Assembly (NCBI GenBank): GCA_035574915.1
Contig: DATLYJ010000044.1
Location: forward strand, 1 to 33,044
Origin: Dehalococcoidia bacterium
GTDB taxonomy: Bacteria > Chloroflexota > Dehalococcoidia > DSTF01 > WHTK01
Direction: 5' to 3'
DNA length: 33,044 bases
Shown in pieces: positions 1-33,044 of the stretch. The notes below the pieces were generated by a model that had not been told where the DNA came from, did no database searches, and worked only from the letters and a program-made list of their open reading frames with translations. Positions within the stretch are counted from its first letter, which is position 1. Every line of letters starts with the position of its first letter. The translations under genes and the position numbers were made by a program.

Positions 1-1421
1 GTGACGCCGTTGCGCGGGTCCGTTATTTGCGGGCCCGTGCCCGTGAGCGCCGCCTCCCGTTGCGCGACCGTGGAGGACGGACTGGCGCCGGCGAGCACGG
101 CCACTGCGCCCGAAACATGGGGCGCCGCCTGGGAAGTGCCGTACATCGGGAATCCCGCGGCCGTTATGCGCGCGCCGGGAGCGAGCAGCGAGAGAATGGA
201 GGCTGACTGCGAGAAGCAGGTGATTTGGTCGGCTGCTGTTGTGAAGTCCGTGCAATCGCTATACGCCACCCCTCCGATGTTGGCGTCATACACAGCACCC
301 ACGCTTACAGCCCCGGGCGTGCAGGCTGGGCTCGATATGCCGTTCGTAAAGCCCCCGAGAGCATATGCATCGTTGCCGGATGACACGATGGGCAACACGC
401 CGGCCTCGCGGACCCCTGCGAACGCCTCTAGATAGGGATTAGCGAGGCTGCACGCAACGGTGAAGTACGTCTCTGGAGAGCCAAGGCTCATGTTGGCCGC
501 AACGATGTTGTGCGCGCTCTGATTGTCGATGACCCAGTTGAGAGCCGAAACGATGTCTGAGGTTGCTGCACCTAGGGAACATGGCGGGCCTGGCACGGGC
601 TGAAAGACGTCAAGGCCAGCAACCTTTGCCCCTGGTGCCACCCCGACGGCGATTGCCGCGACGTTTGTTCCATGCGCACTGCACGCTGACGACCCGGGAG
701 CAAAGTCCTGTTTCACCGCGACCTTGCATGTCGCCGGCGTGCCAACAGCAGTACAACCAAAAGCTGAATTGAGCTCGTTCACCTCTGTGTCGAGGATGGC
801 AACGGTCGCGCCGGTGCCGGTGTGACCTGCACTCTCGGCAGCCGGCTGCCCAATCAGCGGCAGGCTCTGACCGAGCGACAGTTCAAGGAATCGATTGGCC
901 GCAACGGCCACCGACGGATCCCGGAGCACTGCCGCAAGGGCCGCCTCGGATCGGAAGCGCACGTGCTGAAGAGCAAAGTGCGTATAGTCTCGGAGAACCA
1001 CGGCCGCTCCGGCAGCCCGCGCCAGGGCTGTCGTCTTCAGCGTGGCGAATGCGGCAGCCTTGCGCCTGAGTATGTCGGCGTCATCCTTGGTGAGCCCTCG
1101 GCGCACCTTCTCGTCTCGGAACGCCGCAGTCACAGTCGAGGAGTCGACAACGAGGATCGCGTCCACCTGGCCGTCAGCGAGGATCGCGTCCAGCACAGCT
1201 CGGTCCAGCCGCCCCTGGCGCACGGCCTCCTCGAGTTCCTCCTGGGGAGTCGCCACCGCCGCGGCGATGCCAGAGGGGGCGCCAACTCTTTGCCGGACCA
1301 GGTCCTGAGGCGAGGCGCCACCGGCAGCGGCTGCCTGGTGGCCACTTCCGGAACCGCCGCTCGCGAGCAGGAGGGTGACGAGGATCAGCGCCGCGGAAGC
1401 AGGCGCGAGAAACCGGTTCAA
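1..1421 (-). CDS. Secreted subtilisin-like serine protease (S8 family), C-terminus cut by window edge
   Basis: An uninterrupted reading frame of 473 codons runs off the window start. The TTG at 1421 gives a typical signal peptide (MNRFL, then a hydrophobic stretch to about residue 20), and I found no upstream in-frame ATG or GTG, so I chose it. Residues about 85-185 look like an inhibitor-I9-type propeptide. The catalytic residues are visible: Asp211 (AILDTE, where DTG or DSG is usual), His250 (AHGTN), oxyanion Asn350 (SSGND) and Ser430 (GTSQAAPHVSG). Eight cysteines in the catalytic domain suggest disulfides and an extracellular location. Substrate is unknown. Codons such as GTT, GCA, CCA and TCT are frequent here but rare in the neighbours, which hints at transfer or relaxed selection. 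It lies downstream of the men operon on the same strand but has its own promoter. Confidence 0.9.
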   Translation of the reverse strand, partial: MNRFLAPASAALILVTLLLASGGSGSGHQAAAAGGASPQDLVRQRVGAPSGIAAAVATPQEELEEAVRQGRLDRAVLDAILADGQVDAILVVDSSTVTAAFRDEKVRRGLTKDDADILRRKAAAFATLKTTALARAAGAAVVLRDYTHFALQHVRFRSEAALAAVLRDPSVAVAANRFLELSLGQSLPLIGQPAAESAGHTGTGATVAILDTEVNELNSAFGCTAVGTPATCKVAVKQDFAPGSSACSAHGTNVAAIAVGVAPGAKVAGLDVFQPVPGPPCSLGAATSDIVSALNWVIDNQSAHNIVAANMSLGSPETYFTVACSLANPYLEAFAGVREAGVLPIVSSGNDAYALGGFTNGISSPACTPGAVSVGAVYDANIGGVAYSDCTDFTTAADQITCFSQSASILSLLAPGARITAAGFPMYGTSQAAPHVSGAVAVLAGASPSSTVAQREAALTGTGPQITDPRNGV

Positions 1422-1459
1422 CGGACGGGCCCGGCGGGGGAGGGGATACGCAGGGGCAT
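1418..1459 (-). CDS. Possible 13-codon leader peptide overlapping the protease start
   Basis: The ATG at 1459 opens a short frame encoding MPLRIPSPAGPVR. Its TGA stop overlaps the protease TTG start as TTGA, an arrangement typical of translational coupling. It lies downstream of the predicted promoter at 1490-1517, so it would be in the transcript. There is no clear Shine-Dalgarno sequence, and a GTG directly precedes the ATG in frame. It may be chance. Confidence 0.25.
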   Translation of the reverse strand: MPLRIPSPAGPVR

Positions 1460-1489
1460 CACAATTTCGCTTAACGGACGGCTGATTGG

Positions 1490-1517
1490 ATTATAAGGCC
1501 ATCACAATCGCGGGCAA
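1490..1517 (-). promoter_or_regulatory. Sigma-70-type promoter of the S8 protease
   Basis: On the minus strand TTGCCC (1512-1517) is followed after 16 nt by a perfect TATAAT (1490-1495). Transcription would begin near 1483, about 60 nt before the TTG start. The 9-mer ATTGTGATG occurs twice: at 1500-1508, between the -35 and -10 elements, and at 1457-1465, in the leader. Confidence 0.55.
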
Positions 1518-1542
1518 ATACTCCCGCGCGAGATTTCCCTGA

Positions 1543-1571
1543 AGGCGCCGCCGCCAGCGCGCCCGGCGCCT
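1543..1571 (-). terminator. Hairpin at the end of menE (weak terminator candidate)
   Basis: AGGCGCCG (1543-1550) and CGGCGCCT (1564-1571) form a perfect 8-bp inverted repeat with a 13-nt loop, overlapping the menE stop codon. No T-tract follows on the minus strand, so intrinsic termination would be weak. The next promoter starts about 25 bp further on, which fits an operon end here. Confidence 0.3.
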
Positions 1572-3039
1572 AACCGCCGTGGCGCTCGCGGAGCTCGCGG
1601 CGCAGGAGCTTGCCGGAGGCCGTCCGGGGCAACTCCGGCAGGAAGACGAAGGTACGCGGGGCCTTGTAGCCGGCAAGGCGCTCGCGGCACCAGGCCCGCA
1701 GCGCCTCGGCGCCGGCCTCGGCGCCCGGCTCGAGCACCACCGCCGCCGCCACGCGCTGGCCCCACTCCCGGTCGGGAAGCGCGAACACGCCCGCCTCCCG
1801 CACCGCCGCGTGCGCCTCCAGCACCGCCTCCACCTCCGCCGGGTACACGTTCTCGCCCCCCGTCACGATGAGGTCGTCGCGACGGTCGGCCACATACAGG
1901 TAGCCCTCGCTGTCCAGGTAGCCGTAGTCGCCCGTGCGCAGGCTGCCGTCGCGCAGGGCGGCCGCGGTCGCCTCCGGCCGGCGCCAGTAACCGGCCATCA
2001 CCGTCGGCCCCCGCACGGCGATCTCGCCCGCCTCGCCCGCCGGGGCGGCGCTGCCGTCCTCCCGCACGATGCTCAGCACCACCGTCAGCAGCGGCTTACC
2101 GGCCGACCCCGGCTTCGCAGCCGCCTCTTCCGGCAGGAGGGTCGACACCTGCGACGCCGCCTCCGTGAGCCCGTAAGTCGGCGCCACCGGTATGCCGCGG
2201 CGCAGGCACTCCTGCACCAGGTCCGCCGGCGCCGGGCCGCCGCCGAGGAGCACGCAGCGGAGCCTGGGGTGGTACGCGCCCTCATGCGCCGCCAGCATCC
2301 GCCGCAGCATCGTCGCCACCAGCGACACGATCGTCACATCGCCCCCGCTCAGGGCCTCGTTCACCCGCGCCGCGTCGAAGCCCTCGTGCACCTCGACCGT
2401 CATGCCGTACAGCACGCCGCGGAGCAGGATGGAGAGCCCGCCGACGTGGAACAGCGGCATGCAGGCGAGCCAGCGGTCGTCGTCCCGCACGCCCAGGTTC
2501 GCGGCCGAGCCGAGGGCGTTCCACAGGTGGTTGCCATAGGTGAGCATCGCCCCTTTTGGCCGCCCGCTCGTCCCGGAGGTGTAGATGATGCTGTGCAGCG
2601 CATCAAGGTCGAACTGACCCGCCTCCCCCATCGCCTCGCCGCCCGCCTCCGAGACCTCCTCCAGCGTCGCGAGCGCGCAGCGCGAAGGCGGTATGGGAGC
2701 GCCTCCGGCCGCCACCAGCAGCGCCGGCTCGCTGTCTGCGAGCTGCCAGGCCAACTCCGCGTCCGTTAAGCGCGTGTTGAGCGGCACCAGGGCGGCCCCG
2801 GCGCGCATCACGCCGAACACCACCTTGGCGAAGGCGGCGCTGTTCGGCGCCAGCAGCGCCACATGGTCGCCCGGCTTCACGCCCAGCGCCCGCAAGCGGC
2901 CTGCGACCCCGGAGGCCGCGGCGTCCAGGTCCGCGAAGCTAAGCGTCCCCTCACGCGAGACGATCGCCGTCCTCGCGGGCGACGCCGCGGCCCGTTGCCG
3001 GAGCCAGTCCGGCGTCGTCAGGCTCGGCTTCCCGCTCAC
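1570..3039 (-). CDS. menE: o-Succinylbenzoate-CoA ligase MenE
   Basis: Adenylate-forming ligase of 489 residues that would activate o-succinylbenzoate with ATP and CoA to OSB-CoA. Visible core motifs are the ATP-binding P-loop IIYTSGTSGRPKG (about 151-163), TYGLTEAAS, the hinge region with GDYGYLD and VADRRDDLIVTGGEN, and the C-terminal catalytic lysine in RTASGKLLRREL. Motifs alone do not separate it from other acyl-CoA ligases; the call as MenE rests on its place as last gene of a complete men cluster, directly after menC. The GTG start at 3039 overlaps the menC stop as GTGA, so translation is probably coupled. Confidence 0.9.
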   Translation of the reverse strand: MSGKPSLTTPDWLRQRAAASPARTAIVSREGTLSFADLDAAASGVAGRLRALGVKPGDHVALLAPNSAAFAKVVFGVMRAGAALVPLNTRLTDAELAWQLADSEPALLVAAGGAPIPPSRCALATLEEVSEAGGEAMGEAGQFDLDALHSIIYTSGTSGRPKGAMLTYGNHLWNALGSAANLGVRDDDRWLACMPLFHVGGLSILLRGVLYGMTVEVHEGFDAARVNEALSGGDVTIVSLVATMLRRMLAAHEGAYHPRLRCVLLGGGPAPADLVQECLRRGIPVAPTYGLTEAASQVSTLLPEEAAAKPGSAGKPLLTVVLSIVREDGSAAPAGEAGEIAVRGPTVMAGYWRRPEATAAALRDGSLRTGDYGYLDSEGYLYVADRRDDLIVTGGENVYPAEVEAVLEAHAAVREAGVFALPDREWGQRVAAAVVLEPGAEAGAEALRAWCRERLAGYKAPRTFVFLPELPRTASGKLLRRELRERHGG

Positions 3040-4121
3040 AGCTCGAAGACCGTCGTGCAGTAGCGCGCCACGGCCGCCGGGTCCAGCTCGACGCCGAGGC
3101 CGGGCGCCTCAGGGACGGCCATCGTGCCGCCCTCGGCCGAGGGCGGGCTCGCGGCGAGCGCCGACTCCAGGAGCCCGAGCGTCGCGAGCCCGTGCGCGGT
3201 CTCCGGCGCCATCGCCGAAGCCAGGTGCAGCGCCGCCGCCGTCCCGACCGCCGTGTCGATGCTCGTCGTGAACGTGACCTTCACCCCCACCGCCAGGGCG
3301 GAGGCCGCGACCTCCCTGGCCGCGGTTATGCCGCCGATGGCCACGGGCTTGAGCACCAGCACGTCCGCCGCGCCAGACCGCAGCACCCGGTGCGCCGCCG
3401 CGGCGTCCGAGATCTCCTCGTCCGCGGCCAGCGGCACCCGCGTCGAGTCCCGCAGCCGCCGGAACGCCTCGAGGTTCCCCGGCGGTATCGGCTGCTCGAT
3501 GTACTCCGGCTCATAGGGGGCGAAGTTCTTGATCATGTGGAAAGCCACATCCTCGTCCCAGGCCCCGTTCGCGTCCAGGCGCAGCCCGCGGTCCGGCCCC
3601 GCCGCGCCCCGGGCCGCCTTCACCCGCTCGATCTCCTCCCGCGCGCTGGCCGCTATCCCCACCTTGAGCTTCAGGCAGTCGAAGCCGGCGCGGCAGGCGG
3701 CGGACGCCTGCTCGTACACCACCTCCGGCGCCACCGCCGTGACCAGCGCGTTCACCTCCACCTCGCTGGCCGGCGAGGCCGCCAGCACCAGCGCCAGCGG
3801 CCGCTGCCAGGAGCGCGCCAGGAGGTCCCACGCGGCCATGTCGACGGCCGCGCCCGCAGGCCCCGGGCCGGTGCCCTCCACGATCGCCTCGACCTCCCGC
3901 CCGATCGCCGCGCGCAGCGTGGCCTCGACGCTCCGGCCGAAGGCCTCGATGTCCCCCGCCGCGTCCGGCAAGAGCGACGCCTCCCCCAGGCCCGTAAGGC
4001 CGGACTCCGACCGCAGCTCGACTATGAAGCCTTCGCGCGCGGCCGCGGAGCCGCGGGCGGTGGCGTAAGGCTGGCGAAAGGGCACCCGGTAGCGCAGCAA
4101 GCGGGCGCCCGCGACCTTCAT
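3036..4121 (-). CDS. menC: o-Succinylbenzoate synthase MenC
   Basis: Enolase-superfamily enzyme of 361 residues that dehydrates SHCHC to o-succinylbenzoate. The TIM-barrel active site is visible: KxK at 151-153 (KLKVG), metal ligands Asp183 (DANGAW), Glu209 (IEQP) and Asp234 (AADEE), and the second catalytic Lys258 (LVLKP). Family members can also be N-acylamino-acid racemases or dipeptide epimerases. The neighbours menB and menE make the OSB synthase role by far the most likely. The ATG lies 4 nt after the menB stop. Confidence 0.92.
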   Translation of the reverse strand: MKVAGARLLRYRVPFRQPYATARGSAAAREGFIVELRSESGLTGLGEASLLPDAAGDIEAFGRSVEATLRAAIGREVEAIVEGTGPGPAGAAVDMAAWDLLARSWQRPLALVLAASPASEVEVNALVTAVAPEVVYEQASAACRAGFDCLKLKVGIAASAREEIERVKAARGAAGPDRGLRLDANGAWDEDVAFHMIKNFAPYEPEYIEQPIPPGNLEAFRRLRDSTRVPLAADEEISDAAAAHRVLRSGAADVLVLKPVAIGGITAAREVAASALAVGVKVTFTTSIDTAVGTAAALHLASAMAPETAHGLATLGLLESALAASPPSAEGGTMAVPEAPGLGVELDPAAVARYCTTVFEL

Positions 4122-4125
4122 GGGC

Positions 4126-4944
4126 CTACGGGAAGCGCGGGAAGCGCGAGAAGTCGGGCTTGCGCTTCTCGAGGAAGGCGTTCTTGCCCTCCTTCGCCTC
4201 GTCCGTCAGGTAGTAGAGCAGCGTCGCGTCCCCGGCGAACTGCTGCAGGCCGGCAAGGCCGTCCTCGGCTGCGCTGAAAGCCGCCTTGATGAACCGCAGG
4301 GCCAGCGGGCTCTTCTCCAGGATCTCCTTGCACCACTGCACCGTCTCCTCCTCCAGGCGCTCGAGGGGGACGACGGCGTTCACCAGGCCCATCTCGTACG
4401 CCCTGCGGGCGTCGTACTGCCGGCAGAGGAACCAGAACTCCTTCGCCCGCTTGTCGCCCACCAGCCGCGCGAGCAGGGACGATCCGAAGCCGGCGTCGAA
4501 GCTGCCGACCCGCGGCCCCGTCTGGCCGAAGATGGCGTTGTCCGCGGCGATGGTCAGGTCGCAGACCACGTGCAGGACGTGGCCGCCGCCGATCGCGTAT
4601 CCGGCGACCATCGCGATCACCGGCTTGGGCAGCGCCCGTATCTGCCGTTGCAGTTCGAGGACGTTGAGCCGGGGCACGCCGTCGTCGCCGACGTAGCCGC
4701 CGTCGCCCCGGATTCGCTGGTCGCCTCCGGAGCAGAAGGCCTGCGTGCCGGCGCCGGTAAGGATGATGACCCCCACGCGGTTGTCCTCGTGCGCCCGGCT
4801 GAAGGCGTCCGACAGCTCGAACAGCGTCTGCGGACGGAAGGCGTTACGCACCTCCGGCCGGTTGATCGTGATCTTGGCGATCCCCTCGTAGTACTCGAAG
4901 AGGATGTCCTTGTATTCCCGGATCGGCTCCCAGTTGAACCCCAT
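4126..4944 (-). CDS. menB: 1,4-Dihydroxy-2-naphthoyl-CoA synthase MenB
   Basis: Crotonase-fold enzyme of 272 residues that cyclises OSB-CoA to DHNA-CoA, closing the naphthoquinone ring. Family-specific signatures are very clear: the FCSGGDQ oxyanion segment, the [18 protein letters not shown] block, [24 protein letters not shown], and the MenB tail [13 protein letters not shown] ending in [13 protein letters not shown]. Length matches the family. The start codon follows the menH stop by one nucleotide (TGACATG). It is the last pathway step encoded here; a DHNA-CoA thioesterase, MenA and MenG are not in the window. Confidence 0.96.
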
Positions 4945-4945
4945 G

Positions 4946-5776
4946 TCAGGCCTCCACCTTTTCGCTCAATAGAAACCTTGTCAGGAACTCGCCCGCCGCT
5001 TCGGCGAATGCCTCCGGGCGTTCGAAGTGCGTCGCGTGCCCCGCGCCCGGGATGATGCGCACCTCCGCGCCCGGGACCAGCGCCGCCATCGACCGCGCCA
5101 GGGCCGCGTAGCGGGCGTCCAGTTCGCCGGCCACGAACAGGACCGGCAGCCGCAGTCCCGGCAGCCGGTCGAAGACGTAGTCCTGCGCGCCGGCGCCCAT
5201 GCCCCGCAGGCTGTTCGCCAGCCCCCTGGGCGAGTTCTGGAGCCGCTGCGCCCGCAGCGCCGCTCGCCGTGACTCCGGCAGCAGCTTCTGGCTCTCCCAC
5301 AGCGGTATCGACTGCCAGTAGTCCACGAAGGCCTCGATGCCTTCGCGCTCGATGCGCTCCGCCAGCGCCTCGTCGCTGGCTACGCGCGCCGCCCGCTCGG
5401 CGGCGTCCGCGATGCCGGCCGACGCGCTCTCGATGACGAGCGCGCTCACTCGCTCTGGCCGCCCGAGCGCGAACTGCAGCGCCAGCCGGCCGCCCATCGA
5501 GTAGCCGGCGAGCGCCGCCCGCTCGATGCCCAGGGCATCGAGCAGGGCCGCGAGGTCGGCGCAGAAGGCCGGCGCCGTGTAGCGCTCGACGCTGGCCGGC
5601 GAGTCGGAATCGCCGTGCCCCGTTATGTCGACCGCAACCGCACGGAGGCGCGGCCAGCGCTCGGCGATCGGCCGCCAGTTCGTCGCGCGGCCCGTGAACC
5701 CGTGCAAGAGCACCACGGGCGGCCCCTCGCCCCAGACCTCCACGTTCAGGCCGATGCCGTTGACCTGCACGCGCAT
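4946..5776 (-). CDS. menH: SHCHC synthase MenH (alpha/beta hydrolase)
   Basis: Alpha/beta-hydrolase of 276 residues, predicted to eliminate pyruvate from SEPHCHC to give SHCHC. The oxyanion loop HGFTG (25-29), nucleophile Ser93 in GYSMGGR, Asp220 (AGELDARY) and His247 ([12 protein letters not shown]) form the triad. GYSMGGR and the order of residues match MenH of other bacteria. A general esterase cannot be excluded by motifs alone, but its place between menD and menB fixes the role. Its ATG overlaps the menD stop by one base (TGATG). Confidence 0.92.
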
Positions 5777-7593
5777 CAGCGCCCCTCCAGGGCGCCGGCC
5801 TTCTCGCGCTCGCGCGCCAGCGCCTCGCTCACCTTGGACCAGATGTCGCGGTGCACGGCCAGGTTCTCGGCGCGGTCGGTCCGCACCTCGATGAGGGTGA
5901 CCCCCGCGCTCCCCAGCGATCGCGCGACCGCCGCGTCGAACTCATCCGGGCTCTGCGGACAGGCGTAGTCGAGCCCGTAGAGCGCGGCCGCGTGCTCGAA
6001 GGTGAGCCCGTGCGGCGTGCCGAAAAGCTCCTCGAAGTGCTCCCCCTGCTCGGCCTGCGGCAGGAAGGAGAAGATCGCGCCGCCATCGTTGTTGATCACC
6101 ACGATCGTCGCGTTGATGCCGTGGCGCTTCGCCGCGAAGAGGCCGTTCATGTCGTGGTAGAGCGAGATGTCACCCAGGACGAGCACCGTGGGCTGGCCGC
6201 TGGCGGCCGCGACCCCGAGCGCCGTCGAGACCACGCCGTCGATGCCGCTCGCGCCTCGGTTGGCCAGAAAGCGCAACCTCTTCGCGCTCGCGGGCCAGAA
6301 GGAGTCGAGGTCGCGCACCGGCATGCTGTTGCCGGCGAAGACGACCGAGTCCTCCGGCACGAGTTCCGCGAGGCGGCGGAACACAAGCGGCTCCGTGAGC
6401 TTCCCGCAGCCGCCGATCTCGGACTCGATGACCGCGGCGGCCGTCTCGTTCGCGCGGCGCCAGGCGTCGAGCCAGGCGCGCTGCTCCGCGGCGCCGGGAC
6501 CGGGCCCTTCGCCGGGCCCGTGGTCCGCTTCGCCGTAGGCCTCCGCCACCTGCTCGATCAGGCCCATCGCCTGCAGGCCGGACCCCCAGCCGATGTGGCT
6601 CGCCGTCCGCGCGGGGTCTACCCATGTCTCCGGGGGCGTCACGACTATCTGGACGGCCTCGCTGTTCCTCTCGAGGAACTGCTGCAGCGGCTTGGAAGTC
6701 GGCACGGCGCCGATGCGCACCACGTAGTCGAAGGCCAGGCTCGCCGCCGTCGCCTCGTCCCTGAGAAAGGCGTCGTAGCGGTCGATCACGGGCCCCGCCA
6801 GGGCGCCGCACCTCAGCTGCGAGAACGCATCGGCGAGCACGGGTATGCCCCGCCGCAGCGCCGCGCTCAGGGCCTCATGGCCGCCGTTGCCCGCGTCCAT
6901 CGGGCCGCAGACGACGAGGCCTCTGGCCGCCGGCCCGAGTTTCGCCCGTAGGTCGGGAATGTCCAGCGAGGGGTGGGAGGGGCTGCCTCGGCTCACGGCC
7001 GTGAGCCGCCGAGGCCGGGCCTCCGCGGCCTCGTCCCTCTGGCGCGGCGCCGGCACCAGCGGCTCCCGGAACGGGAAATTCAGGTGCACCGGCCCGGGCG
7101 GCGCCGAGAGCGCGGTCGCGACGGCGCGGTCGGCGGCATAGCGGGCGTGGCGGACGGCGAGCGGTGTCGCTTCGGGCAGCAGCATCTCCTCGAAACGTTT
7201 GGCGTGCGACCCGTACAGACGCACCTGGTCGATCGTCTGCAGCGCGCCCACGTCGCGCAGCTCCTGGGGGCGGTCGGCCGTGAGCACCAGCAGCGGCGTC
7301 TGCCCGTACTTCGCCTCTACCACCGCGGGCAGGAAGTTCGCCGCCGCCGTGCCGGAGGTGCACACCACGGCCGCGGGCCGGCGCTGGGCCTTCGATATTC
7401 CGAGCGCGAAGAATGCCGCCGACCGCTCGTCCAGGTGCATCCACGTCCTCAGCTTCGGGTGCTCCCGTACCAGCATCGCCAGCGGCGTCGAGCGCGAACC
7501 GGGGCACACCACCACGTCCGTGACGCCGCAAAGCGCCATCTCGTCGACGAATGCCCCGACGTATGCCCGCAGGGCGACGGCGTGCGCGTCCAC
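5776..7593 (-). CDS. menD: SEPHCHC synthase MenD (ThDP-dependent)
   Basis: Thiamine-diphosphate enzyme of 605 residues that joins isochorismate and 2-oxoglutarate. The N-terminal pyrimidine-binding domain shows VVCPGSRSTPLA and SGTAAANFLPAVVEA, followed by TADRPQELRDVGA. The C-terminal ThDP/metal motif is LGDISLYHDMNG with VINNDGGAIFSFLPQ. The frame stays open upstream to 8001 inside menF, but that extension is arginine-rich out-of-frame menF sequence. The GTG at 7593, overlapping the menF stop as TAGTG, gives the normal family N-terminus and is the start I chose. Confidence 0.95.
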   Translation of the reverse strand: MDAHAVALRAYVGAFVDEMALCGVTDVVVCPGSRSTPLAMLVREHPKLRTWMHLDERSAAFFALGISKAQRRPAAVVCTSGTAAANFLPAVVEAKYGQTPLLVLTADRPQELRDVGALQTIDQVRLYGSHAKRFEEMLLPEATPLAVRHARYAADRAVATALSAPPGPVHLNFPFREPLVPAPRQRDEAAEARPRRLTAVSRGSPSHPSLDIPDLRAKLGPAARGLVVCGPMDAGNGGHEALSAALRRGIPVLADAFSQLRCGALAGPVIDRYDAFLRDEATAASLAFDYVVRIGAVPTSKPLQQFLERNSEAVQIVVTPPETWVDPARTASHIGWGSGLQAMGLIEQVAEAYGEADHGPGEGPGPGAAEQRAWLDAWRRANETAAAVIESEIGGCGKLTEPLVFRRLAELVPEDSVVFAGNSMPVRDLDSFWPASAKRLRFLANRGASGIDGVVSTALGVAAASGQPTVLVLGDISLYHDMNGLFAAKRHGINATIVVINNDGGAIFSFLPQAEQGEHFEELFGTPHGLTFEHAAALYGLDYACPQSPDEFDAAVARSLGSAGVTLIEVRTDRAENLAVHRDIWSKVSEALAREREKAGALEGR

Positions 7594-9587
7594 TACTCCA
7601 CGCCTAGCGCAGACAGCATCGCCTGCAGCTTCACGTTGGACTCCTCGTACTCGCGCCCGGGGTCGGAGCCGGCGACGATGCCGCAGCCCGCGTAAAGCGT
7701 GACCTGCTCGCCCTCCGCCAGCGCCGACCGGATGGCCACCACGAACTCGCCGTTGCCGCCCGCGTCCACCCAGCCGCAGGGCCCGGCGTACCAGCCGCGG
7801 TCGAAGGCCTCGTACCTCTCGATCAGCTCCAGCGCCGCCTCCCGGGGCTGCCCTCCCGTCGCCGGCGTGGGATGCAGGCGCTCCACGAACTCGAAGATGT
7901 CCTGGCCCGGCAGCGCCAGCGCCGACACGGGCGTATACAGGTGATGCACGTTCGCGTAGCTGACGATGCGCGGCGCAGGCGCGACCTCCACGCTCACGCA
8001 CAGCGGCGCCAGCGCCTCTTCGATCGCCGACACGACGACCTTGTGCTCGTGCAGCTCCTTGGGGTCGTGCAGGAGCCGCGAGGCCATCTCCCGGTCCTCC
8101 GTCTCGTCCCGCCCGCGCGAAATCGACCCCGCCAGCGCGTCGACGTTCACGACGCCGTCCTGGATGCGCAGCAGCCGCTCCGGGGTGGCGCCGAAAAAGC
8201 AGGCCCCCTCCCGGGCGAACGCGAACAGCGTGCAGGAAGCGTAGCGGGAGGCGAGGCGGCGCAGCGCCGCGGAGAAGTCTACGCCCCCTTCCGCCCGCAG
8301 CCTCACGGTCCGCGCCAGCACCACCTTTTCCGCTCTGCCAGCCTCGATGTCCGCCAGCAGCGAACGCACGGCAGCCTCCCAGGCCTCCCGTTCGTCCTCG
8401 TCCGCCGGGCAGGGGGCCAGGGGACGCGGCTCATGCGAGTCCCCGCCGGGCGCGGTCAGGCGCGCTAGCTCACGCTCCACGGCAAGGACCTCCGCCTCGG
8501 CCTCTGTTCCTTCGGTCACCGGCAGCGACACCGTCAGCCACCATTCGCCTCGCTGGCAGGCGAAGAGGAACCGCGGCACGGAAAGGGCGGCGTCCGGGAG
8601 TCGAGACTCAGGACCGCCGGCGGCCGGCTTGAAGGCGAAGGCCCCCAGCGCGACCGGCGCCTCGAAGGGCGCCGTGCCGGCATCGACCACGGCCTCGTCC
8701 AGCGCCGCCTTCCACGCCCGTCGCGTCTCGTCGATGCGGTTGGCGCCGGCCGCTTTCAGGCTCCAGGCCTCTCCGGCCGCGACCATCGCGACGCCATCCG
8801 ACGGTTGCTGCCAGAAGGCGGCCGGAGCGCCGGCGCGTTCGAACACCGCTACGGGGTCCACGGGGTCACAGGCCAGGGTCACGGACGCCAGCACCGGCCG
8901 CCCCTGGGCCGTCGCCGCCTCTCGGGCGCGGCCAAGGACGCCCTGCAGACGTTCCCGCAGCTCCCGCTCGAAGCTCGCCTCCGGCGGCGGCACGCGGACG
9001 CCGACGCTGCGCACCAGCAGCGGCCGTAGCGCCTCGTAGGCGTCGTGCAGGCGGGCGGGCTTGCCCGACAGGAGCCAGCGCATCACCACCTCGTTGAGGG
9101 CGCCGAACCAGGCCGTTGCCGCCACCTGCGTGTCCAGCGGCTCGATGACCCCGAGGCGCACCGCCTCGTCCAGCTGCTCCTTGATGATCGACGCGAACTC
9201 CTCGTGGATCTCCGACAGCCGGCGGTGGAACTCCTTGCCCGCGCCCAGGGCCTCGATCATGAACAGGCGCGCCAGCGAGCGGTGCGAAGCGAATGTCCGC
9301 AGCACGACAACCAGGGCGGCGTCGGCGCGCTTTATCGGGTCCGGTTCCGACTCGATCGTCTCCTCGATCTTCCGGCGCAGCCTCGATGCCGTCCGGTCCA
9401 GGAGCTCCAGGAAAATGGCCTGCTTGCCCGGGAAGTGAAAGTAGACGCCGCCCTTGGAGGTCTTTGACTCGCTCGCGATGTCGTCCACGGCCGCGTCCCG
9501 GTAGCCCTTGCGCGCGAAGACACGCAGGGCGGCGTCGAGGATCTTCTCGTGGCGGCGGCTGGCGCGTTCCTGCGGGATCATTTCCAA
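7593..9587 (-). CDS. menF: TetR repressor - isochorismate synthase MenF fusion protein
   Basis: One open frame of 664 codons joins two complete proteins. Residues 1 to about 197 are a TetR-family regulator: the helix-turn-helix spans roughly 14-60 (KILDAALRVFARKGY, DIASESKTSKGGVYFHFPGK), followed by the helical effector domain. Residues about 203-664 are a full-length isochorismate synthase: N-terminal domain (PVLASVTL, DPVDPVAVFE), catalytic-base region AEKVVLARTV (Lys421), FFGATPERLL, AGSISRG, LHPTPATGGQP, DRGWYAGPCGW and YAGCGIVAGSDPGREYEE. It catalyses chorismate to isochorismate, the first committed menaquinone step, and heads the men operon. Starts: TTG at 9587 or ATG at 9581. An internal GTG at 8993 could produce free MenF. 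A palindrome at 9593-9606 may be its own operator. Confidence 0.92.
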   Translation of the reverse strand: MEMIPQERASRRHEKILDAALRVFARKGYRDAAVDDIASESKTSKGGVYFHFPGKQAIFLELLDRTASRLRRKIEETIESEPDPIKRADAALVVVLRTFASHRSLARLFMIEALGAGKEFHRRLSEIHEEFASIIKEQLDEAVRLGVIEPLDTQVAATAWFGALNEVVMRWLLSGKPARLHDAYEALRPLLVRSVGVRVPPPEASFERELRERLQGVLGRAREAATAQGRPVLASVTLACDPVDPVAVFERAGAPAAFWQQPSDGVAMVAAGEAWSLKAAGANRIDETRRAWKAALDEAVVDAGTAPFEAPVALGAFAFKPAAGGPESRLPDAALSVPRFLFACQRGEWWLTVSLPVTEGTEAEAEVLAVERELARLTAPGGDSHEPRPLAPCPADEDEREAWEAAVRSLLADIEAGRAEKVVLARTVRLRAEGGVDFSAALRRLASRYASCTLFAFAREGACFFGATPERLLRIQDGVVNVDALAGSISRGRDETEDREMASRLLHDPKELHEHKVVVSAIEEALAPLCVSVEVAPAPRIVSYANVHHLYTPVSALALPGQDIFEFVERLHPTPATGGQPREAALELIERYEAFDRGWYAGPCGWVDAGGNGEFVVAIRSALAEGEQVTLYAGCGIVAGSDPGREYEESNVKLQAMLSALGVE

Positions 9588-9592
9588 ATCCG

Positions 9593-9606
9593 ACCGACGC
9601 GTCGGT
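9593..9606. promoter_or_regulatory. Perfect 14-bp palindrome, probable TetR operator of the men operon
   Basis: ACCGACGCGTCGGT is exactly self-complementary. It ends 6 bp before the TTG start of the TetR-MenF gene and covers the predicted transcription start. TetR-family repressors typically bind short palindromes of this kind at their own promoters, so autoregulation by the fused TetR domain is the simplest reading. I noticed only single half sites elsewhere in the window. Confidence 0.65.
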
Positions 9607-9614
9607 TTGTCCGC

Positions 9615-9643
9615 ATCCTACTCCCGCTGAGCGCTAGGGACAA
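9615..9643 (-). promoter_or_regulatory. Promoter of the menFDHBCE operon
   Basis: On the minus strand TTGTCC (9638-9643) and TAGGAT (9615-9620) are spaced by 17 nt. Each matches the sigma-70 consensus at four of six positions. Transcription would start near 9608, at the edge of the palindrome at 9593-9606, so a bound repressor would block initiation. Confidence 0.5.
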
Positions 9644-9775
9644 CACGCTCACGCCCGTCGCGACTCTCCACCACAGTCAGGCGCCGGAGGGCGCGCGCGA
9701 AACCCCCGGCGCTTTGCTCACCCTTCCGGGTGCGGCTGCTCGGCTTCAGCGGCGTAGAATGCGGAAACCGCCGTT

Positions 9776-9784
9776 TGCTAAGAT
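9776..9784 (+). promoter_or_regulatory. Possible extended -10 promoter of the peptide ABC importer
   Basis: TGCTAAGAT is an extended -10 element (TGn plus TAAGAT, four of six matches), with no clear -35. Transcription from about 9791 would give an 80-nt leader with a hairpin at 9809-9824. TAGAAT at 9755-9760 is an alternative. The rest of the 286-bp divergent intergenic region shows nothing else I can name. Confidence 0.3.
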
Positions 9785-9808
9785 TCGTACCTGGTATTGC
9801 ATTCGAGT

Positions 9809-9824
9809 CCCCTGACTGCAGGGG
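9809..9824 (+). other. Leader hairpin upstream of the ABC importer
   Basis: CCCCTG (9809-9814) pairs with CAGGGG (9819-9824) around an ACTG tetraloop, in the predicted 5' leader of the binding-protein gene. No T-tract follows. It may stabilise the mRNA or bind a regulator; no function can be assigned. Confidence 0.3.
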
Positions 9825-9873
9825 CAGGGAGCTTGGGAGCTTTCCGAAGCGCGGGGACAGGGAGGATAGGGCG

Positions 9874-11523
9874 ATGAACAAGACGATTCTCGGACTCTTC
9901 GGCGTGATCGCTGCCCTCGTCATCGTCCTCGGCGTCCTCGCGATCGTCATCCTCGGCGGCGGCGGCGACGATGGTGGCGGTGGTTCTACCCAGGGCGGCG
10001 ACCCCCTGAACCCGAACCGGGGTGGCGCCCAGGCAGCGGCGGGAGACCTGAGACTCCTCGGCGCTGACCCCATCACCCTCGACCCCGCGCTCGCCGGCGA
10101 CGCCGGCTCCGCGACCTACATCGTCGAGATCTTCGGCGGCCTCGTAACCCTGGACCGCGACCTGAAGGTCGTCCCCGACATCGCCGAGCGCTGGGAGGTC
10201 AGCCCTGACGGCCGCACCTACACGTTCTTCCTGCGCCGCAACGCCCTCTTCCACGACGGCCGCCCCGTGACCGCGGACGACTTCAAGTACTCCATCGAGC
10301 GCACCGCCAATCCACGCACGGCGTCCACCACCGCCGAGGCCTACCTGGGCGACATCGTGGGCGCGCGCGACATGATCCGCGGCCGCGCCCAGTCCATCTC
10401 CGGGGTCCAGGTCGTCGACAGCCTGACGCTCCGCATCACCATCGACGAGCCGAAGCCTTACTTCCTCGCCAAGCTGACCTACCCGACCGCCTTCGTGGTC
10501 GACAAAAACCAGGTCGAAGCCAACCCGCGCAACTGGACGCGCCGCCCGAACGGCACCGGCCCCTACAAGCTCCAGGAGTGGCGCCTCAACGAGCGCATCA
10601 TCCTTACCGCCAACGACAAGTATCACCTGGGCGCGCCGTCCGTGAAGCGCGTGCTGTTCAACCTTGCCGGCGGCTCCGCGCTCACGCAGTTCGAGAATAA
10701 TGAGATCGATGTCGCGGGCATCAGCATCAACGACATCGAGCGCGTCCGCAGCCCGCGCGACAAGCTCAACCCGCTGTACCGCACGGCTCCCAGCCTCTCC
10801 ATCGACTACATAGGCTTCAACACCAAGACCGCGCCCTTCGACGATCCCAAGGTCCGCCAGGCTTTCGCCCTCGCCATCGACCGCGAGCAGATCGCGAAGG
10901 TGCTGTTCAAGGACATGGTGCCGGTGGCGAACGGCTTCCTGCCTGCCGGCTCTCCGGGCTACAACCCGAACTCGAAGGGGCCAGAGTACAACCCGGAGCG
11001 GGCACGCCAGCTGCTCCAGGAGTCCAAGTACGCCGGCCGCCTGCCGCCGATCACCTTCACGGAAGCTGGCGCGGGCGCGACCGCCGGCCTCGACACCCAG
11101 GCCATCATCGAGATGTGGAAGCAGAACCTCGGCGTCGAGGTGCGCATCGCCCAGACCGAGGTCGCGGCCTTCTTCGATGACCTCGACCGCGGCAACCTCC
11201 AGCTCTTCAGTTCCGGCTGGATCATGGACTACCCCGACCCCGAGAACGTCCTCGACCTCCTCTTCCACAGCCGCAGCCGCCAGAACAACACGCGCTACGA
11301 GAACCCCGAGTATGACGCCCTGGTGGAGCGGGCCCGCACGGAGCAGAACGTCGAGCGGCGCCTCGCGCTCTACCGGGAGGCCGAGCAGATCCTCCTGCGC
11401 GACCTGCCCTGGGTGCCGCTGACCTTCGGCGTCCAACACTTCGTGGTGCAGCCGCACGTCAAGGGCTATGACCCGCGGGCGATGATTATCCCGCGTCTGC
11501 GCTTCGTGACCATCGAGCGCTAG
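9874..11523 (+). CDS. Peptide/oligopeptide ABC transporter substrate-binding protein (family 5)
   Basis: Extracytoplasmic solute-binding protein of 549 residues, SBP family 5 (DppA/OppA type). The N-terminus has a membrane segment (about residues 5-30, rich in Ile, Leu and Val) followed by a glycine/aspartate-rich linker. There is no lipobox cysteine, so it seems to be tethered by an uncleaved helix or released. Family features include DPALAGDAGSA, RWEVSPDGRTYTFFLR, FHDGRPVTADDFKYSIER and the WIMDYPDPENVLDLLF block. The ATG at 9874 has a good Shine-Dalgarno sequence (GGAGG at 9861-9865); the open frame continues upstream but without protein-like sequence. It is followed by two permease genes. 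The ligand is unpredictable from sequence. Confidence 0.93.
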   Translation: MNKTILGLFGVIAALVIVLGVLAIVILGGGGDDGGGGSTQGGDPLNPNRGGAQAAAGDLRLLGADPITLDPALAGDAGSATYIVEIFGGLVTLDRDLKVVPDIAERWEVSPDGRTYTFFLRRNALFHDGRPVTADDFKYSIERTANPRTASTTAEAYLGDIVGARDMIRGRAQSISGVQVVDSLTLRITIDEPKPYFLAKLTYPTAFVVDKNQVEANPRNWTRRPNGTGPYKLQEWRLNERIILTANDKYHLGAPSVKRVLFNLAGGSALTQFENNEIDVAGISINDIERVRSPRDKLNPLYRTAPSLSIDYIGFNTKTAPFDDPKVRQAFALAIDREQIAKVLFKDMVPVANGFLPAGSPGYNPNSKGPEYNPERARQLLQESKYAGRLPPITFTEAGAGATAGLDTQAIIEMWKQNLGVEVRIAQTEVAAFFDDLDRGNLQLFSSGWIMDYPDPENVLDLLFHSRSRQNNTRYENPEYDALVERARTEQNVERRLALYREAEQILLRDLPWVPLTFGVQHFVVQPHVKGYDPRAMIIPRLRFVTIER

Positions 11524-11540
11524 CAGGCCGCAGAGCAGCC

Positions 11541-12542
11541 GTGCAGGGGGCCCTCCCTTACCTGATGCGACGGCTACTCTGGCTGCCGGTCATCCTCTTC
11601 GCCGTCACAGCCATAACCTTCACGATGGCCCGCCTCGGCCCCGGAGACCCCATCTCCATCCTCCAGGGCCAGTTCCGCGACCCCGAAGTGCGGGAGCGCA
11701 TCCGTAAGGAACGCGGCCTCGATGACCCGATCTGGGAGCAGTACTACATCTACATGAAGGGGGTCTTGACCGGCCTCGAGTTCGGCGAGAGCTACCGCTT
11801 TCGCGGCATAGACGTCGAGGAGATCATGTTCCCCGCCATCTGGCGCTCCATGCAGTACAACGCCGTAGCCTTGACCATCACCATGGGCATCGGCATTCCC
11901 GTCGGCGTCTTCGCCGCCCGCCGGCAGGGCACATGGGTCGACCCCGCCTCGATCAGCACCTTCCTCCTCTTCCAGTCGATCCCGAGCCTGATCTCGGTGC
12001 CTTTTCTGCTGCTTTTCTTCCCCCTGAAGCTCGGCGTGCTCGACGCCCGGGGTTGGCCCCAGGACTGCCCCGTCTATCTCGACGTCCTGCCATCCGGCTA
12101 TGAGTGCATCGGCGTCCTGAGCGAGCAGGCCGTGATCCCAATCCTGGCCCTCTCCGTGCCCGGGATCGCCGTGTGGGCCCGCTACACGCGCGCCTTCACC
12201 CTGGACGTGCTCGCCGCCGACTACGTCCGCACCGCGCGCATGAAGGGCATCAGCGAACCCGTGGTCATGGCGCGGCACGTCATGCGCAACGCCATGCTCC
12301 CCTTGAGCACGATCATCATCTTCTCGCTCGTCGGCCTCCTCGAAGGCTCCTTCTTCGTCGAGACCCTCACGGGCATCCCCGGCTTCGGCCGCCTCGCCTT
12401 CGAGTCCATCGGCGGCCGCGACTACGACATGATCATGGCCATCACCATCGTCGGCTCCACCGCCTTCGTCCTCGCTAGCATCGCCGTAGACATCGTTTAC
12501 ACCCTCATCGACCCGAGGATCCGCTATGGCAGTCGGGGCTGA
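11541..12542 (+). CDS. ABC transporter permease, DppB/OppB type
   Basis: Inner-membrane permease of 333 residues for the same importer. The N-terminus MRRLLWLPVILFAVTAITFTMARLGPGDP is typical of DppB (shown here split: the first helix precedes LGPGDP). The C-terminal cytoplasmic EAA loop (DYVRTARMKGISEPVVMARHV) contacts the ATPase. An extracytoplasmic insertion with two cysteines (about 171-190, QDCPVYLDVLPSGYEC) lies between helices. The start is GTG at 11541 or the in-frame ATG at 11565, which trims eight residues. It lies 17 nt after the binding-protein gene and overlaps the next permease by 17 nt. Confidence 0.92.
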   Translation: MQGALPYLMRRLLWLPVILFAVTAITFTMARLGPGDPISILQGQFRDPEVRERIRKERGLDDPIWEQYYIYMKGVLTGLEFGESYRFRGIDVEEIMFPAIWRSMQYNAVALTITMGIGIPVGVFAARRQGTWVDPASISTFLLFQSIPSLISVPFLLLFFPLKLGVLDARGWPQDCPVYLDVLPSGYECIGVLSEQAVIPILALSVPGIAVWARYTRAFTLDVLAADYVRTARMKGISEPVVMARHVMRNAMLPLSTIIIFSLVGLLEGSFFVETLTGIPGFGRLAFESIGGRDYDMIMAITIVGSTAFVLASIAVDIVYTLIDPRIRYGSRG

Positions 12543-13659
12543 GCTCCGTCCCGGCGAGGAGACAAAGGCCGCCGAGCGGCACGGCGCGCCCTTCCCCTGG
12601 AACCTCCGCATCGTGCTCGCCATAGAAGCCGTCGTCCTCGCCGTCTTTTCGGCCGCCTTCGGCCTCGCGGACGGCGTCGTGGCCATGCTGGTGGGCCTCT
12701 ATGTCTGCGCCGCCATCACCGTCTTCGTGGTCGCCGCTTCGGATAGCCCCTCGGGCATCGCCACCCGCCGCCTCCTGCGCAAGAAGCTCGCCGTCGGCGC
12801 CATCGCCTTCATCGCCCTCTTCTACTTCGTGGGCATCACCGCCCCCGTCCTGCCCATCCATGCCTACACGGACCAGAACCTTGCCGAAGCCGAAGAGGGT
12901 CCCTCCCTGGCGCATCCCTTTGGCACGGACATGCTTGGCCGCGACCAACTGAGCCGCGTCGTCTGGGCCTCCCAGACCACGGTGATCGTCACGGTCGCCA
13001 CCCTGACCACCGGCGGGCTGATCCTCTCCGTTGGCCTCGGGCTTTTCACGGGCTACCTCGGCGGCTGGTTCGACAACGTCGTCATGCGCATCGGCGACAT
13101 GGTCGCCAGCATCCCGACGATCTTCATGCTCATCCTGATAAACGCCACCCTGAAGAATCAGGTGCGCTCCGTAGCGGACTCGGTCGAAGACCTCACGGGC
13201 ATCGGCGGCATCGTCGAGTCGGGCGCGCCCGACTACTTCCTGGTCTTCGGGGCGCTCTCCCTCTTCGGCTGGGTCGGGGGCGCCCGCATCATCCGCTCTC
13301 AGGTGCTGGCCCTGCGCGAGACCGAGTTCATCCTGGCCGCGCGCGCCCTCGGCGCCCCCACCGCCAGGATCGTCGTCCGCCACCTCCTGCCCAACGTAAG
13401 CAACACCATCATCGTCGGTCTGTCCCTCGGCCTCGCCGGCATCGCCGGCTCGGAGATCGTGCTCACCTGGTTCGGGATCGGCATCCAGCCGCCCCACCCG
13501 AGCTTCGGCTCCCTGATCTTCGAGGCCAGCAGCGTCCGCACCGTGAACAGCCACCCGCACCTGCTGGTCTTCCCCGCCCTGGTGGTCGGCGGCCTCCTCT
13601 TCGCCTTCAACCTCCTCGGCGATGCCCTGACCGACGTCTTCACGCCCAAGGCGCGCTGA
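12526..13659 (+). CDS. ABC transporter permease, DppC/OppC type, with extra N-terminal membrane domain
   Basis: Permease of 377 residues. From about residue 85 it is a standard DppC protein: a first helix, then HPFGTDMLGRDQLSRVVWASQ, and the EAA loop ETEFILAARALGAPTARIVVRHLLPN. Before that lies an added section of about 80 residues with two predicted helices (about 25-45 and 47-67). Typical DppC proteins are near 300 residues. The partner ATPases (DppD/DppF type) are not adjacent, so they must lie elsewhere or be shared with another importer. Confidence 0.92.
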   Translation: MAVGAELRPGEETKAAERHGAPFPWNLRIVLAIEAVVLAVFSAAFGLADGVVAMLVGLYVCAAITVFVVAASDSPSGIATRRLLRKKLAVGAIAFIALFYFVGITAPVLPIHAYTDQNLAEAEEGPSLAHPFGTDMLGRDQLSRVVWASQTTVIVTVATLTTGGLILSVGLGLFTGYLGGWFDNVVMRIGDMVASIPTIFMLILINATLKNQVRSVADSVEDLTGIGGIVESGAPDYFLVFGALSLFGWVGGARIIRSQVLALRETEFILAARALGAPTARIVVRHLLPNVSNTIIVGLSLGLAGIAGSEIVLTWFGIGIQPPHPSFGSLIFEASSVRTVNSHPHLLVFPALVVGGLLFAFNLLGDALTDVFTPKAR

Positions 13660-13745
13660 CCCCCCGCGCCACGCCGCGCGCCCCCTCCCTCCCCTCGCCC
13701 GCCATGCGCCGCCACGGCGACGAGTGGCCTCAGGCCGGCACGCGC

Positions 13746-13751
13746 TATGCT
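13746..13751 (+). promoter_or_regulatory. -10 element of the M20 amidohydrolase gene
   Basis: TATGCT matches TATAAT at four of six positions and ends exactly 7 nt before the GTG at 13759. That predicts a transcript beginning at the start codon. The ATG inside this hexamer (13747) is therefore unlikely to be the translation start. Confidence 0.45.
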
Positions 13752-13758
13752 GTGCGCC

Positions 13759-14934
13759 GTGGACCCGAAGCAAGCCGCCCGCGAAGCCCTCGACAAGCTC
13801 GCGCCCCGGCTCCTCGACCTGAGCCACCGCATCCATGCCCACCCGGAGCTTTCTTTCCAGGAGGAGCTAGCCTCCACCTGGCTCTGCCAGGAGCTTGCCG
13901 CCGCTGGCTTCGAGGTCGAGCGCGGCGTCTGCGGCCTGCCGACCGCCTTCGTCGCCCGCGCCGGCAAGGGCGCCCTCAACGTCGCCTTCGTCGCCGAATA
14001 CGACGCCCTGCCCGGGGCTGGCCATGCCTGCGGCCACAACGTCATCGCGGCCGCGGCCGCCGGCGCCGGCCTGCTCCTGGCGCCCCTCGCCGCCGACCTC
14101 GACCTCACCGTGTCGGTGATCGGGACGCCGGCCGAGGAGGGTGGAGGCGGCAAGATCCTCATGCTCGAAGGCGGCGCCTTCGACGGCGTCCACGCCGCCC
14201 TCATGGTCCACCCCTATCCCTTCGAGCTCGCCGAGACGCCGACGCTCGCCGCGCAGGTGTTCGAAGTCCACTACTTCGGCAAGGAGGCCCACGCCTCCGC
14301 CTTCCCCGAGCTCGGGATCAACGCCGGCGACGCCCTCACCATCGCCCAGGTGGCCATCGGCCTGCTCCGCCAGCGGCTGCGCTCCACCGACCGCATCCAC
14401 GGCATCGTCAGCAAGGGCGGCGACGCCTCGAACGTCATCCCCGCGCACACCATCGGCTCGTACATGGCGCGCGCCCGCACCCTGGAGGAGCTGGCCGAAG
14501 TGATGGAGCAGGCGCGCCGCTGCTTCGAGGCCGGCGCCCTCGCTACCGGCGCCCGCCTCGAGGTTAGGGCCGAGAAGCCCTACGCCGAGATGCGGCAGGA
14601 CCCGGACCTCACTCGCCTCTACGTCGCCAACGCCGCCGTCCTTGGCCGCGAGCCCGGGGCAATGACGCCCGACCTCATGAAGCGGGCCTTCTCCACCGAC
14701 ATGGGCAACGTCTCCCAGGCCATCCCCTCCATCCACCCCGGCATCAGCCTCGAATGCTTCCCGGACGCCAACCACCAGCCGGAGTTCGCCGCCCATGCCG
14801 CCTCCGCGGCCGGCGACCGCGCCGTCCTCGACGGGGCCCTCCTCCTCGCCTGGACGGCCGTTGACGCCGCGACCGATGCCGGACTCCGCCGCCGCCTGCT
14901 CGGCTCCGCCTCCCGGAGCCGGCGGGCCAGGTAA
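13759..14934 (+). CDS. M20-family metallo-amidohydrolase (AbgA/PM20D2-like)
   Basis: Metal-dependent amidohydrolase of 391 residues, peptidase family M20. Metal-ligand motifs are GHACGHN (88-94) and GTPAEEGGGGK (123-133). A dimerisation domain lies in the middle, with a late family block around STDMGNVSQAIPSIHPG. This version resembles aminobenzoyl-glutamate hydrolase and PM20D2-type dipeptidases, so it probably hydrolyses an N-acyl amino acid or unusual dipeptide. The GTG start is chosen because a -10 element sits 7 nt upstream; the in-frame ATG at 13747 lies within that element. It follows the peptide importer by 99 nt, which suggests it may process imported substrates, but it seems to have its own promoter. 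Confidence 0.88.
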   Translation: MDPKQAAREALDKLAPRLLDLSHRIHAHPELSFQEELASTWLCQELAAAGFEVERGVCGLPTAFVARAGKGALNVAFVAEYDALPGAGHACGHNVIAAAAAGAGLLLAPLAADLDLTVSVIGTPAEEGGGGKILMLEGGAFDGVHAALMVHPYPFELAETPTLAAQVFEVHYFGKEAHASAFPELGINAGDALTIAQVAIGLLRQRLRSTDRIHGIVSKGGDASNVIPAHTIGSYMARARTLEELAEVMEQARRCFEAGALATGARLEVRAEKPYAEMRQDPDLTRLYVANAAVLGREPGAMTPDLMKRAFSTDMGNVSQAIPSIHPGISLECFPDANHQPEFAAHAASAAGDRAVLDGALLLAWTAVDAATDAGLRRRLLGSASRSRRAR

Positions 14935-14954
14935 CCGCGTCGCGCCCGACGCGG
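14935..14954 (+). terminator. Perfect GC hairpin directly after the M20 gene
   Basis: CCGCGTCG (14935-14942) pairs with CGACGCGG (14947-14954) around a CGCC loop, starting at the first base after the TAA stop. No T-tract follows, so it is at best a T-less terminator or a 3'-end stabiliser. The remainder up to 15081 shows only a short GGGC/GCCC stem and no gene. Confidence 0.45.
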
Positions 14955-15081
14955 CCTCCGGCGCCGCCCCAAGCCGACGCCTCCTCGCGGCGACGATAAG
15001 GAGCTACCCTATTGGGCTTAAGGCCCCTGAGTCGTTACCCTTGGTCAGGCCGTTCCAGGAAAAGGCCGCCCGGTAGCCCGC

Positions 15082-15090
15082 TGCTATAAT
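15082..15090 (+). promoter_or_regulatory. Extended -10 promoter of tig-clpP-clpX
   Basis: TGCTATAAT is a perfect extended -10 element. It ends 10 nt before the TTG start of tig, so the transcript would have a leader of only about 3-5 nt. No convincing -35 is seen, as is common for extended -10 promoters. Confidence 0.6.
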
Positions 15091-15100
15091 CGAGACAGCC

Positions 15101-16456
15101 TTGCGAATCACCGCCGAACCTCTACCACAACGTCAGGTCCAGCTCGAAATCGAGGTCGAGCCCGAGCGCCACAACGAGGCGATCGAGAAAGCCTACCGGA
15201 AGCTCGCGCCGCGCGTCCGCATCCCCGGCTTTCGCCCCGGCAAGGCCCCCAGGCCGCTCATCGAGAAGCAACTTGGCCGCCAGCGCCTCCTGCATGAGGC
15301 CATGGAGATTCTCGTCCCGGACGTCTACAAGGAGGCCATCGAGGAACAGAAGCTCGACCCGGTCGCCAGCCCCGAGCTCGAAGTCCTGAGCCACGAGCCT
15401 TTCGTCCTCAAGGCCACCGTCCCACTGAAGCCTCACGTCGACCTCGGCGACTACAAGTCGCTCCGCGTGCCCAGGCCCCCCGTTAGCATCAGCGAGCAGC
15501 GGGTCGAGGACACTCTCACCACCCTGCGCCGCCGCTACGGCACCATCGAGCCCGTCGACCGCCCGGCCCAGAAAGGCGACATCATCCGCGGCACGATCTC
15601 GGTCGAGGTCGACGGCAGCAAGCTCTACGAACAGTCCGACATCGAGTACCGCCTCTCGGACGACTCCCTGCGGTCGCTCCCCGGCCTCGCGGGCGCCATC
15701 GTTGGCCTGTCCAAGGGCGCCGACGAGACCCGCAAGGTCCAGGTCCCGGAGGACTTCGAGGACAAGCGCCTCGCCGGCAAGGAAGTCACCTACCACATCG
15801 TCGTCGAAGAGGTGAAGGAGGAGCGGCTCGCGGAGCTCAACGACGAGTTCGCCAGGGAGGTCGGCGAGGGCTTCGCCAGCCTCGACGAACTGAAAGACCG
15901 CCTGCGCAGCGACCTCCTCGCCGCCGAAGAGGACGAAGCCCGGCACGCCTACCAGCACGAGGTCATCGAGGCGCTGGTCGCCCAGGCGAAGTTCGAGTAC
16001 CCCTCCGTCCTGCTCGAGCGCGAGATCGACCGCGTGCTCGAAGAGCAGGCGAACCTCGACCCGCGCGACCCCCGCGCGCAGGAGCTCTACATCTCCCGCA
16101 TCGGCAAGAGCGAACAGGAAGTGCGCGACGAGGTCCGCGAAATGGCCGAGGCAAGATTGCGGCGCTCACTGGTGCTGACTCGCTTTGCCGAGGCCGAGAA
16201 TATTTCAGTCACCCATGAGGAGATCGACGCCGAGATCGACCGCATGGCAGCCTCCGCCGGTGATCAGGCGGACACCATCCGGCGCGTCTTCGGCACCGAG
16301 AGCGGGCACGCGACCATAGAGAACACGCTGCTCACGAGGAAGACGCTGGAGAGACTGGTGGAGCTGGCGAGCGCGGGCAGCCCCGCGGAGGCCCCTGAAG
16401 CGCCGAAGCCCGCCAAGAAGCGCCGGTCAGCGCCGCGCGAGGCCGGCCAGGACTGA
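15101..16456 (+). CDS. tig: Trigger factor (ribosome-associated chaperone)
   Basis: Protein of 451 residues that binds nascent chains at the ribosome exit and helps folding. The N-terminal ribosome-binding domain carries the signature GFRPGK (43-48). An FKBP-like prolyl isomerase domain spans roughly 150-245 ([32 protein letters not shown]). The rest is the helical chaperone domain, with a lysine/proline-rich tail ([10 protein letters not shown]). The TTG start at 15101 gives the standard family N-terminus ([18 protein letters not shown]); no ATG or GTG fits. It heads a tig-clpP-clpX operon, a common bacterial order linking folding and proteolysis. Confidence 0.96.
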
Positions 16457-16490
16457 CCGCGGCTGCGCGGCCAGGATAGGACAGGAGCGA

Positions 16491-17096
16491 ATGAGTCAGG
16501 AATTTCCCAGGGCCATCATACCCGCCGTAGTCGAGACCACACCCCGGGGCGAGCGCGTCTACGACATCTACTCGATGCTCCTCAAGGAGCGGATCGTCTT
16601 TCTCGGCACGCCGATAGACGACCAGGTGGCTAACGCCATCATCGCCCAGTTCCTGCACCTAGAGCGCGAGGACCCCGAGCGCGACATCAGCCTCTACATC
16701 AACTCGCCCGGAGGCTCAGTGCACGCCGGCCTCGCCATCTACGACGCCATGCGCCTCAATCGCTGCGACGTAGCCACCTACTGCGTCGGCCTCTGCGCCA
16801 GCATGGCCACCGTCCTCCTCAGCTCCGGCACGCCGGGCAAGCGCTACGCCATGCCCAACTCGACCATCCACATGCACCAGGTCATGGGCGGCACCCGCGG
16901 CCAGGCTTCAGACATTGAGATCGAGGCGCGCGAGACCCTGCGGGTCAACGACCTCCTCCGGAACATCCTCGCCCAGAACACCGGCCAGGATCCGGAGCGA
17001 ATACGGCGCGACTTCGACCGAAACTTCTACATGGATGCGCAACAGGCCAAGGAATACGGCCTGATTGACGAGATCCTCTCGAAGCAGCAGGCCTAG
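16491..17096 (+). CDS. clpP: ATP-dependent Clp protease proteolytic subunit
   Basis: Serine peptidase of 201 residues, forming the tetradecameric barrel that degrades substrates unfolded by ClpX. The triad is Ser104 (CASMATVLL), His129 (HMHQ) and Asp176 (RDFDRN). The head-domain block [19 protein letters not shown] and the end KEYGLIDEI are typical. Residues around the nucleophile (GLCASMAT) differ slightly from the common AASMGA. A good Shine-Dalgarno sequence (AGGAG) precedes the ATG. It is 34 nt after tig and 19 nt before clpX. Only one clpP is present, unlike actinobacteria, which usually carry tandem copies. Confidence 0.97.
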
Positions 17097-17115
17097 GGCG
17101 GGCACGGGAGAACTT

Positions 17116-18417
<1,302 letters not shown>

Positions 18418-18593
18418 CCGGGCCTGACTGAAGGGCCGCCGCGGCAGAGTACACAGGCGGCTTCCCGCGCCAGAAGCTCGCCCTGCGGCGCGGCCGCCCT
18501 CACGCCACCAGCGCCAGGGCCTTCCTTGCCGCGCGAGGGCCTCCCCGAGCCTCCGTCGAGGCCTCTACGCTCGACTGCCGGGATTGGGCCAGC
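18418..18593. other. Convergent intergenic region clpX / ubiA-like gene, no clear terminator
   Basis: This 176-bp stretch holds only weak inverted repeats, such as GCCGCC/GGCGGC with a 16-nt loop and GCCTC/GAGGC with a 4-nt loop. No hairpin followed by a T-tract is visible on either strand, and no coding sequence is convincing. Confidence 0.4.
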
Positions 18594-19562
18594 CTACCTG
18601 TACGCGGTCAGCACCACCAGCGACGTCGCCACCCACCCGATCACCGTCAGCAGCAACGGCACGTCCTTGAGCAGCACTTCCTCCGGGCTGCCGCCCTCGT
18701 TCTTGACGTGGGACAGGTAAAGATAGCGGAACAGCCCGTAGATCACGAAGGGCACGGTCAGCATCATCGCGTGGTTGTCGGGCAGGTTCGGCGCCGTGAA
18801 CGTGTATAGCGCGTAGGCGATCACGGTGGACGCCGTCACCATGTCCGTCATCTGGTCCAGGAAGGCCAGGCTGTAGTGCTCCAGCGTGCGCCGGTGTTCG
18901 CCGGCGCCGTCCTGGAGGAGCATCACCTCCGCCCGGCGCTTCGTGATCGCCAGGAACAGCGCCCCGAGCCCCGTGACCACGTAGAGCCAGGGCGAGATCG
19001 GTACGTCGATCGCGTAAGCGCCGGCGACCGCCCGCAGGACGAAGCCCGCCGCGATCGCCATCACGTCCAGGATCACCTCATGCTTGAGGAAGTACGTGTA
19101 GAGCTGCATCAACGCCAGGTAGCCGGCGACCACGGCGCCCGTCCGCCAATCGATCAGGAAGCCGCCGCCGATGGCGACGGCGCTCAGGGCCAGGGCCCAG
19201 GCCCACGCCGCCCCCGGCGCAAGCTGCCCTGAGGCTATCGGCCGGCGGCTCTTCCTCGGGTGCAGCCTGTCCTGCTCCCTGTCCCTGATGTCGTTCACCA
19301 GGTAGTCCGCCCCCGACGCCAGCGAAAAGACGATCGCCGTCAGGAGCGCGCGCAGCACCAGGTGGTCCCAGGTCGAAGGCTCCTCCGGCGTCCAGTGCTG
19401 GTTGACGGAGAAAATGAACGCCAGGAAGACGATGCCGCTCTTCGTCCACTGCTTGGGACGCATCGAGAGGACGACAGCGGAGAGGTGCCGGAGGAGCGAG
19501 CCCGGCAGCGACGCTGGCCTGGCAGCCGGCGAAGCGATCGCCCGGGCGGAGTCTTCAGCCAT
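18594..19562 (-). CDS. UbiA-family prenyltransferase, decaprenyl-phosphate phosphoribosyltransferase-like
   Basis: Integral membrane enzyme of 322 residues of the UbiA superfamily. The first aspartate motif is NDIRDREQD (90-98), followed by HPRKSRRPIASG. The pattern MRPKQWTK near residue 34 and the YSLAFLDQMTDM segment match decaprenyl-phosphate 5-phosphoribose synthases (Rv3806c type). Those enzymes transfer phosphoribose from PRPP to polyprenyl phosphate, on the way to the arabinose donor of cell-envelope glycans. It is less like MenA. It follows the LprG-like/MFS pair on the same strand after 112 nt but has a strong promoter of its own. Membrane helices cover most of the protein. Confidence 0.82.
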   Translation of the reverse strand: MAEDSARAIASPAARPASLPGSLLRHLSAVVLSMRPKQWTKSGIVFLAFIFSVNQHWTPEEPSTWDHLVLRALLTAIVFSLASGADYLVNDIRDREQDRLHPRKSRRPIASGQLAPGAAWAWALALSAVAIGGGFLIDWRTGAVVAGYLALMQLYTYFLKHEVILDVMAIAAGFVLRAVAGAYAIDVPISPWLYVVTGLGALFLAITKRRAEVMLLQDGAGEHRRTLEHYSLAFLDQMTDMVTASTVIAYALYTFTAPNLPDNHAMMLTVPFVIYGLFRYLYLSHVKNEGGSPEEVLLKDVPLLLTVIGWVATSLVVLTAYR

Positions 19563-19570
19563 CTTCGCGG

Positions 19571-19600
19571 ATCATATCGGCGCCCCCCTCAGAGGGTCAA
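19571..19600 (-). promoter_or_regulatory. Near-consensus promoter of the ubiA-like gene, leaderless
   Basis: On the minus strand TTGACC (19595-19600) and TATGAT (19571-19576) are spaced by 18 nt; each matches the consensus at five of six positions. The -10 ends 8 nt before the ATG at 19562, so transcription should start at or within a base or two of the start codon. No Shine-Dalgarno sequence is present. Confidence 0.65.
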
Positions 19601-19674
19601 AGCCGCCGCGATAAGGCTCCGCCGGAGCGCTTAGGGAGCGAGCGGCCGGCGCCCTCCTCCGTCTGCCCTGCCCG

Positions 19675-21291
19675 CTAGCCGGCCTGCCGCCGCCGCCTCC
19701 ACCCCAGCAGCAACGCCGGTAGCGCCGTGGCCATACACACCAGTCCCGTAACCCGGAAGGTGTCCTGGAAGGCGTCGACCTCCAGGCTCACCAGCAGTTC
19801 GATGTACTTCGGCTCGTCCAGCGGGATCAGGCCAGCCTCGGCGTAGAAGCCGCCCAGGCCCCGCGTGGTAAGCAACGCCACCCCCACGAGCGCGCCGATG
19901 AGGCGCACCACGGTCAGCAGCGATGAGACCGTCGCGCGCTGGCCCTCTTCGACCTGGTCCAGCGCCGCCGTGTTCACGGGCGCGATCACCAGCCCCAGGC
20001 CCAGGCCGGCGATCAGCAGCGGCGCCGTGAAGGCCACGTCTCCCGGTGACTCGCCCCAGCGCGACATGCCCAGGAAGCCAACGCCGGCCAGCACCACGGC
20101 CGCCGCGGCCGTCGGGGCCAGCCCCGCCCGCGTCGCCACGTAGCCGCCGGCCAGGGCGCCCAGCGGCAGGGCAACCGTGAGCCGCATCAAGTTCAGCCCG
20201 CCCTCGATCGCCGTCCCGTTCAGGATCACGTTCGTGAACAGCGGCACGTTCACCATGGCGACGATCAACGCCCCGCCCACCAGCCCGTTCGTGAGGAATG
20301 CCGCTGCCAGCGGCAGGCGCCGGAACAGTCCCAGTTCCACTAGCGGCGCGCGGGCCGCCCGCTGCTGCGCCACGAACGCCGCGAACAGGACCGCCGCGGC
20401 GCCGTACAGCGCCGCCGTCGCGCCGCCCGCCCGCGGCTCGATGGGGTCGTCCGTCAACGCGACCGTCAGGCAGACCAGGCTCGCCCCCAGAAGGGCCGCG
20501 CCCGTAAGGTCGATCCGGCCCCGGCGTCGCGCCGGGCCGGACAGGCGTGCGAGGCCCCAGGTGCCCGCCGCGATCGGCAAGCACATCGGCACGTTGACCC
20601 AGAAGACGCCCTGCCAGCCCAGAAGCTGCGCCACGCTTCCGCCCCACGCCGGCCCCACCAGCCCCCCGGCTTCGGACGCGGCCGCCATCGCCCCGAGCCC
20701 GTACGCTCGCCGCGCCAGCGGCATCGTGTCCGCAACGATCGCCATCGCCACCGGCACGACGGCCCCGCCTCCCACCGCCTGCACGCCCCGCGCCAGCGCC
20801 AGCATGGTCAGGTCATCCGAAAGCCCCAGCCACGGGAACGGCGGCAGGTCCGCCAGCGCCGGCGAGACGGCTACCCACGCCGAACCAAGCACGAACAGGC
20901 CCATCGCCGCCGCGAACACGCGCCCGTGCCCGAAGACGTCCGAGACCCGCCCCATCAGCGGCATGGCGACGACGTAGCCCAGGATGTAGCCGTTGACGAT
21001 CCAGGCCGCGCGAAAGAACTGGTCCTGGGGAAGGCCGACCCCCTCGATCATCTTCGGCAGCACGGCCACAACCGAGGTCTGGTCGTCCGCCGCGAAGAAC
21101 ACGCCCAGCGCGGCCAGCGACACCAGCCTCGCCGCTGGCGCGTCGTCGAGCCCCATCGCCCGCTGCGAGGCCCTGTCGAGCGCCCCGAGGCCTGCCGCCA
21201 CGACGCCCCTCGCCCTCCCCGCGGCGGCGCGGGCGCCCGTAACCGCGCCGAGCGTCAGCGCCCACGCGGCCGCCCGTTCCAGCACGCTCAC
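19675..21291 (-). CDS. MFS transporter, DHA2 type (P55/Rv1410c-like)
   Basis: Major facilitator protein of 538 residues, long enough for 14 transmembrane helices. An acidic motif (FFAADDQTSVVAVLPKM) marks the first helix, motif A is GRVSDVFGHGRVF, and the motif C region is GGLVGPAWGG. Drug efflux is the generic family role. Its GTG start overlaps the stop of an LprG/LppX-type lipoprotein gene as GTGA. In mycobacteria LprG and the MFS protein P55 (Rv1410c) form an operon that moves triacylglycerides and lipoglycan-related lipids out of the membrane. By analogy this may be a lipid exporter; that is inference from the pairing. Confidence 0.88.
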   Translation of the reverse strand: MSVLERAAAWALTLGAVTGARAAAGRARGVVAAGLGALDRASQRAMGLDDAPAARLVSLAALGVFFAADDQTSVVAVLPKMIEGVGLPQDQFFRAAWIVNGYILGYVVAMPLMGRVSDVFGHGRVFAAAMGLFVLGSAWVAVSPALADLPPFPWLGLSDDLTMLALARGVQAVGGGAVVPVAMAIVADTMPLARRAYGLGAMAAASEAGGLVGPAWGGSVAQLLGWQGVFWVNVPMCLPIAAGTWGLARLSGPARRRGRIDLTGAALLGASLVCLTVALTDDPIEPRAGGATAALYGAAAVLFAAFVAQQRAARAPLVELGLFRRLPLAAAFLTNGLVGGALIVAMVNVPLFTNVILNGTAIEGGLNLMRLTVALPLGALAGGYVATRAGLAPTAAAAVVLAGVGFLGMSRWGESPGDVAFTAPLLIAGLGLGLVIAPVNTAALDQVEEGQRATVSSLLTVVRLIGALVGVALLTTRGLGGFYAEAGLIPLDEPKYIELLVSLEVDAFQDTFRVTGLVCMATALPALLLGWRRRRQAG

Positions 21292-22004
21292 CTGGGTTCT
21301 TCGATGGTGACCGGTGCGTCGTAGCGCGAGAGGCTCAGCTGCCGCACGATGTTGTCCGCCTCGCCCGCGGCCATTGGCCCCTTGAGCCGCGCCCGCCGGA
21401 TCAGGCTGTCGTCCCGCCCCACCCAGACCTCAACCTCCACCGTCCGTCCCGGCTCGCCGAAGCTCAGGCCTTCGGCGAGGTCATCGGTGCGCATGGAACC
21501 CTTGACCCGGTACGCCCTGACGCCATCGACGCTATCGCTCCCCTCGACCTTCGCGTCACGCAGCGATCGCGCCACCGCGGCCACCAGCGCCGCCGGGTCG
21601 ATTATGTCGAGCACGGAGCCCGGCGCCCGCTCGAACTGCCGCGAGAACGGGTTCGTCACCCACGTCCTGTCGCCGATCGCCACCAGGCGCACGCTCACCG
21701 TCGCCGGCCCCAGCTTCCCCCGCGCCTCCGCTGACATCCGGTCCGGCAGCACGAAGTCCCCCTCCGCCGTGTCGATCCCCAGGCCGAACACGATCTGCGT
21801 CGCGCCGTTCTCATGCTCCAGGCGGAAGTGAAAGGTCTTGACGCTCGCAAACCGCTGCGCCGCCCGCGAAAGGACCTCCTGGGCGCTGACGCCGCTCGCA
21901 TCGCCGCCATCGCCGCCGCAGGCCGCGGCCAGGGCCGTCGCCGCCACGGCTGCTGCGATCACGCCGGCCAGGCCCAGCCGCCTCAGGACTGGTCTGCAGT
22001 CCAT
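21288..22004 (-). CDS. LprG/LppX-type lipoprotein (LppX_LprAFG family)
   Basis: Lipoprotein of 238 residues. The signal sequence ends in a lipobox LAAAC with the acylated cysteine at residue 29, followed by a Gly/Asp-rich linker. The mature domain has the LppX_LprAFG pattern: a helix with SRAAQRFASVKTFHFRLEHENG, then alternating strands (DRTWVTNPFSRQFERAPG, VDGVRAYRVKGSM, VEVEVWVGRDDSLIRRARLKGPM). In mycobacteria this fold holds lipids in a hydrophobic pocket. The ATG has a CATAAT -10 element 6 nt upstream and no Shine-Dalgarno sequence. The gene overlaps the MFS gene by four bases, pointing to a joint lipid-handling function. Confidence 0.85.
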   Translation of the reverse strand: MDCRPVLRRLGLAGVIAAAVAATALAAACGGDGGDASGVSAQEVLSRAAQRFASVKTFHFRLEHENGATQIVFGLGIDTAEGDFVLPDRMSAEARGKLGPATVSVRLVAIGDRTWVTNPFSRQFERAPGSVLDIIDPAALVAAVARSLRDAKVEGSDSVDGVRAYRVKGSMRTDDLAEGLSFGEPGRTVEVEVWVGRDDSLIRRARLKGPMAAGEADNIVRQLSLSRYDAPVTIEEPR

Positions 22005-22010
22005 GCCAGC

Positions 22011-22016
22011 ATTATG
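22011..22016 (-). promoter_or_regulatory. -10 element of the lprG-like/MFS operon
   Basis: CATAAT (five of six matches) ends 6 nt before the ATG at 22004, predicting a leaderless mRNA. No -35 is recognisable. The tlyA operon is divergent, with its own -10 at 22104-22109; the 112-bp region between the two starts holds nothing else I can name. Confidence 0.5.
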
Positions 22017-22103
22017 CCGCTGCCGCGGCCCCGCTCACATCCCGCTCTCGTCACATCAGGCCACGCCTCCGCTGCCGCGGTCGCCCCGTTCGAGGCCGCC
22101 TTC

Positions 22104-22109
22104 TATACT
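22104..22109 (+). promoter_or_regulatory. -10 element of the tlyA operon
   Basis: TATACT (five of six matches) ends 7 nt before the ATG at 22117, so the first transcribed base should be the A of the start codon. No Shine-Dalgarno sequence and no clear -35 are seen. Confidence 0.55.
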
Positions 22110-22116
22110 TGCTGCC

Positions 22117-22872
22117 ATGACACCGCCCGCAACCAGGGCCAAAGAGCGCATCGACGCCTTGCTTGTCGAGCGCGGCCTCCTCGAGAGCCGCCAGCAGGCG
22201 CGCGCCGCCCTCCTTGCCGGCGAAGTGCGCGTCGATGGCCGTCCCGTCACCAGGCCGGGCGCCCTCGTGCCCCCGTCAGCCGCAATCGAGGTCCAGCGCC
22301 GCCCCCGGTACGCGAGCCGCGGCGGCGAAAAGCTCGAACACGCGCTCACCGCCTTCGCCCTGGATGTCGAGGGGCTCACCTGTCTCGATGCCGGCGCCTC
22401 CACCGGCGGTTTCACCGACTGCCTCCTTCAGCATGGCGCCGCCAGGGTCTACGCCATCGACGTCGGCTACGGCCTCCTCGATTACCGCCTCCGCCAGGAC
22501 CCGCGCGTCGTCGTCATGGAGCGCACCAACGTGCGTGACCTCCCGCCCCTGCCCGAACCCTGCGACCTCGCCGTCGTCGACGTCTCCTTCATCGGCCTCG
22601 AGAAGGTGCTGCCGGCCATCACCCGGTCGCTCCGGCCCGGCGGCGAGATCGTCGCCCTGGTGAAGCCGCAGTTCCAGGGCCGGCGCGAGGAGGTCGGCAA
22701 GAACGGCGTCGTGAAAGACCCGCTCGTCCACGCCGCCATCCTCGGGCGCATCATCGCCTGGTGCGTCGGCCGCGGCTACCGCCTGCTTGGGCTTACTACA
22801 TCGCCCCTGCTCGGTCCCGCCGGCAACAAAGAGTTCTTCCTCCACCTTCGCGCCCCGGAGGCGCAGCCGTGA
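22117..22872 (+). CDS. tlyA: TlyA family rRNA (cytidine-2'-O)-methyltransferase
   Basis: Protein of 251 residues with an S4 RNA-binding domain (about 9-65, RIDALLVERGLLESRQQARA) and a FtsJ-like methyltransferase domain. The SAM site is DAGASTGGFTD (91-101); later blocks are VVDVSFIGLEKVLP and ALVKPQFQ. Mycobacterial TlyA 2'-O-methylates C1409 of 16S and C1920 of 23S rRNA; the same activity is likely here, acting on the ribosome in the cytoplasm. Hemolysin annotations for this family are historical. It heads an operon with NAD kinase, overlapping it by GTGA. Confidence 0.93.
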   Translation: MTPPATRAKERIDALLVERGLLESRQQARAALLAGEVRVDGRPVTRPGALVPPSAAIEVQRRPRYASRGGEKLEHALTAFALDVEGLTCLDAGASTGGFTDCLLQHGAARVYAIDVGYGLLDYRLRQDPRVVVMERTNVRDLPPLPEPCDLAVVDVSFIGLEKVLPAITRSLRPGGEIVALVKPQFQGRREEVGKNGVVKDPLVHAAILGRIIAWCVGRGYRLLGLTTSPLLGPAGNKEFFLHLRAPEAQP

Positions 22873-23747
22873 CCGCTCGCCGCCCCCCGCGACGCATTGG
22901 CCTCGCCTACAATCCCAGCTCCGATGAGGCGCGGGACCTCGCGCTCAGGGTCGAAGCCCTCCTCGCCAGCCGCGGCGTCGATACCTGGATGACCGACCTC
23001 TCCCAGGAGCGCGACCATGACCGCGTCGCCGCCAGCGACCTTGTGATGTGCTTCGGCGGCGATGGCACCGTGCTCCGCTGCGCTCGCCTCGCCATCGAAG
23101 CGGAGCCCCTGATCCTGGGCGTGAACATGGGCCGCCTCGGCTTCCTGACCGAACTCGAGAGCTTCGAGGTCGAAGGCCGCCTGGACGAAGTGCTCGCGGG
23201 CGGCGGCCGCATCGAAGAGCGCGCCCTCCTCCAGGCCTCCGTCCCCGGCTCCGGCGAGGTCTTCCACGCCTTGAATGAGATCGTCATCGGCCGCGCCACT
23301 CTCAGCCGCGCCATCCAGCTCGCCGTCGATGTCGACAGCGTGCGGATTGCCGACTATCGCTGCGATGGCGTGATCGTCGCCACCGCCACGGGCAGCACGG
23401 CTTACGCCCTCTCCGTCGGCGGCCCGATCCTGCCACCCGAGTCCCACGACATCGTCGTCGTGCCGGTTGCCCCCCACCTTGCCGCCCAGCACGCGGTCGT
23501 CCTCGCCGAGACGGAGGTCGTGCATGTCACCCTGGAGCCGCGCCAGCAGGCAGTCCTCAGCGTCGACGGCGAGAGCGACCTCGAACTGCACGAGCATGAC
23601 ACCGTCGTCGCCCGTATTAGCCCCTACCACGCCCGCTTCCTCCGCTTCCACGACCGCACAGACTTCTACCTGCGCATGGCAGCACGCCTCGGCTGGCACA
23701 GGCCGGCCGGCAAGGCAGAGCCGCTGCCGCGCCGCCTGCTCAGCTAG
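22869..23747 (+). CDS. nadK: NAD kinase
   Basis: ATP-NAD kinase of 292 residues that makes NADP. The catalytic GGDGT lies at 63-67; ALNEIVIGR and ATATGSTAYALSVGGP are the NAD-binding blocks. Length is normal. The GTG at 22869 overlaps the tlyA stop as GTGA; the frame is open upstream but only as out-of-frame tlyA sequence. A tlyA-nadK pairing is common in bacteria, often next to recN, which is not seen here. Confidence 0.95.
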   Translation: MTARRPPRRIGLAYNPSSDEARDLALRVEALLASRGVDTWMTDLSQERDHDRVAASDLVMCFGGDGTVLRCARLAIEAEPLILGVNMGRLGFLTELESFEVEGRLDEVLAGGGRIEERALLQASVPGSGEVFHALNEIVIGRATLSRAIQLAVDVDSVRIADYRCDGVIVATATGSTAYALSVGGPILPPESHDIVVVPVAPHLAAQHAVVLAETEVVHVTLEPRQQAVLSVDGESDLELHEHDTVVARISPYHARFLRFHDRTDFYLRMAARLGWHRPAGKAEPLPRRLLS

Positions 23748-23791
23748 GGGCAGAGACGCCAGCGCGCGGCTTTGTTAGTCTGATTGGCATC

Positions 23792-24319
23792 ATGGTGCGC
23801 ACAAGTCCAGCAGCCGCCGTAACGCTCAAGGCCACACTCGCCGACGCCCGCGACATTCACGACCTCGTGAACCTCTTCGCCCAGCGCGGCGACATGCTGC
23901 CGCGCACCATGGGCGAGGTCTACGAGAACCTGCGCGACTTCTTCGTGGCCCGCGCGCCGGACGGCAGCTTCCTCGGCTGCGTTGCCCTCCACCTAATGTG
24001 GTCGGACCTGGCCGAGGTGAAGTCGCTGGCCGTGGCCGAGGCCGCCCAGGGGCGCGGCGTTGGTTCCCTCCTCGTCCAGGCCTGCATCGACGAGGCCCGC
24101 GCCCTGGGCCTTGAACGCATCTTCGCCCTCACCTACCGGCCCGCCTTCTTCGAGCGCCTCGGCTTTCAGGTGGCCGATGTGATGACCCTGCCCCGCAAGG
24201 TCTGGAACGAGTGCTACCGCTGCCCAAAGTTCCCCAGCTGCAACGAGATCGCCCTCACCCTCGACCTGCGCTCCGCGCCTCCAGAGGGCGAGCCGCGCGG
24301 GCAAGGTGGTGACAATTGA
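23792..24319 (+). CDS. GNAT N-acetyltransferase, ArgA-like
   Basis: Single-domain GNAT protein of 175 residues. The acetyl-CoA loop is QGRGVGSLL, the preceding strand VKSLAVAEAAQ, and the family tail is LPRKVWNECYRCPKFPSCNEIAL, with three cysteines. That tail is typical of the GNAT domains used as N-acetylglutamate synthases in arginine synthesis (for example Rv2747 type). No arginine genes are near, so the substrate remains open. The ATG is 44 nt after nadK; its stop overlaps the next gene. Confidence 0.85.
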   Translation: MVRTSPAAAVTLKATLADARDIHDLVNLFAQRGDMLPRTMGEVYENLRDFFVARAPDGSFLGCVALHLMWSDLAEVKSLAVAEAAQGRGVGSLLVQACIDEARALGLERIFALTYRPAFFERLGFQVADVMTLPRKVWNECYRCPKFPSCNEIALTLDLRSAPPEGEPRGQGGDN

Positions 24320-24855
24320 GGCGCTTCCCCGTCCTCGTCGGCTCCCATGACATCTACCGCGGCCGCGTGGTCAACCTGCGCGTGGACACCATCGAAGTCG
24401 CCGACGGCGAAAACGTCCGCCGCGAGGTCGTCGAGCACCCGGGCGCCGTCGTGCTCGTGCCCGTCGACAGCGAGGGCCGCCTTCTCTGGGTCCGCCAGTA
24501 CCGCTACGCCGTCGACCGTGAACTGCTGGAGCTCCCGGCCGGCACGCTGGAGCGCGGCGAGGCCCCGGAGGCCTGCGCCCGCCGCGAGGTGGCCGAAGAG
24601 ACCGGCTTCGAGGCCGGCTCGCTGGAGATGCTCGGCAGCTTCTTTACCGCGCCCGGCTTCTGCACCGAGTACATGCACGCCTACGCCGCCACGGGCCTCA
24701 CTCCGGCCAGAGACGCCCACGCCGACGACGATGAAGACATTCAGGTCGAACCGCTCACCATCGAGGAGGCCCTGGCCCGGATCGACGAGGGCGCGATTGT
24801 CGACGCCAAGTCGATTGCCGCCCTCTTCCTTTACCTGCGCAAGCACCCGCGTTAG
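24316..24855 (+). CDS. Nudix hydrolase, probable ADP-ribose pyrophosphatase
   Basis: Nudix protein of 179 residues. The box G-x5-E-x7-REV-x-EE-x-G-F is complete at about 76-98 (starting GTLERGE, ending REVAEETGF). The flanking pattern VRQYRYAVDRELLELPAGTL and the proline 16 residues after the box (FTAPGF) are typical of ADP-ribose pyrophosphatases (NudF type), which split ADP-ribose to AMP and ribose-5-phosphate. The TTG start overlaps the GNAT stop as TTGA. Placement downstream of NAD kinase fits NAD-related turnover. Confidence 0.88.
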   Translation: MRRFPVLVGSHDIYRGRVVNLRVDTIEVADGENVRREVVEHPGAVVLVPVDSEGRLLWVRQYRYAVDRELLELPAGTLERGEAPEACARREVAEETGFEAGSLEMLGSFFTAPGFCTEYMHAYAATGLTPARDAHADDDEDIQVEPLTIEEALARIDEGAIVDAKSIAALFLYLRKHPR

Positions 24856-24859
24856 CGCT

Positions 24860-25372
24860 TCAGCGCGACCGCCGGTACTCCTCGCGTCGCCGTTCCAGCT
24901 CGGCGCGCACCGCCTCGGCCGGCGCCTCCCCCTGATAGCGCCACGCCACCAGGCCGTCGGGCTCGACCAGGGCCAGGCCGAGCGTCTTGGTCGCATCCTC
25001 GAGCCCCAGGGCGCTCACCAGGGAGCCATCCCAGTCCGGTAGCATCACCACGTAGTCCTCCGCCGCCGCTCCCGGCGGCAGCGCCGCCACCGCCTTCGCG
25101 TGCTCGCCGCCCAGCACGTTCTCGGCGATCTTCCGGAGCAGCGACGGTATCTTGTGGAGGTCGATCACGTGGCCGATGATCAGCCGCCGGTCGCTGGGGT
25201 ATATCTCCCGCGCCACGGCCTCCACGGCCTCGATCCCCACCTGCGTCTCCTGCCCGAAACAGATCATCAGCACCGGCCTGTCCGTCTTTCCCAACTCGAT
25301 CACGCGGCCGGAATTGAACGCCGCCAGGCTGAGCGCCAGTCTCGCCCGGTTGCCGTCGTGGCCGGCCATCAC
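24860..25372 (-). CDS. Redoxin-fold protein without active-site cysteines, coupled to Wzt
   Basis: Protein of about 170 residues. The pattern resembles the thioredoxin/peroxiredoxin fold: a strand with VLMICFGQET, a helix with IPSLLRKIAENVL, then LPDWDGSLVSALGLED, GLALVEPDGLVAWRYQGEAP and a final helix. There is one cysteine, no CxxC, and the residue before the DPDG-like strand is not the usual cis-proline, so redox catalysis is unlikely. The start is GTG 25372 or ATG 25369, both overlapping the Wzt stop; the open frame upstream is out-of-frame wzt sequence. Being last in a polysaccharide-export operon suggests a structural or regulatory role there. Its convergent neighbour ends 4 nt away, with a short GCGC/GCGC hairpin between the stops. 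Confidence 0.7.
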   Translation of the reverse strand: MMAGHDGNRARLALSLAAFNSGRVIELGKTDRPVLMICFGQETQVGIEAVEAVAREIYPSDRRLIIGHVIDLHKIPSLLRKIAENVLGGEHAKAVAALPPGAAAEDYVVMLPDWDGSLVSALGLEDATKTLGLALVEPDGLVAWRYQGEAPAEAVRAELERRREEYRRSR

Positions 25373-26196
25373 GGCCGCCCCCCTGTGCCGGGGCCTGGTG
25401 CCGCGTCGCCCTGGGCCGCCAACAGCCTCTCGTACTCGGCGATCGCCGCCCGGGGCTCGCCCTCGAAGAACAGAGACCCTCTCTCCAGGACCAGGACCCG
25501 GTCGCAGAAGGCGCTGATCCGGTCCATCGAGTGGCTCACTAGCAGGACGGTGACCCCGGCGCGGCGCAATTCCGCCATCTTCGCCAGGCACTTCTCCTGG
25601 AAGGCCCCGTCGCCCACGGCCAGCGCCTCGTCCACCAGCAGGACATCCGGGTCGCTGTGCACGATCACCGAGAACGCCAGCCGGACGTACATGCCCGACG
25701 AATAGCGCTTCACCGGCGTGTCCAGGAACGGAGCCATCTCCGCGAAGTCTACGATCTCTGAGATCCGCTCCCTGATTTCCGAGTTCTTCAGTCCCAGGAT
25801 GGAGCCCTCGAGGTACAGGTTCTCCAGCCCCGTCAGGTCCGGGTGGAAGCTGGCCCCGAGCTCCAGCAAAGGCGCCACCCTGCCGCGCACGGCAACACGG
25901 CCCTCGGTCGGCGCCGTGACGCCGGCGATCAGCTTCAGCAGCGTGCTCTTGCCGCTCCCGTTTCGGCCGATGATGCCGAGCGTCCCCCCCGGCCGGACCT
26001 CGAAGGAGACGTGGCGCAGCGCCCAGAACGGCGGTGTGAACGCCCGCCCTTTCAGCAGGGACGGCACGAACTCCGCCAGCGTCCGCCCGTCGCGCAGGCG
26101 GAATCGCTTCCCCACGTCCACGAACTCGACGGCCGGCGCCGGCTCCCCTGCCCCGGGAGCCCCGGACGCGACCGCCGGCTCCGTTGTTATCGCCAT
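25369..26196 (-). CDS. Polysaccharide ABC exporter ATPase (Wzt/TagH type)
   Basis: ATPase of 275 residues. Walker A is GRNGSGKST (77-85), the signature YSSGM (165-169), Walker B VLLVDEA (185-191) and the switch histidine lies in VSHSMD. The sequence FWALRHVSFEVRPG and the LLELGASFHPDLTG block are typical of Wzt/TagH. It ends soon after the nucleotide-binding domain, so it lacks the C-terminal carbohydrate-binding domain of longer Wzt proteins; the exporter probably does not recognise a chain-end modification in that way. Wzm lies 9 nt upstream. Confidence 0.92.
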   Translation of the reverse strand: MAITTEPAVASGAPGAGEPAPAVEFVDVGKRFRLRDGRTLAEFVPSLLKGRAFTPPFWALRHVSFEVRPGGTLGIIGRNGSGKSTLLKLIAGVTAPTEGRVAVRGRVAPLLELGASFHPDLTGLENLYLEGSILGLKNSEIRERISEIVDFAEMAPFLDTPVKRYSSGMYVRLAFSVIVHSDPDVLLVDEALAVGDGAFQEKCLAKMAELRRAGVTVLLVSHSMDRISAFCDRVLVLERGSLFFEGEPRAAIAEYERLLAAQGDAAPGPGTGGRP

Positions 26197-26205
26197 CCTG
26201 CCGGC

Positions 26206-27021
26206 CTAGATCCTGTCAGCAAAGTGAGGCTCCAGCCGCTTGAACAAGTAGAAGCCGATGACAAGCATCGCCACGGCCATCGCTGCGCCGACGAGGAGGT
26301 TCTCCGGGTCGGGCGACTCGCCGGCGAAAGCATAGCCCCTGTAGGACGCGATGAAGCGCGCCAGCGGGTTCAGGTCGTACAGCAGTCTGTACCGGTCGGG
26401 CACGACATCGGGCGGGTACATGACCGGCGTCACGAAGAACCACAGGTTCAGCCCGACGCCTACCAGGAACCTCACGTCGTGGAAAAACAGGTTCAGCGCC
26501 GCCACGGGCAGGCCCAGCCCGATCGTGAACAGCATCTGCAGGGCGAACACCAGCGGCAACCACACGATGGAGGCGTCCGGCATGTAACCGTGATACAGGA
26601 GCAGCGCCACGAAGATCACCGACCCGGCCAGCAGGTCCGCCACCCGCGAGAGCACGGCCGCGACGACAAGGAGCTCGCGCGGGAAGTAGACAGAGGTCAC
26701 CAGGTTGTAGGCGCCCAGCACCGACTCGCTCGATGCCAGCACGGCGGAGGAAAAGAAAAGCCAGGGCAGCAGCCCCGCGTACAGGAACAGCGCGAAGGGC
26801 ACGCCCTGGCTCGGCGTCTTGAGCAGCGTCGAGAACACGAAAGTCAGGGTCAGCAGTTGCACCAGCGGATTGACGAGCAGCCACGAGTACCCCAGCAGGG
26901 ACTGCTTGTACTGAGCCTTGAGGGTCCTGATCACCAGGTGGCCCAGCAGCTCCCTGTATCGCCAGACGTTGATCGCGAACAGCCGCGGGGAAGCGGCATA
27001 GTGCTCGCCTATGAGCCTCAC
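26206..27021 (-). CDS. Polysaccharide ABC exporter permease (Wzm/TagG type)
   Basis: ABC-2 type permease of 271 residues with about six transmembrane helices. The N-terminal amphipathic segment (YRELLGHLVIRTLKAQYKQS) and the block SLLGYSWLLVNPLVQL are hallmarks of Wzm/TagG, as are NLFFHDVRFLVG and the ending LNPLARFIASYRGYAF. With Wzt it would move an undecaprenyl-linked glycan across the membrane. The GTG at 27021 gives the normal N-terminus; no Shine-Dalgarno sequence is evident. The upstream glycosyltransferase gene ends 50 nt away. Confidence 0.92.
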   Translation of the reverse strand: MRLIGEHYAASPRLFAINVWRYRELLGHLVIRTLKAQYKQSLLGYSWLLVNPLVQLLTLTFVFSTLLKTPSQGVPFALFLYAGLLPWLFFSSAVLASSESVLGAYNLVTSVYFPRELLVVAAVLSRVADLLAGSVIFVALLLYHGYMPDASIVWLPLVFALQMLFTIGLGLPVAALNLFFHDVRFLVGVGLNLWFFVTPVMYPPDVVPDRYRLLYDLNPLARFIASYRGYAFAGESPDPENLLVGAAMAVAMLVIGFYLFKRLEPHFADRI

Positions 27022-27071
27022 CTGCGGCTGGCCGGCGCCAGCCTGCGGTAATCCCGGTGCGGAGCGCGAGA

Positions 27072-27992
27072 TCAGGGAGCCCTCTCCCGGCTGTCGTATT
27101 CGGGAAGGCGGCCCTTCGTCGTCGGGGCCGGTTCCCAGGCACTATAGTACGCGCTCCGCCCGGCCAGGGCATCGGCTACGACTGACACCCTTGCGGCCAA
27201 CTCGAGCGCCAGCAGCGCCGCGACCGCGGCCGCGCGCCGCGGCTCCCTCCGCACAAGGTCAAAGGCCGCCCGGGCCGCCAGGCGCGGGTCCTGCGTGGCC
27301 TTCACGAGTCCCCGGCGCGTCTCCGCCCGAAAGCCGGCATGGATGCGCCGGCGCTGCCGCAGGAAGTCCCGCGCCGTCTCGGGCGCGCGCATCAACACCC
27401 GCGCCTCCGCCGCGTAGGCGATGCGGTAGCCCCGCGACCTCAACGCCGCCTCGATCACGTAGTCGTCGTTCACCGCGCCCGCCGGGATGGACTCGACCAC
27501 CCTCCGGAAGGCGATGATGTCCCCGCCGAGGACCGGGCGCGAAAGACACACCTTGTGATGCATCTCCCACATCGCCGCGGAGGCCCGCGCCACTACCCCC
27601 GCATCCCCGTTCACGACAACGTTGCGGCTGCCGGCGCCGCCGACGCGCTCGTCCTGGAAGCAAGCGAGCAGCGCCTGCAGGCAGCCCTCGGCCGGCAGGC
27701 AGTCCCCATCGATGAGCAGCACCAGCTCCCCGGACGCCCGCGCGAGCGCCTCGTTCACCGCCGAGGCTTTGCCCCGCCGCTCCGGCTCGCGCACCGCCAC
27801 GAGCTTCGGGTACCGTGCCGCAAATCCGGCGATGATCTCGTCCGTCCCGTCGCTGCTCCCGGACGAGACGGCGATTAGCTCGTCGAAGGAGCCGGCGTCG
27901 CGCTCGAGCAGCGTCTCCAGCAGCTGGCCGATGCTGCCCGCTTCGTTGTAGGCGCAGACGGCCGCGGTTACCTGGGGACGCGAAGGGGCCAC
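27072..27992 (-). CDS. Glycosyltransferase family 2
   Basis: GT2 enzyme of 306 residues. The GT-A fold shows VTAAVCAYNEAGSIGQLL at the N-terminus, the donor/metal motif LLIDGDCL (about 92-99), the acceptor-side NDDY and RQRRRIHAG in place of QxxRW. The C-terminal part may associate with the membrane. Its place between a polyprenol-phosphate sugar synthase and Wzm/Wzt suggests it builds the exported glycan. The GTG start at 27992 lies inside the upstream gene (25-nt overlap). Sugar and linkage cannot be predicted. Confidence 0.85.
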   Translation of the reverse strand: MAPSRPQVTAAVCAYNEAGSIGQLLETLLERDAGSFDELIAVSSGSSDGTDEIIAGFAARYPKLVAVREPERRGKASAVNEALARASGELVLLIDGDCLPAEGCLQALLACFQDERVGGAGSRNVVVNGDAGVVARASAAMWEMHHKVCLSRPVLGGDIIAFRRVVESIPAGAVNDDYVIEAALRSRGYRIAYAAEARVLMRAPETARDFLRQRRRIHAGFRAETRRGLVKATQDPRLAARAAFDLVRREPRRAAAVAALLALELAARVSVVADALAGRSAYYSAWEPAPTTKGRLPEYDSRERAP

Positions 27993-28741
27993 GGCCGGCC
28001 GGCGCGCCCGGGACTGCGGAAGCGGGCGAGCGCGAAATGCTTCAGCAGGTGGAAGGTGTACCCGAACAGCGGCAGCTTAGACTTCCCCCACCTGCGGTTC
28101 ACGAACGTGATCGGCACTTCCTGCACCCGCGCACCGGCGCGCAGCGCCGCCAGCACCAGCGCCGCCTGCACGGTGTAGTCCTTGTGCGCGATTGCCTCCT
28201 GGTCCAGCCGCCGGTACAGGTCAGCGCTGAACGCACGGTAGCCCGAGGTCCACTCCCGCACTTCCGCGAAGCCGGACGCCAGGCTGCAGAAGCGGTTCGC
28301 CACCAGGCTCTGGATGCGGCGGCTCAGCGGCCAGCCGACCGTGCCCCCGCCCTCCACGTAGCGCGAACCGATCGAGAGGTCGGCGCCATCGCGCAGCGCC
28401 CAGAGCAGGTCCGGCAAGTGCGAGGGCGCGTGCGAAAGGTCCGCGTCCATCTGCGCGATGTAGTCCGCGCCGAGTTCCCCCACCGCGTGCTCGTATGCCT
28501 GGCGCAGGGCCAGCCCCAGGCCCCGCTGGCCCAGGACCATGAGGTGCACCCGCGGGTCGGCGTGGCTGAGCTCGGAGACGTACTCGATGGTGCCATCGCT
28601 GGAGTCGCCATCGACGATCAGGAGGTTCAGGTCGATGCCCGGCAGCCGCGCCTGCTGCTCCAGCACCAGCGAGATGATTTCGGCGATCGTTTCGCGCTCG
28701 TTGCGCGTCGGGATGATGACGACCGCCCGTTGTGTCTGCAT
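27968..28741 (-). CDS. Polyprenol-phosphate mannose synthase-like GT2 (DPM1 type)
   Basis: GT2 enzyme of 257 residues. The pattern VVIIPTRNERETIAEII, LIVDGDSSDGT, QMDADLSHAP, GSRYVEGGG, WPLSRR, EVREWTSGYRAF and VPITFVNRRWGKSKL follows the polyprenol monophosphomannose synthase family, which transfers a hexose from a nucleotide sugar to polyprenyl phosphate on the cytoplasmic face. No C-terminal membrane domain is present. The ATG at 28741 is preferred (a GAGG lies a few bases upstream); the frame stays open to 28846 but the extra residues are arginine/alanine-rich and not family-like. It heads the glycan-export operon. Confidence 0.88.
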   Translation of the reverse strand: MQTQRAVVIIPTRNERETIAEIISLVLEQQARLPGIDLNLLIVDGDSSDGTIEYVSELSHADPRVHLMVLGQRGLGLALRQAYEHAVGELGADYIAQMDADLSHAPSHLPDLLWALRDGADLSIGSRYVEGGGTVGWPLSRRIQSLVANRFCSLASGFAEVREWTSGYRAFSADLYRRLDQEAIAHKDYTVQAALVLAALRAGARVQEVPITFVNRRWGKSKLPLFGYTFHLLKHFALARFRSPGRAGRPWPLRVPR

Positions 28742-28874
28742 TGGCCTCTTTGGCGCCGGTCCGGGGCGCTGCGGATGCCCTACTCTACTCCGCGCCGCTG
28801 CCGCAATGGAAGCGCGCCTCCGGGTCGGGCTCGAAGGCCTTGCCATAGGAGTGGACAGCGCCGGCTATCGGGCT

Positions 28875-28886
28875 AAGCTATAGCTT
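28875..28886. promoter_or_regulatory. 12-bp palindrome between divergent genes
   Basis: AAGCTATAGCTT is perfectly self-complementary. It sits between the glycosyltransferase operon and the small membrane protein gene, 18-29 bp upstream of the -10 element of the latter. It could be an operator or part of a promoter. The rest of the 28742-28918 region shows nothing else clear. Confidence 0.3.
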
Positions 28887-28903
28887 TTCGCCTGGCGGCG
28901 CGC

Positions 28904-28909
28904 CATAAT
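28904..28909 (+). promoter_or_regulatory. -10 element of the 72-residue membrane protein gene
   Basis: CATAAT (five of six matches) ends 9 nt before the ATG at 28919, predicting a leader of about two bases. A weak AGGA also lies close to the ATG, too near for normal use. Confidence 0.4.
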
Positions 28910-28918
28910 CGCAGGACA

Positions 28919-29137
28919 ATGCGCCAATGGCCCCGACGCCTGCGCCGTCTCTCGCCCGTCGACCTGGTCCTGAACCTCGTCTTCGCGGTCTGGGTCCTTC
29001 ACGTCGTCGCCACCGGCTCCGTCGTGCCCACCGTCCTGCTGCGCAGCGCCCCTGACCACAAGGCCACCGAGGTCATACAGCCCGCGGAAGAGCAAATGCC
29101 GCTCCTCCCCCCTATCGACCTGCCCGAAGACTCCTAG
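28919..29137 (+). CDS. Small single-pass membrane protein, function unknown
   Basis: Protein of 72 residues with a basic N-terminus (RRLRR), one transmembrane helix (about 14-34, VDLVLNLVFAVWVLHVVATG) and an acidic, proline-rich tail ending PPIDLPEDS. The charge pattern predicts the N-terminus inside and the tail outside. A matching -10 element just upstream and GC-biased third positions support a real gene. I do not recognise the family. The HD-domain gene follows after 35 nt on the same strand. Confidence 0.6.
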   Translation: MRQWPRRLRRLSPVDLVLNLVFAVWVLHVVATGSVVPTVLLRSAPDHKATEVIQPAEEQMPLLPPIDLPEDS

Positions 29138-29172
29138 ACCCGGCCCGGAGCGCCTGCCATCATAGGCCCGCA

Positions 29173-29742
29173 ATGCCCGCCTTCGACCGCCAGGCTGCCT
29201 GGGACCTGCTGTGCGAGTTCACCCGCAGCGAGAGCCTGCGCAAGCACGCCCTCGCCGTCGAAGCCGTGATGCGCCACTTCGCCCGCAAAGCCGGCGAGGA
29301 CGAAGAGACGTGGGCCATAGCCGGCCTGCTGCACGACTTCGACTTCGAGCAAAACCCCACGTTGGAGACCCACGCCTTCGCCGGCGCCCGCATCCTCCGC
29401 GAGCGCGGCTGGCCGGAGCTGATCGCCCGGGCCGTGGAGTCTCACGGCGACCACACCGGCGTACCCCGGGAGAGCCTGATGGAGAAGACGCTGTTCGCCG
29501 TCGACGAGCTCAGCGGCTTCCTGGTCGCTTGCGCCCTCGTGAAGCCGCACAAGAGCATCTTCGAAGTCGATGTCCCGTCCGTGCGCAGGAAGATGAAAGA
29601 CAAGGCCTTCGCCCGCGCCGTGAGTCGCGACGACATCGTCAACGGCGCTGCCCAGCTCGGTGTCGACCTCGATGCCCACATCGCCGAGACCATCGAGGCC
29701 ATGAAGTCCGCCGCCGACGCCCTCGGCCTCGCCGGCCGCTAG
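29173..29742 (+). CDS. HD-superfamily hydrolase
   Basis: Protein of 189 residues with the HD metal-ligand pattern: His25 (RKHALAVE), His54-Asp55 (LLHDFDFE), further histidines at 91 and 94 (ESHGDHTG) and Asp111 (AVDELSG). This places it with small HD phosphohydrolases, which act on nucleotides or other phosphate esters. The substrate is unknown. There is no clear Shine-Dalgarno sequence; a weak CATCAT lies 9 nt before the ATG. It ends 80 nt before the convergent metalloprotease gene, with only a weak GAGGC/GCCTC hairpin (29796-29814) between. Confidence 0.8.
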   Translation: MPAFDRQAAWDLLCEFTRSESLRKHALAVEAVMRHFARKAGEDEETWAIAGLLHDFDFEQNPTLETHAFAGARILRERGWPELIARAVESHGDHTGVPRESLMEKTLFAVDELSGFLVACALVKPHKSIFEVDVPSVRRKMKDKAFARAVSRDDIVNGAAQLGVDLDAHIAETIEAMKSAADALGLAGR

Positions 29743-29822
29743 CCGCCGCGCCGGCCTCCACTCCCCGTGTTCGGCCCGACGCCTTCCGCGCCCTTGAGGC
29801 CGGCTCTGAGCCTCCCGCCCCC

Positions 29823-30773
29823 CTACCGCCGGGGAAAGCCCGCGGCCCGGTGCGCCTCGAACCGGGCGTAGAAGGCCTGCGGCGTCTCCCCGAATGCTTC
29901 CGCGAAGGCCTGCTGCCAGCCGGCGCGCGCCCTGATTCGCTCGAAGTAGCGCACCAGCACCCCCTCGTCCTTCCCGCGCAGCAGAAGCTCGGCCGCGAGC
30001 AGCGAGACGTCCATCGAGTCCGCACCGCCGCCGAGGTAGTCCACGAATAGCTCCATCTCCCGCGGGTGCAGGCCGGACGCCGCTGCGCCAGGTGAGATGC
30101 GCTCCAGGTGGTCCGCCAGCCGCGTGAAGCCAGCCGCCTCCATCGACCGCCAGCTCACGAGGTCGGCCGTACCCTCGATGAGCCAGCTCGGCCCTTCGAA
30201 CTGCGGCTCCGTCGCCTGCCGGGTGAAAAAGCGCCGCGCCAGTTCCTCCCCCATCAGGTGCAGTTGCACGATGTGCGCGAACTCGTGCGCCACCACCCGC
30301 ACCCGCTGCACCGCGTTCGATTCCACCCAGGCGGGAGCCCCCGTAAACACGAACACCGCCCCCATCTGCGCCTCCGCCACGCCGCCGCTGATCCGCCGGG
30401 CAAACAGGCCCGCGGGCGTCCCGCCCGGACCGGTGAACTCCGCGAACTCGCGCGCCAGCGCGCCAAGGTCGCTGCTCGCGAAGACGTTGACCTCGGGCGG
30501 CTCGACTCGCGCCCTCTCCCAGAGATACGCCGCCGCGTACTCGATGCCGGCGCGGATCAGCGCCTGGTCGCCAGGGTCCACCTGCTCGAAGTGGAAGCGC
30601 GCCTCCATCGCCGGGGCCGGCGTAGGCGGCGCCGGCGTGGGCGCCGGCGTCGCCGTAGCAGCGCGCGGCTCGGTCGGAGCCACTCCGGGCGATGGTGTCG
30701 TCCCCGGCATCCCCCCGTCGCCGCAGGCCCAGAGGCCCAGGGCCGCCATCGCCGCCAACACCAGGCGCAGCAT
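29823..30773 (-). CDS. Lipoprotein zinc metalloprotease (gluzincin, peptidase MA-like)
   Basis: Lipoprotein of 316 residues. A short signal ends in LWAC with acylated Cys17, followed by a Pro/Ala/Thr-rich linker (about 23-55) that spans the envelope. The catalytic motif is HEFAH (163-167), with the third zinc ligand probably Glu200 in WLIEGTADL, as in gluzincins. The C-terminal region resembles peptidase-MA domains (helical, with [10 protein letters not shown]). It would act outside the membrane on an unknown protein. TACGCT 7 nt upstream of the ATG is a possible -10. It is divergent from the mutase gene. Confidence 0.8.
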
Positions 30774-30780
30774 TGGTTCT

Positions 30781-30786
30781 AGCGTA
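30781..30786 (-). promoter_or_regulatory. Possible -10 element of the metalloprotease gene
   Basis: TACGCT matches only the strongest -10 positions (TA and final T) but ends exactly 7 nt before the ATG at 30773, like the other leaderless heads in this window. Confidence 0.3.
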
Positions 30787-30841
30787 CCGCCTGGCTCCCT
30801 CCCGGGTGTACAGGATGTCCTGGTCCCCGCACAGTCGCGGC

Positions 30842-30870
30842 TTGAGTCCGGCCGTGGGTCGCAGCAAAAT
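30842..30870 (+). promoter_or_regulatory. Promoter of the acyl-CoA mutase gene
   Basis: TTGAGT (30842-30847) and CAAAAT (30865-30870) are spaced by 17 nt; each matches consensus at four of six positions. The -10 ends 9 nt before the ATG at 30880, so the leader would be about two bases. GAAGGG close to the ATG may act as a weak ribosome site if transcription starts further upstream. Confidence 0.45.
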
Positions 30871-30879
30871 GAAGGGACT

Positions 30880-32556
30880 ATGGCGAGAAACGGCGACTAC
30901 GAGGCTATCCGCAGAGAACTGGAGCGCTGGCAAGCGGAGGTCCTGGAACCGGCCATCAAGCGCTTCCCGGAGCGGCAGGCGGAGTTCACCACCGGCTCCG
31001 TCCCCGTGAACCGCCTTTACACCCCGCTCGACATCGCGGACATCGACTACAACCGCGACATCGGCTATCCCGGCGAATACCCCTACACCCGCGGCATCCA
31101 GCCGACCATGTACCGCGGCCGTCACTGGACCTTCCGTCAGTACACCGGCTTTGGCACCGCCCAGGAGACCAACGAGCGCTTCAAGTTCCTCCTCTCCCAG
31201 GGCCAGACCGGGCTCTCACTCGCCCTCGACCTCCCCACGCAGATCGGCTACGACTCCGACGACCCCATCGCCACGCCCGAAGTCGGCCAGGTAGGCGTCG
31301 CCATAGACTCGCTTGCCGACATGGAGGACCTCTTCGCCGGCATCCCCCTCGACCAGGTCAGCACGTCCATGACGATAAACGCCCCGGCCGCAGTCCTGGT
31401 CGCCATGTACATCGTCGCCGGCGAAAAGCAGGGCGTGCGGCCCGACCAGATAAACGGCACGGCCCAGAACGACGTCCTCAAGGAGTACGTCGCCCGCGGC
31501 ACCTACATCTTCCCGCCCGCCCCTTCCCTCCGCCTCGCCGCCAACCTCATCGCTTACTGCGCCCGCGAGGTCCCGAAATTCAACCCGATCAGCATCAGCG
31601 GCTACCACATCCGCGACGCCGGCTCGACCGCGGCCCAGGAGATGGGCTTCGCCTTCGCCAACGCCATTGCCTACATCGAGGCCGTCCTCCGCCAGGGCAT
31701 CGGCATCGACGAGTTCGCCCCGCGCATCTCCTGGATCTTCAACACCCATAACAACTTCTTCGAAGAGGTCGCGAAGTACCGCGCCCTGCGCCGCATGTGG
31801 GCCCGCCTCCTGAAGGAGCGCTTCGGCGCGCAGAACCCCGCCTCGATGATGCTCAGGACGCACACCCAGACTGGCGGCGCAACCCTCACGGCCCAGCAGC
31901 CGGAGAACAACATCGTCCGCGCCGCCATCCAGGCCCTGGCCGCCGTCCTCGGCGGCGTCCAGTCTATGGCCCTGTCCTGCTATGACGAGGCGCTCGCCAT
32001 CCCCACCGAGGAAGCGCAGCGCATGGCCCTCCGTACCCAGCAGATCATCGCCTACGAGACCGGTGTCACCGACACCGTCGACCCCCTCGGCGGCTCCTAC
32101 TACGTCGAGGCCCTTACAAGCGCCCTCGAAAACCGCGCCCAGGAGTACATCGACCGCATCGAGGACATGGGCGGCGCTGTCGCCGCCATCGAGGCCGGCT
32201 ACATGCAGCGCGAGATACAGGAGGCCGCCGTCCAGCAGCAGCGCCAGATCGAGTCCGGCGAGCGTGTCATCGTCGGCGTGAACCGCTTCCGTGACGGCGA
32301 GGAGGCGCCCAAGACCATCTTCCGCGTCAACACCGAGCTCGTCACCACCCAGCTCGAGCGCCTCGCCCGCCTGCGCGCCCAGCGCGACAGCGCCGCCGCC
32401 GAAGCCGCCGTCCGGCGCCTCGCCGAAGCCGCCAGGGGCGAGGACAACCTCATGCCGCCCATCCTCGAGGCCGTGCGCGCCTACGCCACGCTGGGCGAGA
32501 TCTGCGGCGCCCTGCGCCGCACCTGGGGCGAGTACGTGCCCCCGACCGCCGTCTAG
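30880..32556 (+). CDS. Methylmalonyl-CoA mutase catalytic (large) subunit
   Basis: Protein of 558 residues covering the acyl-CoA TIM-barrel domain only. It lacks the cobalamin-binding domain (DxHxxG), so it needs a separate small subunit, not found here. Blocks [37 protein letters not shown] and [17 protein letters not shown] are family-typical. Tyr88 (RQY) and Arg206 (ARGTYI) correspond to Tyr89 and Arg207 of the Propionibacterium enzyme, which hold the methylmalonyl carboxylate; isobutyryl-CoA mutases have Phe and Gln there. So interconversion of methylmalonyl-CoA and succinyl-CoA is favoured. The open frame upstream to 30097 is antisense to the metalloprotease and is not coding. Confidence 0.92.
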
Positions 32557-32601
32557 CCTCCCCCGCTGCGCCGCGCGCGACAATCACACCCGGAGCGCTG
32601 C

Positions 32602-33044
32602 ATGCCCGCCACCCCTGGCACCGCCGTATACCTCGAGGTCGGCGCGAAGCGCGTCTTCGCCGGCGCGCTCGACTGGCCCGGCTGGTGTCGCTCCGGCCGT
32701 AGCGACGACGCCGCCCTCCAGGCCCTCCTCGCCGCCGCCCACCGCTACTCCCGCGCTCTCGAGCGCGCCGGCCTCGACTTTACCCCGCCCGCCGCCGTGA
32801 CGGACTTCGTCGTGGCCGAGCGCCTACAGGGCGGCGCCGGCACCGACTTCGGCGCGCCGGAGGTGCCCCCGGCCGCCGACGCCGCGCCCGTCGACTCCGG
32901 CGCCCTCCGCCGCCTCCTCGCCGTCCTCGACGCCTGCTGGCGCGCCTTCGACGCCGCCGCGGCAGGGGCCGAGGGCCGTGAGCTCCGAAAGGGGCCACGG
33001 GGCGGCGGCCGCGAAGCCCCCGCCATCGTCCGTCACGTCCTCGA
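32602..33044 (+). CDS. Uncharacterised protein, N-terminal part, cut by window end
   Basis: The ATG at 32602, with a GGAG at 32592-32595, opens a frame of 147 codons to the window end. The N-terminus reads VYLEVGAKRVFAGALDWPGWCRSGRSDDAA and then becomes alanine/arginine-rich and helical. The segment DWPGWCRSGR looks conserved, like a family I have seen as hypothetical proteins in high-GC bacteria, but I cannot name a function. It follows the mutase gene by 45 nt on the same strand. Confidence 0.65.
   Translation, partial: MPATPGTAVYLEVGAKRVFAGALDWPGWCRSGRSDDAALQALLAAAHRYSRALERAGLDFTPPAAVTDFVVAERLQGGAGTDFGAPEVPPAADAAPVDSGALRRLLAVLDACWRAFDAAAAGAEGRELRKGPRGGGREAPAIVRHVL

Follow-up and report, generated by a model that had tools for sequence, protein, structure and literature searches.

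TetR-type repressors with binding sites similar in sequence or position to the one described here have been studied in other pathways. In Burkholderia cenocepacia, the TetR-type regulator PaaR (BCAL0210) controls phenylacetate genes through an operator core, ACCGACCGGTCGGT, which lies in the core promoter and is needed for negative control, as its mutation abolishes this control (PMC2770484). The TetR family member PfmR (TTHB023) of Thermus thermophilus recognizes the related site TACCGACCGNTNGGTN (PMC7022988). The TetR repressor MbdR, which acts on 3-methylbenzoate genes, has an operator overlapping the transcription start and is released by an aryl-CoA of the pathway (PMC4424350). For menaquinone synthesis, feedback has been described as an effect of DHNA on MenD in Mycobacterium and Staphylococcus (PMC9835592). 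In the open-access literature, we found no report of men or mqn genes under TetR control and no transcription factor dedicated to menaquinone synthesis by either route; the feedback reported there is allosteric.

Here, we analyzed a palindrome in front of a men operon within a stretch of 33,044 nucleotides from a Dehalococcoidia bacterium, referred to as the window. With a probability of roughly 0.88, the comparative evidence points to this palindrome being the operator of a pathway-independent repressor of the TetR family that is dedicated to the supply of menaquinone (vitamin K2) in Chloroflexota. The PaaR core is an instance of the pattern ACCGACNNGTCGGT, under which the palindrome is kept in relatives, so that the core of the PaaR-type operator class is present. 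However, the PaaR site is located between the -35 and -10 boxes, serves catabolic phenylacetate genes and has no link to menaquinone (PMC2770484), whereas the sites described here are linked to men or mqn genes instead of phenylacetate genes. PfmR differs in its targets, which are fatty-acid and phenylacetate-type genes (PMC7022988), and MbdR in its operator, ATACN10GTAT, and its catabolic inducer logic (PMC4424350). The effect of DHNA on MenD is likewise a feedback on menaquinone synthesis, but it is allosteric, acts at the enzyme level within the Men route only and is not transcriptional (PMC9835592). The class of binding site is already known from PaaR and PfmR. We found no open-access paper that describes it in the service of menaquinone across two routes.

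The palindrome, its promoter and the men operon

The perfect palindrome ACCGACGCGTCGGT occupies positions 9593-9606 of the window, as the sequence-only reading had claimed, and is flanked on the minus strand by a right-hand extension, CGG (9590-9592), which in relatives belongs to a fuller AAACCGACCGAC-NN-GTCGGTCGGTTT. The promoter claimed together with it is also present on the minus strand, with the -35 box TTGTCC at 9638-9643 and the -10 box TAGGAT at 9615-9620 separated by a 17-nt spacer, which places the predicted transcription start at about 9606-9608, at the edge of the palindrome. The intergenic region is common to the men promoter and to divergent peptide-type ABC transporter genes (SBP_bac_5, BPD_transp_1) at 9730-12542 on the plus strand.

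In the 3.25 Mb genome, ACCGACGCGTCGGT is the sole copy at up to one mismatch to the full 14-mer. Random sequence of 33 kb is nevertheless expected to hold about two perfect 14-bp palindromes (33044/4^7), and a generic sigma-70 promoter scanner returned no promoter at its threshold. For these two reasons the bare palindrome is weak evidence and could be read as a chance palindrome without function. The significance of the candidate site comes from its conservation in other genomes, and a comparative register test was used in place of the generic scan.

The first gene behind the promoter encodes a TetR-MenF fusion (7593-9581, minus strand), for which the ATG at 9581 is the likelier start, with an in-frame TTG upstream at 9587. 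Its TetR domain covers approximately residues 3-200 of the ORF (8988-9581, minus strand) and consists of a helix-turn-helix TetR_N part, scoring 57.5 bits against a curated cut-off of 24, and a TetR_C_24/TetR_C_4 part. The isochorismate synthase (MenF) domain spans approximately residues 213-662 (7602-8951, minus strand; TIGR00543, 323.5 bits against a cut-off of 224.75). In line with the earlier claim of a six-gene operon, profile searches identified MenD, MenH, MenB, a MenC-like protein and MenE after the fusion. On the minus strand, menD (ORF as listed, 5776-8001; TIGR00173), menH (4946-5776; TIGR03695), menB (4126-4944; TIGR01929) and menE (1570-3039; TIGR01923) all score above their cut-offs. 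The enolase-superfamily gene at 3036-4121 (minus strand; MR_MLE_N/MR_MLE_C) stays below the cut-offs of the menC models and is assigned as menC-like by fold and operon position. The operon is hence assigned to the isochorismate (Men) route by curated models for menF, D, H, B and E, and by fold and position for menC. Homology to MenD begins at residue 148 of its ORF (about 7560), the roughly 147 preceding residues overlapping the end of menF, and the true menD start is probably near that end, at about 7596.

The probable operator and the promoter are conserved in register

TetR orthologues were searched in near relatives, with a 36-row profile in the class, where 72 of 393 genomes had one, and in the phylum, where the figure was 110 of 400. 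In 58 of 75 species, the 250 nt upstream of tetR contain the pattern ACCGACNNGTCGGT with no more than one mismatch; in 27 the match is perfect. As decoys, the half-site's 59 remaining permutations reached a mean of 0.15 and a maximum of 5 species in the same set. Half-site spacings of 0, 1, 3, 4, 5 and 7 gave no sites at all; spacing 6 scores too, as the fuller form given above repeats the half-site at 4-bp intervals in relatives. Equal-length downstream windows contained a single site in 1788. In a further sample of the phylum the site was present in 34 of 45 (decoy mean 0.05), so that the proposed check, whether the palindrome is kept upstream of tetR-menF orthologues, came out in favor of the sequence-only reading.

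For the register test, a promoter of the form TTG-N16-18-TAnnnT was anchored on the operator, and its -10 box had to begin 8-20 nt upstream of the site. Such a promoter exists in 44 of 66 species; shuffled upstream sequences averaged 0.45 and never exceeded 3. Most men operons closely related to that of the window have this box starting at -13 or -14, which puts the predicted transcription start at the operator edge; the geometry predicted earlier for the window is therefore supported across species. Conservation against decoys and downstream windows, together with the promoter in register, makes the palindrome very probably a TetR operator, and supports the view that it behaves as an operator overlapping the transcription start of the men operon. 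A palindromic operator over its own promoter, as is typical of the TetR family, is thus predicted from comparative genomics. Genome-wide, exact sites were not in excess of a control pattern, and only positional evidence therefore counts. This in-register conservation across the phylum effectively refutes a chance palindrome.

Its place at the predicted 5' end of the mRNA, together with a possible 5-bp stem, would also fit a hairpin in the transcript rather than a protein-binding site in DNA. The pattern of substitutions speaks against it: 50 of 59 imperfect sites alter one half only, just 2 alter both identically, and in the class set C-to-T changes, which keep G-U pairing, are as frequent as G-to-A changes, which lose pairing (8 versus 8). 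The distance from site to gene varies as well. Since half-site changes occur without compensation, the RNA hairpin was rejected, and we regard it as highly improbable.

Candidate operator sites away from tetR

Several sites are found at menaquinone genes that are not linked to tetR. In the nearest relative of the window's genome (G001), tetR resides on another contig than the men genes and has its own one-mismatch site, while a 12+2+12 bp operator is situated just upstream of menF. A second genome (G024) carries a second exact site upstream of a PF02621 (MqnA/D) gene and a radical-SAM gene of the MqnC/E type, and in a third (G321) the operator precedes mqnE-mqnA. Conversely, five men operons whose upstream DNA is intact, from genomes in which no TetR orthologue was detected, have no site at up to one mismatch. 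The unlinked sites and their absence where TetR was not detected indicate that the putative repressor acts in trans at the promoters of both men and mqn genes, beyond autoregulation.

The additional copies suggested for the neighborhood of menA or menG did not materialize: none was found in the window's genome, where all eight of the remaining one-mismatch sites lie over predicted ORFs, the overlap being a weak case for the one on L077. Several further exact sites in relatives fall inside ORFs. An exact ACCGACNNGTCGGT is also placed in front of two non-orthologous TetR genes (L093:1971-2608 and L257:1165-1833). Operator specificity may consequently not be exclusive, which could mean cross-talk or a PaaR-like operator class of wider extent.

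The site could alternatively serve autoregulation of tetR only, the true targets being elsewhere, e.g., fatty-acid genes as with FadR, and the men genes mere passengers on the transcript. Autoregulation is common among TetR repressors, and the nearest solved relatives in a sequence search are FadR-like TetR proteins (FadR/YsiA of the Bacillus subtilis type; PDB 3whb, NCBIfam NF053878), which have the TetR_C_4 domain match in common, with MbdR further down the list. Membership in FadR (NF053878) itself was rejected, with 81.1 bits against an equivalog cut-off of 200 and a different gene context. Against autoregulation as the sole function stand the operators upstream of unlinked men and mqn genes, the absence of further intergenic targets from the window's genome, and the gene context, as nearly all of the 75 tetR orthologues lie beside menaquinone genes. 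Moreover, tetR is the first gene, so that even pure autoregulation would still control the operon. We therefore consider restriction to autoregulation very unlikely.

One probable repressor and operator with several menaquinone routes

Among the 75 tetR genes, 29 head men operons, 14 futalosine (mqn) operons and 11 mqnL/mqnP clusters, while 17 precede menB. Sites with at most one mismatch accompany 25/29, 14/14, 11/11 and 5/17 of these, respectively. In one genome (G089), MqnE, MqnC and MqnL scored above curated cut-offs and MqnA/D was recognized via PF02621, which identifies a futalosine operon. The degenerate sites of the menB-only family count against the operator reading. In this family (f23), tetR is directly followed by menB (71-78% identical; L104, L105, L106, L177-L179, L184 and L186-L188, and further loci L190, L192-L194, L204, L207 and L208). 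Its operators are often asymmetric, with TCCGAC as the right half-site when read on the opposite strand.

In a phylogenetic tree all TetR members fall into one supported clade (99/98), in which Men and Mqn members are interleaved; the long-branch paralogue PAR_L093 also falls inside it. Mapping the Men label on the tree needs 8 changes, at least 5 of which are forced by well-supported branches. The same repressor-and-site pair thus very probably guards two unrelated menaquinone routes, as judged from gene context and phylogeny.

In several genomes that combine mqnL-mqnP with an NMT1-type ABC transporter, neither MqnA/D nor a MenB above cut-off was detected. Clusters with the TetR operator, an NMT1-type substrate-binding protein, an ABC transporter and late genes (mqnL/mqnP or ubiE/ubiA) were seen at L109, L083, L085, L098, L100, L173, L255 and L240, in genomes without MqnA/D or MenB above cut-off. 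As several of these genomes are incomplete, absences of pathway genes are provisional. In G071, which is 97% complete, tetR and the operator head NMT1-ABC-ubiE-ubiA (L109:1614-6842); we detected no MenF beyond TrpE-level similarity, no MenB above cut-off and no MqnA/D in this genome. The NMT1-type ABC transporter is a candidate importer of a dihydroxynaphthoate precursor, and a third, precursor-importing way is probably under the same repressor-and-site pair.

The same TetR and operator head men, mqn and transporter clusters, and the system is wider than men. The closed feedback loop on the men operon proposed from the sequence is supported as far as an operator at the men promoter is concerned, but was drawn too narrowly. 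Since futalosine and transporter clusters are headed by the same pair, the predicted control is that of menaquinone supply rather than of MenF as such.

The TetR-MenF fusion

The frame containing TetR comprises 662 aa in the window, compared to 197-240 aa in 74 other species, and a fusion is seen in the window's genome only. Enzymatic and DNA-binding domains are here combined in one predicted frame, which makes the protein a candidate trigger enzyme, a metabolic enzyme that would also regulate transcription. Most relatives encode tetR and menF as separate genes overlapping as ATGA or GTGA. Self-repression of the operon by its first enzyme, as suggested from the sequence, may hold for the fusion, but does not extend to the 74 other species; the predicted fusion is a local derivative of a single genome.

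An assembly or sequencing artefact could have created the fusion, or MenF could also be made alone from an internal start. The fusion comes from one metagenome-derived genome, relatives have the separate overlapping genes, and in G016 the TetR and MenF parts lie in one frame with a TGA between them. At the junction in the window, however, no stop is found nearby in any of the three frames, so that a single-base error would not restore the arrangement of the relatives and is an unlikely cause. On balance, we regard an artefactual fusion or a separately made MenF as unlikely, and favor the fusion as a local derivative.

Discussion

According to the proposed mechanism, a TetR dimer on ACCGAC-NN-GTCGGT would cover the transcription start, the -10 box ending about 8 nt upstream. 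The bound dimer would block initiation and thereby repress the operon including tetR itself, and a ligand would modulate its binding to the operator. Depending on the lineage, one orthologous repressor with its operator would control the Men or the Mqn route. Where neither route was detected in a genome, it would control late genes and the NMT1-type ABC transporter, for which import of dihydroxynaphthoate is proposed. Only in the window's organism would the repressor be fused to MenF, making the first enzyme of the route physically the repressor.

The relationship to FadR-like proteins and MbdR leads to the question of the ligand. An acyl- or aryl-CoA would fit the Men route, with OSB-CoA and DHNA-CoA as intermediates. 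The futalosine route is not known to involve a CoA ester. Ligand candidates common to both routes would be chorismate, a dihydroxynaphthoate, a quinone or the quinone redox state. The signal is probably something common to all routes, such as dihydroxynaphthoate, (demethyl)menaquinone or the quinone redox state, and not a Men intermediate. We lean towards a wider scenario, in which a phylum-wide, route-independent repressor was kept while lineages switched between isochorismate, futalosine and import, and would therefore respond to the common product, a naphthoate or quinone, and not to an intermediate of one route; in the species of the window it would now be part of the first enzyme.

If true, the persistence of one repressor over two non-homologous routes would mean that regulation can outlive its pathway, and would narrow the signal to a common metabolite or redox state. 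The operator would then provide a handle for menaquinone genes, including the candidate precursor importer, across an under-cultured phylum.
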